From positions 1 through 64,000 of the forward strand of contig JAFIHG010000029.1 of NCBI GenBank assembly GCA_017848795.1: a DNA stretch of 64,000 bases, given 5' to 3'. The notes beneath the pieces are model-generated. The model was not told the origin of the DNA, did no database searches, and saw only the letters and a program-made list of their open reading frames with translations. The stretch is from Candidatus Nanopelagicales bacterium. Its GTDB lineage: Bacteria > Actinomycetota > Actinomycetes > S36-B12 > CAIYMF01. Of this stretch, positions 1 through 64,000 are shown piece after piece; position 1 is the first letter of the stretch; each line of letters starts with the position of its first letter. The position numbers and the translations under genes were made by a program.

Positions 1-101
1 ACCGTGCCAGCTTCGGCCACCTGAGCCACGCTCAGCGCCCGGGTCTTGTAGTAACACGACCCCCAGCCGCCGCCACGGCGTTTCCGCAGGTCACACGGCA
101 C
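1..101 (-). other. Unidentified open frame running off the window edge
   Basis: Reading leftward from a possible GTG at 101, the frame stays open to the window edge and encodes a basic stretch (RKRRGGGWGSCYYKTRALS). It overlaps the end of the truncated YoeB gene in another frame. It may be the start or an internal piece of an unrelated gene that replaced the toxin's C-terminus. I do not recognise it and give no function. Confidence 0.25.
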
Positions 102-231
102 ATCGAGGCGATCGTGTGCTCATGATCTTCGGAAGTCCGGCGAGAGCGTTGATGCGTTTCAGGACCCTGCGGTCCTGCGCCTGCCACCACAGGTAGTCGC
201 CCCAGGCGCTCTCGTCCCAGACGAGAAGCAC
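91..231 (-). pseudogene. Truncated YoeB-type toxin (Txe/YoeB family)
   Basis: The first 30 codons match the start of YoeB mRNA interferases: VLLVWDESAWGDYLWWQ, then a basic helix ending in LKRINAL. Family members are about 85 residues and carry their catalytic Glu, Arg, His and Tyr in the C-terminal half. Here the frame leaves the family after residue 30 and stops at residue 46, so the catalytic end is missing. The GTG start lies one base after the stop of the antitoxin gene, the usual antitoxin-toxin order. The product is very probably inactive. An assembly error near 150-180 is a less likely alternative, because the following bases fit no YoeB frame. Confidence 0.7.
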
Positions 232-232
232 G

Positions 233-490
233 TCAGTCGGTCTCGACCAGGTCGTGGGCGCGACCCCGGCCGGCTTCCAGCCGCTCCATCGAGTCGAGCA
301 GGCGGCGGGCATCGGCCGGCGACCGCATCAGGTAAGCCGTCTCCTTGATGGACTCATAGTCCTCTAGCGAGACAACGACAACGGGCTCGTGACCGGCGCG
401 GGTGATGACTACCTCTTCGCGGTCGTTGATCACACCATCGAGCATCTCGGCGTAGCGAGCGCGGGACTCTGTGTAGCTCACGGCTTTCAT
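233..490 (-). CDS. YefM/Phd-family antitoxin
   Basis: An 85-residue Phd/YefM antitoxin. The N-terminal part (MKAVSYTESRARYAEMLDGV, then REEVVITRAGHEPVVVVSLEDYESIKET) is the DNA-binding fold of this family. The C-terminal 30 residues are charged and would wrap the toxin. The start at 490 is set by an AGGAGG ribosome site seven bases upstream. Family members repress their own operon and neutralise the partner RNase. Here the partner downstream is truncated, so this antitoxin may be a leftover or may act on another YoeB. An imperfect inverted repeat (GAAC-5-GTTC) lies upstream of the start and could be its operator. Confidence 0.9.
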   Translation of the reverse strand: MKAVSYTESRARYAEMLDGVINDREEVVITRAGHEPVVVVSLEDYESIKETAYLMRSPADARRLLDSMERLEAGRGRAHDLVETD

Positions 491-596
491 CGCGCCTCCT
501 GTGCAGAGAACTGTACGTTCACGGCGGTGATCGCAAGCGCGTAGGGTGCGCACTCCGCGCCCCGAGAGAGGCGGTGTCATACCGGAGGCACCCGAG

Positions 597-1538
597 TCAG
601 AACGCATGCGCTACCAATTCGGCCAGCAGGGCGTGCTCGTCGACCACCAGCCCGCGGGCCCGGAACCAGGCGCAGACGTTGCTGCAGTCGCGCTGCAGGA
701 AGTCCATGCCGTTCGGATTGCCGACCAGGTCGACCGTCTGGGGCAGGTCGATGATCACCAACCGCTCGCCCTGCGCCAGGATGTTGTACGCCGACAGGTC
801 GCCGTGCACGAGTCCGCTCTGCACCATCGTCGCCAGCGCAACGGTGAGCTGATCGAAGTACGAGCGCAGCAGCTCGGGTGACGGGCGGGTTTGCGCGAGC
901 CGGGGAGCAGTCTGCGGTGAGCCGTCCCCCTGGCGTACGGAGATCCACTCCATGAGGATCTCCGTCCCGTCGATCTGCACCGGGTACGGGACCGGCAGCC
1001 CGAGCTGCCAAAGCCGCACCAGCGCCGCCCATTCCGAGACGGCCCACTCGCCGGCGGCGACCTGCCGCCCGTAGGCGCTCTTGCGCTTGAGAGCGCGGGC
1101 GTCACGGGAGCGTTGCACCGAGCGACCCTCGGTGTAGGACGCGGCGCGGTGGAAGGCGCGGTGTTCGGGCGAGCGATATCGCTTGGCGGCCATGACCACT
1201 CCGTTGTCAGGATCATGGGGGTCGGCACGCTCCACGAGGTGAACATCGGCTTCCTTGCCGGTCTTGAGGATGCCCAGCTCGGTGTCGACGGCGCCCTGCG
1301 ACGTCACCACCCAGTCCGGGCGCGGCTCGGGCCCGCGGCACAGCGGTTCGACGCTGAGCCAGGTCGACCAGCGCTGGCCGTCCGTGAGGTCGTCGTACGG
1401 GCGGAACTCGAAGGAGAACCGGTCGTCGACCTCACCTTCGGCATGCGGATCGGGTACGCGTCGTCCGGCTACGGCCGTGGCGCTGCCCGGAATCCTGGGC
1501 TCAGCTGGGTGCGCGTCGTACGCGGAATCGTGTGACAT
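597..1538 (-). CDS. RIO1-family serine/threonine protein kinase
   Basis: A 313-residue RIO-type kinase. Visible elements in order are the nucleotide loop LKTGKEADVHL (91-101), the phosphate-anchoring Lys in AAKRY (about 119), the catalytic loop VHGDLSAYNIL (Asp247, Asn252) and the metal-binding Asp264 in VIIDLPQ, the RIO counterpart of DFG. The first 45 residues are disordered and acidic. Archaeal and eukaryotic RIO kinases act in ribosome maturation; the substrate of the actinobacterial forms is not established, so a role in translation is inference. It stands alone. Upstream lies a 0.9-kb repeat-filled intergenic region, and the YefM antitoxin gene follows downstream. Confidence 0.9.
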   Translation of the reverse strand: MSHDSAYDAHPAEPRIPGSATAVAGRRVPDPHAEGEVDDRFSFEFRPYDDLTDGQRWSTWLSVEPLCRGPEPRPDWVVTSQGAVDTELGILKTGKEADVHLVERADPHDPDNGVVMAAKRYRSPEHRAFHRAASYTEGRSVQRSRDARALKRKSAYGRQVAAGEWAVSEWAALVRLWQLGLPVPYPVQIDGTEILMEWISVRQGDGSPQTAPRLAQTRPSPELLRSYFDQLTVALATMVQSGLVHGDLSAYNILAQGERLVIIDLPQTVDLVGNPNGMDFLQRDCSNVCAWFRARGLVVDEHALLAELVAHAF

Positions 1539-2437
1539 CGCCGGAGGTGCTCCGTGGGGTAGAAGAGGAGGAACGGTCTGCGGGCAGGCCGAAGGCAGTC
1601 GTGGTCACGGTCGCGCCTCCTCTCGTGGAGCACCGGGCAGTTCCGGCGCCGCAGCAATCGTGGCGACAACTCGCGCGAGATGACAACCGGGTTTGTCCGC
1701 GCGAACCTCGCTGCCGACCTTTCGCGGGTTCTGTCGAGCGAAGCCCTTCCGCGGACGTCGGCGTCGCCTGGCCCGGCCGCTCGGGCGGCCGGCCACGACC
1801 TCGCTTCCTTCCCGACCGAGGAGCAGGGTCCGACAACACCCTCCGACAAGACCCGAAGATCGACTGCCGTAGGAGAAGGTCTGCAGGCGGCTGGCTCCAA
1901 AAGAGCGGACGCAACCCGCCGCCGGTCGAGCGCAGTCGAGACCATGATCACCGAAGTGGTCTGCTCCGAAAGAGCGGACGCAACCATCCGCCGGTCGAGC
2001 GCAGTCGAGACCATGATCATCGATGTGGTCTCGACTACGCTCGACCACCGAGTACTCGCCCGGTCTTTCACGACTGCGCTCGACCAACGTGTGATTACGG
2101 CCCCCGTCTTTGAGCGGCCCACCGTCTCGGGGTCTGGTCGAAAGAGCGGACGCAACCCGCCGTCGGTCGAGCGTAGTCGAGACCATGATCATCGATGTGG
2201 TCTCGACTACGCTCGACCACCGAGTAGTCGCCCGGTCTTTCACGACTGCGCTCGACCTGGCCGCCGGGTCACCCCACCGTGTGGTTGCGGCCGCCTCGAC
2301 CATTGTGTAATTGGGCGCTGTTTCGAAGGACACCAATTGGTTCTCGCCTGTCGGTGTGCTCACCGACGCCAATGACCCGGAACCCGACCAGCACGTCGCA
2401 GCACGAGCAGAAGCAAGACTCAGTACTCGCCCCCGCT
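1539..2437. repeat. 0.9-kb gene-free region with palindromic repeat array (family P1)
   Basis: There is no credible gene between the RIO kinase start and the MerR stop. From about 1899 to 2258 a 45-50 base unit recurs: AAGAGCGGACGCAACC, then an arm GGTCGAGCGYAGTCGAGACC. Units start near 1899, 1969 and 2140. In the last two, the arm is followed by ATGATCATCGATGT and the opposite arm GGTCTCGACTACGCTCGACC, making 20-base inverted repeats. A degraded unit (CGGTCTTTCACGACTGCGCTCGACC) follows each. This is the look of a REP-like palindromic element. The same unit appears in reverse orientation near 6180-6360. Nothing was recognised in 1539-1898 or 2259-2437. Confidence 0.85.
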
Positions 2438-3232
2438 TCAGATACCAAGAGCCGGTTTGCGCTGGATCATCGTCCAGCCCGTCCAGCCGCGTTGGTCGAG
2501 CAGCTCGAGCAAGCGCGGTGCACAGGAGAAGGATTCGACGAACGCGGTGTCGAGCAGCTCGACGAGTTCCGGGCGGAACTCGTACGCGTCGAGCGGCGAC
2601 TCGGACCTCCCTGTCTCGCCGAACGTGGCCGCCTCCTCCTCGAGGAATGCGACGACCTGGTCGGCGACCTCGATCAGCCGGTGATCGTCCGGGCGCAACT
2701 CGACGACTTCAGCGAAGAGGTGGTACAGCCGTCGCCAGTTGGCACCCTCGATCTGCCGACGCTTGAGCGCCATGAGCGCCGGCACGTGGTCGGGAACCTG
2801 GGCGGCGATCACGATCCAGCTGTCCCGTTCCATCTCGATCACGCGATCGCGGAACCCCAGCTCTCGCAACCGGTCGAAGTAGGCGACCGCCGCCGGCGGC
2901 AGCGCGAGGTTGTCGCCGGTTGCGAGTCGTGCGATCCGGTCACGGTGCTCGCGCAGCTCGCGGATCTGGGCGCGCAGCCGGCGATCGATGTCCTCGACGG
3001 CGGCTGCGAACTGCTCCGGCCCAGCCACCAGGAGCTCGCGCACCTGTGACAGCGGGACGCCGGCCTCGGCCAAGGTGCGGATTCGGATCAACGTGACCAC
3101 GGCCTGGGCGCCGTAGCGCCGGTAGCCGCTGGAGTCCCGTTCCGGCTCTGGCAGCAGGCCCTTGGCGTGGTAGTGGCGGATCGCGCGTACCGTCACCCCG
3201 GCGTGCGCGGCGAGTTGACCGATGGTCAACAT
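2438..3232 (-). CDS. MerR-family transcriptional regulator
   Basis: A 264-residue MerR protein. Residues 1-70 are the winged helix (MLTIGQLAAHAGVTVRAIRHYHAKGLLPEPERDSSGYRRY split over helix-turn-helix and wing), followed by a dimerisation coiled coil at about 80-125 and a long C-terminal domain without cysteines, suggesting an organic ligand rather than a metal. Its ATG overlaps the stop of the ABC permease by one base (TGATG), so it is the last gene of a three-gene operon. A MerR-type promoter with a 7-3-7 dyad lies in front of the first gene, so it probably controls its own operon. The drug or ligand it senses cannot be read from sequence. Confidence 0.93.
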   Translation of the reverse strand: MLTIGQLAAHAGVTVRAIRHYHAKGLLPEPERDSSGYRRYGAQAVVTLIRIRTLAEAGVPLSQVRELLVAGPEQFAAAVEDIDRRLRAQIRELREHRDRIARLATGDNLALPPAAVAYFDRLRELGFRDRVIEMERDSWIVIAAQVPDHVPALMALKRRQIEGANWRRLYHLFAEVVELRPDDHRLIEVADQVVAFLEEEAATFGETGRSESPLDAYEFRPELVELLDTAFVESFSCAPRLLELLDQRGWTGWTMIQRKPALGI

Positions 3233-3993
3233 CACGCGCCGCGGCGGTGGTAGGTGGCCATGGCCGCTGCGTAGGCGACAAGTAGCAGGGCCAGGCACCA
3301 GGCGAGAGCTACCCACAGGTCGGTACCGGGCGGCTGGCCAGCAAGCAGGGCGCGAATGGCGTCCACGATCGGGGTCACCGGCTGGTACTCGGCGAAGACC
3401 CGGATCGGACCGGGCATCGTGTCGGTCGGCACGAACGCAGAACTGATGAACGGCAGGAAGATCAGCGGGTATGAGAATGCACCCGCCCCCTCGGCCGACG
3501 ATGCGCTCAGCCCGGCGATCACCGCGACCCATGTCAATGCCAAGGTGAACACGATCAGCATCCCGGCGACCGCCGCCCATGCCCCGATCCCGGCGGGAGA
3601 GCGGAAGTCGACCAGAACGGCGACCAGCACCACGACCACGAGCGCGAGCACGTTCGCGACGAGCGAGGTCAAGACGTGCGCCCACAGCGCGGCGGGCCGC
3701 GCGATCGGCAGCGACTGGAACCGTTCGAAGATGCCGCTGCTCCGGTCCACGAACAGCCGGACCGCGGTGTAAGACACGCCGGTGGCGACCGTGATCAGCA
3801 GGATGCCGGGCAGCAGGTAGTCCACATAGGACGCCGAGCGGGTCTGGATCGCGCCGCCGAACACGTAGACGAACAACAGCAGCATCGCGATCGGCATGAT
3901 CACGGTTGTGATGATCGTGTCGACGCTGCGCGTGACGTGGCGCAGCGAGCGGCCGGTGAGCGCGACCGTGTCGGGGAGCAGGTGTGTGCTCAT
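3232..3993 (-). CDS. ABC-2 type transporter permease (DrrB-like)
   Basis: A 253-residue membrane protein with six predicted hydrophobic segments, beginning with MSTHLLPDTVALTGRS and a first segment VIMPIAMLLLFVYVFGG. Layout, length and the conserved region near FLPFISSAFVPTDTMPGPIR match the ABC-2 permeases of the daunorubicin-resistance (DrrB) type. It would dimerise in the cytoplasmic membrane and pair with the ATPase encoded just upstream, whose last codons overlap its start (ATGA). The export substrate is unknown. The MerR regulator at the 3' end of the operon is consistent with inducible drug efflux. Confidence 0.92.
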   Translation of the reverse strand: MSTHLLPDTVALTGRSLRHVTRSVDTIITTVIMPIAMLLLFVYVFGGAIQTRSASYVDYLLPGILLITVATGVSYTAVRLFVDRSSGIFERFQSLPIARPAALWAHVLTSLVANVLALVVVVLVAVLVDFRSPAGIGAWAAVAGMLIVFTLALTWVAVIAGLSASSAEGAGAFSYPLIFLPFISSAFVPTDTMPGPIRVFAEYQPVTPIVDAIRALLAGQPPGTDLWVALAWCLALLLVAYAAAMATYHRRGA

Positions 3994-4766
3994 GGCGTTG
4001 TTCCTTCCTGGCTCGCTCCGAGCAGCGTGAAGTACACATCCTCGAGCGTGGGTTGCTTCTCGACGTACTCGACGGTGGCCGGTGGCAGTAGCGCCTTGAG
4101 TTCGGTCAAGGTGCCGTCCACGACGATCCGGCCCTGGTGCAGGATCGCGATCCGGTCGGCGAGCGCCTCGGCCTCTTCGAGGTACTGGGTGGTCAACAGC
4201 ACGCTCGTGCCGTGCCTGGCGAGCTCCTTGATGGTCGCCCAGACCTCGAGGCGCGCCTGCGGGTCCAGTCCGGTTGTCGGCTCGTCAAGGAAGATCACCG
4301 GCGGGTCGCCGATCAGGCTCATCGCGACGTCCAGCCGCCGGCGCATGCCGCCGGAGTACGTCGCTACGCGGCGTGTTGCCGCCTCGGCCAGCGAGAACTG
4401 CTCCAGCAGCCCGTCCGCGACCGCTCGGGGATCCGGCACGTGGCGCAAGCGGGCCATCAGGATCAGGTTCTCCCGACCGGTCAGGATCTCGTCCACGGCG
4501 GCGGACTGCCCCGTCAGGCTGATCGCGGCCCGAACCTTCGCCGGCTCGCTCCGGACGTCGTGACCGGCGACCCTCGCCGTGCCGCCGTCCGCGGTCAGCA
4601 GCGTGGACAAGATCTTCACCAGCGTGGTCTTGCCGGCCCCGTTCGAGCCGAGCAACGCCACCACCGCACCCCGCGCCACCGTCAGGTCGACGCCTTGCAG
4701 CACGGCCAGCTCGCCGTACGACTTGGTCAGCCCGTTCACCTGGATCGCGTGCATCATCGCTGTCAT
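3990..4766 (-). CDS. ABC transporter ATP-binding protein (DrrA-like)
   Basis: A 258-residue ATPase with Walker A GSNGAGKTT (40-48), signature YSGGMRRRLDVA (about 137-148), Walker B VIFLDEP (157-163) and a switch region ending in TTQYLEEAE. The C-terminal tail (PPATVEYVEKQPTLEDVYFTLLG) is typical of the DrrA branch. I chose the ATG at 4766 because the family homology starts there and because a MerR-type -10 box ends seven bases upstream, which predicts a transcript starting at or next to this ATG. It energises the permease that follows. A longer frame to 4868 exists but reads through the promoter. Confidence 0.93.
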   Translation of the reverse strand: MTAMMHAIQVNGLTKSYGELAVLQGVDLTVARGAVVALLGSNGAGKTTLVKILSTLLTADGGTARVAGHDVRSEPAKVRAAISLTGQSAAVDEILTGRENLILMARLRHVPDPRAVADGLLEQFSLAEAATRRVATYSGGMRRRLDVAMSLIGDPPVIFLDEPTTGLDPQARLEVWATIKELARHGTSVLLTTQYLEEAEALADRIAILHQGRIVVDGTLTELKALLPPATVEYVEKQPTLEDVYFTLLGASQEGTTP

Positions 4767-4772
4767 GGGCTC

Positions 4773-4804
4773 AGCATGAGACCCTGACGCAGGGTCAGGG
4801 TCAA
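4773..4804 (-). promoter_or_regulatory. MerR-type stretched promoter with 7-3-7 operator dyad
   Basis: On the minus strand a -35 TTGACC (4804-4799) and a -10 CATGCT (4778-4773) are 20 bp apart (19 bp if the -10 is read as TCATGC), the over-long spacing MerR proteins correct by twisting DNA. Between them lies a perfect inverted repeat GACCCTG-acg-CAGGGTC (4780-4796). The predicted start of transcription falls at or beside the ATG at 4766, so the mRNA would be leaderless. Confidence 0.85.
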
Positions 4805-4894
4805 GTCCCCCAGGCGATGGCCGCGCGCGACCCTGTGGTGGCGGACGAGCGTTGGATCCTTTGGGCATCTATGCGCGCCATCGCGCCGAGTGGC

Positions 4895-6005
4895 TCACTC
4901 GTCCTCGGCAGGTTGCCAGTGTGTCAGTGCACCTCGGGGGCGTGGGCCGAGAGTGAGCTCGGCGAAGCGCACGACCGCGTCGGTGACGGCGTGGAATCGG
5001 ATGGAGTGGAAGACATCGAAACTGTGCTGTGCCCAGGGAAGTTCGGCGTACACGACCGGCCGGTTCGAGGCTTCCCGGAGTCGACCGGCGAACGCCCGTG
5101 CCTGTTGGCACGGAACGAGCGTGTCGATGCTGCCATGGACGAGCAGGAACGGTGGGGCCTGCGGGCCGATGGCCTGCAGCGGTGATGACGGCTCCGGGCC
5201 GGCGCCCATGCTGCCGTAGTAGCCGTACAGACCGATCACTGCGGCGACGTCGCTGCCGGTCAGGGCGGCGGTCGTGGCCAGGTTCGCCCCGGCCGAGCCG
5301 CCGACCGCGAAGATCTCATCAGGATCACCGCCGTACGCATCCACGTGCTCGCGCACCCAGGCCAGGGCGTTCCGGGTATCGGCGAGCTGCTCCCCGTGCG
5401 CCCGGAACTGGCGCCGACCCACGCTGACGCACACCCAACCCTGGCCCGCCAACCGGTAGATCAACGCGCGGGAGCCGAGCGGCTTGCTGGCGAACCTGGC
5501 GGGGAATTACACCAGCACCGGCACCGGGCTGTCGTCGGCCCGGTCTCGGCGCGAGACATAGACGTCCAACCGATTCCCGCGCTGAGCAGGTCCGTACCGC
5601 AGGTTGCGGATCCGGCGCACATCGGGGCGCCACGAGATCAGCGGTAGCAGCAGGCGCCACCAGCTCGGCCGGGTGAAGCGGGCCCGAAGGGCCGTAGACG
5701 TCCTGCAACGCCTGCGACAATGCGGGTCGGGCCGAGCGCGCGCGTACCGCGAGCCGTACGAGCAGGCCGATGTCCACGACGGTGAGCGCGGCGACCAACC
5801 ACCACCACACCACGGGTCGGGGGTGGAGCAGGGTGCCGATCGTGCCCGCGATGACCCAGGCCACGCCGACGAACGGCACCTCGTTGATCCACCAGCCCAG
5901 CGCGAACTGCAGGTTGAACGGCGACGAGTGCCGGGGGATCGGTGGACGCGTCGCCATCACGGCGAACAAGCCCACGATGAGGACCGTGTTGAACGCGCTG
6001 CTCAC
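4895..6005 (-). pseudogene. Decayed alpha/beta-hydrolase with N-terminal membrane segments
   Basis: The start (GTG 6005 behind GAAGGAG) opens a reading frame with hydrophobic segments (NTVLIVGLFAVMA; LQFALGWWINEVPFVGVAW; WWWLVAALTVVDIGLLVRL). Near 5670-5690 the family-like reading moves to another frame (WWRLLLPLISWRPDVRRIRNL). That frame meets an in-frame TAA at 5509-5507, then continues to 4895 with the catalytic part: GGSAGANLA nucleophile elbow, HGSIDTLVP (Asp) and QHSFD (His). The oxyanion-hole HGG region and the stretch after VCVSV are also scrambled. One frameshift, one nonsense codon and a lost motif mean it is not a working enzyme. The intact ancestor would be a membrane-anchored esterase of about 370 residues. 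Confidence 0.8.
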
Positions 6006-6399
6006 ATCACTCTCCTTCGGCGCTCCTGGTGCCGCCCGTCGAGGCGGCCGCTGCTGCGGATGGATGTGCGGTGCGAGCGTGGACGCGCGCGAGGCGCGAC
6101 TCTGGAAGGTGGCCCGCAGACCGGCGATGACCGACCGGTGGGAGGGGCGATGCGGTATCGACCACCACGCTCGTAGTTCGACGGTACGCCTGCGCTCGAC
6201 CGACGGCGGGGTGCGTCCGCTGTTTCGGGCAGGCCTTGGTGCGGGAGGTCTCGACTTCGCTCGACCGACGGCTGGCTGTGTCCGCTCTTTCGAGCAGGTC
6301 TTGGTGCGGGGGTCGCGACTTCGCTCGACCAACGGCCTCCGGTCGACCAGCGAGGGTCGACCGGTCCCTTCCCGCTGCGCGGATGGGACACTGCCCTCC
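6006..6399. repeat. Intergenic P1-family repeat array, reverse orientation
   Basis: A 394-base gene-free stretch. Between about 6179 and 6340 a unit of about 65-70 bases recurs three times, the first and third diverged: CGCTCGACCGACGGC, GTCCGCTCTTTCG, GCAGGTCTTGGTGCGGG. Its core (GGTCTCGACTTCGCTCGACC plus GTCCGCTCTTTC) is the reverse complement of the units at 1899-2258. The two arrays therefore stand in opposite orientation around the MerR/ABC/hydrolase block. Nothing else was recognised here. Confidence 0.8.
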
Positions 6400-7874
6400 A
6401 TGTCGGAGTCGCGTCGCCTCGTCGACAAGCTGTGGTCGTACTGCAACGTGCTGCGCGACGACGGCGTCGGCGTCATCGAGTACACCGAGCAGCTGACCTA
6501 CCTGCTGTTCCTCAAGATGGCGCACGAGCGCGCCACCCGGACGCTGAACCCGCAGCGGATCGTCCCGGAGCAGTACTCGTGGCAGCGACTGCTCGACGCC
6601 GACGGCGTCGCGCTGGAGGCGACGTACACCGAGATCCTGCTCGGTCTCGGCCGGCGGTCCGGCACCCTCGGCACGATCTTCCGCAAGGCGCAGAACCGCA
6701 TCCAGGACCCGGCCAAGCTCAAGCAGCTGATCAGCGACCTGATCGACAAGGAGAACTGGTCGGCATCGGGCACGGACCTGAAGGGCGACGCGTACGAGCA
6801 ACTGCTCTCCAAGGGTGCGTCCGACAAGGGGTCGGGTGCCGGGCAGTACTTCACCCCGCGCGATCTGATCGCCGGCATCGTCGACGTCGTACGCCCCACC
6901 GTCGCCGACACGGTGGTCGACCCGGCCTGCGGCACGGGCGGGTTCCTGCTCGTCGCCCACGAGCACGCGTCCCGAGATGCGGCCTCCATGACGCCGGACG
7001 AGCGTGACCACCTGCGCGACGGCTTCGTCACCGGGTACGAGCTGGTCGACGGCACCGCCCGGCTCGCCGCGATGAACCTGCTGCTCCATGGGATCGGCAC
7101 GCCCGACGGTGACTCGATGATCGAGGTGAGGGATGCGCTGATCGCCGACCCCGGTGCGCGCTGGTCGGTCGTGCTGTCCAACCGCCGTTCGGGCGCAAGT
7201 CTTCGCTCACCATGGTGGGAGCTGACGGCCGGGAGGTGCGCGAGGACAGGGAGATCGAGCGGCAGGACTTCGTCGTGACGACCTCGAACAAGCAGCTCAA
7301 CTTCCTGCAGCACATCATGACGATCCTCGACGTGAACGGCCGCGCGGCCGTGGTGCTGCCCGACAACGTGCTGTTCGAGGGCGGGGCAGGCGAGACGCTG
7401 CGGCGCCGGCTGCTCGCCGACTTCGACCTGCACACGCTGCTGCGCCTGCCGACGGGGGTCTTCTACGCGCAGGGCGTGAAGGCCAACGTGCTGTTCTTCG
7501 ACAAGAAGCCGGCCGCCGAGCAGCCGTGGACCCAGCGGCTCTGGGTGTACGACCTGCGCACCAACCAGCACTTCACGCTCAAGCAGAACCCGCTGCGCCG
7601 CCGGCACCTCGACGACTTCGTCGCGGCGTACCTGCCGGGCAAGGCCCGCGACGAGCGGGTGGAATCCGACCGGTGGAAGTCCTTCGCTCATGACGAGCTC
7701 CTCGCGCGGGACAAGGTGAATCTCGACATCACCTGGCTGCGCGACGAGTCGCTGGAGGACCTCGACAACCTGCCCGCACCCGAGGTGATCGCTCGCGAGA
7801 TCGTCGAGGACCTCACCGCCGCCCTGGCCGAGTTCGAAGCTGTGGCTGCCGCGCTCGAGACCGGGAGGTCATAG
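6400..7874 (+). pseudogene. hsdM: Type I restriction-modification methyltransferase (HsdM), frameshifted
   Basis: Residues 1-150 are the HsdM N-terminal helical domain, then the N6-adenine methyltransferase domain with the SAM motif VVDPACGTGGFL. The catalytic NPPF motif is destroyed. The bases AACCGCCGTTCGGG at 7180-7193 lack one C relative to AACCCGCCGTTCGGG, so frame one reads SNRRSGASL and ends at 7278. The correct continuation (FGRKSSLTMVGADGREV) resumes in the next frame and runs to 7874, including LNFLQHIM and GRAAVVLPDNVLFEGG. About 490 residues would be intact without the deletion. No HsdS or HsdR gene is adjacent, so this is an orphan. A base-calling error is possible; true inactivation is favoured by the missing partners and decayed surroundings. 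Confidence 0.85.
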
Positions 7875-8001
7875 CGGGTAGGCCTCGAGCCCCGGCGTGC
7901 CGTACGCTGCGCCGCGTCGCCCGATCGGCTCTACTCCTGGGAACCGGAGGCGCCGACCGCACGTCAGACGGCCACGCTGGTAACCGATACGGGGAGAGAC
8001 C

Positions 8002-8982
8002 TTGCGCCGCACTACCATTTCGATGGCCGCCATCGGCGGTACCCTCAGCCTGCTCGTCGGCCTCGCGCCCGCCACGACTGCCGCGGAGCCCACCGTCGAT
8101 CCCGGCGAGCTCGCCGCCCTGCGAACCATCCTGCAGACGAGCGATAAGGCCTGGGCGCAGCACGGCGGATCGGCGGTGAGCCGGTGCGCGCTCGGCATGT
8201 CTGCCCCGCTGGCCGGTGGCGAGACGACGATCCGGACCCGGGTCCGGTCGGCCGGCGCCGGAGGGGCGGCGGAGCTGCGCACGAGCACCAAGGGCGGTGC
8301 GGCACGGATGAAGGAGCACGTCTTCGTGCAGGGCCGCAAGGTCGTGCGCGCCGTACCGAAGGTGGAGAAGCGGGCGTTGCGCAAGCACGGCATGGCTGCG
8401 CCGCCGCGCTGGGCCACGGTGCCCCGGAACGCCGCCAGCTCGAGCGGTACGGCTGTCGGCTACACCGGGGAGCTCGGGCTGAGCGCGGTTCTCACCGGTG
8501 ACGTGACGGAGTTGACCGTGGGGAGCGACGGCACGTACGCCGGCACGGTCAGCGACCGCGGCGAGGAGTCGACGTTCACCATCCACACCGCCGCGGGTCG
8601 GGTCAGCGGCATGCGGGTCGCTGCCGACGGCACCGTCGCGGTGAGCTGCCGGCTCACCGTGTCCTACCAGCCGCAGCGGGTCCGGATGCCCAAGGCCGAG
8701 ACCGGGCTGCGCGCCCGCGTCGCGTACGCCGAGGGGCAGGTGGCGGGCGTCGCGCAGGGTGCCCCGGATGGCCGCACCAGCGTGGGCGGGGTCCGCATGA
8801 TGGCGGACATGGTCACCCGCGGTACCAAGGTGCGCACCAGCAACGTCCCCCGCGGCGTGGCGATGACGATGAAGGTGAAGGGGTGGGCGTACCCGATCAC
8901 CTGGCACGTGATCGTGACCCAGGGCAGGGCCAAGGCCGCACCGGTACGCACCTTCCCGGTGGCTGGCGCCGCCCGGTCCTGA
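8002..8982 (+). CDS. Secreted protein of unknown function
   Basis: A 326-residue protein starting at TTG 8002, behind a GGGGAGAG ribosome site. Residues 1-28 form a Sec signal peptide (RR, then ISMAAIGGTLSLLVGLAPA, cleavage near TAAE). The mature part is rich in Thr, Val, Arg and Lys, with beta-strand-like stretches (TGDVTELTVGSDGTYAGTVSD) and ends in WHVIVTQGRAKAAPVRTF. It has two cysteines (in SRCALGM and VSCRLT) that could form a disulphide. I recognise no catalytic motif or named domain. A MarR gene follows 20 bases downstream on the same strand and may be co-transcribed. Confidence 0.8.
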   Translation: MRRTTISMAAIGGTLSLLVGLAPATTAAEPTVDPGELAALRTILQTSDKAWAQHGGSAVSRCALGMSAPLAGGETTIRTRVRSAGAGGAAELRTSTKGGAARMKEHVFVQGRKVVRAVPKVEKRALRKHGMAAPPRWATVPRNAASSSGTAVGYTGELGLSAVLTGDVTELTVGSDGTYAGTVSDRGEESTFTIHTAAGRVSGMRVAADGTVAVSCRLTVSYQPQRVRMPKAETGLRARVAYAEGQVAGVAQGAPDGRTSVGGVRMMADMVTRGTKVRTSNVPRGVAMTMKVKGWAYPITWHVIVTQGRAKAAPVRTFPVAGAARS

Positions 8983-9002
8983 CGCGGCGCCATACTCGCT
9001 GC

Positions 9003-9503
9003 ATGCCGGGGCAGCTTCCGTTCGACCCGATCGCCGCTGCCCGTACGCGCTGGCAGGCGCACGGCTGGCAGGACGCGGCGGCCGGGATGGCGGCGGTCAC
9101 CTCCGTCATGCGCGCCCAGCAGATCCTGCTCGCGCGGGTCGACCGGGTGCTGCGGCCGCTCGGGCTGACCTTCGCCCGGTACGAGGTGCTGATGCTGCTG
9201 ACCTTCAGTCGCGACGGCGCCCTGGCCCTGTCCAAGATCGGCTCCCGGCTCCAGGTGCACCCGGCCAGCGTGACGAACGCAGTCGACCGCTTGCAGGCCC
9301 AGGGACTGGTGCGCCGGGTCCCGCACCCCAGCGACCGGCGCGCGACCCTCGCCGAGATCACACCGGACGGCCGGGCGCTGGCCGCCAAGGCGACTGCCGC
9401 CCTGAACGACCAGGTATTCGCTCGTCCGGGACTGCCGCCTTCCGATCTCGAACAGTTGGTGTCCCTGTTGGAGAACCTGCGTCGTGACGCTGGCGACTTC
9501 TGA
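9003..9503 (+). CDS. MarR-family transcriptional regulator
   Basis: A 166-residue winged-helix protein. The core is recognisable: RPLGLTFARYEVLMLL, SKIGSRLQVHPASVTNAVDRL (recognition helix) and RRVPHPSDRRATLAEITPDG (wing with the conserved D-R). An N-terminal extension of about 35 residues precedes the dimerisation helices. The ATG at 9003 begins 20 bases after the secreted-protein gene. No obvious dyad is visible upstream, so its target and ligand are unknown. Confidence 0.92.
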   Translation: MPGQLPFDPIAAARTRWQAHGWQDAAAGMAAVTSVMRAQQILLARVDRVLRPLGLTFARYEVLMLLTFSRDGALALSKIGSRLQVHPASVTNAVDRLQAQGLVRRVPHPSDRRATLAEITPDGRALAAKATAALNDQVFARPGLPPSDLEQLVSLLENLRRDAGDF

Positions 9504-9516
9504 GCACCAGCGGGGT

Positions 9517-9547
9517 AGCAGCATAATGCTGCTGCGCGCGCTAGACT
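9517..9547 (+). promoter_or_regulatory. vapBC promoter with 8-1-8 palindromic operator
   Basis: A perfect inverted repeat AGCAGCAT-a-ATGCTGCT (9517-9533) lies just upstream of a -10 like TAGACT (9542-9547). It overlaps the expected -35 position. The ATG of vapB (9554) is six bases past the -10, predicting a leaderless mRNA. The dyad is the likely VapBC autoregulation site. Confidence 0.7.
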
Positions 9548-9553
9548 GCAGCT

Positions 9554-9787
9554 ATGCCTTCGATCACGGTCCGGGACGTACCCGAGGAAGTACGCGACGA
9601 GTTGGCGGCGCGGGCGGCACGCGCCGGTCGGTCGCTGCAGGAACACATGCGTGCTGAACTGATCGAGCTGGCAGCCAAGCCGGACCCGCACCTGCTGCTG
9701 GAGCGGATAGCCGAACGGAAGCGAGTGACCGAGAGCCGACTACCCGCCGAACGCATCCTCGAGCACCTCGACGCGGGCCGCCGATGA
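9554..9787 (+). CDS. VapB/FitA-like ribbon-helix-helix antitoxin
   Basis: A 77-residue antitoxin. The N-terminus MPSITVRDVPEEVRDEL followed by AARAGRSLQEHMRAELIE is a FitA-type ribbon-helix-helix DNA-binding fold that works as a dimer of dimers. The last 35 residues would block the PIN toxin. Its stop overlaps the toxin ATG (ATGA). A strong palindrome upstream fits autorepression. The sequence matches FitA/VapB in length and layout, so the family call is firm although the exact subfamily is not. Confidence 0.93.
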   Translation: MPSITVRDVPEEVRDELAARAARAGRSLQEHMRAELIELAAKPDPHLLLERIAERKRVTESRLPAERILEHLDAGRR

Positions 9788-10179
9788 CGACGGTCGTCGA
9801 CGCGTCGGTGGTGGTTGCGGCTCTCATCGACAGCGGAGACGACGGAGCCTGGGCACTGGACCTTCTTGCTCGACCGAATCTCGCAGCGCCGCACCTACTG
9901 CCGGTGGAATGCGCGAACGTGCTGCGCCGGGCAGCCGTGCTGGGTGATGTCTCGGAAGACGTTGCTGCGCAAGCGCATGCCGACGTGCTGGCAATGAAGG
10001 TCGAGCTGTTCGAGTATCGCCTCGTCGCACCGCGGGTGTGGGAACTCCGCTCGAACCTCAGCGCCTATGACGCCTGCTACATCGCCCTCGCCGAGGGGTT
10101 GCATGCGCCGCTAGCGACGTTGGATCGCCGACTGCAGCGTGCAGCTGGTCCGCGGTGTGAATTCATCGTCCCCGTCTGA
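9784..10179 (+). CDS. VapC-type PIN-domain ribonuclease toxin
   Basis: A 131-residue PIN-domain protein. Acidic catalytic residues are visible at VVDASVVVAAL (first Asp), LLPVECANVLRRA (Glu) and NLSAYDACYIALAE (Asp), and the fourth lies near ATLDRRL. VapC toxins cut tRNA or rRNA at defined sites when the antitoxin is degraded; the target here is unknown. It overlaps vapB by four bases. All catalytic positions are present, so it is probably functional, in contrast to the truncated YoeB at the start of the window. Confidence 0.94.
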   Translation: MTTVVDASVVVAALIDSGDDGAWALDLLARPNLAAPHLLPVECANVLRRAAVLGDVSEDVAAQAHADVLAMKVELFEYRLVAPRVWELRSNLSAYDACYIALAEGLHAPLATLDRRLQRAAGPRCEFIVPV

Positions 10180-10183
10180 GCGC

Positions 10184-11155
10184 TCAGCCCGCGGGCACGA
10201 GCACCTCGGATTCGAGGCGGCGGTAACTGGTTTCCATGCCGTCGGTCATGCCGGTGCCGAGGACGAGGTCGCGTACCTCGGCGTCCGGGTAGGTGATGAC
10301 GAGCGACAGCAGGGTGCCACCTTCGACCGGCGTGAGCGTGAGCTCGTTGGTGGTCTCGCCCGGCGTGCCGATCATCCGCTCGGTCGTGACCTCCCGGTGC
10401 GGCGGCGCGGACTCGAGCAGCTCGCCCTCGAAGCCGAAACGCTCCTCGCCCTGCTCCCACTCGTACCGGAAGGAGTCGCCGACCGCCGCCGCGACCTCGC
10501 AGACCGGCATGGTCCAGCCGTCCGGGCCGAGCAGCCACCGCTGCATCAGCGCGGGCTCGTGGTGCGCGCGCCACACGGCGGCGAGCGGGCCGCGGATCAC
10601 CCGGGAGATGCGCACCTGGGTGTCGCTGAGGACCTGCGTGAACGTCGGAAGGTCCGCGGCGAACGTGCGCAGGTCGGCGACGACGGCGTCGATCTGCTCC
10701 ATGGCGAGTGCCATTCCCTGCTCCATACCCATCTCGATCAGAGTCGCGAGCTGCTCGGCGCTCGCGAAGTGCGTCGTGGTCGTGACCTGCGACCCGTCCG
10801 GGGTCGGCTCGAAGGCAAACACCATGCGTACCTGGGGCATTTCGTCGTTCGGCGTACCGTCGGCAGCCGCGAACCCGTCGAGGACTTCGAACGAGCGCTG
10901 CGGGTCGACGGCCAGCCATTCCCAGTAGCCCCGGTGGACGTCACCTTCCGGGCCTGTCATCGCGTACTCCGACCGACCGCCGGGCGCCGCGTCGTGGCGG
11001 GTGAAGCACGCCGGGTACGTGGGTGGGCCCCAGAACCGCTCGAGCTGGCGCGGGTCGGCGTACGCGTCCCAGAGCCGGGACACCGGCGCCGGGAACTGTG
11101 CGACGACGGTGAGGGTGAGCGCCTCGGCGTCCTTGACGACGGAGGTGACGGGCAT
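10184..11155 (-). CDS. Two-domain SRPBCC (AHSA1-like) protein
   Basis: A 323-residue protein made of two START-like/AHSA1 domains in tandem. Domain one (1-160) has the hallmark FPAPVSRLWDAYADPRQLERFWGPP; domain two (about 165-323) has VIRGPLAAVWRAHHEPALMQRWLLGPDGW. Each ends in the usual G-T-L or V-T-T strand pattern. Such proteins bind hydrophobic ligands; the ligand here is unknown. The ATG at 11155 follows GGAAGGAAA. An ArsR regulator gene lies 37 bases upstream on the same strand, a very common pairing in actinobacteria, and the two probably form an operon with the ArsR first. It may be an internal fusion of two single-domain genes. Confidence 0.92.
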   Translation of the reverse strand: MPVTSVVKDAEALTLTVVAQFPAPVSRLWDAYADPRQLERFWGPPTYPACFTRHDAAPGGRSEYAMTGPEGDVHRGYWEWLAVDPQRSFEVLDGFAAADGTPNDEMPQVRMVFAFEPTPDGSQVTTTTHFASAEQLATLIEMGMEQGMALAMEQIDAVVADLRTFAADLPTFTQVLSDTQVRISRVIRGPLAAVWRAHHEPALMQRWLLGPDGWTMPVCEVAAAVGDSFRYEWEQGEERFGFEGELLESAPPHREVTTERMIGTPGETTNELTLTPVEGGTLLSLVITYPDAEVRDLVLGTGMTDGMETSYRRLESEVLVPAG

Positions 11156-11192
11156 GGCGGTTTCCTTCCGGAGCGGGTGGTCAGTGTGGGTG

Positions 11193-11528
11193 TCAGTCGT
11201 CGGCGAGCAGCGCGTCGAGTCGGGCGATGCGCGCCCGCCAGATCTGCTCGTACTGGTCGAGAAGAGTGCGTACCCGTTGCACCGCAACGGGGTTCCCGCG
11301 CACGATGCGCTCCCGGCCAGCGGGTTCCTTGGTCACCAGACCCGCTCCTTCCAGGACCGCGACGTGTTTCTGTACGGCTGCGAACGACATGTCGTACGCC
11401 GCGGCGAGCTGCGAGACCGACGCCTGCCCGTCGAGGGTGCGGCGCAGGATGTCGCGGCGGGTCGCATCGGCGAGGGCCCGGAAGATCCGGTCCACTTCGG
11501 CGTCGCTGGGACGATTTTCTACAACCAT
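11193..11528 (-). CDS. ArsR/SmtB-family transcriptional regulator
   Basis: A 111-residue winged helix of the SRPBCC-linked ArsR group. It starts MVVENRPSDAEVDRIFRALADATRRDILRR; the recognition helix is YDMSFAAVQKHVAVLE and the wing GLVTKEPAGRERIVRG. There is no metal-binding cysteine motif, so it probably does not sense metals. The start codon is embedded in a perfect dyad (11521-11536) next to a good promoter, so the protein almost certainly represses itself and the SRPBCC gene behind it. Confidence 0.93.
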   Translation of the reverse strand: MVVENRPSDAEVDRIFRALADATRRDILRRTLDGQASVSQLAAAYDMSFAAVQKHVAVLEGAGLVTKEPAGRERIVRGNPVAVQRVRTLLDQYEQIWRARIARLDALLADD

Positions 11529-11565
11529 TTGGTTGTACGTTAGCGGTCGTGCTCGGGTGGGTCAA
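11521..11565 (-). promoter_or_regulatory. Sigma-70-like promoter with ArsR operator
   Basis: On the minus strand, -35 TTGACC (11565-11560), a 17-bp spacer and -10 TAACGT (11542-11537) are followed at once by the inverted repeat ACAACCA-tt-TGGTTGT (11521-11536), which contains the ATG of the arsR gene. The start of transcription falls at or beside the ATG, so the message is probably leaderless. A repressor bound there would block initiation directly. Confidence 0.88.
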
Positions 11566-11595
11566 GGAGTTTCCCGGACGAGTACGGAGTGCGAA

Positions 11596-12345
11596 GTGCA
11601 GGACGACCTGGGTCGGGAGGTCCCGGCCGGCGACGTGCGACGCGTGGTGTCGCTCGTGCCTTCCCTCACGGAGGCGATCGCCGCGTCGGCGCCGGGCCTG
11701 CTTGTCGGCGCCACCGACTGGTGCACCCACCCGGCAGACCTCGAGGTCGCTCGAGTGCGCGGGACGAAGAACCCTGATGTGGCGGCAATCATCGCGCTGG
11801 CCCCGGACCTGGTGGTCGCCAACCAGGAGGAGAACCGCAAGCTCGATGTGGAGCGGCTCGAGGCGGCGGGCATCCCGGTCTGGGTCACCGCACCGGAGAC
11901 GGTCCCGGACGCGCTCGACTCGCTCGGGCGGCTGCTCACCGTCGCGCTCGGCCGCGACGGCGAACCGGGTTGGCTCCACGCCGCCCGGCGCGCCTGGTCC
12001 GGCCCGCTCCCGCCGATCCGCGCACGGGCCGCGGTCGCGATCTGGCGCGATCCGTGGATGGTGGTCGGGCCTGGCACGTTCGCCGGCGACCTGCTGCGCC
12101 GGCTCGGCATCGCGAACGTCTACGACGACGCCGAGAGCCGCTACCCGCACACCGCGGTCGAGGAGATCCGCGACCGGTCACCGGACCTGGTGATTCTGCC
12201 CGACGAGCCGTACGCCTTCAGCGTCGACGACGGTCCCGAGGCCTTCCCCGGCATGGACTGCCGGCTGGTGAGCGGCCGGCTGCTCACCTGGTACGGCCCG
12301 AGCCTCGCGGCGGCACACGACACTCTGCGCTCGGCACTGTCCTGA
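11596..12345 (+). CDS. BtuF/TroA-like helical-backbone metal (cobalamin) receptor, no signal peptide
   Basis: A 249-residue protein with the class III substrate-binding fold: RRVVSLVPSLTEAIAA at the start, the central LAPDLVVANQEENRKLDVERLEAAGIPVWVT, and a second lobe with GPGTFAGDLLRRLGI and the Tyr-rich ending WYGPSLAAAHDTL. BtuF and FhuD relatives bind vitamin B12 or siderophores outside the membrane. Here the GTG at 11596 leaves no room for a signal peptide and no transporter genes are adjacent, so it is probably cytoplasmic with an unknown ligand. It is divergent from arsR, and the 67-base gap holds the arsR promoter. Confidence 0.82.
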   Translation: MQDDLGREVPAGDVRRVVSLVPSLTEAIAASAPGLLVGATDWCTHPADLEVARVRGTKNPDVAAIIALAPDLVVANQEENRKLDVERLEAAGIPVWVTAPETVPDALDSLGRLLTVALGRDGEPGWLHAARRAWSGPLPPIRARAAVAIWRDPWMVVGPGTFAGDLLRRLGIANVYDDAESRYPHTAVEEIRDRSPDLVILPDEPYAFSVDDGPEAFPGMDCRLVSGRLLTWYGPSLAAAHDTLRSALS

Positions 12346-12354
12346 GAAGCCGGC

Positions 12355-13764
12355 TCAGCCCGCGGCGCGCCACCCGAGGTCCGGACGGCGACGGTGCCAG
12401 TCGGTGACCGTCTGGAAGGCACGACCGGCGCGCAGCAGCTCCTGCTCGCCGAACAGCCGGCCCGTCAGCTGCACCCCGACGGGGGTCCCGTCGGCGGTGA
12501 ATCCACCCGGGACGGTCAACGTCGGGTGCCCGCTCATCGTGAACGGCGCCGTGAAGCGCATGATCGACCAGAAGACCTCCTCGTCGAAGCGCGCCATCCG
12601 CTCGACGGTCATTCCCGCGTGGGCGAGGGCCGGCACGAGCAGCAGGTCTGCCGTGGCCATGAGCGCCTCTAGCCGCCCCCGGTACTCCGCGCGGCGCAGC
12701 AGCAGCCGCTGATAGTCCATGGCGCTGAAGCGGTATCCCGCGTCGAGCAACTCAGCGAGCGCCGACCCGTACTCCTCCCGCCGCGCCGGGTAGGTGTCCG
12801 CGTGGGCCACCGCGGTCTGCACCGAGCAGACGCCGGTCAGGTCCACGATCAGCTCGCTCGGGTCCGGGAAGCGCACCGGCACCACCTCGGCACCGAGCGA
12901 GACCAGGGCATCGGCGGCTCCCCGAGTCGCGGCGACCGTCTCGCTGTCGACGTCCGTGCTGATCCACTCCTCGTCCAGCCCGACGCGCACCCCGGCGAGC
13001 GAGCCGGTGTCGCCGTCGAGGTAGCCCGGCACCGGCTCCTGGCTCGCGGTGGGATCACGCGGGTCCGGCCCCGCCACGACCTGCAGCAGCGCGGCCGCGT
13101 CTGCTGCGCTGCGCGCGATCGGTCCGATGTGGTCGAGCGTGGCCGCGAGCTCGACCGTGCCGTGCCGGCTGACCCGGCCCCAGGTGGGCTTGAGGCCGGT
13201 GACCCCGTTGTTGGCGGCGGGCATCCGGATCGATCCGGCTGTGTCCGACCCGAGCGATCCGAAGCCGAGACCGGCGGCCACCGCCACCGCGCTGCCGCTG
13301 GAGGAACGCCCCGCGCAGCGTCGCGGGTCCCACGGGTTGCGCGGCGCCCGGAACGGCGGGACGTACTCCGCGTACACGCCTTCGGTCAGGTGCTGCTTGC
13401 CCAGCAGGACCGCACCGGCCTCCTCGAGCCGGGTCACCACGGTGGCGGAGGTCTCGGCGACATGCTCCGCGCGCACCGGCATCCCCGCCTGGGTGCGGAA
13501 ACCGGCGATGTCGAAGATGTCTTTGATACCAAGGGGTACGCCGTGCAGTGGACCGCGACGCTGTCCGCGGGCGAGCTCCTGTTCGACTCGCCGTGCCTGC
13601 TGCCGTGCGCGCTCGGGCAGCAGCAGGGCGTACGCCCCGAGGTCCGGTTCGAGCTCGGCGATCCGTTCCAGCTGCGCCTCGAGCAGCTCGACCGGCGACA
13701 CCTCCCCGGAGGTGAGCAGCGCGCTCACCTCGAGCAGCTCGAGCGTGTGCAGATCGGCAGTCAT
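12355..13764 (-). CDS. Amidase-signature family amidohydrolase
   Basis: A 469-residue amidase-signature enzyme with the Ser-cisSer-Lys triad visible: Lys in PLGIKDIFD, the cis-Ser in the Gly/Ser loop CAGRSSSGSAVAVAAG, and the nucleophile Ser in LGSDTAGSIRMPAA. Length and layout match bacterial amidases (GatA-like but without a GatB/GatC neighbour), so it is probably a stand-alone hydrolase of small amides. The loop reads GRSSSGSA rather than the usual GGSSGGSA, a mild variant. It converges with the BtuF-like gene, with a nine-base gap, and starts about 110 bases from the divergent M20 gene, suggesting paired amide-breakdown functions. Confidence 0.93.
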   Translation of the reverse strand: MTADLHTLELLEVSALLTSGEVSPVELLEAQLERIAELEPDLGAYALLLPERARQQARRVEQELARGQRRGPLHGVPLGIKDIFDIAGFRTQAGMPVRAEHVAETSATVVTRLEEAGAVLLGKQHLTEGVYAEYVPPFRAPRNPWDPRRCAGRSSSGSAVAVAAGLGFGSLGSDTAGSIRMPAANNGVTGLKPTWGRVSRHGTVELAATLDHIGPIARSAADAAALLQVVAGPDPRDPTASQEPVPGYLDGDTGSLAGVRVGLDEEWISTDVDSETVAATRGAADALVSLGAEVVPVRFPDPSELIVDLTGVCSVQTAVAHADTYPARREEYGSALAELLDAGYRFSAMDYQRLLLRRAEYRGRLEALMATADLLLVPALAHAGMTVERMARFDEEVFWSIMRFTAPFTMSGHPTLTVPGGFTADGTPVGVQLTGRLFGEQELLRAGRAFQTVTDWHRRRPDLGWRAAG

Positions 13765-13873
13765 CGTGGCTCCCCGTCAGCGCGAACCGCCACCCTAGCC
13801 AGGCATGCCATCGCCGATGGGTGGCGCCTCATCGCTCGCCGGTCCTGCTCGTGCGGTGTGCCAGGGTGAGCGG

Positions 13874-15031
13874 GTGAAGTCCGACGCCGCGGTACGTGAC
13901 CAGGTCCTGTCCCGGGTCGACGAGCTCGCCCCGCAGCTCGTGGCGCTCTCGCACGCGATCCACGCCGACCCCGAGCTCGCGTACGAGGAGCACCGCGCGA
14001 TGGCGCGCTGCGCCGAACCGCTGGAGGCGGCCGGGTTCGCGGTGGAGCGCGGCGCGTACGGCGTGCCGACCGCGTTCGCCGCCCGCGCCGGCACGGGCGG
14101 CCCGCACCTGGTCGTGTGCTCGGAGTACGACGCGCTGCCTGTCGTCGGACATGCCTGCGGCCACAACATCATCGCCGCGTCCGGTGTGGGGACCGGGCTC
14201 GCGCTGCTGCCGGTCCTGGAACAGGTCGGGTTGCGGCTCACCGTGCTCGGCACCCCCGCCGAGGAGGTCGGCGGCGGCAAGGTCGACCTGATCGACGCGG
14301 GCGCCCTCGCAGGCGTCGACGCCGCGATGATGATGCACCCGGCGCCGTACGACGACATCGACGGCGCCGGTCTCGCGATCGAGGAGTGGTCGGTCGTCGT
14401 GCACGGCATGGCCTCGCACGCCAGCTCCGAGCCGCAGCTCGGCCGCAACGCCCTCGACGGGCTGGTCGCCGGGTACACCGCGATCGCGATGCTGCGCCAG
14501 CACCTGCGGCCCTGGCAGCAGGTGCACGGGATCATCACCCACGGCGGCGACGCGGCGAACATCGTCCCGGAGCGTACGGCGGCGACGTACTACCTGCGGG
14601 CGCTGGACATGACCGACCTTGCGGACCTGCGTTCGCGCGTACGGGCCGCTCTCGAAGGCGCGGCGACGGCGACCGGCACGACCGTCGACATCGAGCGCGT
14701 CGGGCACGTCTACGAGCCGATCACCACCAACGTCGGGCTCGCCAAGACCTTCACCGCGGCGTGCGAACTGATCGGGCGGCCGTACACCCCGGACCCCAAG
14801 GGGAAGTCCCCGGGCGGGTCGACCGACTTCGGCAACATCAGCCAGCTCGTACCCGGCCTGCACGCCAACCTCGCGGTGCACTCATGGCCTGCGGTCAACC
14901 ACCAGCACGAGTTCGCCGCCCACTGCGTGAGCCCGCTGGGGGACCGCACGCTGCTCGACTCGGTCAAGGCGATGGCCCTCACCGCGCTCGAGCTCGCCGC
15001 CGACCCGGCCCTGCTGACCCGTACCGCCTGA
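13874..15031 (+). CDS. M20-family amidohydrolase (ACY1L2/AbgB-like)
   Basis: A 385-residue zinc peptidase of family M20. Metal ligands are visible in VGHACGHN, TPAEEVGGGK and MMHPAPYD, with the dimerisation-domain His in VHGMASHAS. Near the C-terminus GGSTDFGNISQLVPG is the peptidase M20 domain-containing protein 2 pattern. It would cleave N-acyl or aminobenzoyl amino acids or dipeptides in the cytosol. I prefer GTG 13874 (after AGGGTGAG), since homology starts at VDELAPQLVALSHAIHADPELAYEE; an ATG at 13805 would add 23 poorly conserved residues. It is divergent from the amidase. Confidence 0.92.
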   Translation: MKSDAAVRDQVLSRVDELAPQLVALSHAIHADPELAYEEHRAMARCAEPLEAAGFAVERGAYGVPTAFAARAGTGGPHLVVCSEYDALPVVGHACGHNIIAASGVGTGLALLPVLEQVGLRLTVLGTPAEEVGGGKVDLIDAGALAGVDAAMMMHPAPYDDIDGAGLAIEEWSVVVHGMASHASSEPQLGRNALDGLVAGYTAIAMLRQHLRPWQQVHGIITHGGDAANIVPERTAATYYLRALDMTDLADLRSRVRAALEGAATATGTTVDIERVGHVYEPITTNVGLAKTFTAACELIGRPYTPDPKGKSPGGSTDFGNISQLVPGLHANLAVHSWPAVNHQHEFAAHCVSPLGDRTLLDSVKAMALTALELAADPALLTRTA

Positions 15032-15041
15032 GCGGGGCGGG

Positions 15042-16241
15042 TCAGCGCTGGTCGAAGTGCTGGTAGTCCGCGTGGCGGAAGCGCACGCCCCAACGCCAGC
15101 CGCGCGCGAGGAACGCCTTCACCACCGGCGAGGATCGCACCAGCATCCCCTTGCGCACCTTCGCGCGGTTCAGGTACCGCCGTACGCCCTTCGGGTACAC
15201 CCGGCGCGCCGTCACGTACGGGTTCTCGCGCGGGTTGAGGTCGATCGAGGTGCCGTACGAGTGCGGTGAGCGCCGGTACGACACGCCGGTCACCGGCCGG
15301 CAGTTGAAGGCGCTGGTGTTGTCGGCACGCATCGAGGCGACGTCGCTGCGCATGGGCGTGCGCCGCCCGCCGGCGTAGTACGCGTCGACCGGTGTCATCC
15401 GGCGGATCGGGAACTCGGTGCGGAACGCGACGCGGAACACGTGGCGCAGGTCCTTCACCGCCCGGCGGTTCACCACGAGGGTGCCCAGGCGCGGCCTGCC
15501 GTTCCATCCCCAGTACGCCACAGAGAGCTTGCGCAAGGAGGCGGGCGCGACCGGGCAGCCGCGCCGGTAGGAGTACGGCACGTCGCGGCGGGCGAGCGCG
15601 CCGGACACCGACGAGAGGTACTTCGCCACAGCGGGCACCGTCAGCGTGGCTGTGTCCGGGTGCTCCGCTGCGCGCACCTCGACGCGATGGGCGCCGGGCC
15701 AGGCTGGCGTGAACGGCACCGTCCACTTCCCGTCGTCGCCGATGGTGGTGTGCAGCTTCTTGGTCTTCCGCGGGCCGGCGACCCGGACCGTGAGTGCCGC
15801 GCCGGGTGGTCCCTGGCCACGGATCGTCGCCGGCACCAACACGCGCCAGCGCTTGCCGGTACGTACGGTCAGCGGCTCGGTCACGGTGATCGTCACCGTC
15901 GCGCGGTCGCGGTCCTCACCGCGGCGCACCTCGTACCGGAAGCTGTCGGTCCCGGTGAAATCCGGGTCCGGCTGGTAGCGGATCGTGCGCTCGTCCAGCA
16001 CCTGCGCGCTGCCGTGCTCCGGCTCGCTCACCGCTACCACGCGCAGGCCGTCGCCGTCGTCGTTGGCCGTGACGTCGAGGTCGACCGCGCGGCCGCGCAC
16101 CGTCGTCGCAGTGTCGTCGCGGGCGAAGCCACCGTCGTCGCCGTACGCCGGCAGCACCTGCAGCAGCAGCGCGAGCGCCGTACCCAGGACCACCGCGCCC
16201 AGCGCACTGCGCGCCGCGCGGCCCGTGTCGACCCTCACCAC
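15042..16241 (-). CDS. Secreted M15-family D,D-carboxypeptidase with Ig-like domains
   Basis: A 399-residue exported protein. Residues 1-34 are a signal peptide (ALGAVVLGTALALLLQVLPAYG). Residues 36-120 form a cadherin/BIG-type module (DLDVTANDDGDGL, then PDFTGTDSFRYEV). Residues about 122-200 are an Ig-like domain. Residues about 210-399 are a VanY/Peptidase_M15 domain with zinc motif SPHSYGTSIDLNP (His and Asp) and DYQHFD near the end. It would trim peptidoglycan stem peptides outside the membrane. Four cysteine-free beta domains before the enzyme probably act as a spacer or wall anchor. It converges with the M20 gene. Confidence 0.9.
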   Translation of the reverse strand: MVRVDTGRAARSALGAVVLGTALALLLQVLPAYGDDGGFARDDTATTVRGRAVDLDVTANDDGDGLRVVAVSEPEHGSAQVLDERTIRYQPDPDFTGTDSFRYEVRRGEDRDRATVTITVTEPLTVRTGKRWRVLVPATIRGQGPPGAALTVRVAGPRKTKKLHTTIGDDGKWTVPFTPAWPGAHRVEVRAAEHPDTATLTVPAVAKYLSSVSGALARRDVPYSYRRGCPVAPASLRKLSVAYWGWNGRPRLGTLVVNRRAVKDLRHVFRVAFRTEFPIRRMTPVDAYYAGGRRTPMRSDVASMRADNTSAFNCRPVTGVSYRRSPHSYGTSIDLNPRENPYVTARRVYPKGVRRYLNRAKVRKGMLVRSSPVVKAFLARGWRWGVRFRHADYQHFDQR

Positions 16242-16324
16242 GTCTCCCGTCCGCCCCCCGCACCGGCCCGTCCTGCATCATGCCGGGTGAGCGCGCTGGA
16301 CGCCGGTCGGCGACACACGCGCCC

Positions 16325-16387
16325 GCCGTACCGTCTGGTTCGTCAGCCGCGCGACACGCCGTGGGTACGAACGCCCCGGTGCGGCGG
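16325..16387. repeat. Palindromic repeat P3, copy 1
   Basis: About 63 bases: left arm GCCGTACCGTCTGGTTCGT, loop CAGCCGCGCGACACGCCGTG, then ACGAACGCCCCGGTGCGGC. The stem is imperfect in this copy. It abuts the stop codon of the AbiEi/DUF559 gene, so it may also act as that gene's terminator. Copies 2 (17456) and 3 (20317) share the loop almost exactly. Confidence 0.8.
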
Positions 16388-17383
16388 TCATGCGCCGAGC
16401 GCGCGCCGGATCCGCGCGACGACGACATCGGGCGTACGGGTGATCTCCGCCCAGGTCCAGCGCACGAGCACCCATCCCGCCCGGCGCAGGTCGTCCTCGC
16501 GCCGCTTCTCGGCCACCAGCGCCGCCCGGTCGACGTACTTCAGGGAGCCGTCGGCCTCCCCGAGCACCCGCTGCTCCGGCCAACCGAAGTCCGCGCGGTA
16601 GCGGACGCCGCTCTCCCCGCGTGTCGCCAGTTGCAGCTGAGCTGGCGGCAGCCCGCGGTCGACGAAGACGGCCCGCGACCACGACTCGAGGGGTGATTCC
16701 GCGCGAGGGTCGGCGAGCGCGATGGCGCGGGCGATGCCCCGGGCTCCGGTCCGGTCGGTGCGTCTGCCCTCGGTACCGCCGAGCACCGCCAGGACCTCGA
16801 GGCGCAACGACTCGGCGGCGAGGGCCTGCGTGAGATCCCAGCCCTCCGGGACCCGTTCGAGGGCGAGCCGCCTGCATGCCGCGTCGAGGACGACGAGCGC
16901 GTGCGCGAGCGGGCGGTCCGCGGCGACGTCGAGAGCGGTCCGGACCGCTGAGGTGACGACGAGCGTTCCCACCACGTCCCGGTCCCGTTCGTCGACCTCG
17001 CCCGCGATGAACTGCACGCCCGCGCTGATCCCGCTGCGGTGGGGGTGGAAGAAGCACGGGTACCTGGGCCGACCATCGCTCCGGAGTGGCGACGGCAGCC
17101 GGTGCGCGAGCGCGGCGGTCCAGCGCGCCGCGATGGCACCCGCAACGGTGAGCTGGACCGCGCGGGCGTGCAGCAGGTGCCGCTGTGTCGAGTCGGCCTC
17201 CCAGGGGCCAGCGAGCGCGTAGCAACCACGGTGCAGCGGCACCGCGACCCCCGAGGTGACGGCGGCGCGCAGGTCGCCCCGGGAGATGCCCCGGTTCGCT
17301 GCCTCGGCGGCGCGGAACGGTTCGCTGCCGAAGGCGCTGCGCAGCGCGGCGCACGTGGCCGGGACGCGGGACGGGTGTGCCAT
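16388..17383 (-). CDS. AbiEi-like antitoxin domain / DUF559 (Vsr-fold) protein
   Basis: A 331-residue protein common in actinobacteria. Residues 10-60 form an AbiEi-like helix-turn-helix (AANRGISRGDLRAAVTSGVAVPLHRGCYAL). The middle (about 90-190) is a conserved helical region. The last 95 residues are a DUF559, Vsr-like nuclease fold with acidic residues at AESPLESWSR, YRADFGWPEQRVLGEADG and Lys/Arg in EKRREDDLRRAGW. Catalytic residues look complete, so DNA cleavage is possible but unproved for this family. No AbiEii toxin is adjacent. The gene is a single-gene unit lying between two direct copies of palindrome P3, which suggests transfer. Confidence 0.87.
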   Translation of the reverse strand: MAHPSRVPATCAALRSAFGSEPFRAAEAANRGISRGDLRAAVTSGVAVPLHRGCYALAGPWEADSTQRHLLHARAVQLTVAGAIAARWTAALAHRLPSPLRSDGRPRYPCFFHPHRSGISAGVQFIAGEVDERDRDVVGTLVVTSAVRTALDVAADRPLAHALVVLDAACRRLALERVPEGWDLTQALAAESLRLEVLAVLGGTEGRRTDRTGARGIARAIALADPRAESPLESWSRAVFVDRGLPPAQLQLATRGESGVRYRADFGWPEQRVLGEADGSLKYVDRAALVAEKRREDDLRRAGWVLVRWTWAEITRTPDVVVARIRRALGA

Positions 17384-17455
17384 GGGGTCGATGCTGGATG
17401 CTGCGGCCGGTTCGGGGACAGCGGCGCTGTGGACAACCAGCGCAAGGCGCAGCGC

Positions 17456-17516
17456 GCCGCACCGTGTGGTTCGTCAGCGACGCGACACGCCGCGGGCACG
17501 AACCACACCGTGCGGC
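17456..17516. repeat. Palindromic repeat P3, copy 2
   Basis: 61 bases: arm GCCGCACCGTGTGGTTCGT, loop CAGCGACGCGACACGCCGCGGG (22 nt, split here from the stems), then CACGAACCACACCGTGCGGC. The stem is essentially perfect over 18-19 base pairs. It lies upstream of the AbiEi/DUF559 start and downstream of the TIGR03089 stop. Confidence 0.85.
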
Positions 17517-17529
17517 AGCGGCAGGGAGG

Positions 17530-18228
17530 TCAGGCCAGAACGGCGGTGACCTGCTCCGCGGCGCCCACCTCTCCGGCGCCGCTGATCAGCACGGACGCGC
17601 CGGCGGCGAGCGGTACGGCCAGCAGCGCGAGCACGAGTTCCCGCGGCGGCGCTTCGGCGGTCACCAGCAGCCGCCCGCCGGCGCGCAGCCCGGCCCGGTC
17701 GGCGAGCGCGGCGGCCGCGTCCATCACCTCACCGGCGCTCAGCTCGCCGCCGCCGCACCGCAGCGCCGGGTCGCCGGCGGCGGGCGCCTGGTACGGCGTG
17801 AACACGTCGGCGTGCGCGCGTACCTCCACGGCCGCCTCCTGCACGCCGGGCGGCAGCGCCTCGCCGTCGGGCAGCCCGAGCGGGTGGCGGGTGACGCGCA
17901 GCACGTCCGCCCCGGACGCCTCCGTCAGCCGCTCGGGGAAGGCGAGCACCACCTCGGCGTCGCCGCGCGTACAGCACGCCACGGCACCGACCGCCCAGCA
18001 GGCGCCGAGCCACACCGCCGTCTGCCAGTGCGCGCCCAGCAGCAGGTCGACGCTGTCGCCGGGTTGCACGTCGAGGCCGTCGCGCAGCAGGCCGGCGGCC
18101 TTCGCGACGTTGTTCTCGAGGGTGCGTACCGAGAGCTCGGTGCGCCCTTCCGGGCCGACGTACGTGACGAGCGGACGGCTCGGGTCCGCCGCGAGCGCGT
18201 CGCGCAGCGCGGCGTACGGGGTGCTCAC
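17530..18228 (-). CDS. TIGR03089-family protein (AMP-binding-enzyme-like)
   Basis: A 232-residue actinobacterial protein of the TIGR03089 family. The N-terminus (LVTYVGPEGRTELSVRTLENNVAKAAGLLRDGLDVQPGDSV, shown in parts) resembles the first lobe of acyl-CoA synthetases, but the P-loop and adenylate-forming core are absent, so catalysis is not expected. Its role is unknown. It is divergent from the NDP-sugar synthase gene with 23 bases between the starts, a neighbourhood seen in many actinobacterial genomes. A P3 palindrome follows its stop. Confidence 0.85.
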   Translation of the reverse strand: MSTPYAALRDALAADPSRPLVTYVGPEGRTELSVRTLENNVAKAAGLLRDGLDVQPGDSVDLLLGAHWQTAVWLGACWAVGAVACCTRGDAEVVLAFPERLTEASGADVLRVTRHPLGLPDGEALPPGVQEAAVEVRAHADVFTPYQAPAAGDPALRCGGGELSAGEVMDAAAALADRAGLRAGGRLLVTAEAPPRELVLALLAVPLAAGASVLISGAGEVGAAEQVTAVLA

Positions 18229-18251
18229 GGCCCCGACCCTACGATGGGCGG

Positions 18252-19334
18252 ATGCTGGAAGCCGTCCTGCTGGTGGGCGGGCAGGGCACCCGCCTGCGCC
18301 CGCTCACGGTGACCACCCCCAAGCCGATGCTGCCGGTCGCCGGCGTGCCGTGCACCGAGCACCAGATCGCGCGGGCGCGCGCGGCCGGGGTCACCCGGGT
18401 GGTGCTCGGGACGTCGTACAAGCCGGAGGTGTTCGTCGAGCACTTCGGCGACGGGTCGCGGTACGGCGTCGAGCTGGTCTACGTCACCGAGGAGGTGCCG
18501 CTGGGCACCGGCGGGGCCATCCGGCACGTGGCGCCCCACCTGCAGTCTGGCCCGGACGACCCGGTGCTCGTGTTCAACGGGGACGTGCTGTCCGGCCACG
18601 ACATCGCCGGGCAGGTCGAGCGGTGGCGTACCAGCGGCTCGGACGTGTCGCTCTATCTCACCAAGGTCGAGGACCCGCGGGCGTACGGCCTGGTGCCCAC
18701 CGACGCCGAGGCGCGGGTGCAGGCGTTCCTCGAGAAGCCGGCCACCCTCGCGGACTGCGTCACCGACCAGATCAACGCCGGCTGCTACGTGTTCCGCCGT
18801 TCGGTGATCGACGCGATCCCCTCAGGCCGGCCGGTGTCCGTGGAGCGTGAGACGTTCCCGGCGCTGCTCGCGGCGGGGGCGACCGTCACCGGCTTCGTCG
18901 ACGACGGGTACTGGCTGGACCTGGGTACGCCGCTGGCGTTCGTGCAGGGGTCCCGGGACCTCGTGCTCGGGCTCGCGCCGTCCCCCGTCCTGGCCGGGCG
19001 TACCGGGGACGCGCTCGTGATCCCGGGGGCCGAGGTCGCTTGGGACGCAACGCTTTCCGGCGGCACGTTCGTGGGGGCCGGCGCGACCGTGGGGTCCCGT
19101 GCGGTGGTCACCGGTTCCACGCTGTTCGAGGGTGCCGTGGTGGCCGCGGGCGCCGTCGTGCGCGACAGCGCGGTCGGGCACGGCGCCATCATCGGCTCCG
19201 GCGCGGTCCTCGAGGGTGTCGTCGTGGGCGACCGCGCCGTGGTCGGCCCGGGCAACGAGCTGGTGCGCGGAGCGCGGGTCTGGCCGGGAGTCGCGCTCGG
19301 CGACACCGCGGTCCGCTTCTCCTCCGACCGGTGA
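18252..19334 (+). CDS. NDP-sugar synthase / mannose-1-phosphate guanylyltransferase-like
   Basis: A 360-residue nucleotidyltransferase. The Rossmann-like N-terminal domain carries LLVGGQGTRLRPLT (nucleotide binding), KPMLPVAG, the metal-binding FNGDVLSG and EKPATLADCVTDQINAGCYVF. From about 245 a left-handed beta helix of hexapeptide repeats follows (VIPGAEV, TFVGAGATVG, AVVAAGAVV, HGAIIGSGAV). It would make GDP-mannose or a similar NDP-sugar for mannans and glycolipids. The phosphomannomutase gene (manB, 40.6 kb) supplies the substrate. Its stop overlaps the DNA glycosylase start (GTGA). Which sugar it uses cannot be decided from sequence. Confidence 0.9.
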   Translation: MLEAVLLVGGQGTRLRPLTVTTPKPMLPVAGVPCTEHQIARARAAGVTRVVLGTSYKPEVFVEHFGDGSRYGVELVYVTEEVPLGTGGAIRHVAPHLQSGPDDPVLVFNGDVLSGHDIAGQVERWRTSGSDVSLYLTKVEDPRAYGLVPTDAEARVQAFLEKPATLADCVTDQINAGCYVFRRSVIDAIPSGRPVSVERETFPALLAAGATVTGFVDDGYWLDLGTPLAFVQGSRDLVLGLAPSPVLAGRTGDALVIPGAEVAWDATLSGGTFVGAGATVGSRAVVTGSTLFEGAVVAAGAVVRDSAVGHGAIIGSGAVLEGVVVGDRAVVGPGNELVRGARVWPGVALGDTAVRFSSDR

Positions 19335-20269
19335 GCGTGCAGGCCACGACGTCGCCGGTGCGCGAGGTGCTCCGGCGGTGGCGGGCGCCGTACGCGCTGC
19401 GGCTCGGGATGCTCGGTGCGTTGCGCCGCGGCGCCGGCGATCCGGCCCAGCGGGTCGTCGACGGCGCCGTGTGGCGTACGTCGTTGACGCCGCAGGGCCC
19501 TGCCACCCAACGCCTCTGGCAGACCGGTGAGCGAGAGGTCGAGTCGAGAGCCTGGGGACCGGGCGCGGAGTGGCTGACCGCGCAGCTGCCCGACCTGCTC
19601 GGCGCGCGCGACGACCTGGCCGGCTTCGACCCGTCGCTGCACCCGCTGGTGGCGGAGCTCTGGCGGCGGTACGGCCCGCTGCGCTTTCCCGCGACCGGGC
19701 GGGTGCTGGAGGTGCTCGTACCGGCGATCCTGGAGCAGCGGGTGACCGGGATGGAAGCCAAGCGCGCCTGGCAGATCCTCGTGCGGGCCCACGGGGAACC
19801 GGCCCCCGGGCCCGCACCGGTTGGCATGCGGGTGCCGCCGGCCGCCGACCGGTGGCGCCGGATCCCGTCGTGGGAGTGGCACCGGGCCGGGGTGGAGCGG
19901 GCGCGCAGCGACACCGTGCTGCGGGCGGCGGCGGTCGCCAACCGGCTCGAGGAGTGCGCCGGGATGCCAGGTCCCCAGGCACGCGCCCGGTTGCAGCTGG
20001 TCCGCGGCATCGGGGTGTGGACGGCCGCCGAGACTGCGCAGCGGGCGTTCGGCGACGCCGACGCGGTCTCGTACGGCGACTTCCACGTGCCTGCGGACGT
20101 CGTCTACGCACTCACGGGCGAGACGGACGGCACCGACGAGCGGCTCGCCGAGGTCCTCGCGCCGTGGCCCGGGCACGGGGCCCGGGTGACGGGCCTGGTC
20201 ATGCGCGCCGGGATCAGCCGGCCCAAGCGCGGCCCCCGCTACGCGCCCCTGGACTTCCGTTACCGCTGA
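19331..20269 (+). CDS. DNA-3-methyladenine glycosylase II family (HhH-GPD, AlkA-like)
   Basis: A 312-residue base-excision repair enzyme. Residues about 100-160 contain LVPAILEQRVTGMEAKRAWQIL, the start of the HhH-GPD domain. LQLVRGIGVWTAAETAQRAFGD is the helix-hairpin-helix, and the Asp in SYGDFHVP is the predicted catalytic residue after the hairpin. Alkylated or deaminated purines are the expected substrates. The GTG at 19331 overlaps the stop of the upstream synthase by four bases, so they share a transcript. A P3 palindrome lies 48 bases after the stop, between this gene and the convergent PAP2 gene. Confidence 0.9.
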   Translation: MSVQATTSPVREVLRRWRAPYALRLGMLGALRRGAGDPAQRVVDGAVWRTSLTPQGPATQRLWQTGEREVESRAWGPGAEWLTAQLPDLLGARDDLAGFDPSLHPLVAELWRRYGPLRFPATGRVLEVLVPAILEQRVTGMEAKRAWQILVRAHGEPAPGPAPVGMRVPPAADRWRRIPSWEWHRAGVERARSDTVLRAAAVANRLEECAGMPGPQARARLQLVRGIGVWTAAETAQRAFGDADAVSYGDFHVPADVVYALTGETDGTDERLAEVLAPWPGHGARVTGLVMRAGISRPKRGPRYAPLDFRYR

Positions 20270-20316
20270 AGGCGACGGGCTCTAGTGAGACCTGCGCAAG
20301 GAGCGCACGCGATGGC

Positions 20317-20379
20317 GCCGTACCGTGTGGTTCGTCAGTCGCGCGACACGCCGTGCGTACGAACCACTCGGTGCGGCGG
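20317..20379. repeat. Palindromic repeat P3, copy 3
   Basis: 63 bases: arm GCCGTACCGTGTGGTTCGT, loop CAGTCGCGCGACACGCCGTG, then GTACGAACCACTCGGTGCGGC. It separates two convergent genes and encodes the last 14 or so residues of the PAP2 protein ([11 protein letters not shown]), so here the element has become part of a coding region. Confidence 0.8.
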
Positions 20380-21138
20380 CGCGAGGGCGCCCGGGCGGTG
20401 CAGATGGCCGACGACGAACCAGACCCCTGCGACGAGTGCGGCCCCCGCCACGGTGTCGGCGAGGAAGTGGTTGCCGGTCGCGAGGACCACGGCCGTCGTC
20501 ACCAGCGGGTAGGCCCAGGCGAGGTGCCGGAACCGCCACATGGGGTGGGCGACGACGATCGCGAGGGCCACCCACACCGCCCACGCGACGTGCAGGCTCG
20601 GCATCGCGGCGTACTGGTCGACGAACGGGTCCGGTGCCGCGGCGCTGCCGCCGGGGTCGACGGTGTCGAGGACTCCCGGGATGGAGAGCCGGGGAGGAGC
20701 GAGCGGGAGCAGCCAGTAGACGAGCAGCCCGATCAGGCAGGTCACCAGGAAGGTGTTCCGCAGCGGGCGGTACGCCCCGTTGCCGCGCACGCGCAGCCAG
20801 AGCAGCACGCCGAACGTCACGGCGAAGTGCAGGGTCGCGTAGTAGCCACCGAGCAGCGCGACGAGCGCCGGATGCTGGTTCAGCAGCTGGTTCAGCGTCA
20901 CCTCGGGGTCCAGGTGGACCTCGCCCTCCACCTGCCAGAGCGAGCGCGCACGCGCCACTGCGGAGCTCTGCGAGCCGGTGACCAGGCCCTGCACCAGCTG
21001 GTACGCCCCGAAGCACACCGCTCCGACGAGCAGCTCGGGCCACCAGTGGGGCAGCAGCCGGCGGCTGCGGCCGCGGCTAGACCGGGTCGGGTTCGAGGGC
21101 GCCGACGAACTGGGCGTTGTAGAGGGTGAAGTACGCAC
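20335..21138 (-). CDS. PAP2-family membrane phosphatase/transferase
   Basis: A membrane protein with about five hydrophobic segments. PAP2_3-type motifs are visible: [11 protein letters not shown] (histidine motif) and [13 protein letters not shown] (His/Asp motif). The first conserved block is reduced to [10 protein letters not shown]. This type includes inositol phosphorylceramide-synthase-like enzymes acting on lipid head groups at the outer membrane face. The start is uncertain: GTG 21138 lies inside the end of the upstream ABC gene and would give 267 residues with translational coupling; a shorter start near the first membrane segment is possible. The C-terminus runs into palindrome P3. 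Confidence 0.82.
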
Positions 21139-23047
21139 CTCGACGCTCCAGCAGTTCGGCATGCGTCCCTTGCTCGACGATGGCTCCATCCTCCATCACC
21201 AGGATGAGATCGGCGTCCCGGATCGTCGAGAGCCGGTGCGCGATGACGAAACTGGTCCGGTCGGCGCGCAGCGCGTGCATCGCCTGCTGCAGCAGCAGCT
21301 CGGTACGGGTGTCGACCGAGCTGGTCGCCTCGTCGAGGATCAGCAACGAGGGAGCGGAGAGGAACGCGCGGGCGATGGTGAGCAGCTGACGCTCGCCGGC
21401 CGAGAGGTTCCCGCCCTCGTCGGTGATGAGCGTGTCGTAACCGTCGGGCAGGCTGTGGACGAACCGGTCGACGAAGGTCGCCTTCGCCGCCTGCAGGATC
21501 TCCTGCTCGGTGGCGCCCTCCCGGCCGTACGCGATGTTGTCGCGGATGGTGCCTTCGAACAGCCAGGTGTCCTGCAGCACCATGCCGATCTCGCCGCGCA
21601 GGTCGTCGCGGGTCATGGTCGCCGTGTCGACGCCGTCGAGCGTGATCCGCCCGCCGTCGAGCTCGTAGAAGCGCATGATCAGGTTGACGAGCGTCGTCTT
21701 GCCGGCCCCGGTCGGTCCGACGATCGCGACGGTCTGACCCGGGGCCGCCTCGAGCGACAGGTCGTCGATCAGCGGGGTGTCGGGCTCGTACCGGAACGAC
21801 ACGTGCTCGAAGGCGACGCGGCCGCGGGGTGCGTCGATCCGGGTCGGTCGCGCCGGGTCGGGGTCCTGCTCGTCGGCGTCGAGCAGGTCGAACACGCGCT
21901 CGGCGGAGGCGACGCCCGACTGCAGCAGGTTGGCCATGGAGGCGACCTGGGTGAGCGGCTGGCTGAACTGCCGCGAGTACTGGATGAACGCCTGTACGTC
22001 ACCGAGGGACAGGTTTCCGGTGGCGACGCGCAGCCCGCCGATCACCGCGACGAACACGTAGTTGAGGTTCCCGATGAACATGATCGTCGGCATGATGATG
22101 CCGGAGAGGAACTGGGCGCCGAAGCTCGCCTTGAACAGCTCCTCGTTGCGCTCGTCGAACTCGCGCTGCGAGGCGCGCTGCTGGCCGAACACCTTCACCA
22201 GCGTGTGCCCGGTGAACGACTCCTCGATGTGCGCGTTGAGCCGGCCGGTGTGGTTCCACTGCTGTACGAACAACGGTTGGGAGCGCTTGGCGATCAGTCG
22301 CGTGACAAGGATCGAGAGCGGCACCGACACGAGCGCGACGAGGGCCAGCAGCCACGAGATCCAGACCATCATCGCGAGCACCCCGACCAGGGTCAGCAGC
22401 GCGTTCAGCAGCTGGCTCATGGTCTGCTGCATCGTCTGCTGGATGTTGTCGATGTCGTTCGTGACCCGGGAGAGCAGCTCACCGCGCGGTTTGCTGTCGA
22501 AGTAGCGCAGCGGCAGCCGGTGCAGCTTGTCCTCGACGTCCTCGCGCAGCCGCATCACGGTGCGCATGACGACGCCGTTGAGGATGTACGCCTGGCCCCA
22601 CATCAGCACCGACGACGCGACGTAGAGCACCAGGACCAGCAGCAGCGTCCGGGACAGCGCGCCGAAGTCGATGCCCTGGCCGGGCACAACTGTCATCCCC
22701 GAGAGCAGATTCGCGAAGTCGTCCTGACCGCGGGTGCGCAGCTCGTCGATGACCTGCTGCTGGGAGAGCCCGGCGAACGGGGCCAGCTGCTTTCCGATGA
22801 CGCCCTCGAAGACGATGTTCGTCGCGTTGCCGAGGATCTTCGGCCCGACGACCGCCAGCGTCACCCCGATCGCCGCCAGCGCGATGACGAGCATCGTCAG
22901 GTACTTCTCGGGAGCCAGCCGGCGCACCAGCCGTTTCGCCGACGGTCCGAAGTCCATGGCCTTCTCGGCGGGCATGCCGGCGCTCATCATGCGCCCCGGC
23001 CCGTGGGAGTGGCCCGGACGGCGCGCGGCCGCCTGTTGGCTGCTCAT
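21077..23047 (-). CDS. ABC exporter, fused permease-ATPase (second half of heterodimer)
   Basis: A 656-residue exporter half-transporter. A flexible N-terminus of about 45 residues with MAP-like Gly/His/Met content is followed by six membrane helices ([17 protein letters not shown] to [17 protein letters not shown]). The ATPase has Walker [10 protein letters not shown], a degenerate signature [16 protein letters not shown] and Walker [13 protein letters not shown]. The ATG at 23047 is preferred because GGGAAA precedes it. The TetR-ABC-ABC order matches heterodimeric multidrug exporters such as TM287/288-type pairs; this subunit has the consensus catalytic site. Drug or lipid export is the likely role, substrate unknown. 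Confidence 0.94.
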
Positions 23048-23075
23048 GCGGTTTCCCATTGGGTTCGTGGGGTTC

Positions 23076-24809
23076 TCATGCGCTCGCCTCGGCGGGCAGC
23101 TGCGACTCGACGATCTCCGCGTACGTCGGGCAGCTGACCAGCAGCTCCTCGTGCGTACCGAGGCCGACCGCCCTGCCGTCGTCGAGCACGAGGATCTGGT
23201 CCGCGTCGATGATCGTCGAGATCCGTTGCGCGACAACGATGACGGTGGCGTCCGCGGTGCGGGGTCGCAGCGCGGCGCGCAGCCGGGCGTCGGTGGCGAG
23301 GTCGAGCGCGGAGAAGGAGTCGTCGAACAGGTAGATGGCAGGGGAGCGGACCAGGGCGCGCGCGATCGCGAGCCGCTGGCGCTGCCCGCCGGAGAAGTTC
23401 GTGCCGCCCTGCGCGACAAGCGCGTCGAGGCCATCCGGATTGGCCCGTACGAAGTCCTCGCCCTGGGCCACGCGCAGCGCCTCCCAGAGCTCGTCGTCGG
23501 TGGCGTCCTCCTTGCCGTACCGCAGGTTCTCGGCCACGGTGCCGGAGAACAGGTACGCGCGCTGCGGCACCAGACCGATACGCGAGTACAGCTGCGCGGG
23601 ATCGAGCAGGCGTACGTCGGTGCCGCCGACGAGCACGGCGCCGCTCGTGGCGTCGAACAGTCGGGGGATGAGGTTCAGCAGCGTGGTCTTCCCGGCGCCC
23701 GTGCTGCCGATGATCGCCGTGGTGCGCCCTGGCAGAGCGCGCAGGCTCACCTGCTGCAGCACCGGGTCCGCGGCGCCGGGGTAGCGGAACGTGACGTCGC
23801 GCAGCTCGACGCTGGCGTCGCTCGGGTCGATCGTCGCCGGCTCGGCGGGCAGCCGGATGGAGGGCTCGGTGTCGATCACCTCGACGATCCGCTCCGCGCT
23901 CACCGCGGCGCGCGGCGCCATGACGAGCATGAAGGTCGCCATCATGATCGACATCAGGATCTGCATGAGGTACGAGAGGAATGCCGTCAGCGCACCGATC
24001 TGCATCTGCCCGGCGTCGATGCGCAGCGCGCCGAACCACAGCACGGCGACGCTGGAGACGTTGAAGACGAGCATCACGGTGGGGAACATGAACGCCATCA
24101 GGCGCCCGACGCGCCACGCGGTGGTGGTGAGGTCGTCGTTGGCGACACCGAAGCGCTCGCGCTCGACGCGTTCGCGGACGAACGCGCGTACGACCCGGAT
24201 CCCGGTGATCTGCTCGCGCAGGATGCGGTTGACCGCGTCGATGAGCTTCTGCATGCGACGGAACTGCGGCACCATCCGCGAGATGATCAGCGCGATCGCC
24301 CCGACGAGGACCGCGACGCTGACCGCGATCAGCCAGGACAGGCCGACGTCCTGGTGCAGCGCCATGATCACGCCACCGACCGCCATGATCGGCGCGGCGA
24401 CCATCAGCGTGAAGCTGAGCAACACCAGCATCTGCACCTGCTGGACGTCGTTGGTCGTACGGGTGATCAGCGACGGTGCACCGAAACGGTCCAGCTCCTG
24501 CGTCGAGAACTCGCCCACCCGGTGGAAGATCCGGGCGCGCACGTCCCGCCCGAACCCCATCGCGGTGCGGGCGCCGAAGTAGACAGCGGCGATCGAGCAG
24601 CTGATCTGCACCAGCGTCACGGCGAGCATGACGGCGCCGAGGCGCACGATGTAGCCGGTGTCGCCCTTGGCGACGCCGTTGTCGATGATGTCCGCATTCA
24701 GGCTCGGCAGGTACAGCGCGGCGAGCGTACTGACGAACTGCAGCGCGACGATCGCCGCGATCGCACCCCGGTACGGCGGCAGCTGGCGGCGCAGCAGGGT
24801 GATCAGCAC
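23076..24809 (-). CDS. ABC exporter, fused permease-ATPase (first half of heterodimer)
   Basis: A 577-residue half-transporter with six membrane helices (from [19 protein letters not shown] to [12 protein letters not shown]) and an ATPase: Walker [10 protein letters not shown], signature [16 protein letters not shown], Walker [13 protein letters not shown]. The residue after Walker B is Asp instead of Glu (FDDS), which marks the degenerate, non-catalytic site of heterodimeric exporters. The partner at 21077 keeps the Glu. Its GTG start (24809) overlaps the stop of the TetR gene, and the second ABC gene follows about 30 bases downstream, so the three form one operon. Confidence 0.94.
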
Positions 24810-25546
24810 GGGGTGCCTCCGGACGGGACGGGGTCGGACGCGAGGGTGCCGTGCAGCAGCAGATCGGCGATCCGCGCCGCGGACAGCGGTGCCCCGTCGG
24901 TGATCGCCGGGTGGCTGGCGGCGAACGTCACGAGGCGGACCAGCTCGGCGGTCTGCTCCGGCGGATAGCGCAGCGCTGCGGCATCCGGGCGCAGCAGCTC
25001 GGCGATCTGGTCGAGCAGCTGCTGATGCTGCGGACGGCGGCGACTGCTCCCGTGCTCGCCGGACTGGCAGGGCTCGCCGGACTGGCCGTGCTCGCCGGAC
25101 TGGCCGTGCTCGCCGGGCCTGCTGGGTCCGCCGGCCGTGCGGTGGTCGTCGGCCGTGCCTTGGTCCTCGCGGTGGTCGTCGGGCGGGCGGTGCAGCCCGA
25201 GCGCGGTCATCAGGGAGAACACGTCGGTCAGCCGCTCGCGCAGGATCTCGACGATGGCAGCGATGCGCGCCGGCAGCGGTAGCGCGGGGTCGAGGCCGGC
25301 CAGCCGTTCGGCCGCGCGCGTCGAGTGCAGCTCATGCTCCACCACGGCCGCGACGAGGGAGGCCTTGTCCCCGAAGACGTAGAACACCGTCCCTTCGGAG
25401 ACGCCCGCCGCCTGCGCCACCGCGCGGGTGCTCACGGCGCGGCCGTACGCCCGTACCAGCGGCGTCGCGACACGGACGAGCTGGCGCCGGCGCTCCTCGA
25501 GGGGGAGCGGGTCGGCGCGGCGGCGGGAGGTCGTGTCAGTTGTCAT
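24803..25546 (-). CDS. TetR-family transcriptional regulator
   Basis: A 247-residue TetR protein. Residues 15-65 form the helix-turn-helix (RRQLVRVATPLVRAYGRAVSTRAVAQAAGVS split, then EGTVFYVFGDKASLVAAVV). The ligand domain follows, interrupted at about 123-170 by a hydrophilic insert with the repeat GEHGQS-GEHGQS-GEPCQS-GEHGSS. Without the insert the length is normal for the family. It overlaps the first ABC gene and heads the operon; an operator dyad lies in its promoter, so it represses the exporter. The insert is probably a disordered loop created by minisatellite expansion. Confidence 0.93.
   Translation of the reverse strand: MTTDTTSRRRADPLPLEERRRQLVRVATPLVRAYGRAVSTRAVAQAAGVSEGTVFYVFGDKASLVAAVVEHELHSTRAAERLAGLDPALPLPARIAAIVEILRERLTDVFSLMTALGLHRPPDDHREDQGTADDHRTAGGPSRPGEHGQSGEHGQSGEPCQSGEHGSSRRRPQHQQLLDQIAELLRPDAAALRYPPEQTAELVRLVTFAASHPAITDGAPLSAARIADLLLHGTLASDPVPSGGTPC
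25051..25116. repeat. 18-bp minisatellite inside the tetR gene
   Basis: About 3.5 tandem copies of an 18-base unit GTGCTCGCCGGACTGGCC (plus strand), in frame with the TetR gene and encoding the SGEHGQ repeat. Copies differ at one or two bases. It probably arose by replication slippage. Confidence 0.85.
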
Positions 25547-25556
25547 CGGCGGAGGA

Positions 25557-25585
25557 ACCGTAATTGAGTGATCACTCAAACGCAA
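25557..25585 (-). promoter_or_regulatory. TetR operator filling the spacer of a sigma-70-like promoter
   Basis: On the minus strand, -35 TTGCGT (25585-25580), exactly 17 bp, -10 TACGGT (25562-25557). The spacer contains the perfect 16-bp palindrome TTGAGTGATCACTCAA (25564-25579). The TetR ATG lies 10 bases past the -10. Repressor binding would exclude RNA polymerase. The palindrome also lies upstream of the divergent S4 gene and might affect it. Confidence 0.9.
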
Positions 25586-25666
25586 CCCGGTTTTCTCGCG
25601 GCGTACGAGCGGGCCGACCGGGCCGACGGGCGGGGGCGCCTCGTGCCGGCAGGGCAGGATGGGCGG

Positions 25667-26059
25667 GTGCAGCAGTCGGGTGGCGCGGTACGGGTCGACC
25701 AGTGGCTCTGGGCCGCCCGGTTCTTCAAGACGCGCTCGCAGGCGACCGCGGCGATCGCGGCAGGGCACGTCGAGCGGGACGGCCAGACGCTCAAGCCGGG
25801 GCGGCCCGTGACCCCGGGGGACCGGTTGCGCATCACCGTCGGGCAGCAGCGGTTCGTCATCGACGTACGCGCCACCGCGACGAAGCGCGGTTCGGCGGCC
25901 GTGGCTGCCCTCCTGTACGAGGAGACGCCCGAGAGCCGCGCCGAGCGGGAGCGCGCCGCGGAGCTGCGCCGGCTCGCCGCTCCGCTGGGCGCCGACCTGG
26001 GCCGGCGCCCGACCAAGCGCGACCGCCGCCGCATCGACGCCATGCGCCGCCCCACCTGA
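25667..26059 (+). CDS. S4-domain RNA-binding protein (Hsp15/HslR-like)
   Basis: A 130-residue protein with the S4 fold at 8-70: VRVDQWLWAARFFKTRSQATAAIAAGHVERDGQ (in parts), then LKPGRPVTPGDRLRIT. This is the pattern of Hsp15, which binds stalled 50S subunits carrying nascent chains. The basic C-terminal tail (RRPTKRDRRRIDAMRRPT) fits RNA contact. The GTG at 25667 was chosen because homology begins within six residues. The last four codons form part of a 79-bp repeat that recurs 1.66 kb away. Confidence 0.9.
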   Translation: MQQSGGAVRVDQWLWAARFFKTRSQATAAIAAGHVERDGQTLKPGRPVTPGDRLRITVGQQRFVIDVRATATKRGSAAVAALLYEETPESRAERERAAELRRLAAPLGADLGRRPTKRDRRRIDAMRRPT

Positions 26060-26124
26060 CGCGTGTCCCTGCTCGAATCGTCGCTAACTCCGTGAGTTAG
26101 CGACGATTCGAGCAGGGACGCGGG
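26046..26124. repeat. 79-bp direct repeat, left copy, containing palindrome P2 copy A
   Basis: Bases 26046-26124 are identical to 27708-27786. The repeat includes the last codons and stop of the S4 gene (GCCGCCCCACCTGA) followed by a long palindrome: 26-base arms GTCCCTGCTCGAATCGTC... at 26065-26090 and 26094-26119, perfectly paired around a 3-base loop. It lies between convergent genes and can serve as a bidirectional terminator. Confidence 0.92.
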
Positions 26125-26128
26125 TGCG

Positions 26129-27673
26129 TCAGCGGCAGCGCCAGACGAAGTCGTCGGCCCGGTCCGTGCCGCCAGTGGCCGGGTCGGTGAGGTACGTCGG
26201 CGGGCCGTCAGCGACCAGGTCGGAGTAGAAACTGTCGCGCACCCCGGTGTAACGAAGGACCGTCACCCAGGAGTCCGCGGCGACCTGCCCGTAGCCCATT
26301 GCGCGGGCTTGATAGTAGAGCCAGCTCTGCGCGACTCTCGAGGACGGGAACTCGTCGTCGAGCAGGTCGCCGAGCCCGCTGTTGTCGAGCGCGATGTACT
26401 GCGGACAGGTCACTGGTCGCCTGACTGCTCCGAACAGGGAGACCGTGGTGCGATCGGTCAACTGTGGCGCCAGCGTGTTGCTGGCCGCCACGGTGGCACC
26501 GTCGGGGATCGCGGCGAGGATACCGCGCGCTGATGCGACGGCCGCGCCGCGTACCAGCTGTGGTGGTGCCACCAGGTCGCGGAAGCCGAAGAACGGCAGC
26601 AGGACCACCGTCACCGCGAGACTGGCGCGGTACGCGCGCCGTCTCGCGGCTGGCTTCGTCCGGATCAGTGCATCGACGAAAGCGGCGAACACCACCGGTA
26701 CCAGGACGGCGCTGTAGTGATACCCGGTGCCGTGGTACGCGGGGTTGTCGGACAGGAATCGCCACGCCAGTGTCGGCACTGCGACGAGCAGCAACGGTGA
26801 GCGGAGGGCCAGGAAGCCTGTCGGAACCAGCAGCACGATGACGGTCCAGAGCGCAGGCAGGCTCGCGGCTCCCGCCACCATCTCGGTCAAGGTCCGCTCC
26901 GTCGCCTGCCCGCCATACGGGTACCGGCCATCGGCGTTGAACCTCGGTATCAGGAGTGTGACCGTCAGAACGGTGGCCGCGATGCCAGCGGCTGCCGTGA
27001 GTAGTCCGGTTCGCCGTGCACCGCGATGCGCCACCAGGACGCCGATCACCATCACAGTGATGCCGAGGTCCTCCTTCACCAGCACCAACGGCAGTGCCCA
27101 AAGGCATGCCGAGACAAGCCGGCCCCGGCCAAGTGCAGTCAGCGAAAACGCCAGGAACGGCACGGCGAACGCGACTTCATGGAAGTCGAACGCGACTGCT
27201 TGCGCGACTCCCCAGGACGCCCCGATGCCGATGCCGATAGCCAGGGCAGCACGCTCGCCGAACGCTTGTTGCGCCCACGCGGTGATTGGTGCAACGGAGA
27301 GTGCGAGCAGTACGGCTTGGGCGAGCAGGAGGGTGACTGCGTGCGGGAAGACATGGTAGACGGGCCCGAGGGTCGCGAGGATCGGCGAGAAGTGATCGCC
27401 CAGCAGATTGAAGGCGTCACCCTTGAGGGGGACTACCGGGCCTCGTCCCTCTGCGTAGCCGCGGACTGCCTGTTCGAAGATCCCCAGGTCGAAAGCTCGT
27501 GTCTGCATCATGTCGTGGCGGCGCACGGAGAGGACCGCGTAGATCGCGGTGAAGCACGCCGTGAGCAGCCATGGAAGAAGCCGTGGTGGCAGCGTCCGTT
27601 CATCCGCGCGTTGCCTGCGGCCGTGGACCGGTGCGAGAACGGATCGCCGGGCCAGACGCGTACTGCTCGCCAT
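26129..27673 (-). CDS. DUF2079 multi-pass membrane protein
   Basis: A 514-residue integral membrane protein of family DUF2079, with about nine to ten hydrophobic segments, beginning near LLPWLLTACFTAIYAVLSV. The conserved family signature lies at RAFDLGIFEQAVRGYAEGRGP, followed by LLGDHFSPIL. DUF2079 resembles GT-C glycosyltransferases; the acidic luminal loop with D-x-G-I-F fits that, but function is unproved. Its base use looks visibly less GC-rich than its neighbours. It stands alone, enclosed by 79-bp perfect direct repeats, which points to insertion or exchange of this gene. Confidence 0.88.
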   Translation of the reverse strand: MASSTRLARRSVLAPVHGRRQRADERTLPPRLLPWLLTACFTAIYAVLSVRRHDMMQTRAFDLGIFEQAVRGYAEGRGPVVPLKGDAFNLLGDHFSPILATLGPVYHVFPHAVTLLLAQAVLLALSVAPITAWAQQAFGERAALAIGIGIGASWGVAQAVAFDFHEVAFAVPFLAFSLTALGRGRLVSACLWALPLVLVKEDLGITVMVIGVLVAHRGARRTGLLTAAAGIAATVLTVTLLIPRFNADGRYPYGGQATERTLTEMVAGAASLPALWTVIVLLVPTGFLALRSPLLLVAVPTLAWRFLSDNPAYHGTGYHYSAVLVPVVFAAFVDALIRTKPAARRRAYRASLAVTVVLLPFFGFRDLVAPPQLVRGAAVASARGILAAIPDGATVAASNTLAPQLTDRTTVSLFGAVRRPVTCPQYIALDNSGLGDLLDDEFPSSRVAQSWLYYQARAMGYGQVAADSWVTVLRYTGVRDSFYSDLVADGPPTYLTDPATGGTDRADDFVWRCR

Positions 27674-27707
27674 GGGCGCCGAGCCTATTGTCGTTGGGGG
27701 CCCGGCG

Positions 27708-27786
27708 GCCGCCCCACCTGACGCGTGTCCCTGCTCGAATCGTCGCTAACTCCGTGAGTTAGCGACGATTCGAGCAGGGACGCGGG
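27708..27786. repeat. 79-bp direct repeat, right copy, containing palindrome P2 copy B
   Basis: Identical to 26046-26124 over all 79 bases, spaced by 1662 bp. The left 13 bases are a second copy of the 3' end of the S4 gene, although no S4 gene is here. The palindrome arms are at 27727-27752 and 27756-27781. It lies just after the stop of the VOC gene and upstream of the DUF2079 start. Confidence 0.92.
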
Positions 27787-27790
27787 GGCC

Positions 27791-28267
27791 TCAGGGGGTG
27801 GCGGCGGCGAGGAGGGCGTCGAGGTCGCGGCGCAGCAGCTGCTCGATGTCGGGTCCGACCTGCGCCAGCTGTACGAGCACCCCGCCGTTGTCGCGCGGGT
27901 GGACGAACACCTCCGACCAGTGCTCGCCGTACGACAGTCCGAAGGTAGGGATGCCGCGGGCGGTGAGGGTGTCGAGCGCCGCCGCCAGGTCCGGCACCCG
28001 GAACGTGATGTGGTGCAGCCCGCCGCGGCCCTCGGTCGCAGCGAAGAACTTGTCGAAGAAGGTGGATCCGGCGGTGGGCGCCATCAGCTCGAGCTTGCCG
28101 TTCGGCAGCGCCAGGGTGAGGACGACCGCGCCGATGTCGAGCACCTCGCCGTGCGAGAACCGCCCGCCGAGGGTGCCGGAGTAGAACGCCAGCAGGTCGG
28201 GCAGCGACGGCCCCGCGATCGCGACGTGGTCGTACGTCGCGTCGATGCCCTCCAGCAGCTCGCTCAT
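27791..28267 (-). CDS. VOC-family protein, methylmalonyl-CoA epimerase-like
   Basis: A 158-residue vicinal-oxygen-chelate protein with two beta-alpha-beta-beta-beta modules. Metal-ligand positions fit: His in DATYDHVAIAGP, Glu in KLELMAP, His in GGLHHITFRV, and Glu-like end VLVQLAQ, where the usual terminal ligand Glu appears as Gln. Methylmalonyl-CoA epimerases share the HVAIAV...FY pattern. With the fourth ligand altered, epimerase activity is uncertain and another VOC role is possible. It lies 25 bases after fbiB on the same strand and may share its transcript. Confidence 0.78.
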   Translation of the reverse strand: MSELLEGIDATYDHVAIAGPSLPDLLAFYSGTLGGRFSHGEVLDIGAVVLTLALPNGKLELMAPTAGSTFFDKFFAATEGRGGLHHITFRVPDLAAALDTLTARGIPTFGLSYGEHWSEVFVHPRDNGGVLVQLAQVGPDIEQLLRRDLDALLAAATP

Positions 28268-28292
28268 TCCGGCTCTCCGATCCGGGTCGGGG

Positions 28293-29648
28293 TCAGACGA
28301 TCCGGACGAAGTCGTCCGGCGTACGGGGCGGGCGTGCGGGCGGTGGAGTGTCGGCATGACCGACCGCGACGGCGCCGAGCGGCGCCCAGCTCGCCGGAAG
28401 TCCCAGCACCTCGTGCACCACATCGGGGCAGAACACCGTCGAGGAGATCCAGGCCGAGCCGAGATCCTCGGCCGCCAGCGCCACCAACAGGTTCTGGACC
28501 GCCGCACCCCCGGCGACGAGGAACAGGTCGCGCTCGAAGCCGCGGCGCCGCCCGTCCGGGTAGTCGTGGGCGGCACCGTCCAGGTCGGAGAACGCCAGCA
28601 CCAGGTACGGCGCACGGCGCAGCACCTCGCCGCGCCGCAACCGCTTGGCGACGCTCTCGTCGTCGTACCCGTCGAGGGTGCGCAGGTCGGACTCCCAGCG
28701 CTGCGCCATCGCGTCGAGCAGCCGGGTGCGGGTGCCGGGATCCTCGAGCAGCACGAAACGCCACGGGGTCGTGTGGTGCGGGCTCGGCGCGGTCACGGCC
28801 GCGCCCACGGCACGCAGCACGGCGCCGCGATCGACGGGCTCGGCGGTGAAGGAGCGGACCGTACGCCGGTGGTACGGGGCCTGCCGCCGGCCCTCGGCGA
28901 CGGCTTCGGCGGTGCCGAGCCGGAACAGGTCGAGCTCGGGGGAGCGCACCACGGCTGCGGCGCCCGGCCCGTCCCCGTCGGTGACCCGTGCCGCGAGGCC
29001 CCGGACGACGGCGACCGGTACGCCCGTGGCCTTGCCCTTGACCAGCTCGGCGGCGGCGGCGAGCTCGTCGGCGACCGCGGTGATCGTCATCTCGAGAGGG
29101 TGGCCGGCCGCGTCGGTACGCCCCCGGTGGTCGTCGAGCGGGTCGAGCCCGGCGACCCCGATCGCGACGTCGGTGAGCCCCTCGCGCCAGGGCCGGCCGA
29201 ACGTGTCGGTGACGAGCACCGCCAACCGTACGCCGAGAAGTTGTTGCAAGCGCTTGCGGATCCGGCGTGCGCTCGCGTCCGGGTCGAGGGGGAGCAGCAC
29301 GACGGTACCGGCGTCGGTGTTCGACGCGTCGACACCCGCGGCGGCCAGCACCAGGCCGTGGCGGGTCTCGACGATGCGGGTCGTGCCGCGCGTCGCGACC
29401 GTACGCACCGCCTCCGCGGTGATGGCGTCCTCGCGGTCGGCGGCGGCCACCACCCGGCCCTCGGCCTTGCTGACCACCTTGCTCGTGACGACGACGACGT
29501 CGCCGTCGGCGAGCCCACGCGAGCCGTCCGGCCAGCCGAGGTCCGCGGCCGCGACCAGGGCGGCCAGGTCGTCGCCGGGGCGTACCTCGGGCAGCCCGCG
29601 CACCCCGACGACGGTGAGGGCGGACGGCGTGGGTTGCGGAGCGCTCAT
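28293..29648 (-). CDS. fbiB: F420-0:gamma-glutamyl ligase / dehydro-F420 reductase FbiB
   Basis: A 451-residue two-domain enzyme like mycobacterial FbiB. Residues 1-245 are the CofE ligase ([60 protein letters not shown]), which adds glutamates to F420-0 with GTP. Residues about 255-451 are a nitroreductase-like FMN domain ([49 protein letters not shown]) that reduces dehydro-F420. Its ATG overlaps the stop of fbiA (TGATG). With FbiA and FbiC in this window, only FbiD (CofC) of the F420 pathway is missing. Confidence 0.96.
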
Positions 29649-30679
29649 CACAAGGGACCCGGGGCGAGCGTGGCGGCGAGCGCGAGGGTGGCGGCGGCGA
29701 GAGCGGCGCTCGCGGCCGGGTCGGACATCAGCAGCGGTACGGCGCGGGTGGTGATCCCGCCCGCGTCGAGCTCGGCGACGGCGGCGGCGTCGCCCGCGAC
29801 GCCACCGCTCCCGTCGTGAACCAGCCACCCGTCGAGCAGGCCACCCGACGGGCGCGCACCGTAGTGACGGGCGACGGCGGCCGCGGTTGTCGCGACGCCG
29901 ATCGCGGGCAGGCAGGCGTCGGCCATGCCGTGCACGGGCGCCCCGCCCAGGATCGGCGAGACCCCGACGACCGGGCCCCGCGCGGCGCGTACGGCGTCCC
30001 GGATGCCGGGCACCTGCAGGATCGTGCCGACCGACACCACCGGGTTGCTGGGGGGCAGCACCACGACGTCGGCGTCCGTGATCGCCTCGACCACACCGGG
30101 TCCCGGCGCCGCGTCCGCACCGCCGACGAGGACGAACTCGCGCGCCGGCAGGGCCGCCCGGTGCCGGATCCACCACTCCTGGAAGTGGATCGCGCGGGTC
30201 GTGCCGGGCCGCTCGCCGTCGACGACGACGTGGGTCTCGACCCGGTCGTCGGTCATGGGCAGCAGGCGTACGCCCGGCTCCCACCGCGCGCACAGCGCCT
30301 CGGTCACCGCGGACAGCGGGTAGCCGGCGCGGAGCATCTCGGTGCGCACCAGGTGGGTGGCGGTGTCGCGGTCGCCGAGGCCGAACCAGGTCGAGGGCAT
30401 GCCGTACGCGGCGAGCTCCTCCTTGACCACGAACGTCTCGTGCTCCCGGCCCCACCCGCGCTCGGCGCTGATGCCCCCGCCGAGGGTGTACATGAGGGTG
30501 TCGAGGTCGGGGCAGATCTGCAGCCCGTACAGCTGGATGTCGTCACCGGTGTTGCCGACGACGGTCACCTCGGCGGTCGTGCCGCCGCGGCCGTCAGGGA
30601 ACGCGTCGCGCAGGTGGTCGCGCAGCCCGAGGAGGAACTTCGCGCCCCCCGTACCGCCGGCCAGCACCGTGATCCGCAC
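29648..30679 (-). CDS. fbiA: Phosphoenolpyruvyl transferase FbiA (CofD family)
   Basis: A 343-residue CofD-family enzyme that joins the activated phosphoenolpyruvyl/lactyl group to the deazaflavin Fo, making dehydro-F420-0 or F420-0. Family motifs: [17 protein letters not shown] at the start, [22 protein letters not shown], and [15 protein letters not shown] in the substrate site. The GTG at 30679 is the only start before the nucleotide-binding Gly-rich loop. It is the first gene of fbiA-fbiB and reads away from the vapBC pair and fbiC. Confidence 0.96.
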
Positions 30680-30722
30680 CCGCGCGATCCTGCCACCAGC
30701 GCAGCCGGGGCCTCACGGCACG

Positions 30723-31136
30723 TCACTCCGGGCGCGCGGACGCCTCGTCCAGCCCGATCCCGACGACGTTGGCCACCCTGACCAGATCCACGTCGCGGGT
30801 GAGCAGGGTCGCCGAATGACGCCACGCCACGGTGGCGATCATGCAATCGACCATGCCCCGTGGGGTCACCCCCGTCTTCCGGCAGGACCGGTAGATCCGT
30901 GCCGCACCCTCGAAGTCGCTCACCGGGTCGAACCGCAGCAGCGGGAGGCGGGCCAGCAACCGCCGCAGCTGCGCGTACCGGTCGTCGTCGCCGGCACCCG
31001 CGAGCAGCTCCATGACGACCGGCTCGGTGACGGCGAGCCGGTCCCCGTGACCGATCAGCGCGGTCAGCCGCTCGTCGATCGGGCTGCCGGTCGCCCGGTC
31101 GTACTCGATCCACGCCGAGGTGTCCGCGAGGATCAC
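30723..31136 (-). CDS. VapC-type PIN-domain ribonuclease toxin
   Basis: A 137-residue PIN protein. Catalytic acids are visible at [13 protein letters not shown] (Asp), [12 protein letters not shown] (Glu), [13 protein letters not shown] (Asp) and [12 protein letters not shown] (Asp). This set is the Mycobacterium VapC pattern, so it is probably an active RNase of unknown target. The GTG at 31136 overlaps the antitoxin stop (GTGA). The pair sits between fbiA and fbiC in the F420 locus; there is no reason to link its function to F420. Confidence 0.93.
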
Positions 31137-31345
31137 GCGGCGCCGCGCGGTGCGCGGTCCGGCGGCACGTCGCCCAGCAGTCCCGCCCCCCGGACCGCCA
31201 GTGCTTCCTCGCGGCTCATCGGAGAGCCGGACAGGTGGCGCAGCGCGAGGTCGACTGCCTCGGTCTTGGTCCGCACCCCGAAACGCGCCATCACCGCCGT
31301 CAGGTACCTCTCCTCGATCTCGATGTTGGTCCGGACCCGCGCCAT
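31133..31345 (-). CDS. VapB-type antitoxin (Arc/MetJ-like, DUF2191)
   Basis: A 70-residue antitoxin. [19 protein letters not shown] followed by [17 protein letters not shown] is the ribbon-helix-helix found in Mycobacterium VapB of the DUF2191 type. The C-terminal half ([23 protein letters not shown]) is the flexible toxin-binding part. Its stop overlaps the toxin GTG. Upstream, GTGTACGGTAGGTGTATG contains a possible -10 (TACGGT) six bases before the ATG, so the message may be leaderless. It is divergent from fbiC. Confidence 0.92.
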
Positions 31346-31453
31346 ACACCTACCGTACACGTCGGCCGACCGTGGATCGGTGTGAGTGGCCCCGGGCAGG
31401 GGCGATGTGGGGCGCGCTCGGCCCTGATGTGGGGTGGCTCGTACTGTCGGGGG

Positions 31454-34048
31454 GTGCTGAGGGAACCGACGATCGGTGAGGTACGCCGTGCGCTCGCGCG
31501 TGCGGAGCGCGGAGTGGCACTGGACGCCGGTGAGGCAGGGGCGCTGCTCGCGGCGCGCGGCGAAGAGCTGGAACGTCTGCTGGCCGTCGCGTCGGGCGTG
31601 CGGGACAAGGCGCTCGCAGGCTGGGGCCGGCCGGGGGTCGTCACGTACTCCCGCAAGGTGTTCATCCCACTGACCCGGTTGTGCCGGGACCGTTGCCACT
31701 ACTGCACGTTCGCCACCGACCCGGCCGCGCTGCGCCGCGAGGGGCACGGCATGTACCTGTCCCCGGACGAGGTGCTCGCCATCGCCCGCGAAGGGGCGGC
31801 GCTCGGCTGCAAGGAGGCGCTGTTCACCCTCGGCGACCGCCCGGAGGACCGCTGGCCCGCCGCCCGCGAGTGGCTGGAGGCGGCCGGCTACCCCGACACG
31901 CTGTCGTACCTGCGCGCGATGGCGGTACGGGTGCTCGAGGAGACCGGGCTGCTGCCGCATCTGAACCCGGGCGTCATGGGGTGGGAGGAGCTCGCGCGGC
32001 TCAAGCCGGTCGCGCCGAGCATGGGGATGATGCTCGAGTCGACCAGCCGCCGGCTGTTCGACGAGCCCGGGGCGGTCCACCACGGCAGCCCGGACAAGGA
32101 CCCGGCGGTACGGCTGCGGGTGATCGAGGACGCCGGCCGGCACGCGGTGCCGTTCACGACGGGGATCCTGGTGGGGATCGGCGAGACGGCTGCCGACCGC
32201 GTCGAGTCGATCCTGGCGATCCGCACCGCGGCGCGCACGTACGGGCACGTGCAGGAGTGCATCGTGCAGAACTTCCGCGCCAAGCCGGACACCGCGATGC
32301 GCGACGCCGACGACCTCGACCTCGTCGAGTACGTCGCGACCCTCGCGGTCGCGCGGATCCTGCTCGGCACCCGGGTCTCGCTGCAGGCCCCGCCGAACCT
32401 GTCCGACCCCGCCGAGCTCGCGCTGCTGCTGCGCGCGGGCGTCGACGACTGGGGCGGGGTCAGCCCGCTCACGCCCGACCACGTCAACCCGGAACGGCCG
32501 TGGCCGCACCTGGCGGACCTGACGGCGCTCACCGCGGCGAGCGGTTTCGAGCTGCGCGAGCGGCTGACCGCGCATCCGCGGTACGTGCTGGCCGAGGACC
32601 CGTGGCTCGACCCGCGGATCCGTCCGCACGTACGCGCGCTCGCTGCCGCCGACGGGCTGGCGCGAGAAGACGCTGTGCCGCAAGGGCTTCCCTGGCAGGC
32701 CAACGACGACGACCACGCCCTGGCGTACGACGCGTTCGCTGCGAGCAGCAGCGGGCGTACCGACCTGCACGAGACCGTCGACACGACCGGGCGGAGCGGG
32801 GACCGGCGCAGCGACTTCGACGAGGTGTACGGCGACTGGGAGCAGATCGGCGCGCAGGCCGCGCGCGTCGACCGGTCGGCGCCGATCCGGCTCGACGGTG
32901 ACGAGCGCGCCGGCCTCGCGCTGGCGGCCGACGACCCCGCCGCGCTCGCCGCCGACGCCAACCACCCGTACGCGCTGGCGCTGTTCCACGCCGACGGTGC
33001 CGCGCTCGATGCGCTCGCCCGCATCGCCGACGACGTCCGCCGCGACACCGTCGGTGACGACGTGACCTACGTGGTCAACCGCAACATCAACTTCACGAAC
33101 GTCTGCTACACCGGGTGCCGGTTCTGCGCGTTCGCTCAACGCCGTACCGACGCCGACGCCTACACCTTGTCGCGCAAGGAGTTCGGCGACCGGGTCGAGG
33201 AGGCCTGGCTCGCCGGGGCGACCGAGGTGTGCGTGCAGGGAGGGATCCATCCCGATCTGCCCGGCACCGCGTACTTCGACCTGCTGCGCGAGACCAAGGC
33301 CCGCCGCCCCGAGATGCACTTCCACGGCTTCTCCCCGATGGAGGTCGTGAACGGGGCGTCACGCTCGGGGATGAGCGTGCGCGACTGGCTCACCGAGGCA
33401 AAGGCCGCCGGGCTCGACAGCGTGCCCGGCACCGCGGCGGAGATCCTCGACGACGAGGTCCGCTGGATCCTGACCAAGGGCAAGCTGCCCACCGCGTCGT
33501 GGATCGAGGTGATCACCACGGCGCACGAGCTCGGCATCCCGAGCAGCTCGACCATGATGTACGGCCACGTCGACGCGCCCAAGCACTGGCTGGCCCACCT
33601 GGTGCTGCTGCGCCGGCTGCAGGAGCAGACCGGCGGGTTCACCGAGTTCGTCGCGCTGCCCTTCATCCACCACAACGCCCCGGTCTACCTCGCCGGGGTC
33701 GCCCGGCCCGGACCCACGCCGCGGGAGAACCGGGTGGTGCACGCGATGGCGCGGCTGCTGCTGCACGGGGCGATCGCGCACGTGCAGACCTCCTGGGTCA
33801 AGCTCGGCACCGCGGGCGTACGGGTCATGCTCGACTCCGGCGCGGACGACCTCGGCGGCACGCTGATGGAGGAGACGATCAGCCGGATGGCCGGCTCCGA
33901 GCACGGCAGCCGCAAGTCGATCGCCGATCTCGAGGCGCTCGCCGCCGCTGCCGGACGACCGGCCCGCCAGCGCACCACCACGTACGGACCGGTCAGCGCC
34001 GAGCGCCTGGCGGCGGCCCGCCGGGCGGAGGCGCTCACGCTCGGCTGA
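31454..34048 (+). CDS. fbiC: Bifunctional Fo synthase FbiC (CofG-CofH)
   Basis: An 864-residue enzyme with two radical-SAM domains that make Fo, the deazaflavin of F420, from tyrosine and a pyrimidine precursor. The CofG half (about 60-390) has the 4Fe-4S motif CRDRCHYC; the CofH half (about 500-850) has CYTGCRFC. The length is close to mycobacterial FbiC. The start is GTG 31454, where homology begins ([15 protein letters not shown]). It is divergent from the vapBC pair; the 108-base gap contains two GATGTGGGG boxes (near 31402 and 31426) of unknown meaning. It shares the neighbourhood with fbiA and fbiB, which act after it. Confidence 0.97.
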
Positions 34049-34156
34049 CCGACCTCGGCGCCGTCGCAGGGCCCGTACGGACGGTGTACGGGTAGCCCGA
34101 ACGGGCTACCCGCGCGCCCCCCCGGGCCGATCCGCCGCATTGTGCGGCCCCAGGGC

Positions 34157-34186
34157 TTGACGAGCGGGTAGTGACACGCGTGTAAT
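34157..34186 (+). promoter_or_regulatory. Promoter of the whiB gene with ACACGCGTGT palindrome
   Basis: A -35 TTGACG (34157-34162), an 18-bp spacer and a -10 TGTAAT (34181-34186). The palindrome ACACGCGTGT (34174-34183) overlaps the -10 box, so a dimeric regulator could control initiation. The leader to the GTG at 34285 would be about 90 bases. Confidence 0.6.
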
Positions 34187-34284
34187 TCCATCGACGTAGG
34201 CCGCTTACCAGAAAGTCCCTCCGGTCGACGTCACCGTCCGCTCCGCGTGTCGCGGCGGCGGTCCCCGCCCAAGGAGGTTCGGTC

Positions 34285-34566
34285 GTGACCGACATCAACG
34301 CAGCCATGGACGCCGAGGTCGTACGGCTACCGATGTCCGACACCGAAGAGCTGGACTGGCACGAGCGCGCCTTGTGCGCCCAGACCGATCCGGAGGCGTT
34401 CTTCCCGGAGAAGGGCGGCTCCACCCGCGACGCGAAGAAGATCTGCCTGTCCTGCGAAGTACGGGCCGAGTGCCTGGAGTACGCGCTGCTGCACGACGAG
34501 CGCTTCGGCATCTGGGGCGGGCTCTCCGAGCGCGAGCGCCGCCGTCTGAAGAAGGCCGCCGGCTAG
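34285..34566 (+). CDS. whiB2: WhiB-family iron-sulfur transcription factor (WhiB2/WhmD-like)
   Basis: A 93-residue WhiB protein with four cluster-binding cysteines (C31, C54, C57, C63), the turn motif GIWGGLSERERR and a basic C-terminus. The long N-terminal part and the place beside the envelope glycosyltransferase, manB and F420 genes match WhiB2/WhmD, which is needed for septation in mycobacteria and sporulation in Streptomyces (WhiB). The GTG start follows a strong AAGGAGG site nine bases upstream. The cluster is expected to be 4Fe-4S and to partner with the principal sigma factor. Confidence 0.94.
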   Translation: MTDINAAMDAEVVRLPMSDTEELDWHERALCAQTDPEAFFPEKGGSTRDAKKICLSCEVRAECLEYALLHDERFGIWGGLSERERRRLKKAAG

Positions 34567-34718
34567 CAGCGGCACGACCTCGTGATCGGCGGGCCGGCCG
34601 CCCGCGCGGGCCGGCCTACCGGCCCGGTGACGTCCCGTAAGGTGTCCGGGTCCGCGGGCAGGGCGCGTGTCGACGCCCCGCAGCGCCCGCGCCGATCGTC
34701 CAGGAGATCGCCCGCCCC

Positions 34719-37700
34719 ATGTCGCCCGAGACCGCATCGACCGCTGCCGCGGTGAGCGAGCCGGGCCCCGACGTCCCTCGGGCGGTGGTGGCGTTCGAGG
34801 ACCTGGCCGAGCCGGACGAGGCGTACGAGCGCCCGGAGCGGCGCGACCACGTCGCGGCGGTCCTGGTCTGCTCCGACGGGGCGCGGTGGCTGCCCGCCGT
34901 GCTGACCTCGCTGGCCCGCTCCGAGCGCACCCCGCACGTCGTCGTCGCGGTCGACGCCGGCAGCAGCGATGCGACAGCGCGGCTGTTGCACCGGGCGGTG
35001 GAGCAGGGCGTCGTCGACGAGGTCGTGGACGTGCCGCGCGGCACCTCGTACGGCGCGGCCGTCGCCGCCGGGGCCGCGCGCGCCACCCCCGGTTCGGGCG
35101 CCTGGTCGCCGGAGCAGCAGTGGCTCTGGCTGCTGCACGACGACAGCGCACCGGCGCCTGGCGCGCTGGAGGAGCTGCTGCACGCGAGCGACGGCGCACC
35201 GAGCGTCGCCATCGCCGGCCCCAAGGTGCGCGGTTGGCACGACCACCGGCTGCTGCTCGAGTGCGGCGTCACGATGACCCGCGGCGGCACCCGGGTCACC
35301 GGCCTGGAGCGCGGGGAGCAGGACCAGGGCCAGCGCGACGGGCTGCGCGACGTGCTCGCTGTCGGCAGCGCCGGGATGCTCGTCCGCCGCGACGTGTGGG
35401 ACCGGCTCGCCGGCTTCGACCCGGGCCTGGCGTTCTTCCGCGACGACGTCGACCTGTGCTGGCGGGCGCGGCGGGCCGGCTACCGGGTCGTCGTGACCGG
35501 CGATGCCGTCATCCACCACCGGCAGGCGGGGACGCACGGGGCGCGTGACGTCGGTGGGCGCGCCCGCCGCCGGGACCGGGCCTCCGCCATCCACGTGCTG
35601 CTCGCCCACGCCGGGCGGCTCGCCCTGCCCTTCGTCGCGCTGCGGTTGCTGCTGGGCTCGTTGCTGCGGGCGCTCGGCTACCTCATCGGCAAGGCACCAC
35701 GCGAGGCGCGCGACGAGCTCGCGGCGCTCGCCGACGTGCTGCTGCGGCCGATGGCGGTGGCCCGTTCTCGCGCGCTCGCCCGCGCTGCCGGGTCAGGGCC
35801 TGGTGCGGTACGGGAGCGCGACGTACGCGCCTACCTCGCCCCACGCGGTAGCCAGCTGCGCGCCGCCTGGGAGCGGCTGGTCGGGGTGGTGCTCAGCGGC
35901 GGCGACGCGGGCGAGAGCGCGCCGGACGAGCTGGGGGACGGCGACGGCTGGATCGTCCCCACGCGCACCACGAAATGGCGCTCCGCGCTGCTGCGACCGG
36001 GTGTGCTGCTCACGGTGCTGCTGCTCGCCGCGACCGCGGTCGCGGTGCGTTCCCTCGTCGGCGCCGGGCAGCTCACCGGCGGTGCGCTGCTGCCCGCGCC
36101 GCCGGGAGCGCGTGACCTGCTCGGCGCGTACCTGACGCCGTGGCACGACATCGGTCTCGGCTCGGACGCCGCCGCACCGGTGTGGCTGGCGCTGCTCGCG
36201 CTGCCGGCAGCGGTGCTGCGCGGCCAGGCACCGCTGGCCGTCGACCTCGTGCTGCTGCTCGCGGTGCCCGCGGCCGGGCTCTCGGCGTACCTGTCCACCG
36301 CCGGCATCCTGTCCTCGCGATGGCTGCGGTGCTGGGCGGCCGCGGCGTACGCCCTGCTGCCCGCGCTCGTCGTCGCTGTCGGCACCGGACGGATCGGCAG
36401 CGCGCTGGTCGCGGTGCTGCTCCCGCCGCTCGGCCGTTCGGCCGCACGGCTGCTCGGCGCGGACCCGCCGGGTGCCCGCCCGGCCGCTCGCGGTGGTGGC
36501 CGGAGACGAGCCTGGGGCACGGCCCTGCTGCTCGCCGTCGTGACCGCGTTCGCTCCGGTCGTCTGGGTGCTCGCGCTCGTGCTGGCCGTCCCTGCCGCCG
36601 TCGTGGTGCGGCACTCCTGGCCGCGCCTGCTGATCGCCCTCGCCAGCGTCCCGGTGCTGCTCGCCCCGTGGACCGTGCGGGTCGTGCGCGAGCCCGCCCT
36701 GCTGCTGCTCGAGCCCGGGCTCACCGGACCGACCGACCGCCGGGTCGACGGGCTCGACCTGCTGCTGCTGCACCCGGGCGGGCCCGGCTCGACGCCGCTG
36801 TGGTTCACGGTGCCGGTCGTTGTCGCGGCGCTCGCGGCGGTGCTGCGGCGCAGCCGCTGGCGCGGGGTGCTGTCGGCCTGGGCGGTGGCGCTCGTCGCGC
36901 TCGGCATCGGGGTGCTGCAGCTCGCGCTGCTGCTCGAGGTGACGGGCCTGGCGCGGCCGGTACGGCCGTGGGCCGGCCCGGCCACCCTGGTCGCCGGCGC
37001 GGCGCTGCTGCTGGCCGCGGCGCTCGGCGCCGACGGGCTGCGGGCCTCGAGCGCCCGCTGGTCCTTCGGCTGGCGCCAGCCCGCCGTCGCGGTCCTCACG
37101 CTGTCGCTGCTGCTGGTCCCGGTCGCCGCCGGGGCGACGTGGACGGCAGGGGTACGCGGCCCGCTCACGCGCGCCGACCCGCAGGTCGTACCGGCGTTCG
37201 TCGCCGCCGATCTCGACACGCCTGCCCGCCCGCGGGTGCTGGTGCTGCGCGTACCGGGCGGGCACGTGCGCTACGACCTGCTCAACAGCGCCGGTCCGGT
37301 CCTCGGTGACCGCGACCAGGCGACGCTGCCTCCCGCTCAGGTGGACGCGGCGGTCGGCGCCCTCGTCGCCGGCGTGGGCGGGGACGAGATGGACACGCTC
37401 GCCGCGTGGTCGGTGAAGTACGTCCTGCTGCGTGGCCCGGCCGCACGCGACCGGGCGCTGGTACGAGTGCTCGACAGCCAGGCCGCGCTGCGCCGCGTGT
37501 CGGGCAGCCGCCACACCGCGCTGTGGCGGGTGGCGGGTCCGGCGCCGCGCGCCCAGCTCGTGCCGGCCGTCGCGCAGGGGGCCGCGCCCCGCCCGGCCCT
37601 CCCGCTCGACCCCGGTACGCAGGTCCCGCTGCAGCTGCGCGCCACGCCGGGCGCGGGCGACGTCCCGGGCCGGCTGCTGCTCGCCCAGGAGGCCGCTCCC

Positions 37701-38042
37701 GGCTGGACCGCGCGCGCCGGTGGTCCGGACGGGCCGGTGCTGGCGAGCACGACGACCGGGTCGCCCGTGCCGGGCCGGTTCGCGGCCGAGGTGCCCGCAT
37801 CGGTACGCACCTTCGCGCTGGGCTACGAGGACGCGGGCCGCACCCGGCTGCTCTGGGCGCAGCTCGTCGCGCTGCTGCTCGTCGTGGTGCTCGCGCTGCC
37901 GGGCCGCCGGCACACGCCCGAGGACGCCGACGCCGACCTGCTCGACGCCGCGGTCGGCGGCGCGGTCGGTGGCGCTGGTGACGGACCCGAGGCGCCGGCC
38001 CGGGAGCGGGAAGCGTCGGCCGGCCCGGTGGTGGTCCCGTGA
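34719..38042 (+). CDS. Large membrane glycosyltransferase, family 2
   Basis: A 1107-residue protein. The N-terminal GT-A domain (about 45-275) shows VDAGSSDATARLL, LLHDDSAPAPGALEELL and RDDVDLCWRARRAGY, the usual donor and metal sites. It is followed by a cytoplasmic linker and about 12 membrane segments (near 430-900), then an exported-side C-terminal domain and a last membrane helix (LLWAQLVALLLVVVLALPG). This architecture is conserved next to whiB2 in actinobacteria and is presumed to build a cell-envelope polysaccharide. Donor and acceptor are unknown. It ends in a GTGA overlap with the DUF5719 gene. Confidence 0.9.
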   Translation: MSPETASTAAAVSEPGPDVPRAVVAFEDLAEPDEAYERPERRDHVAAVLVCSDGARWLPAVLTSLARSERTPHVVVAVDAGSSDATARLLHRAVEQGVVDEVVDVPRGTSYGAAVAAGAARATPGSGAWSPEQQWLWLLHDDSAPAPGALEELLHASDGAPSVAIAGPKVRGWHDHRLLLECGVTMTRGGTRVTGLERGEQDQGQRDGLRDVLAVGSAGMLVRRDVWDRLAGFDPGLAFFRDDVDLCWRARRAGYRVVVTGDAVIHHRQAGTHGARDVGGRARRRDRASAIHVLLAHAGRLALPFVALRLLLGSLLRALGYLIGKAPREARDELAALADVLLRPMAVARSRALARAAGSGPGAVRERDVRAYLAPRGSQLRAAWERLVGVVLSGGDAGESAPDELGDGDGWIVPTRTTKWRSALLRPGVLLTVLLLAATAVAVRSLVGAGQLTGGALLPAPPGARDLLGAYLTPWHDIGLGSDAAAPVWLALLALPAAVLRGQAPLAVDLVLLLAVPAAGLSAYLSTAGILSSRWLRCWAAAAYALLPALVVAVGTGRIGSALVAVLLPPLGRSAARLLGADPPGARPAARGGGRRRAWGTALLLAVVTAFAPVVWVLALVLAVPAAVVVRHSWPRLLIALASVPVLLAPWTVRVVREPALLLLEPGLTGPTDRRVDGLDLLLLHPGGPGSTPLWFTVPVVVAALAAVLRRSRWRGVLSAWAVALVALGIGVLQLALLLEVTGLARPVRPWAGPATLVAGAALLLAAALGADGLRASSARWSFGWRQPAVAVLTLSLLLVPVAAGATWTAGVRGPLTRADPQVVPAFVAADLDTPARPRVLVLRVPGGHVRYDLLNSAGPVLGDRDQATLPPAQVDAAVGALVAGVGGDEMDTLAAWSVKYVLLRGPAARDRALVRVLDSQAALRRVSGSRHTALWRVAGPAPRAQLVPAVAQGAAPRPALPLDPGTQVPLQLRATPGAGDVPGRLLLAQEAAPGWTARAGGPDGPVLASTTTGSPVPGRFAAEVPASVRTFALGYEDAGRTRLLWAQLVALLLVVVLALPGRRHTPEDADADLLDAAVGGAVGGAGDGPEAPAREREASAGPVVVP

Positions 38043-39769
38043 GCCCGGGTGGCGGGCTGCGCCGCGCGCCGGTCTGGGTCGCCGTGGTCGGGGTCCTCGC
38101 GGCGTCCGGCGCGGTGGTGGGACTGGGCGCGCTCGCGCCGGCACCGCGGCGCGAGCCGGTGGCAGCGCCGCGGTCGGTGCCGGTGGCGTCGGCGGCGCTG
38201 GTCTGCCCCGCCCCGCTCGCCGAGGGCACCCGGCTGGCCACGGCGATCACGGCGGTGAGCGCCACGGTGCCGCAGCCCGCCGCCGCGTCGCCGACGCCCA
38301 CCGCGCCGACGGTCTCGCCGCCCGCCTCCCCCTCCGCGAGCACGCCAGTAGCGCCGCCTCCCAGCGGCAGCGCGCCGCCGAGCCCGACCGCGCCGACGCC
38401 CACGGCGCCGACGCCCGCCGCGCCGACGCCCACGGCGCCGACGGTCTCGCCGCCCGCCTCCCCCTCCGCGAGCACACCCATCGCGCCGCCGCCCAGCGGC
38501 AGCGCGCCGCCGGCCCCCAGCCCGTCCGCCAGCCCGCCCGCGGCCAGCGGCACGGCCGGCATCGGCCCGCTCGGCTCAGGGGCCTTCACGCCGCTGCGGA
38601 CCCTCAGCGCGCTCGACGCGCCGGCCGGGTTCGCGGTGACCGGGAAGTCGAGCGGGCCGGTGCTCGCCGCGGCGACCGGGCAGTTCGCGCCGGGGCTCGC
38701 CGCCGACCAGCTGACCCGCGGCAGCGACGGCCCGTTGCGCGGGCTGGCGCTGCAGCCCTGCGGCCCGGCCGTGTCCGACGCCTGGTTCATCGGCGGCGGC
38801 TCGGGTGTGGGGCGTACGACGACGCTGTACCTGTCGAACGTCGAGGACCAGCCGTCCCTTGTCGACGTACGCATGTACGGCGCGGCCGGCGAGCTCGACG
38901 TGCCGGCCGCCCGTGGGGTGGTCGTGCCGCCGCACCGGCGGGTCGTGCTCGCGCTCGGCAAGATCGCCCCCGCCCAGTCCACGCTCGCGGTCCGGGTGAT
39001 CGCCCGGGAGGGCCGCGTCTCACCCGCCGTGTTCGACAACACCGTCGCGGGCAGCCAGCCGCAGGGCATCGAGTACCTGCCGCTGACCGAGGCCCGCCGC
39101 CGCATCGTGCTGCCGGCGGTGCTCGCCGGCGAGGGCACCCGCGAGCTGACGCTGCTCGCGCCACGCGCCGACGCCGAGGTGCGGGTCTCGATGCTCACCC
39201 AGGACGGCGCGATCACCCCGGTCGGGCTGGAGTCGGTGTCGCTGCAGGCCGGCAAGGTCACGCGGGTACGGATCGAGCAGGTCACCGCCAAGGCCGGCGT
39301 CGGTCTGGTGCTGCGCGCCCGTACCCCGCTCGTGGGCGCCGTGCGCGCGGTGCTGCCCGGCCAGCTGCCCGACACTGCAGACGTGGCGGGCACACCGGTG
39401 CTCGACGCCGCGGCCGTCGTCACCGGGATCACCTCCGGACGGTCGACGGCGCTGATCCTCGCCGCCCCGCGCAAGGCGGCGCGCGTACGGCTGACGGTGC
39501 ACGCCGTCGGCGGGCCGAAGCGGGCGCCGGTGACCCGGGAGCTCGCCGTCGCGTCCGGGACGACGCTGCGCGCGACGGTCACGGTGCCCTCCGGAGCGTC
39601 CTCGGCATGGGTGCTGCTCGAGCCGGTCGCCGGGAGCGGGCCGGTCCACGCCGTACGGCGCGTCGCCGAGAGCGGGACCCGCGGGGTGCTCGTCACCACC
39701 GCACCGGTGCTGCCGCTCACCCCCCGGGTGGACATCCCCACCGCGCTGTTCCGGGTGGCCGCTTCGTGA
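38039..39769 (+). CDS. DUF5719 family membrane-anchored exported protein
   Basis: A 576-residue protein with one N-terminal membrane segment (VWVAVVGVLAASGAVVGLGALA), a Pro/Thr/Ala/Ser-rich linker (about 80-180) and a beta-rich exported domain of the DUF5719 family from about 190 to the end (LYLSNVEDQPSLVDVRMYG is typical). It always follows the large glycosyltransferase and overlaps it by four bases here, so both probably act in the same envelope process. The linker contains a 132-bp-period in-frame duplication. Function is unknown; no catalytic residues are evident. Confidence 0.9.
   Translation: MSPGGGLRRAPVWVAVVGVLAASGAVVGLGALAPAPRREPVAAPRSVPVASAALVCPAPLAEGTRLATAITAVSATVPQPAAASPTPTAPTVSPPASPSASTPVAPPPSGSAPPSPTAPTPTAPTPAAPTPTAPTVSPPASPSASTPIAPPPSGSAPPAPSPSASPPAASGTAGIGPLGSGAFTPLRTLSALDAPAGFAVTGKSSGPVLAAATGQFAPGLAADQLTRGSDGPLRGLALQPCGPAVSDAWFIGGGSGVGRTTTLYLSNVEDQPSLVDVRMYGAAGELDVPAARGVVVPPHRRVVLALGKIAPAQSTLAVRVIAREGRVSPAVFDNTVAGSQPQGIEYLPLTEARRRIVLPAVLAGEGTRELTLLAPRADAEVRVSMLTQDGAITPVGLESVSLQAGKVTRVRIEQVTAKAGVGLVLRARTPLVGAVRAVLPGQLPDTADVAGTPVLDAAAVVTGITSGRSTALILAAPRKAARVRLTVHAVGGPKRAPVTRELAVASGTTLRATVTVPSGASSAWVLLEPVAGSGPVHAVRRVAESGTRGVLVTTAPVLPLTPRVDIPTALFRVAAS
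38303..38523. repeat. In-frame duplication in the DUF5719 linker
   Basis: A block of about 90 bases beginning GCGCCGACGGTCTCGCCGCC at 38303 recurs at 38435, a period of 132 bp (44 codons), with a short (ACGCCCACGGCGCCG)-type repeat between. The copies are nearly identical, so the duplication is recent. It lengthens the Pro/Ala/Ser spacer only. Confidence 0.85.
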
Positions 39770-39845
39770 CCCCGCACCGACGCCGCGCGTCGCTGCCTGC
39801 GCGTCGCTGCCGGGCCGCAGGCCGCTCCGGCTCTAAGGTCCGAGC

Positions 39846-40199
39846 GTGAGCCCTGCCCGTCGTTGCTCGAAGCCCGGTTGCCGCCGGCCGGCGGTCGCGA
39901 CCCTGACGTACGTCTACGCCGACTCCACCGCCGTCCTCGGGCCGCTGGCCACCTACGCCGAGCCGCACTGCTACGACCTCTGCGCGATCCACGGCGACCG
40001 GATGACCGCCCCGCGCGGGTGGGAGATCGTCCGGCTCGAGCCGGACCCGGACGCGCTGCGGCCCAGCAGCGACGACCTCGAGGCGCTCGCGAACCTGGTG
40101 CGCGAGGCCGCCCGGCCGGTGCCGCCACCGGCGCCGGAGCCGCAGGTCGGGGTGCAGCGCGGCCACCTGCGGGTGCTGCGCGGGCAGGGCGACGCGTAG
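39846..40199 (+). CDS. DUF3499 family protein
   Basis: A 117-residue actinobacterial protein of the DUF3499 family. The N-terminus SPARRCSKPGCRRPAVATLTY and the later HCYDLCAIHGDRM contain two Cys-rich pairs that look like a small zinc site, and the C-terminal half is a charged helix. It is conserved between DUF5719 and manB across actinobacteria. No function is known; the zinc idea is inference. The start is GTG 39846. Confidence 0.92.
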   Translation: MSPARRCSKPGCRRPAVATLTYVYADSTAVLGPLATYAEPHCYDLCAIHGDRMTAPRGWEIVRLEPDPDALRPSSDDLEALANLVREAARPVPPPAPEPQVGVQRGHLRVLRGQGDA

Positions 40200-40359
40200 C
40201 CGGTGAGCGCCGGGCGGTGCGGCACGCGCGGCGCACGGGGCGCACGCGGCCTCAAGTCACCGGCCCGCGCTGCCGACAACGACTCTGGCCCGGGAACAAC
40301 ACCTTCAGGCCAGAGCGGTGCCCGGGCCCCGCAGCAGGCGAGAGGATCAGGAGACATCG

Positions 40360-40605
40360 ATGGCACGGGTGGCGCGTAGCACCGAACCGGTCGTGCTCGG
40401 CTCGCTGACCCAACGGGGGGCGCGCCAGGGCAGCTGCCAGGCCTGCGGGAGCGCCCGCGTCACGCAGATCGCCATGACGCTCACCGACGGCACGCCCGTC
40501 GACTTCCGCAGCTGCCTGGCCTGCGAGCACCGCAGCTGGACGACGACCGACGGCACGGTGCTCGACCGCGAGACCGTCCTGGTCCGCACCCAGCGCGAGC
40601 GCTGA
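40360..40605 (+). CDS. Small zinc-ribbon-like protein
   Basis: An 81-residue protein starting at ATG 40360 behind AGGAG. Two cysteine pairs (GSCQACGSARV and SCLACEHRSW) flank a beta hairpin (TQIAMTLTDGTPVDFR), a rubredoxin/zinc-ribbon arrangement. It lies directly before manB in the conserved block and reads in the same direction. Function is unknown; single zinc ribbons often bind nucleic acid or a protein partner. Confidence 0.85.
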   Translation: MARVARSTEPVVLGSLTQRGARQGSCQACGSARVTQIAMTLTDGTPVDFRSCLACEHRSWTTTDGTVLDRETVLVRTQRER

Positions 40606-40636
40606 TCACCGCTGCCCCGACGATAGAGTCCGGGCC

Positions 40637-42043
40637 ATGAACGACACCGCGCCGCTGAGCGCGCGCCTGGACCGACTCGTCAAGGCGTACGACATCCGCG
40701 GCGTTGTCCCTGACGACCTCGACGCGCCCTTCGCGCGGGCCGTCGGCGCCGCGTTCGCGCTCATCGCAGGGGGCGAGGCGGGCGCGCCGCCGGCCGTGCT
40801 GGTGGGTCGTGACATGCGCCCGTCGGGCCCGGAACTGGTCGCGGCCTTCGCCGACGGCATCACGCAGAGCGGTGCGGACGTCATCGACATCGGCCTGGCC
40901 TCCACCGACGAGCTCTACTACGCCTCGGGGGCGCTGGACCTGCCGGGCGCGATGTTCACCGCGAGCCACAACCCGGCGCAGTACAACGGCATCAAGCTCT
41001 GCCGGGCCGGTGCCGCTCCCGTCGGGCAGGACACCGGGCTGCAGCAGCTGCGCGACCTCGTGCAGGGCTTCCTCGTCGCCGGGTTGTCGGAGCGGGAGGG
41101 CCCGGTCGGCACGGTGACGCAGCGCGACGTGCTGCCGGACTACGGGGCGTACCTGCGCGGACTCGTCGACCTCGACGGGCTGCGGCCGCTCACCGTCGTC
41201 GTCGACGCCGGCAACGGGATGGCCGGTCACACCGCCCCGAGCGTGCTCGGCCCGCTCGGGCTCGAGATCGTCCCGCTGTACTTCGAGCTGGACGGCACCT
41301 TCCCGAACCACGAGGCCAACCCGATCGACCCGGCCAACCTGCGCGACCTGCAGGCCGCCGTACGCGAGCACCGGGCCGACCTCGGCCTCGCCTTCGACGG
41401 TGACGCCGACCGCTGCTTCGTCGTCGACGAGCGCGGCGCGGTTGTCGACCCCTCGACGCTGACCGCGCTGATCGCGGCCCGCATGCTCGCTAAGCACCCG
41501 GGCGCGACGATCATCCACAACCTGATCAGCAGCCGCGCCGTCGCGGAAGTCGTACGCGAGAACGGCGGGGTGCCGATCCGCACGCGCGTCGGGCACTCCT
41601 TCATCAAGGCGCGGATGGCCGAGACCGGTGCGGTGTTCGGCGGCGAGCACTCCGGGCACTTCTACTTCCGCGACTTCTGGCGGGCCGACTCCGGGATGCT
41701 CGCCGCGCTGCACGTGCTGGCGGCGTTGGGGCGGACGCCGGACGGCACGGCGCTGTCGGACGTGCTCGCCCCGTACCACCGCTACGCGTCGAGCGGAGAG
41801 ATCAACACGGTCGTCGAGGACCAGCGCGCCGTTGTCGCGAAGGTGGCGGCGGCCTACCGGGACCGGCCGGAGGTGAGTCTCGACGAGCTCGACGGGTTGA
41901 GCGTCGACGGCCCGGACTGGTGGTTCAACGTGCGGGCGAGCAACACCGAACCGCTGCTGCGGCTGAACGTGGAGGGCCCGGACGAGGACAGCTCGTCCCG
42001 GATCCGCGACGAGGTGCTCTCGCTGATCCGAGGTGGGGGCTGA
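40637..42043 (+). CDS. manB: Phosphomannomutase/phosphoglucomutase
   Basis: A 468-residue alpha-D-phosphohexomutase. The four family motifs are present: phosphoserine loop TASHNPAQYNGIK, metal loop DGDADRC, substrate loop GGEHSGHFYF and phosphate-binding SNTEPLLRLN. It interconverts mannose-6-phosphate and mannose-1-phosphate, feeding the NDP-sugar synthase for mannan and glycolipid precursors. The next gene starts two bases after its stop, and a SIS isomerase follows, so the three form a hexose-phosphate operon. Confidence 0.96.
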   Translation: MNDTAPLSARLDRLVKAYDIRGVVPDDLDAPFARAVGAAFALIAGGEAGAPPAVLVGRDMRPSGPELVAAFADGITQSGADVIDIGLASTDELYYASGALDLPGAMFTASHNPAQYNGIKLCRAGAAPVGQDTGLQQLRDLVQGFLVAGLSEREGPVGTVTQRDVLPDYGAYLRGLVDLDGLRPLTVVVDAGNGMAGHTAPSVLGPLGLEIVPLYFELDGTFPNHEANPIDPANLRDLQAAVREHRADLGLAFDGDADRCFVVDERGAVVDPSTLTALIAARMLAKHPGATIIHNLISSRAVAEVVRENGGVPIRTRVGHSFIKARMAETGAVFGGEHSGHFYFRDFWRADSGMLAALHVLAALGRTPDGTALSDVLAPYHRYASSGEINTVVEDQRAVVAKVAAAYRDRPEVSLDELDGLSVDGPDWWFNVRASNTEPLLRLNVEGPDEDSSSRIRDEVLSLIRGGG

Positions 42044-42044
42044 G

Positions 42045-42257
42045 GTGGCCGGGCTGGACCCGCTGCTCCTCTCGGTCCTGGCCTGCCCGTCGAGCGACCA
42101 CGCACCGGTCGAGGTCGTGGGCGACCCGGACGACCCGCAGGCGCTGCGCTGCACCTGGTGCGGCACGACGTACCCGGTGCAGGACGGGATCCCGGTGATG
42201 CTGCTCGACGAGGCGACGCCCGGCCCGGCCGGCATCGGCGTGCAGGCGCGGGCATGA
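42045..42257 (+). CDS. Trm112-like (UPF0434) small protein
   Basis: A 70-residue protein of the Trm112/YcaR family: LLSVLACPSSDHAPVEV, then LRCTWCGTTYPVQDGIPVMLLDEA. The family usually has CP-C...CxxC; here only one Cys is left in the first half (ACPSSD), so a full zinc site is doubtful. Such proteins often serve as small activators of methyltransferases. It starts two bases after manB (GTG) and overlaps the SIS gene (ATGA), which places it in the manB operon. Confidence 0.88.
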   Translation: MAGLDPLLLSVLACPSSDHAPVEVVGDPDDPQALRCTWCGTTYPVQDGIPVMLLDEATPGPAGIGVQARA

Positions 42258-43435
42258 CCGCGCGCGGTGAGGGCGCGCCCGCCGAGGGGGTCGACCTCGA
42301 CGACGTCGCCGCGCTGCTGGCGGCCGACCCGGGGGTGATGCTGCGGGCGGTCGCCGGCAGCGGGGCCCAGGTCCGCGCCGCGCTCGCCACCCTCGACCGG
42401 GCCGTCGTACGCGCCGTCGCCGACGCGGGCCGCCCGCGCGGGCTCGTCGTCGCGGGGATGGGCGGCTCGGGCATCGCCGGTGACGTGCTCAGCGCCGTGG
42501 CGGGGGTCGGTGCCCCGCTGCCGGTGCAGACGGTGCGCTCGCACACGCTGCCGGGCTGGGTGGGCGCGCTCGACGTGGTCGTTGCCGTGTCCTGCTCGGG
42601 GCGTACGGCCGAGACGCTGCTTGTCGCGCAGGAAGCCGCGCGCCGCGGCGCCCGGCTGGTGGGGATCGGCGCGGCCGGTTCCCCGCTGGCCGACGTCGTC
42701 ACGCAGGGCGGCGGGGCGTACCTCACGGTCGACGCCGAGGACCGGATGCCGCGGGCCTCGCTCTGGACGCTCGCGGTCCCGCTGCTGGTGCTCGGGTCGG
42801 CGCTCGGGGTCACGAGCGTCACCGACGACGACCTGGCCGCTGCCGCGGACGTCCTCGACGAGGTCGCCCGGGAGGTCGGCGTCGAGGTGGAGGTGTCGGC
42901 GAACCGGGCCAAGGCGGTGGCGCTCGCCCTCGCCGACGGGGTGCCGACGGTCTGGGGGAGCGGTCCGCTCGCCGGGGTCGCTGCGTACCGGCTGGCCTGC
43001 CAGCTCAACGAGAACGCGAAGCTGCCGTGCGCCTGGGGGGTCTTCCCGGAGGTGCTGCACAACCAGGTCGTCGCGTTCGATGGCCGGTACGGCGTACGCG
43101 ACGAGCAGGACGAGCTGTTCCGCGACCCGCTGCTGGACGGCCCGGCGAGCGCCCACGTGCAGCTGCTGCTGCTGCGTGACGACGAGGTCGCGCCCGACGA
43201 CGCCGCCCGGGTCGAGCTGGCGTACGAGCTGGCGGCGGAGCGCGGCATGCGCCCGCTGGTGCTCTCGGCGCATCCGGGACCGGCCGTCGTACGCCTCGCC
43301 TCGCTGGTCGGCCAGCTCGACTGGGTGAGCGTCTACACCGCCCTCGCCCTCGGCGAGGACCCCACGCCGATCCCCCCGATCGTGGAGCTGAAGGCGCGCC
43401 TCGGCGTACCGGCCACAGCGACCGACACCCGCTGA
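42254..43435 (+). CDS. SIS-domain phosphoglucose/phosphomannose isomerase family protein
   Basis: A 393-residue protein with two SIS lobes. The first holds LVVAGMGGSGIAGDVL, then VSCSGRTAETL. The C-terminal half carries the bifunctional phosphoglucose/phosphomannose isomerase pattern (QLNENAKLPCAWGVFPEVLHNQVVAFDG, in parts; Glu and His are the expected acid/base pair). It would convert fructose-6-phosphate to mannose-6-phosphate for manB. It ends the operon, with palindrome P2 copy C directly after. Confidence 0.92.
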   Translation: MTARGEGAPAEGVDLDDVAALLAADPGVMLRAVAGSGAQVRAALATLDRAVVRAVADAGRPRGLVVAGMGGSGIAGDVLSAVAGVGAPLPVQTVRSHTLPGWVGALDVVVAVSCSGRTAETLLVAQEAARRGARLVGIGAAGSPLADVVTQGGGAYLTVDAEDRMPRASLWTLAVPLLVLGSALGVTSVTDDDLAAAADVLDEVAREVGVEVEVSANRAKAVALALADGVPTVWGSGPLAGVAAYRLACQLNENAKLPCAWGVFPEVLHNQVVAFDGRYGVRDEQDELFRDPLLDGPASAHVQLLLLRDDEVAPDDAARVELAYELAAERGMRPLVLSAHPGPAVVRLASLVGQLDWVSVYTALALGEDPTPIPPIVELKARLGVPATATDTR

Positions 43436-43449
43436 CGCCTCAACCTTCC

Positions 43450-43513
43450 GCGTGTCCCTGCTCGAATCGTCGCTAACTCACGCAGTTAACGACGATTCGA
43501 GCAGGGACACGCG
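43450..43513. repeat. Palindrome P2, copy C
   Basis: 28-base arms CGTGTCCCTGCTCGAATCGT... at 43451-43478 and 43484-43511, one mismatch (G-U compatible), 5-base loop. It lies between two genes of the same direction, so it could end the manB operon. Confidence 0.9.
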
Positions 43514-43542
43514 GGCGGGGCGGGGGTACGTACGCTGCAGCG

Positions 43543-44463
43543 ATGGGCATCGGGGATCGCCAGCGCGACGGGCCGGCCCTCGAGCAGCTGCCGGTCCGCA
43601 GCGTGGGGCGGCCCGGCGCGCTGCAGGTACGCCGCAGCCTGCCCGGCCGTGACCGGCGCACCGTCGGCGCGTGGTGCCTCGTCGACCTCTTCGGCTCCGT
43701 CGCGCCGCGGGAGGCGGCGCTGGACGTGCCCCCGCACCCGCACACCGGACTGCAGACGCTCACCTGGCTGGTCGAGGGCGTCGTCGAGCACCGGGACAGC
43801 CTGGGCGGACACGTGGTCGGCGCGCCAGGGCAGCTGCACCTGCTGACGAGCGGGCGCGGCGTCTCCCACAGCGCGCGGTCCGCCGGTGACGGGACGCTGC
43901 TCGGGGTACGGCTCTGGGTCGCCCTGCCGGGACCGGACCGCGACTGCGCGCCGCGCGTCGCGCACCACGGCGAGCTGCCGCACCTGCGCCAGCCGGGCGC
44001 CGAGGTACGCGTCCTGGTCGGCTCGTACGCCGGTGTCACCTCGCCCGCGGTGGTCCACACCCCGCTCGTCGCCCTGCAGGTGGCGTTGGACCGTACGACC
44101 GTGCTCGAACTCGACCCGTCCTACGAGCACGCGGTGCTGCTGCTCACCGGTACCGCGGAGGTGGAGGGCGAGCCACTGCGACGCGGCGGGCTGCTCTACG
44201 TCGGGTCGCGGCGCGAGGCGCTCGCGCTCGCCGGGGACCGCGGCAGCCGGCTGCTGGTGATCGGCGGCACGCCGTTCGAGGAGGAGCTGGTGCTGTGGTG
44301 GAACTTCGCCGGACGCAGCCACAGCGGGATCGTCGAGGCGCGCGAGCAGTGGCAGCTGCGCGACGAGCGGTTCGGGACGGTGGCCGGCGATCCGCGCGGG
44401 CGGCTGCCGGCACCGGCGCTGCCCGCGGTCCGGCTCAGGGCGCGACCCCGGGTCCGGTCATGA
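43543..44463 (+). CDS. Pirin-family cupin protein
   Basis: A 306-residue two-cupin protein. The N-terminal metal site is mostly present (PPHPHTGLQTLTWL, then TSGRGVSHSA), but the usual fourth ligand, the Glu of HSE, is Ala here, so iron or nickel binding may be weak. The second cupin lies at about 190-260. Pirins include quercetinase-like enzymes and redox-sensitive regulators; with the altered site, enzymatic activity is doubtful. It follows palindrome P2 and begins an accessory stretch inside the conserved block. Confidence 0.88.
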   Translation: MGIGDRQRDGPALEQLPVRSVGRPGALQVRRSLPGRDRRTVGAWCLVDLFGSVAPREAALDVPPHPHTGLQTLTWLVEGVVEHRDSLGGHVVGAPGQLHLLTSGRGVSHSARSAGDGTLLGVRLWVALPGPDRDCAPRVAHHGELPHLRQPGAEVRVLVGSYAGVTSPAVVHTPLVALQVALDRTTVLELDPSYEHAVLLLTGTAEVEGEPLRRGGLLYVGSRREALALAGDRGSRLLVIGGTPFEEELVLWWNFAGRSHSGIVEAREQWQLRDERFGTVAGDPRGRLPAPALPAVRLRARPRVRS

Positions 44464-44467
44464 CCGG

Positions 44468-44626
44468 TCAGCCCATCAGGCGACGCAGCCAGCTCCGCTT
44501 CGGTGCGGGCGGGGGACAGTCGCAGCGGCGGCTGCGCGGCACCCCGGCCAGCACCTCCTCCACGTGCCGGCCGCAGCCGGTGTAGGTGGCCTTGCCGCAC
44601 CGCGAACACACCGCAGGGCTGCACAT
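44468..44626 (-). CDS. Small Cys-rich protein (52 residues)
   Basis: A 52-residue protein starting MCSPAVCSRCGKATYTGCG, then GRHVEEVLAGVPRSRRCDC and a basic tail. Six cysteines arranged C-C-C-C then CDC, with one His, suggest a zinc-binding fold. The sequence is typical of a small actinobacterial family of unknown function. It converges with the pirin gene and is divergent from the CDF gene. Confidence 0.8.
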   Translation of the reverse strand: MCSPAVCSRCGKATYTGCGRHVEEVLAGVPRSRRCDCPPPAPKRSWLRRLMG

Positions 44627-44768
44627 CAGGTGCTCACCGCGTCGAGAGACTGCCCGCCGTGCCGCATCGTCAGGTCCAGTCGTCGGCATCCGGTCCGGGT
44701 CATGGCGCCAGCGTACCCCGGGGGGTATCAAGGGCGCAGGGCGGCGGCCTGCTGGGTAAGGTCCGCCC

Positions 44769-45686
44769 ATGAGCACCGAGGGTGGCACCCGGGCGGTGCT
44801 CGCCGCACTCGGCGCCAACCTCGGCATCGCCGCGGCGAAGTTCGTCGCGTTCGCCTTCACCGGGTCCAGCTCGATGCTCTCCGAGGGGATCCACTCCGTC
44901 GCCGACTCGGCGAACCAGGTGCTGCTGCTGGTCGGCGGGCGCCGCGCCCGGCGGCGCGCGGACAAGGCGCACCAGTTCGGTTACGGGCGCACCCGCTACC
45001 TGTACGGCTTCATCGTCGCGGTGGTGCTGTTCCTCGTCGGTGGGCTGTTCTCCGTGTACGAGGGCGTGCACAAGATCCAGCACCCGGAGCCGCTCAGCTC
45101 CCCCCAGTGGGCGTTCGGGGTGCTGCTGCTCGCGATCGTGCTCGAAGGGCTCTCGTTCCGGACCGCGATGCGCGAGGCGAACAAGTCGCGCGGCGGCCGG
45201 TCGCTGCTGCGGTTCGTACGCGACGCCCGCCAGCCCGAGCTGCCGGTGGTGCTGCTCGAGGACGCCGGCGCACTGATCGGACTGCTGCTCGCGCTGTTCG
45301 GGGTCGGCATGGCCGAGCTCACCGGCGACGGACGCTGGGACGGCGTCGGCTCCTTCGCCATCGGCGCGCTGCTCATCGTCATCGCGGTGTTCCTGACCGT
45401 CGAGATGGGTTCGCTGCTCGTGGGCGAGAGCGCGCTCCCGGCGCAGGAGGCGGCGATCCGCGGCGCGCTCGAGTCGGTCCCCGACATCGACCGCATCATC
45501 CACCTGCGCACCCTGCACGTCGGTCCGGACGAGCTGCTGGTCGCGGCGAAGATCGCCGTGGGGCGCACCGACAGCGCCCGGCAGGTCGCCGACGCGATCG
45601 ACGCCGCGGAACTGCGGGTGCGCGAGGCGGTCCCGATCGCGCGCTACATCTTCCTCGAGCCGGACGTCGACCGGGTCCGCGAGTAG
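44769..45686 (+). CDS. Cation diffusion facilitator transporter
   Basis: A 305-residue membrane protein with the CDF family layout: helix 2 SSSMLSEGIHSVADSANQ (His and Asp of the metal site), KAHQFGYGRTRY, helix 5 LLEDAGALIGLLLALFG (Asp) and a C-terminal cytoplasmic domain (SVPDIDRIIHLRTLHVGPDELLVAAKI). It would exchange protons for zinc, iron or manganese in the cytoplasmic membrane. Metal preference cannot be read with confidence. Confidence 0.93.
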   Translation: MSTEGGTRAVLAALGANLGIAAAKFVAFAFTGSSSMLSEGIHSVADSANQVLLLVGGRRARRRADKAHQFGYGRTRYLYGFIVAVVLFLVGGLFSVYEGVHKIQHPEPLSSPQWAFGVLLLAIVLEGLSFRTAMREANKSRGGRSLLRFVRDARQPELPVVLLEDAGALIGLLLALFGVGMAELTGDGRWDGVGSFAIGALLIVIAVFLTVEMGSLLVGESALPAQEAAIRGALESVPDIDRIIHLRTLHVGPDELLVAAKIAVGRTDSARQVADAIDAAELRVREAVPIARYIFLEPDVDRVRE

Positions 45687-45698
45687 GACCCGGAGCGC

Positions 45699-46091
45699 TC
45701 AGCCCTCGAGCGCCGGCAGCACGTCGGTGCGCGGGAAGTCCTCGCCGGTGAACAGCAGCGGCTCGCCGCTCGTCACCGCGAGCGCGTACGCGAAGCAGTC
45801 CCCGTAGTCGAGCCGCGCCGGTGACCCGCTGCCGCGCCCGTAGCGACGGTAGGCGCGCCGGGCCAGGAGCGCGTCCCGCGTGGTGACCGGGACGAGTTCG
45901 ACGTGCAGCGCGGCGAGCAGTTCGTCGAACCGTTCTCCGTGGCTCGCCGAGCGCTGATCGGCGACGATCGCGGCCTCGAGCCAGGTCGCCGTCGACATCC
46001 GCAGCGGGCCGGCCAGGGCCGCGTCGAGCAGCGCCGGGGCTGCCGCTTCGTCCTCGAGGATCGCCATGATGGCGGACGAGTCGACGATCAT
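45699..46091 (-). CDS. VapC-type PIN-domain ribonuclease toxin
   Basis: A 130-residue PIN protein of the Rv0624/VapC30-like group. Acids are visible at [12 protein letters not shown] (Asp), [11 protein letters not shown] (Glu), [15 protein letters not shown] (Asp) and [11 protein letters not shown] (Asp). All four are present. It overlaps the antitoxin stop by four bases (ATGA). The pair converges with the CDF gene. Confidence 0.94.
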
Positions 46092-46357
46092 CGGGGCAGT
46101 CCCGAGCTCTCGTCGTACAGGTTCTCGACCCGCGTCAGGGCGCGGTGCGGGTCACCCGGGTCGGCGCGGTAACGCGCCACGATCGCCGCGACCAGATCCA
46201 GCCGCCGTTGTCGCTCGCCCGCCTGCGGGTCGGCACCGTACTGCTCGATCAGGTACAGCAGCGCCTGTTCGATCGTGCCCGTCAACGACTTACCAGTGAG
46301 CGCGGCGGCCTGCCGGGCGAGCGTGTGCACCCGTTCGTTCTTGATGTTCAGGCTCAT
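46088..46357 (-). CDS. VapB-type antitoxin (PSK/Rv0623-like)
   Basis: An 89-residue antitoxin starting [25 protein letters not shown], the Rv0623-like (PSK regulator) pattern with a ribbon-helix-helix and a C-terminal tail ([18 protein letters not shown]) that occupies the PIN active site. The tail matches what is seen in VapB30-like partners. Three tandem TTCTACCG octamers lie 32 bases upstream and are probably its operator or promoter. Confidence 0.93.
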
Positions 46358-46388
46358 GAGGCGACGGTGTCTACTTCCGGATTCCGGG

Positions 46389-46412
46389 TTCTACCGTTCT
46401 ACCGTTCTACCG
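46389..46412. promoter_or_regulatory. Three tandem TTCTACCG octamers between vapB and ahcY
   Basis: TTCTACCG is repeated three times without spacers (46389-46412; CGGTAGAA on the minus strand). It lies in the promoter region of the vapBC pair (start 46357) and, on the other side, 141 bases before ahcY. Regularly spaced octamers suit a VapBC complex binding along one DNA face. The minus-strand TAGAAC at the repeat edge could be a -10 box. Confidence 0.6.
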
Positions 46413-46552
46413 TAGGCCGCGCGCAGCGTGCCGCGGCGCATCGCCGGGCCACCTCGTGCGTGAGAGGATGGGTGGTCGTTCGACGGTGCCATCGAAGCCT
46501 CGTGCCGCCCGTCGTCGCCCCGGCCCCACGTACCCGTACCAAGGAGCGACGC

Positions 46553-47995
<1,443 letters not shown>

Positions 47996-47996
47996 G

Positions 47997-48794
47997 GTGA
48001 GCGAGCCCGCGGGTCCGCCCCGGGTGTGGTCGGGGGCGGCCTACCCCGGCGCTCCGGCGACGACCGTCGCGGCGGTGGCGGCCGGACGCGAGCTGCGGGT
48101 GCCGCGCTGGGGCCTGGCGGACGTCGCGGTCCTGGTCATCGGCGGGATCCTGCTGCCGTTGCTCATCCTTTCCACGCTGCTCGCCGCCGGGCTGCCGCAG
48201 CGCAGCGGGGCGTTCCTGCTGCTCGCCGCCGTCACGCCGTGGATCGTGTTCGCCGGGTGGCCGCTGCTGACGACACACCTGCAGGGCAACGGCGTACGCC
48301 TCGACCTGGGCTACGAGTTCCGGCTGTCCGACCTCTGGTGGGGCATCGGCGGCGGCGTGACGGCCCTGGTCGCTGCGACGGTCGTCGGCGCGGTCACCGA
48401 GAAGCTGTTCGGGCAGTTCGAGTCCGCCGCCGGGCTCGCCGCCATCCAGGCGAACACCTCGCGCTGGGTGCTCGTCGCGTACGCCGTGCTCGTCGCCGTC
48501 GGGGCGCCGCTCGCCGAGGAGCTCGCGTTCCGCGGCCTGGTGTTCACCGCGATAGGCAAGCACGTCGCGGGACGGGGCGCCGGTACGACCCGCGTGCTGG
48601 TCTGGGCGGCGGTGTGGTCGACCGTGCTGTTCGCGCTGATCCACCTCGAACCGGTCCGGATCCCGGTGCTGCTGACCATCGGCGGAGTGCTCGCGTACCT
48701 GCGCGCCCGTACCGGCCGGGTCGGGGCCAGCGTCGTCGCGCACGCCGTCAACAACCTGCCGGGCGCGATCGGGATCGCCCTGCTCGCCGGGTGA
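47997..48794 (+). CDS. CPBP-family intramembrane metalloprotease
   Basis: A 265-residue membrane protein with about seven hydrophobic segments. The CAAX/CPBP motifs are all present: AEELAFRG (EExxxR), LFALIHLEP (FxxxH) and VAHAVNNLPG (HxxxN). These residues form the glutamate/histidine active site. Family members cleave prenylated or small membrane peptides or bacteriocins. The GTG start lies one base after the ahcY stop, so they are co-transcribed. Substrate unknown. Confidence 0.92.
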   Translation: MSEPAGPPRVWSGAAYPGAPATTVAAVAAGRELRVPRWGLADVAVLVIGGILLPLLILSTLLAAGLPQRSGAFLLLAAVTPWIVFAGWPLLTTHLQGNGVRLDLGYEFRLSDLWWGIGGGVTALVAATVVGAVTEKLFGQFESAAGLAAIQANTSRWVLVAYAVLVAVGAPLAEELAFRGLVFTAIGKHVAGRGAGTTRVLVWAAVWSTVLFALIHLEPVRIPVLLTIGGVLAYLRARTGRVGASVVAHAVNNLPGAIGIALLAG

Positions 48795-48833
48795 TCAGGC
48801 GGACCGGCCGCTCGCCCGCAGGGGTGGCGAACC

Positions 48834-49733
48834 CTAGAACGGCAGCCGGAACGGGCCCTGTTCGGCGGGCGGAGCGGCGGCTGGCGGCGTAGCGGCAGGT
48901 GGCGCGACCGGCGGCATCGGGGCCGGGCCGGGACCGTACGCGGCCGCTCCCGGCGGAGGCGGCAGCGGCGGCCGGGCGGCGTACGAGCGGCGGGTGCGCT
49001 CGCCGAGGACGGCCGCCAGGTACGCCGCCGCGGGCACGCCGGGCGGCGGTGGGGGAGCGACCGCGCGGGCCACCTCGGACGCGAGCGCCGCGGCGAGCGA
49101 CTCGCGTGCCGCAGGGGCGAGCTGGTGCCAGCGGCCGAGCACCGAGGCGGCCTGCGAGGCGAGCGCGTCCGGCAGCCGGCTCAGGTCGAGCGTCGCCGCC
49201 CAGGACTCGAGGCCTTGGGGTACGACCGGCGCGACCGGCATCGTCGCGGCTCGGGTCACCCGCTCGTTCACCACGACGGTGCCGGCGAACTGGTCGCCGA
49301 GGCGCTTGCACTTGGCCGAGAGCAGCGAGGCGATCAGCCCGATGGCGCCGGAGGACACCCACAGCTCGAGCACGAGGAACAGCGCGCGTACCAGGCTGTG
49401 CCGGAAGCGCGCCGGGCCGCCGTCGTCGCGTACGACCCGGAGCCCGAGCGCGAGCTTGCCGAGCGAGCGGCCGTGGCTCAGCACCTCGACCAGCAGCGGG
49501 TACCCGACCAGCGTGCCGACGGTCGCAGTCAGCAGCAGCGCGGCACCGGCCGCCTCGTCCAGACCGCTCGCGGCCCACCCGGCGAGCAGCAGTGCCGCGA
49601 TCAGCAGCGGCACCTGCACGCACAGGTCGATCAGCAGCGCGAGCGTACGCGAGGGCAGCCGAGCGGTGCGCTGGTCGAGGGTCACCGCCTCGCCGGTCAC
49701 CGGCAGCGCGATGGTCGGGTCGGAGCCGCTCAC
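48834..49733 (-). CDS. RDD-family membrane protein with Pro-rich tail
   Basis: A 299-residue protein. Residues 20-160 form an RDD domain with three membrane helices (LPSRTLALLIDLCVQVPLLIAALLLAG begins the first; the family Arg and Asp are there). From 200 on, the tail is Ala/Pro-rich and ends PAEQGPFRLPF. RDD proteins lie beside SpoIIM, DUF58 and MoxR genes in actinobacteria. I chose the GTG at 49733, behind GGGAGA, over an ATG at 49757. It is divergent from the SpoIIM gene; palindrome P2 copy D fills the gap. Confidence 0.9.
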   Translation of the reverse strand: MSGSDPTIALPVTGEAVTLDQRTARLPSRTLALLIDLCVQVPLLIAALLLAGWAASGLDEAAGAALLLTATVGTLVGYPLLVEVLSHGRSLGKLALGLRVVRDDGGPARFRHSLVRALFLVLELWVSSGAIGLIASLLSAKCKRLGDQFAGTVVVNERVTRAATMPVAPVVPQGLESWAATLDLSRLPDALASQAASVLGRWHQLAPAARESLAAALASEVARAVAPPPPPGVPAAAYLAAVLGERTRRSYAARPPLPPPPGAAAYGPGPAPMPPVAPPAATPPAAAPPAEQGPFRLPF

Positions 49734-49759
49734 ACCGCCCAGTCTCCCCGACCCCACCC

Positions 49760-49820
49760 CGTGTCCCTGCGCGAGATGTCGTCAACTCGCCCAGTTGGCG
49801 ACATCTCGAGCAGGGACACG
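49760..49820. repeat. Palindrome P2, copy D
   Basis: 27-base arms (GTGTCCCTGC, then GAGATGTCG and CAACT) at 49761-49787 and 49793-49819 with two mismatches and a 5-base loop. The inner stem differs from copies A-C but the changes compensate each other. It lies between two divergent starts, where a terminator is not needed. Confidence 0.9.
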
Positions 49821-49867
49821 GGCAGGTAGCCTCGCCCGGGCTGGGGGCGAGCCGCCGGGAGGTGTAC

Positions 49868-50869
49868 GTGGACACCGCGTCCTTCGTCGCCGCGCACCGC
49901 CCGGACTGGGACCGGCTCGACGCGCTGGCGCGGCGCCGCTCGCTCACGGCCCAGGAGGCCGACGAGCTGGCGCTGCTCTACCGCCGGGCGGCGACCCACC
50001 TCTCGCTGCTGCGCTCGTCGTACGCCGACCCCGCGCTGATCGGGCGGCTCTCGCAGTCGGTCGCCCGGGCGCGCGCCGCGGTGACCCGGGCGCACACCAC
50101 CGTGTGGGCCGACCTCGCGCGCTTCGCGACGCACACGTTCCCGGCGGCCGCGTACCGCGCCCGGTGGTGGTGGCTCGCGGTCGGCGTGGCGTTCACCGCC
50201 GTCACGGTCGCGATGGCGTGGTGGATCGCCGCGAACCCCGACGTCCAGGCTGCGATCGCCACCCCCGAGGAGATCCAGCAGCTGACCGGGCACGACTTCG
50301 CCGACTACTACTCCTCGAACCCCGCCGGCTCCTTCGCGGCGCGCGTCTGGACCAACAACGCGTGGGTGGCCGCGCTCTCCCTCGTCGGGGGTGCGCTGCT
50401 GTGCCTGCCCGCGGTGTACGTGCTCTGGCAGAACGCGGCGAACGTCGCACTGGTGGCCGGGCTCATGGCCTCCGCCGGCAAGCTGGACGTCTTCCTCGGA
50501 CTCATCACGCCGCACGGGCTGCTCGAGCTGACCGCGGTGTTCCTGGCCGCCGCGGCCGGGATCCGCTTGGGCTGGCAGGTGATCGACCCCGGACCGCGCC
50601 CCCGCGCAGTCGCGCTCGCCGAGGAGGGCCGCGCAGCGATCACGCTCGCCCTGGGCCTGGTCGTGGTGCTGCTGGTGAGCGGGGTCGTCGAGGCTTTCGT
50701 GACGCCCTCGCCGCTATCGACCTGGGCGCGCATCGCCATCGGCGTACTGGTGTGGGCGGCGTTCCTGGCGTACGTGCTGGTGCTCGGCCGGCGCGCGAGC
50801 GCCGCCGGCGAGATCGGTGACCTGACCGGATCGGGGCTGCAGACCGACGTGCTGCCGTACGCCGGCTGA
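49868..50869 (+). CDS. Stage II sporulation protein M-like (SpoIIM, DUF95) membrane protein
   Basis: A 333-residue protein. The N-terminal cytoplasmic part VDTASFVAAHRPDWDRLDALARRRSL is the actinobacterial SpoIIM/DUF95 start, followed by five or six membrane helices with the family motif LGLITPHGLLELTAVFLAAAAG. In Bacillus SpoIIM helps remodel peptidoglycan; in actinobacteria the gene goes with RDD and DUF58/MoxR genes and no spore role is implied. The GTG at 49868 has GGGAGG five to six bases upstream; GTG 49862 is a close alternative. Confidence 0.92.
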   Translation: MDTASFVAAHRPDWDRLDALARRRSLTAQEADELALLYRRAATHLSLLRSSYADPALIGRLSQSVARARAAVTRAHTTVWADLARFATHTFPAAAYRARWWWLAVGVAFTAVTVAMAWWIAANPDVQAAIATPEEIQQLTGHDFADYYSSNPAGSFAARVWTNNAWVAALSLVGGALLCLPAVYVLWQNAANVALVAGLMASAGKLDVFLGLITPHGLLELTAVFLAAAAGIRLGWQVIDPGPRPRAVALAEEGRAAITLALGLVVVLLVSGVVEAFVTPSPLSTWARIAIGVLVWAAFLAYVLVLGRRASAAGEIGDLTGSGLQTDVLPYAG

Positions 50870-50873
50870 TCCC

Positions 50874-50944
50874 GACGTCACTGTCCTGGTGGCGGCTTAC
50901 GGTCGCTGCTCGGGCGGATTGATCGCCCCCAGGACAGTGACGTC
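50874..50944. repeat. 16-bp inverted repeat with 39-base loop
   Basis: GACGTCACTGTCCTGG (50874-50889) and its exact complement CCAGGACAGTGACGTC (50929-50944). It follows the SpoIIM stop by four bases and might be a terminator, although the loop is long. The box GTGGCGGCTT occurs in the loop and again just after the right arm, near 50955. Confidence 0.8.
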
Positions 50945-51032
50945 GTCACCCGCGTGGCGGCTTGCGTGTTCGCATTCCGGACGCCAGCATCGGTGGCTTC
51001 GCCCAGTCCGAGCACCGGAGACAAGAATCCCC

Positions 51033-52583
51033 ATGTCGTCACGCGCCGTGCGTACCCGCTCCCTCGTCCGCGCCGGCCTGGTCGGCACGCTCGCCGGCGG
51101 GCTTTCCGTCGCGCTGCTCGCCGCACCGGCCGATGCCGCGTCCACGCCTCCGCCCGCGGCCCGCCCGTTCGCGGTGGGCGTGTACCACACGGCGGCGGTG
51201 CTCCCGGACGGCACGGTGCGAGCGTGGGGTGAGAACGACGACGGGCAGCTCGGCGACAACACCCTCACCGGTCGCTCGGCACCGGTCACCGTCAAGGCGC
51301 CGAACGGCAGCGGCGCGCTGACGGGCATCGTCGCGGTCGGCACGGCCTCCCGCACGACCTTCGCCGTCCACCGGGACGGACGCGTCTTCGGGTGGGGCGA
51401 GAACAACGAGGGCCAGGTCGGCGACGGCACGAGAACCAAGCGGCGGCTGCCGGTGACGGTGACGGGACCGGGCGGTACGGGACTGCTGCGCGACATCGTC
51501 GCGATCAGCGGCGGCTACGAGTTCGCCGTCGCGCTGCGCGCCGACGGCACGGTCTGGGCCTGGGGCGACAACGCCGACGGCCAGCTCGGCGACGGCACAA
51601 CCACCGACTCGACCGTCCCGGTGCAGGTCAAGGGGCCGGGCGGGGTGGGGCACCTGACGCGGGTCGTCGCCATCGCGGGCGCCGTGGACGGCTACCACGT
51701 GGTCGCGCTGCGCGCCGACGGCACCGTCTGGGCCTGGGGCGACAACACCGAGGGCCAGCTCGGCGCCGGAGACATGGCTTCCTCGTCCGTGCCGGTCCAG
51801 GTGAAGGGCGCAGCCGGAACCGGCTACCTGACCGGCGTCGTCGAGGTCGCGGCGGGCGAGAGCTTCTCCATGGGCCGCCGCGCCGACGGCTCGGTGTGGA
51901 CCTGGGGGCACAACGGGAACGGTCAGCTCGGAGACGGCACCAGGATCGGTTCGCTGGTCCCCGTCCGTGTGAACGGACTGGCTCGGGCGACAGCGATCGG
52001 GGCGGGCACCCGGCACGCCCTCGCGGTGCTCGCCGACCGCACCGTCCGGGCCTGGGGGAACAACGGCGACGGCCAGCTCGGGGACGGCAGCTCCGACGAT
52101 GCCGTCGCCCCGGTGCGGGTACGCGGGCTCAACGCGCGGGCCGGCGTCGTCGCGGTGAACGGCGGACGGCGCCACTCGGTCTCGGTCGCCGCCGACGGGA
52201 CGATCCGCTCGTGGGGCGAGAACTACGAGGGCCAGCTCGGCGACGGGACCGAGTACGACAGCACCGCGCCGGTCGCCGCGCGGGACCTGGACCCGGCCGG
52301 CCTGCCGGCGCTGCGGGTAATGACCCGCCCCAAGATCACCGGCAAGAAGAAGGTCGGCAAGAGGCTCACCGCGTTTGCCGGCACCTGGCGACCAGCGCCC
52401 GTCACCGTCCGCTACCAGTGGCTGCGGGCCGGCAAGCCGATCCCCAAGGCGACCAAGAGCACGTACAAGCTCAAGGTCAAGGACGCGCGCAAGAAGCTCG
52501 CCGTACGGGTGAGCGCGACCCGTCCCGGCTACCCGGCAGGTACCGCGACGAGCGCAGCGGTCAAGGTCAAGCCGCGTCGCTGA
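51033..52583 (+). CDS. Secreted RCC1-repeat protein
   Basis: A 516-residue exported protein. Residues 1-34 are a signal peptide (LVRAGLVGTLAGGLSVALLAAPADA). About seven RCC1-type blades follow to residue 425, each with a version of VWAWGDNADGQLGDGT. The last 90 residues are an Ig-like domain (TVRYQWLRAGKPIPKATKSTYKLK, in parts), common in actinobacterial secreted proteins. RCC1 propellers bind proteins or nucleic acids; the extracellular role here is unknown. It lies between the SpoIIM gene and the acyl-CoA dehydrogenase, inside a conserved block, so it looks like an addition. Confidence 0.92.
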   Translation: MSSRAVRTRSLVRAGLVGTLAGGLSVALLAAPADAASTPPPAARPFAVGVYHTAAVLPDGTVRAWGENDDGQLGDNTLTGRSAPVTVKAPNGSGALTGIVAVGTASRTTFAVHRDGRVFGWGENNEGQVGDGTRTKRRLPVTVTGPGGTGLLRDIVAISGGYEFAVALRADGTVWAWGDNADGQLGDGTTTDSTVPVQVKGPGGVGHLTRVVAIAGAVDGYHVVALRADGTVWAWGDNTEGQLGAGDMASSSVPVQVKGAAGTGYLTGVVEVAAGESFSMGRRADGSVWTWGHNGNGQLGDGTRIGSLVPVRVNGLARATAIGAGTRHALAVLADRTVRAWGNNGDGQLGDGSSDDAVAPVRVRGLNARAGVVAVNGGRRHSVSVAADGTIRSWGENYEGQLGDGTEYDSTAPVAARDLDPAGLPALRVMTRPKITGKKKVGKRLTAFAGTWRPAPVTVRYQWLRAGKPIPKATKSTYKLKVKDARKKLAVRVSATRPGYPAGTATSAAVKVKPRR

Positions 52584-52611
52584 CGGGCAGGGCCGAGGTC
52601 GCGGGGGACGC

Positions 52612-54552
52612 TCAGTCGGCCGGGGGGAGGAACCGGCGGGCCACGTCCTCCGCGTCGGTCGGCGCCTGCTCGGCGATCCACGGCCCGGTTCCCTCGCTCG
52701 GGTCGATGACACCCTGCTCGAGCCAGGTGTAGCTGCCGGCGAGGACCCGCGCGGCGAGCCGTTCGTCAGCGGCATCGGTGTTGTGCCACAAGGCGTCCAG
52801 CAGCACCTCGGTGCGCCGGCGGGACTGCGCGGCGAAGGTGTCGGCGAGCTGGTAGGCCTCGGCGGCATGCGCGGGCTCGTCGGCCGCGATCATCGCGGCG
52901 CGTACGCAGGAGGCCGACACCGCGAACAGCTCCGCGCCGACGTCCACGACGCGCGCCAGGAAGCCCTGCTTGCGCTCCAGCCCGCCCTGCCAGCGCGCCA
53001 TCCCGTAGAACGTCGCGCGGGCGAGCTTGCGGCTGGTGCGCTCGACGTACCGCAGGTGCGCGGCCAGCGGACCGAACTCGTCGTACGAGGTCGGCAGGTT
53101 GCCCTTGCCCGCGGCCAGCTGCGGCAGCCACGTGGCGTAGAACCCGCTCGCGGCCGCCGCGGCCTTCGCCTTGCCGGCGAGCCCGAGGTCCGGGTCGATG
53201 AGGTCGCCGGCCGCGGTCAGGTGCGCGTCGACGGCCTCGCGGGCGATCAGCAGGTGCATGATCTCGGTCGAGCCCTCGAAGATGCGGTTGATGCGCAGGT
53301 CGCGCAGCAGCTGCTCGGCGCCGACCGCCCGCTCCCCGCGCGCGGCGAGCGACTCGGCGGTCTCGTACCCGCGCCCGCCGCGGATCTGCACCAGCTCGTC
53401 GGCGATCTTCCACGCCATCTCCGAGGCCCACAGCTTGGCGAGCGCCGCCTCGATGCGGATGTCCTTGCGGCCCTCGTCGGCCAGCTGCGCGGACAGCTCG
53501 AGCACCGCGTCGAGCGCGAACGTCGTCGCCGCGATGAACGAGATCTTGTGGGCGACAGCGGCGTGCTCGCCGACCGGCCGGCCCCACTGCACCCGTTCCC
53601 GGGACCACTCGCGGGCGATCTTCAGGCTCCACCGCCCGGCGCCGGCGCACATCGCCGGGATCGCCAGGCGTCCGGCGTTGAGCGTGGTCAGGGCGATCTT
53701 GAGCCCTTCGCCCTCGCGCCCGATGAGGTTCTCCTTGGGGACCCGGACGTCCTGCAGGCGGGTGAGGCCGTTCTCGATGCCGCGCAGCCCCATGAACGAG
53801 TTGCGCCGCTGCACGGTGATGCCGGGGGAGTCGGCCTCGACGACGAACGTGCTGATGCCCCCGCGGTGCCCCTCGGACTTCGGTACGCGCGCCATCACGA
53901 CCAGCAGCTCGGCGACGACGCCGTTGGTCGTCCAGAGCTTGGTGCCGTTGAGCACGTACGCCGTGCCGTCCTCGGTCGGCACCGCAGTGGTGGCCAGGCG
54001 CGCCGGGTCCGAGCCGACGTCCGGCTCGGTGAGCAGGAACGCGCTGACCGCGCCCTTCGCGCAGCGTGGCAGGTACGCGCGCTTCTGCTCCTCGGTGCCC
54101 GCGATCGCCAGCGGCTCGGGCACACCGATGGACTGGTGCGCGCTCATCAGGGCGCCGAGGCTGGCGTGCACCGAGCCGATCAGCGCCAGCGCGCGGTTGT
54201 AGTAGAGCTGGCCCAGACCGAGCCCTCCGTACTCGACCGGGATCTTCATGCCGAAGGCGCCGAGGTCGGCGAGCCCCTTGACGTACTCGTCCGGGATGCG
54301 CGACTCGCGCTCGATGACCGCACCGTCGATGGTGCGCAGGTAGGACTCCAGCTCGACCAGGAACTTCTCGCCGCGTTCCCTGCGTACGGCGTCCGGACGC
54401 GGGTGCGGGTGGATCAGTGACAGGTCGAAGTCCCCGAGGTAGATCCCCTTGGCGAAGCTCGGGTGCTCCCATGCCTGCTCACGTGCGGCCTCGGCGACCG
54501 CGCGGGCCTGCTTCTCGTCGACGTGCGTGGCGGACTGCTGGGTGCTCGTCAT
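52612..54552 (-). CDS. Acyl-CoA dehydrogenase with C-terminal extension
   Basis: A 646-residue FAD enzyme. Residues about 60-430 form the acyl-CoA dehydrogenase fold: LLTEPDVGSDPARL and LNGTKLWTTNG in the middle domain, then QIRGGRGYETAESLAARG and INRIFEGSTEIMHLL, which position the base and FAD. About 200 residues follow, as in the VLCAD/ACAD9 group, which suggests long-chain substrates and membrane contact. The ATG 54552 follows GAGGAGG. Electrons would go to electron-transfer flavoprotein. It converges with the RCC1 gene. Confidence 0.93.
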   Translation of the reverse strand: MTSTQQSATHVDEKQARAVAEAAREQAWEHPSFAKGIYLGDFDLSLIHPHPRPDAVRRERGEKFLVELESYLRTIDGAVIERESRIPDEYVKGLADLGAFGMKIPVEYGGLGLGQLYYNRALALIGSVHASLGALMSAHQSIGVPEPLAIAGTEEQKRAYLPRCAKGAVSAFLLTEPDVGSDPARLATTAVPTEDGTAYVLNGTKLWTTNGVVAELLVVMARVPKSEGHRGGISTFVVEADSPGITVQRRNSFMGLRGIENGLTRLQDVRVPKENLIGREGEGLKIALTTLNAGRLAIPAMCAGAGRWSLKIAREWSRERVQWGRPVGEHAAVAHKISFIAATTFALDAVLELSAQLADEGRKDIRIEAALAKLWASEMAWKIADELVQIRGGRGYETAESLAARGERAVGAEQLLRDLRINRIFEGSTEIMHLLIAREAVDAHLTAAGDLIDPDLGLAGKAKAAAAASGFYATWLPQLAAGKGNLPTSYDEFGPLAAHLRYVERTSRKLARATFYGMARWQGGLERKQGFLARVVDVGAELFAVSASCVRAAMIAADEPAHAAEAYQLADTFAAQSRRRTEVLLDALWHNTDAADERLAARVLAGSYTWLEQGVIDPSEGTGPWIAEQAPTDAEDVARRFLPPAD

Positions 54553-54579
54553 GGTGACCTCCTCGCTCGTACCACCTAT

Positions 54580-54600
54580 GTTACCAGCGAGTAGCAATCG
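54580..54600 (-). promoter_or_regulatory. Possible operator upstream of the acyl-CoA dehydrogenase
   Basis: On the minus strand TTGCTACTCGCTGGTAACA is an imperfect dyad (GCTACT against GGTAAC) 30-50 bases before the ATG. TetR- or FadR-like regulators of fatty-acid genes bind sites of this shape. No regulator gene is adjacent, so this is a weak call. Confidence 0.35.
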
Positions 54601-54642
54601 CGTCGTGCGGTGCGTGCGGAGTCCGCGCGGGCGAAACCTGCT

Positions 54643-54701
54643 GTTGATCATGGCGTTGTGGGTCTCATCGGCGCGATGCGACCTACGAGCCCGTGATCAA
54701 C
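54643..54701. repeat. Nested palindrome (GTTGATCA ... TGATCAAC)
   Basis: GTTGATCA (54643-54650) pairs with TGATCAAC (54694-54701), and inside it CATCG-gcg-CGATG forms a second hairpin. It lies in the 193-base gap between the DUF58 stop and the dehydrogenase start. It resembles a degraded REP-like element; nothing else is seen in this gap. Confidence 0.55.
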
Positions 54702-54745
54702 GGGGTGAGCGCCGCACGGACCCATGATCGACGCGGCGGGGCGGG

Positions 54746-56041
54746 TCAGAGCCGTCCGGCCGACTTGAGGGCGAGGTAACGATCGGCCAGCTGTGGCGCG
54801 AGCTCGTCCGGACCGGCGTCGACGACCTCGACCCCGAGCCGCGCCAGCAGGGTCGCGACCTGGTCACGGTCGGTGAGCTCGGCGCTGGCGGCGGCGGCGT
54901 CGTAGACCGCGGCGACGTCGTCACGGCCGGCTGCGAGCTCGCTGAGCCGGGGGTCGCGCACCGCGGCGAGCAGCACCAGGTGGCGCGCGGTGAGGGCCGG
55001 CAGCACGGGGAGCAGGCCCTCGCGCAGCGCGGCCGGTTCCAGCGGGGTGAGCAGGACGACCAGCGCCCGCTGGCGCACCCGGTCCAGCACCGCCGACACC
55101 AGCCCGGCGGCGTCGGTCTCGAGCAGCTCGGGCTCCACGTCGGTGAGGGCGTTCGTGATCCGCGGCAGCAGGTCCGCGCCCCGCCGGCCACGGACGTCGG
55201 CGCGTACGGCGCGGTCGTACGCGACGAGGTCGACGCGGTCGCCCGCGCGGGAGGCGAGCGCGGCGAGCAGCTGGGCGGCGTCCATCGCGGCGTCGAGGCG
55301 GGTGCCGTCGCCGATCCGCGCGGCGCTGGTGCGGCCGGTGTCGAGCACCAGCACGACGCGCCGGTCGCGCTCGGGGCGCCAGGTGCGCACCATCACGTCC
55401 GACGCGCGGGCGGTGGCGCGCCAGTCGATGGAGCGCACGTCGTCGCCGGCGACGTACTCGCGCAGCGAGTCAAACTCGGTGCCCTGCCCGCGTACCCGTA
55501 CGGCCGTACGCCCGTCGAGCTCGCGCAGCCGGGCCAGGCGCGAGGGCAGGTGGCGGCGGGAGGGGAAGGCGGGCAGCACCCGTACCGTCCACGGCGCCCG
55601 GTGGGCGCCCTGGCGACCGGCAAGGCGAAGCGGGCCGAGCGAGCGTACGGTGACCCGTTCGGCGCGGCGTACCCCGCGGCGGGTGGGCCGCAACACGGTG
55701 TCGACGCGGGCGACCCGCCCGGGTGGTACGTGCAGCGGGTGTCGGGTCCGCGCGGCGCCCGCCGACGGCACCCACGCGTCGCGCAGCCCACCGACGACGC
55801 GGCGGCGCCCGGCGTTCCGGACGGTCACCGTGACCGTGGCCGGCTCCCCGAGCCGGGTCGTGGTGTCGCCGCCGCGGGTGACCTGCAGCGCCCGGGTCGA
55901 GCCGGCCAGCGCGAGGTCGAGCAGGGCGAGCGCCGCCAGGGCCCCGTCGACCGCGAGCAGCGCCGGCAGCGACCGTACGGCGAGCGCGACGACCACCGTC
56001 GCCGCCAGCACCACGACCGCGAACCGCCCGGTCAGCACCAC
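54746..56041 (-). CDS. DUF58 family protein (MoxR-associated)
   Basis: A 431-residue protein with two N-terminal membrane segments (FAVVVLAATVVVALAV; LLAVDGALAALALLDLAL), a beta-rich middle and the DUF58 core (GTEFDSLREYVAGDDVRSIDWRATAR, in parts), which leads into a von Willebrand A-like fold (VVLVLDTGRTS). MoxR-DUF58 pairs act as chaperone-like modules in assembling envelope or metal enzymes. The GTG at 56041 is the start. The MoxR gene lies upstream, separated by palindrome P2 copy E instead of the usual tight overlap. Confidence 0.92.
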   Translation of the reverse strand: MVLTGRFAVVVLAATVVVALAVRSLPALLAVDGALAALALLDLALAGSTRALQVTRGGDTTTRLGEPATVTVTVRNAGRRRVVGGLRDAWVPSAGAARTRHPLHVPPGRVARVDTVLRPTRRGVRRAERVTVRSLGPLRLAGRQGAHRAPWTVRVLPAFPSRRHLPSRLARLRELDGRTAVRVRGQGTEFDSLREYVAGDDVRSIDWRATARASDVMVRTWRPERDRRVVLVLDTGRTSAARIGDGTRLDAAMDAAQLLAALASRAGDRVDLVAYDRAVRADVRGRRGADLLPRITNALTDVEPELLETDAAGLVSAVLDRVRQRALVVLLTPLEPAALREGLLPVLPALTARHLVLLAAVRDPRLSELAAGRDDVAAVYDAAAASAELTDRDQVATLLARLGVEVVDAGPDELAPQLADRYLALKSAGRL

Positions 56042-56060
56042 CTACCCCACCCCCAAATCC

Positions 56061-56123
56061 GCGTGTCCCTGCTCGAAACGTCGTCAACTGCGCGAGTTGA
56101 CGACGTTTCGAGCAGGGACACGG
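56061..56123. repeat. Palindrome P2, copy E
   Basis: Perfect 28-base arms (CGTGTCCCTGCTCGAAACGT, then CGTCAACT) at 56062-56089 and 56095-56122 around a 5-base loop. It splits the MoxR and DUF58 genes, which read the same way. The inner stem AAACGTCGTCAACT differs from copy A (AATCGTCGCTAACT) with both sides changed together. Confidence 0.92.
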
Positions 56124-56138
56124 GCAGGTGGGGGGCGG

Positions 56139-57152
56139 TCATCGGGGGACCGGGACGGTGGCGAGGATGCCGTCGAGCACGGCATCGGGGGCGACGCCCT
56201 CCAGCTCGGCGGTCGGCTGCAGCTGCACCCGGTGGCGCAGTGCCGGGCGGGCGAGCGCCTTGACGTCGTCGGGGGTGACGAAATCGCGGCCGGTGAGGAA
56301 CGCCCAGGCCCGCGCGGCGCGGGCGAGCGCCAGCGCCCCGCGTGGGGAGACGCCCAGGCGCAGCGAGGGTGCGGTACGGGTGGCGCGTACGACGTCCACG
56401 ACGTACGCCATCACCTCCGGCGCGAGCGTCACCCGCGCCACCGCGGCCCGGGCCGCGTCCAGGTCGGCGACCGTCGCGACCGCGCGTACGCCCGCCGCCG
56501 CCAGGTCCTGCGGGTCGAACCCCGCCAGGTGGCGGGCGAGCACGGCGTACTCCTCGTCGCGCTCGGGCAGCGGCACGGTCAGCTTGAGCAGGAACCGGTC
56601 GAGCTGGGCCTCCGGCAGCGGGTACGTGCCCTCGTACTCCACGGGATTCTGCGTCGCCGCGACCAGGAACGGCTCGGGCAGCCGGCGCGGGGCACCCTCC
56701 ACGCTGACCTGACGCTCCTCCATCGACTCCAGCAGCGAGGCCTGGGTCTTGGGCGGCGTCCGGTTGATCTCGTCGGCGAGCAGCAGGTTGGTGAACACCG
56801 GCCCGGGCCGGAAGGTGAACTCGGCGGTACGCGCGTCGTACACCAGCGAGCCGGTCACGTCCCCCGGCATGAGGTCGGGCGTGAACTGGATCCGCGTCGA
56901 GTGCACGTCCAGGGCCGCGGCGAGGGTGCGTACGAGCAGCGTCTTGGCGGTCCCCGGCACGCCCTCGAGCAGGACGTGCCCGCGGCACAGCAGCGCGATG
57001 ACCAGGCCGGTCACGACGGCGTCCTGCCCGACGACCGCCTTGCCCACCTCCTCGCGCAGCGCGAGCAGGGCGGCGCGGGAGTCGGTCGTCGTACCGGTCC
57101 CGCCGGTGGCCGCCGGTTCGTCGGGCGCACCAGCGCTCGGGTCGGTCGTCAT
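56139..57152 (-). CDS. MoxR-family AAA+ ATPase
   Basis: A 337-residue AAA+ ATPase with Walker A LLEGVPGTAKTLLVRTLA, Walker B LLLADEINRTPPKTQASLLESM, sensor 1 AATQNPVEYEGTYPLPEAQLDRF and sensor 2 SPRGALALARAARAWAF. MoxR ATPases work with the DUF58 and membrane partners coded around it, probably to load or mature an envelope complex. The ATG at 57152 overlaps the stop of the DUF4350 gene by four bases. Confidence 0.95.
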   Translation of the reverse strand: MTTDPSAGAPDEPAATGGTGTTTDSRAALLALREEVGKAVVGQDAVVTGLVIALLCRGHVLLEGVPGTAKTLLVRTLAAALDVHSTRIQFTPDLMPGDVTGSLVYDARTAEFTFRPGPVFTNLLLADEINRTPPKTQASLLESMEERQVSVEGAPRRLPEPFLVAATQNPVEYEGTYPLPEAQLDRFLLKLTVPLPERDEEYAVLARHLAGFDPQDLAAAGVRAVATVADLDAARAAVARVTLAPEVMAYVVDVVRATRTAPSLRLGVSPRGALALARAARAWAFLTGRDFVTPDDVKALARPALRHRVQLQPTAELEGVAPDAVLDGILATVPVPR

Positions 57153-58300
57153 GGGTGGCGTACCTGCCTCTCCAGGTCGTCGAGATCGCGGACGAACCGT
57201 ACGAGGGCGGCGTCGTCGGCGGGTGCGGGACGGTCGAGCAGCGCGCGGATCTCGGCTTCGGGGCGCCCGGTACGGCGCGCGGCCGCGCGGGCCACGTCGG
57301 GCGCCGGGGCGCCGCGTGGCAGCGAGAGCGCGGGCGCGAGGCGTACGACGGCGGCGCGCGCGAGCCGGTCCGCCGCGTGCGCGCGGCCCTGCGCGCGGCG
57401 GTACATCCGGCCCAGGCCCTCGGTGGTCTCGGCGGCGCGCACCGTCACCGGCAGCGGTTCGGAGACGACCGGGCCGAAGCGCCGGCCGCGGGCGTACGCG
57501 AGCACCAGCACGGCGACCCCCACCTGGAGCAGCGCCCACGGGACCCAGGACGGCACCAGCTCGGACGGGTCGGCGCGGTGTCCGGACTCGGGCTGCAGCG
57601 GGTCGGCCAGGCTCGGCAGCCACCAGACCAGCACCGGGTCACGGCCGAGCACGCCCAGGGCCAGCGCGGCGTTGCCGGCCTCGGCGAGCCGGCCGTTGGT
57701 GAGGAACGCGCCCGAGCCCAGCAGGGTGGCGCCGGTGCCGGGCACGTCGACGACGGTGCCCTCGTAGCAGCTCGTCGCGCCCTCCGGCGTGAAGATCCGC
57801 CCGCCGACCGTGGCGGAACCGGCCCGCTGGGCGACCGGCCACGCGCATCCCGGGTCGCGTTCGGCGACCGGCAGCGTGCCGTTCGTCGCGACCGACGCCG
57901 GCCACGGCCCGTCCGCTGCCGGCACCGCCCCGATCGTGACGACGTGCGCCGGCCGCGCCCCGCGCAGCGCCGCCGCCATCCGGGGGGAGACGAGCTCGGG
58001 CACCGTCACCAGCAGCGTGGCGCCCGGCGCCGCGGTGAGGGCGGACGCCGCCTCCGTCGCGGTCGCGGCGCGTACGACCGTGACGCCTTGCCCCTCGAGC
58101 AGCCGGGCCAGCGCGCGCGAACCGCCCGGGTCGACCGCGTTCGGGTCGAGCGAGCCGGTCGCCCGCTGTCCGCCGGCCCACGCGAGCAGCGCGAGCACGA
58201 CCAGCACCAGCGCGACGAGCACCACGGGAGCGCGGGCGGTGCGCAGCCGCGCCGTGAGCGTCGGGGAGGACGCGGACGGCAGCGTCCCCGTCGCGCTCAC
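57149..58300 (-). CDS. DUF4350 family membrane protein
   Basis: A 383-residue protein with an N-terminal helix (VVLVALVLVVLALLAWAGG), a DUF4350 domain (about 50-240, from DPNAVDPGGSRALARLLEGQGV), a second helix (WALLQVGVAVLVLAYARG) and a cytoplasmic C-terminus. It is a standard member of the MoxR/DUF58/DUF4129 block. The domain resembles the GATase-like fold, but catalytic residues are not evident. The GTG start overlaps the DUF4129 stop (GTGA). Confidence 0.9.
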   Translation of the reverse strand: MSATGTLPSASSPTLTARLRTARAPVVLVALVLVVLALLAWAGGQRATGSLDPNAVDPGGSRALARLLEGQGVTVVRAATATEAASALTAAPGATLLVTVPELVSPRMAAALRGARPAHVVTIGAVPAADGPWPASVATNGTLPVAERDPGCAWPVAQRAGSATVGGRIFTPEGATSCYEGTVVDVPGTGATLLGSGAFLTNGRLAEAGNAALALGVLGRDPVLVWWLPSLADPLQPESGHRADPSELVPSWVPWALLQVGVAVLVLAYARGRRFGPVVSEPLPVTVRAAETTEGLGRMYRRAQGRAHAADRLARAAVVRLAPALSLPRGAPAPDVARAAARRTGRPEAEIRALLDRPAPADDAALVRFVRDLDDLERQVRHP

Positions 58301-59172
58301 CGTGGCGCCGCCGGCGCGGCGGGTGCAGCGGCGCCGCCGGGCGCGCTCGTCGTACGGGCCGCCGCCCGCACCGCCGCGTCGAGCTCCTCCAGCGCGGCCG
58401 CGTCCGCCGGACCGGCGCTGCGACCGCCGTACGCGACCTCGTCGAAGCGGCGCGCGGCGGCGCGCAGGTCCGCGGCCAGCGCCGGCAGCGCCGCCCCGGC
58501 CGTGCGGGCCGCTTCGTCCGCGGTACGGCCGGCGCGCGCTTCGAGCAGCCCCCGCTCCTCGAGCTCGCGCACGACCGCCCGCAGCCACTCCCGGACCGCC
58601 TGCTCGTACGCCTCGCGGGCGGTGGCGGCGCGCGCGCGGCGGCGGTGCTCGGCGGCATCGGCTGCCGCCTCGGCGGAGTCGAAGAGCACCTCCACGGCGC
58701 CGCGCCGCCGCACCGGACCCAGCCGCCAGCGCACCACCACCACCGCGGCGGCGACCGCGACGAGCACCAGACCGAGCACGCCGTACCACCCGCCGGGCGC
58801 CGTGGTGCCGATCGCGTCGATCAGCTCCTGCACCCGCTCCACGACCCACTCGATCAGGCGGGCGAGCAGCGGCCGGTCCGGCGGGTGGTACGCCGGGTCG
58901 GCCAGCTCCTCGCGCGCCAGCCGCGCCGCCTGCTCGCGAGTGAGCTCCACCGGCGGCCCCGCGACCACCGCCACCGCCACCGCGAACGCGAAGGTCCGCC
59001 CCGGTTCGCGCGCTGCGGGGCTCGCCGCCGCGTGCGCCGGCTGCCGCTCGGGTCGGGGGCGGCTCACTCCTCGCGCGCTCACGGTGCTTCTTGGCTCGCG
59101 CGCTGCGGGGCTCGCCGCCGCGTGCGCCGGCTGCCGCTCGGGTCGGGGGCGGCTCACTCCTCGCGCGCTCAC
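58297..59172 (-). CDS. DUF4129 family protein with duplicated N-terminus
   Basis: A 291-residue protein. After about 60 N-terminal residues that consist of a 30-residue unit in two copies (VSARGVSRPRPERQPAHAAA, then SPAAREP), a helix (FAFAVAVAVVAG) leads to the DUF4129 sequence (LAREELADPAYHPPDRPLLAR), a second helix (GVLGLVLVAVAAAVVVVRW) and the cytoplasmic DUF4129 helices. The GTG at 59172 overlaps the stop of the upstream membrane-protein gene. The duplicate at 59082 could also be used as a start. Confidence 0.85.
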   Translation of the reverse strand: MSARGVSRPRPERQPAHAAASPAAREPRSTVSARGVSRPRPERQPAHAAASPAAREPGRTFAFAVAVAVVAGPPVELTREQAARLAREELADPAYHPPDRPLLARLIEWVVERVQELIDAIGTTAPGGWYGVLGLVLVAVAAAVVVVRWRLGPVRRRGAVEVLFDSAEAAADAAEHRRRARAATAREAYEQAVREWLRAVVRELEERGLLEARAGRTADEAARTAGAALPALAADLRAAARRFDEVAYGGRSAGPADAAALEELDAAVRAAARTTSAPGGAAAPAAPAAPR

Positions 59173-59174
59173 GG
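59006..59174. repeat. Tandem 90-bp duplication at the DUF4129 start
   Basis: A 79-base block (59006-59084) recurs exactly at 59096-59174, a period of 90 bp, so the frame is kept. Both copies hold a GTGAGC start and the upstream gene's stop overlaps only the outer one. The copies look identical, so the event is recent. Confidence 0.9.
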
Positions 59175-60311
59175 GCCCGCGGCCCGGGCCAGCTCGATGT
59201 CCAGCGCCTCCCGCCGGATGCGCATGTCGACGTACTGCAGGGCCGTCACCCCCGCCGTGAACGGCATCGTGACCACCGAGGCGACGAAGGAGCCCAGGCT
59301 GATCGCCGCCAGCGCGACCCACCACAGCGAGCCGTTCTCCGGGAACATCACCGCGAGCACCGTCCCGCCGAGCGCGAACGGCACGGTCAGCACCTGCGAG
59401 ATCAACCCGGTGATCAGCTGTGCCAGCAGCGCGATCCCGAACACCCGCCACCAGCTGCCCCGTACCAGCGCTGCGGAGCGGCGGATCGCGGCGAGGACCC
59501 CGCAGCGCTCCAGCAGCAGCACCGCCGGTGAGAGCAGCAGTCGTACGGCCAGCCACACCGCGACGACGACGGCGCCCGCGCCGAGCAGCAGCCCGAGCAG
59601 GACGCCGAGGCCCGCGGAGAGCTGGCCGACCAGGATGCCGAGCAGCACCGCCACCGCGATCCCCACCGCGCCGGTGCCGCCGACGATCAGCCCGACGAGC
59701 AGGGTGAGCCCGACCAGCCGCCAGAACTGTGGACGGGCCGCCCGCCACGCTTCTCCCGCCGTGATGCGCCGACCGAGCACCGCCTGGCCGACGACGACGG
59801 TGAGCAGGCCTGTCGCGACGATGCCGATCGGCACCGAGAGCAGCGCGGCGACGACGGTCGCGATGTTGCCCCCGATGCTGCCGCCCGAGACGAGCACCGT
59901 GTCCTCGGTCTGCTGCACCGTCGTGACGTCGGCCAGCGAGCGGAACGCGGCGAAGTTGGCGACGAAGCTGAGCACCACGAGCACGAGCGAGAGCACCGCG
60001 GAGATGCCGAGCACGGTGCGCGGGTCGCGCCGGATGTAGCTGACCGCCCCGTCCAGGATGTCGGCCACGCCCAGCGGGCGCAGCGGCACGATGCCGGGTT
60101 TGGGCGCCGTGGGCGGCGGCCCCCAGCCGCCGTACTGCGGCCCGTACGCCGGCGGTGCGCCGGGTGCCGGAGCGGCCCACTGCGGTGGCGGCCCGCCGGG
60201 TGGCTGTCCCGGCGACGCGCCCCCCGCAGACGCCGGTGGCGGTGCCGGTGGCGGAGCCGGTGACCAGCCCGGCGCCTGCCAGCCCGCGTCCGGCGGATCT
60301 CCGGTGGCCAT
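59169..60311 (-). CDS. Membrane protein with Pro-rich N-terminus (glycerophosphoryl diester phosphodiesterase membrane-domain type)
   Basis: A 380-residue protein. Residues 1-75 are a Pro/Gly/Ala-rich cytoplasmic stretch. From PGIVPLRPLGVADILDGAVSYIRRDPRTVLG a domain of six or seven membrane helices follows, as in the membrane part attached to some glycerophosphodiester phosphodiesterases. No catalytic domain is attached. It starts the operon that runs through DUF4129, DUF4350, MoxR and (past P2) DUF58, and is divergent from mtrA. Confidence 0.87.
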   Translation of the reverse strand: MATGDPPDAGWQAPGWSPAPPPAPPPASAGGASPGQPPGGPPPQWAAPAPGAPPAYGPQYGGWGPPPTAPKPGIVPLRPLGVADILDGAVSYIRRDPRTVLGISAVLSLVLVVLSFVANFAAFRSLADVTTVQQTEDTVLVSGGSIGGNIATVVAALLSVPIGIVATGLLTVVVGQAVLGRRITAGEAWRAARPQFWRLVGLTLLVGLIVGGTGAVGIAVAVLLGILVGQLSAGLGVLLGLLLGAGAVVVAVWLAVRLLLSPAVLLLERCGVLAAIRRSAALVRGSWWRVFGIALLAQLITGLISQVLTVPFALGGTVLAVMFPENGSLWWVALAAISLGSFVASVVTMPFTAGVTALQYVDMRIRREALDIELARAAGP

Positions 60312-60517
60312 CGGTCGGTGTCCTCCCGTCGTACGGCGTGGCGACGTTCCGCGCCCGTCCCGCGCAGATCGTCCCACGGCACCCGGGCGGGAGCCGGCAC
60401 GGAACGCAGCGCGCCACCCGGACGTCTCATGGTCACCGGCCGTGGTAGACGCGCGGGCAGGCCCACGCCCCGACGGGTCCGGCCGGAATCCGGACGAGCA
60501 GCGAGGACGGTGCCACC

Positions 60518-61204
60518 ATGGGCGGCATGAGGGGACGGGTGCTCGTCGTCGACGACGACCTCGCGCTGGCCGAGATGCTCGGCATCGTGCTGCGCAGCGA
60601 GGGACTCGACCCGGTGTTCTGCGCCGACGGCGCGGGCGCCCTCGCCGCCTTCCGCGACACCTCCCCGGACCTGGTGCTGCTGGACCTGATGCTCCCCGGA
60701 CGCGACGGGGTCGACGTCTGCCGGGCCATCCGCGCGGAGTCCGGCGTACCGATCGTGATGCTGACCGCCAAGACCGACACCGTCGACGTGGTCGTCGGGC
60801 TGGAGAGCGGCGCTGACGACTACGTCATGAAGCCGTTCAAGCCCAAGGAGCTCATCGCGCGGGTCCGGGCCCGGCTGCGGCGCACCGAGGAGCCGGGGCC
60901 GGAGCACCTCACGATCGGCGACCTGACGATCGACGTCGCCGGGCACGCCGTACGCCGCGACGACACCCAGATCTCGCTCACCCCGCTCGAGTTCGACCTG
61001 CTCGTCGCGCTGGCGCGCAAGCCGTGGCAGGTCTACTCGCGAGAGGTGCTGCTGCGCGAGGTGTGGGGCTACCAGCACGCCGCGGACACCCGGCTGGTGA
61101 ACGTGCACGTGCAGCGGCTGCGCAGCAAGATCGAGCACGACCCGGAACGGCCGGCGATCGTCGTCACGGTGCGGGGGGTCGGGTACAAGGCCGGCCCGCC
61201 CTGA
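60518..61204 (+). CDS. mtrA: Response regulator MtrA
   Basis: A 228-residue OmpR-type regulator. The receiver domain (1-115) shows VVDDDLALAEM, the phosphoacceptor Asp56 in LLDLMLPG, the Thr of MLTAKTD and Lys of MKPFKPKEL. The winged helix (about 135-228) ends RLRSKIEHDPERPAIVVTVRGVGYKAG. Length and Asp56 match mycobacterial MtrA, which controls cell division and wall genes. The mtrB ATG overlaps its stop (TGATG). The ATG at 60518 is used; Met4 is an alternative. Confidence 0.97.
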   Translation: MGGMRGRVLVVDDDLALAEMLGIVLRSEGLDPVFCADGAGALAAFRDTSPDLVLLDLMLPGRDGVDVCRAIRAESGVPIVMLTAKTDTVDVVVGLESGADDYVMKPFKPKELIARVRARLRRTEEPGPEHLTIGDLTIDVAGHAVRRDDTQISLTPLEFDLLVALARKPWQVYSREVLLREVWGYQHAADTRLVNVHVQRLRSKIEHDPERPAIVVTVRGVGYKAGPP

Positions 61205-62880
61205 TGCGGCACGCCTGGCTCGAACCGGTCGCCCGTCCCGTCCGCGCGGCGCGCCGGCTGTGGCGCTCGTCGCTGTCGGTCCGGGTCGTGACGACCACGC
61301 TCGCGCTCTCGCTGGTCGTCGTCGGCCTGGTGGGGGCGCTGCTCGTCAGCAGCATCACCTCCGGGCTGCTCGCGGCCAAGGAGCGTTCCGCGCTGACCGA
61401 GTCCACCGCGGGGCTGACCCAGGCCCAGCAGATCATCCAGGCGGCGGACGTGTCGGCAGGCGCCCCCACCGGCCGGCTCGTCGACGCGATCACCGCCGCG
61501 CTGGCCCAGCGCGCCGGGAACCCCGGGCTGTACGACGTGCTGCTGCTCGCGACCCCTCCCAAGCGCGGCGACGCCCCGGAACGCGGCACCTACCTCGTCA
61601 CGGAGTCGAGCGTCCCGCAGGCGCTGCGCGAGGCGGTGCAGACCGCGCCGAACCAGTCGTACACGTACCACCCGATCGATTACCTCGACGGGCGCAGCGT
61701 GCCCGGGCTCGTCGTCGGCTCGCGGCTGACCATCCCGGGGATCGGCGGGTACGAGCTGTACTACCTGTTCCCGCTCAGCGGCGAGCAGCAGACGCTCGAC
61801 CTGGTGCAGCACACCGTGCTCGGCGTCGGGGTGCTGCTCGTGCTGATGCTCGGGCTGATCGCCTACGTGGTGACCCGCCAGGTGGTCTCACCGGTGCGCC
61901 TCGCCGCGCGGATCGCGGGACGGCTCTCCGACGGCCACCTCACCGAACGCATGCAGGTCCGCGGGACCGACGACCTGGCCCGGCTCGGTGCGTCCTTCAA
62001 CGACATGGCGGCCAGCCTGCAGGACCAGATCGGCCGGCTCGAGGACCTCTCGCGCGTGCAGCAGCGTTTCGTCTCCGACGTCAGCCACGAGCTGCGCACC
62101 CCGCTCACCACGGTGCGGATGGCCGCCGACGTGCTGCACGAGGCCCGGGAGGAGTTCGACCCCGCGACGGCGCGGTCGGCGGAGCTGCTGCAGACCCAGC
62201 TCGACCGGTTCGAGGCGCTGCTGTCGGACCTGCTCGAGATCAGCCGGTTCGACGCGGGCGCCGCCGTGCTCGACGTGGAACCGGCCGACCTGCGCGACGT
62301 GGCGCGGCGCGCCGTCGAGGCGGCGGGCGCACTCGGTGAGCGCGCCGGATCCGAGGTGACGCTCGTCGCGCCGCACAGCGCCGTGATGGTCGACATCGAC
62401 CCGCGGCGCATCGACCGGGTGCTGCGCAACCTGATCCTCAACGCCCTCGAGCACGGCGAGGGCAGGCCGGTCACGGTCACCGTCGTGGCGGACGACGACG
62501 CGGCAGCGGTCGGCGTACGCGACCACGGCGTGGGTCTGAAGCCGGGCGAATCCTCGTTGGTATTCAACAGGTTCTGGCGTGCCGACCCGGCGCGGGCGCG
62601 CAGCCTCGGCGGCACCGGCCTCGGGCTGTCGATCGCTCTCGAGGACGCGCGACTGCACGGCGGGTGGCTGCAGGCCTGGGGCGAGCCGGGTGCCGGCGCG
62701 CACATGCGCCTCACGCTGCCGCGCCAGGCGGGCGCGCCGCTGCGCTCCTCGCCGCTGCCGCTCGCGCCGGAGGACGCTGTCGCGCGTTCGGCGCGCCGGG
62801 TGGCGCCGTACGCCCGCCCGGCAACCCCGGCGGGCTCACCCGGCCCGCGCGACAGCACCGGGGCGGGGATGCCGCGATGA
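61204..62880 (+). CDS. mtrB: Sensor histidine kinase MtrB
   Basis: A 558-residue membrane kinase. Helix 1 (about 31-52), an extracytoplasmic sensor of about 150 residues, helix 2 (about 203-225), a HAMP linker (VVSPVRLAARIAGRLSDG), the dimerisation domain with His295 in SDVSHELRTPL, and the ATPase domain (NLILNALEHGEG, DHGVGLKPGES, GGTGLGLSIA). The last 60 residues are disordered. It phosphorylates MtrA and, as in mycobacteria, overlaps lpqB by four bases. Confidence 0.97.
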   Translation: MRHAWLEPVARPVRAARRLWRSSLSVRVVTTTLALSLVVVGLVGALLVSSITSGLLAAKERSALTESTAGLTQAQQIIQAADVSAGAPTGRLVDAITAALAQRAGNPGLYDVLLLATPPKRGDAPERGTYLVTESSVPQALREAVQTAPNQSYTYHPIDYLDGRSVPGLVVGSRLTIPGIGGYELYYLFPLSGEQQTLDLVQHTVLGVGVLLVLMLGLIAYVVTRQVVSPVRLAARIAGRLSDGHLTERMQVRGTDDLARLGASFNDMAASLQDQIGRLEDLSRVQQRFVSDVSHELRTPLTTVRMAADVLHEAREEFDPATARSAELLQTQLDRFEALLSDLLEISRFDAGAAVLDVEPADLRDVARRAVEAAGALGERAGSEVTLVAPHSAVMVDIDPRRIDRVLRNLILNALEHGEGRPVTVTVVADDDAAAVGVRDHGVGLKPGESSLVFNRFWRADPARARSLGGTGLGLSIALEDARLHGGWLQAWGEPGAGAHMRLTLPRQAGAPLRSSPLPLAPEDAVARSARRVAPYARPATPAGSPGPRDSTGAGMPR

Positions 62881-64000
62881 CCGCGCGCCGCTCCGTGCGC
62901 TCCACCCGCACCGCCCTCGCCGCGATCATGGTCGCCGCCGCGATGCTGCTGAGCGGCTGCGCCGGCATCCCCACGTCGGGTCCGGTGCGCGAGGGCCCGC
63001 CGATCGGCGGCGACCCGCAGGACCTGATCTACCGGGCGATCCCGCAGCCGCCGCTGCCCGGCGCGACACCGGACGAGATCGTACGGGGCTTCCTCGCCGC
63101 CTCCAGCTCCGGCGGCGACTCCTACGAGGTCGCGCGCGAGTTCCTCACCCGTGCCGCGGCCGCCGACTGGCAGCCGCTGGCCAACGTCCGCATCTACGAC
63201 TCGACAGGGGTGCAGACCAAGGTCGTCGGCAGTGCGGTCCACGTGACGGGCCTGCTCGACGGGACCATCGACAAGGACGGCAGCTACCAGGTCGCCGCCG
63301 GCGGGCAGCGCCTGGACGTGTCGTACCGGATGGCCAAGGTCGAGGGCGAGTGGCGCATCTCCGGCCTGCCCGACGGGCTGGTGCTCGGGCGCGGCGACGT
63401 GGACCGTGAGTTCCGCACGTACGACCTGTACTTCTTCGACCCGAGCTACTCGGTGCTGGTCCCGGACCCGGTCACCGTGCCCGTGGTGGGGTCGGCGCTG
63501 CCGACGACGCTGGTGCGGGCGCTGCTGCGCGGGCCGACGGAGTGGCTCGCCCCGGCCGTGCGTACGGCGTTCCCGGAGGGCACCACGCTGGCCCTCGACT
63601 CGGTGCTGGTGGACTCCGGCGTCGCGCTCGTCGACCTCTCCACCCAGGTGCTGTCCGCCGACGACAGCACCCGCGCCGCACTCTCCGCCCAGCTCGTGTG
63701 GACGCTGCGGCGGCTGCCGGGCATCACCGGCGTACGGATCACCGCGGGCGGCCAGCCGCTGTCCGTCCCCGGCGCCGGTCCCGTGCAGGACGTCGGGATG
63801 TGGGCCGGGCGCGACGCCGACGGGGTGGTCGGTCCGGACCCGGCGCTGTACGGCGCCGCGCCGACCGGCCTGCTCACGCTCGGCGAGGACGGGGAGCTGC
63901 ATCCGGCGCCCGGTGGGTTCGGGTCCGGTCGCCCGCTCGTGACCTCCCCGGCGGTCGCGCTCGACGGCGCCACGCTGGCCGCGGTCGGCGCGGCCGACCG
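62877..64000 (+). CDS. lpqB: Lipoprotein LpqB, partial (cut by window end)
   Basis: The first 374 residues are present and the frame is open at the edge. A lipoprotein signal ends in LLSGC (Cys28). From there the LpqB N-terminal domain follows (IPTSGPVREGPPIGGDP) and a GerMN domain at about 195-290 (LRGPTEWLAPAVRTAFPEGTTL, VALVDLSTQVL). The beta-propeller expected at the C-terminus is beginning at the edge. LpqB modulates the MtrB sensor on the outer membrane face in mycobacteria. The ATG overlaps the mtrB stop (ATGA). Confidence 0.95.
   Translation, partial: MTARRSVRSTRTALAAIMVAAAMLLSGCAGIPTSGPVREGPPIGGDPQDLIYRAIPQPPLPGATPDEIVRGFLAASSSGGDSYEVAREFLTRAAAADWQPLANVRIYDSTGVQTKVVGSAVHVTGLLDGTIDKDGSYQVAAGGQRLDVSYRMAKVEGEWRISGLPDGLVLGRGDVDREFRTYDLYFFDPSYSVLVPDPVTVPVVGSALPTTLVRALLRGPTEWLAPAVRTAFPEGTTLALDSVLVDSGVALVDLSTQVLSADDSTRAALSAQLVWTLRRLPGITGVRITAGGQPLSVPGAGPVQDVGMWAGRDADGVVGPDPALYGAAPTGLLTLGEDGELHPAPGGFGSGRPLVTSPAVALDGATLAAVGAAD

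Follow-up and report, generated by a model that had tools for sequence, protein, structure and literature searches.

Gene-end palindromes in a Candidatus Nanopelagicales genome and the duplication of one copy around a DUF2079 gene

REP sequences and REPINs are dispersed, hairpin-capable palindromes that form genome-specific families (the GTAG and CGTC families, PMC3733652; REPINs, PMC3116915). They are extragenic, lie mainly between convergent and tandem genes and mostly less than 20 bp from 3' ends (PMC3733652), and some supply or abut stop codons. Classical families are spread by RAYT, a Y1 tyrosine transposase. In high-GC Streptomyces, terminators are long, stable hairpins poor in U residues (TERMITe atlas, PMC12207403). 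In the Neisseriaceae, DNA uptake sequences form dialects that differ by lineage (PMC3630211), and inverted pairs of uptake sequences have been reported as terminator hairpins (PMC2267715). Integrative elements flanked by att sites have direct repeats that carry a gene 3' end, with occupied and empty loci.

The DNA analyzed here, referred to as the window, is a stretch of 64,000 nucleotides from a Candidatus Nanopelagicales bacterium (contig JAFIHG010000029.1, positions 1 to 64,000). A preliminary description had reported that two 79-bp stretches are identical, that the left one holds the last codons and stop of an S4-domain gene, that the right one duplicates those codons where no S4 gene exists, and that a single membrane gene is enclosed, and comparison within the window bore out all of this. 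The repeats, at 26046..26124 and 27708..27786, match base for base. The S4-domain gene (25658..26059, + strand; PF01479, E 1.3e-12) has an orthologue at 66% identity in a congener, G001, and its final 14 nt, including the stop codon, form the left end of the left repeat (26046-26059). The same 14 nt of S4 tail recur at 27708-27721. Each repeat has as its core a near-perfect palindrome of 65 bp that reads CSCGYGTCCCTGCTCGAAWCGTCGYYAACTC-loop-GAGTTRRCGACGWTTCGAGCAGGGACRCGSG. The left palindrome (26060..26124), recognized by alignment, covariation and RNA fold, has a 55-bp GT..AC core at 26065-26119, and the right one (27722..27786), recognized by gene context and RNA fold, lies directly past the stop of a VOC/glyoxalase-family gene (27791..28267, - strand; PF13669, E 1e-13). 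The G001 orthologue of this VOC gene adjoins S4, making it the original convergent partner of S4. Between the repeats are 1,583 bp, with one gene that encodes a DUF2079 multi-pass membrane protein (26129..27673, - strand; PF09852, E 2.4e-78). Tandem repeats of 9/18 bp (GCTCGCCGGACTGGCCGT) lie within a TetR-family regulator gene at 25032-25175 of the window.

Synteny around the locus is conserved in G001, where the gene order is ABC-ABC-TetR-S4, then VOC-FbiB-CofD-FO synthase, with about 66-78% protein identity to this genome at the nearest genes. In G001, S4 (+) and VOC (-) directly adjoin with their stops about 30 nt apart, and the junction holds neither DUF2079 nor a palindrome; a DUF2079 homologue is found elsewhere in that genome. 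Because the congener has S4 and VOC adjacent, with no DUF2079 gene and no repeat, the gene was most likely inserted at the S4/VOC junction in this lineage. An empty junction with a single 79-bp copy had been proposed as a check in relatives; G001 supplies the junction without DUF2079 but not the single copy. The gene had also been described as less GC-rich. All ten other genes measured have a GC3 of 0.92-0.96, whereas this one has 0.79, and no palindrome-adjoining gene has a codon score below its 0.076. Its total GC of 0.672 is not extreme by itself, being matched by that of an ABC transporter gene close by. A donor search returned only homologues 37-39% identical, two of them in Aeromicrobium, and a distant paralogue is present in this genome (L091, G000:C21:67086-68432, where G000 denotes this genome). 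The palindromes showed no general link to foreign genes, the median codon score of 101 neighboring genes being normal.

The palindrome belongs to a family with at least 63 near-identical copies in the 3.4-Mb assembly, nearly all single; this total is a lower bound and counts a copy interrupted by an insertion sequence and another located at the end of a contig. Sequence matches placed further copies in the window at 43449..43513, 49758..49822 (with variant arms GAGATGTCG/CGACATCTC) and 56060..56124. Fifty-eight copies align without gaps. Their length is fixed, their outer positions vary little or not at all in a set first collected by its conserved outer arms, their inner positions vary, and the loop has four freely varying positions. 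The ends read CSCGY/RCGSG, and the consensus is CSCGYGTCCC..GGGACRCGSG. Perfectly symmetric 24-nt arms are present in only 24 of the 58 copies, and base pairing is maintained by two-sided changes at a level above shuffled and slid controls. As RNA, the left copy is predicted to fold at -68.1 kcal/mol for 90 nt (z -9.9), and window copies with flanks (90-97 nt) at -68 to -75 kcal/mol. Rfam gave no match at the gathering threshold within the window. We rejected integron attC cassettes, as the consensus has no RYYYAAC/GTTRRRY core sites and the copies are dispersed rather than clustered.

One copy contains an IS1595/ISXO2-type insertion sequence (PF12762, PF12760; L054 3078-4271, G000:C7:13577-14770) with terminal repeats AGGGCTATCCATCTGAG, flanked by an 8-bp target duplication that lies within the palindrome. 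Because it has its own terminal repeats and its target duplication falls inside the palindrome, this insertion sequence is a passenger, and we rejected it as the mobilizer of the family. Two contigs end inside a palindrome and overlap there (L065 3001-3040, the end of G000:C21, and L052 1-50, the start of C36); the assembly therefore breaks at these sites, and C21 and C36 probably join.

When all copy pairs were compared, zero mismatches in 65 bp together with a 14-nt identical outer flank occurred in the DUF2079 pair alone; the second-longest identical outer flank was 11 nt. The chance expectation for identical 65-mers with such a flank is about 1e-8 over all pairs when columns are taken as independent, and about 5e-6, by our estimate, when based on the three identical 65-mer pairs observed in the genome. 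The repeat pair arose by duplication of one copy. Since the shared flank contains native S4 codons, the copy with the S4 tail was the one duplicated, during or after insertion.

The preliminary description had the gene entering at a palindromic 3' end as integrative elements do. Insertion and the duplicated S4 tail are supported from that proposal, but the att-site interpretation is not. On that interpretation the 79-bp repeats would be attL and attR, with the S4 3' end and the palindrome together serving as the attachment site, and a trans-acting integrase would move the 1.6-kb element. Such an element would account for a gene flanked by identical repeats, for the gene end restored by one of them and for the empty locus in a congener. 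We nevertheless consider it rather improbable: the insert encodes DUF2079 only, with no integrase (as had been noted), excisionase or other recombinase, the core of the repeat is a dispersed palindrome whose other copies are mostly single and beside ordinary genes, and no other pair carries the duplicated-flank signature. No direct-repeat excess was seen at any boundary tested, and on this absence of target-site duplication we also rejected a transposon or MITE.

The copies are placed at gene ends. By a simple home-made codon-based gene caller, 33 of the 58 lie between tandem, 21 between convergent and 4 between divergent gene pairs, and a gene 3' end is within 30 nt in 45. Most of these ends are 6-20 nt from the palindrome and none is 0-5 nt away; where the distance is 6 nt, the stop codon directly abuts the 65-bp element. 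At tandem junctions, 23 copies are closer to the upstream stop and 3 to the downstream start (p 9e-5). A relative that carries its own version of the palindrome, G002, has the same arrangement, with 25 of 32 copies no more than 30 nt from a gene 3' end and 16 stop-side versus 3 start-side copies at tandem junctions (p 0.004). Genes bearing the hairpin are a small minority of all genes. No U-tract follows the hairpin in the copies read, where G-rich sequence is found instead, and no canonical terminator-like sites were detected in the 20-40 kb part of the window.

A stable hairpin shortly past the stop, with few or no U residues and with covariation, is a feature that the palindromes share with actinobacterial intrinsic terminators. 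They differ in having no downstream U-tract, the mark of an intrinsic terminator, and in being near-identical at dozens of loci and fixed in length across genera, neither of which applies to ordinary terminators. We suggest that they are probably bidirectional transcript ends without a U-tract, or mRNA 3' hairpins; this role is the most likely one because the spacing past stops is tight on transcribed strands, the hairpin covaries and the element is symmetric. The palindromes could instead be sites for a DNA-binding protein, used in chromosome organization or in the manner of uptake sequences, with gene ends merely tolerating long palindromes. Outer arms that are nearly invariant around variable inner positions in the 58 copies would be explained equally well by protein binding, and a length that stays at 55-56 bp across genomes and a sequence turnover like that of uptake dialects (PMC3630211) are compatible with it. 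We regard this alternative as doubtful, since a spacing of 6-20 nt to stops on the transcribed side would be superfluous for a DNA site and covariation favors a hairpin.

A classical REP/REPIN family spread by RAYT would likewise be dispersed mainly between convergent and tandem genes near 3' ends (PMC3733652). However, a search with PF01797, which gave matches in five control genomes, found no RAYT in this genome or in G001, G002, G008, G011, G013 or G153, so that the partner is absent from every palindrome carrier tested. Length and terminal tags differ as well: the element is a 65-bp near-perfect palindrome with a fixed core of 55-56 bp and no GTAG tag, and it has neither the short stem/loop format nor the CGTC terminal tag of CGTC-REPs. 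We therefore hold a RAYT-driven family to be very improbable.

We searched for the palindrome in other genomes. A DNA similarity search of 60 relatives found no true copies, and the single weak match, in G018, is not a palindrome. The exact outer-arm pattern had no match among 84,980 species, a set from which this genome itself may have been omitted, and none in phages or plasmids; it finds nothing elsewhere because the arm sequence differs in other genomes. A covariance model built from this genome detected palindromes with a different sequence in G011, G013, G001, G002 and G015, and a mixed model gave 79 matches in G002, 40 in G008, 37 in G013, 17 in G015, 11 in G153 and 2 in G001, for about half as many sites because both strands are reported. 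G011 has 19 sites. Among 297 genomes drawn from the class, matches at 1e-6 were confined to four, this one included, with E-values that are rough, coming from home-made models.

Each carrier thus has its own dialect of the palindrome, found in G002, G008, G011, G013, G015, G001 and G153, the last from another family of the class. Examples are GTCCCTGCTCGAAWCGTCG in this genome, GTCACTGGTGRAACGGTCG in G002, GTAACAGGTCNAAYGGTCG in G011, GTYACTGATCAAAGGGTYG in G013 and GTCCCTGACGAAGTGGTCG in G153. The GT-to-AC core is 55 bp long across dialects and 56 in G008 and G011, and a cross-dialect alignment shows strong covariation. Common descent of the dialects is likely rather than proven, because only a skeleton (GTNNC.G, GTCG) and the fixed length are in common. 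One palindrome of a second type (GTTACTGCCCGAA...) occurs in each of G002 (L219 2939-2994) and G011 (L146 2481-2537); both resemble the G008 dialect, and the main dialect of their host genomes is different. G002 also has a palindrome just upstream of its S4 orthologue rather than at the 3' end (L221 4740-4794, G002:C33). DNA uptake sequences are similarly genome-wide repeats with a lineage-specific sequence, but the palindromes here are far longer, always form inverted pairs and number in the dozens. Uptake sequences occur in very large numbers per genome.

Some orthologous junctions hold palindromes of differing dialects in different genomes. These are L011 of this genome and L210 of G002, L015 of this genome and L183 of G008, and, between relatives, L219 of G002 and L186 of G008, L222 of G002 and L237 of G013, and L204 of G002 and L167 of G011. 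An SCP_3 gene is flanked by palindromes on both sides in this genome (L014) and in G002 (L209), in differing dialects, and its 3' flank palindrome is also present in G008 (L175). Of six G008 sites examined, three are also sites in this genome or in G002; from 62 + 33 sites and an assumed 2,500 junctions, we estimate that about 0.2 would coincide by chance. These comparisons suggest that palindrome sites can persist while their sequence is replaced in concert. Repeated insertion at favored places could also explain the sites common to genomes. Some orthologous junctions in G001 have no palindrome.

The SCP_3 gene bears on a further explanation, in which the DUF2079 gene arrived on a composite mobile cassette bounded by the two palindromes. 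A second gene lies between two copies, and the copies show some clustering, with 6 gaps shorter than 2 kb versus 2.2 expected (p 0.02); both would agree with such cassettes. The SCP_3 gene, however, is conserved and flanked by palindromes of a different dialect in another genus, so its unit is not a recent cassette; there is no target-site duplication, and at the DUF2079 locus the duplicated flank sits within the insert, on the side of the right copy. We judge a composite cassette to be quite improbable.

The reading that we favor, with moderate confidence, is a REP-like family of gene-end hairpins without RAYT, at one copy of which the DUF2079 gene entered, duplicating that copy. Each palindrome could fold into a hairpin of about 30 bp in transcripts from either strand. 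The ancestral S4/VOC convergent junction would have carried one copy; on entry of the DUF2079 gene, this resident palindrome and 14 nt of the S4 end would have been duplicated, most simply in one illegitimate event (break repair or template switch) or one homologous event. As an outcome, each of the three genes, S4, DUF2079 and VOC, would still have a hairpin at its end. Related genomes would have kept this type of element while its sequence was homogenized into a genome-specific dialect. Beyond this, we tentatively raise the possibility of a new class of actinobacterial gene-end palindromes, fixed in length and evolving in dialects. Their sites would be retained between genera while a copying or recognition system other than RAYT rewrites the sequence at dozens of loci together, and through this system the sites would also become hotspots of gene gain, as for DUF2079.

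Transcription termination in high-GC bacteria is poorly understood, and the palindromes may be a bidirectional 3'-end signal in these organisms that works without U residues. They can also mark sites of gene insertion, as the DUF2079 case shows. If the dialect picture holds, these genomes would provide a natural experiment on the rewriting of one short sequence across dozens of unlinked loci, a rewriting that would work without a known transposase and would point to a recognition factor.
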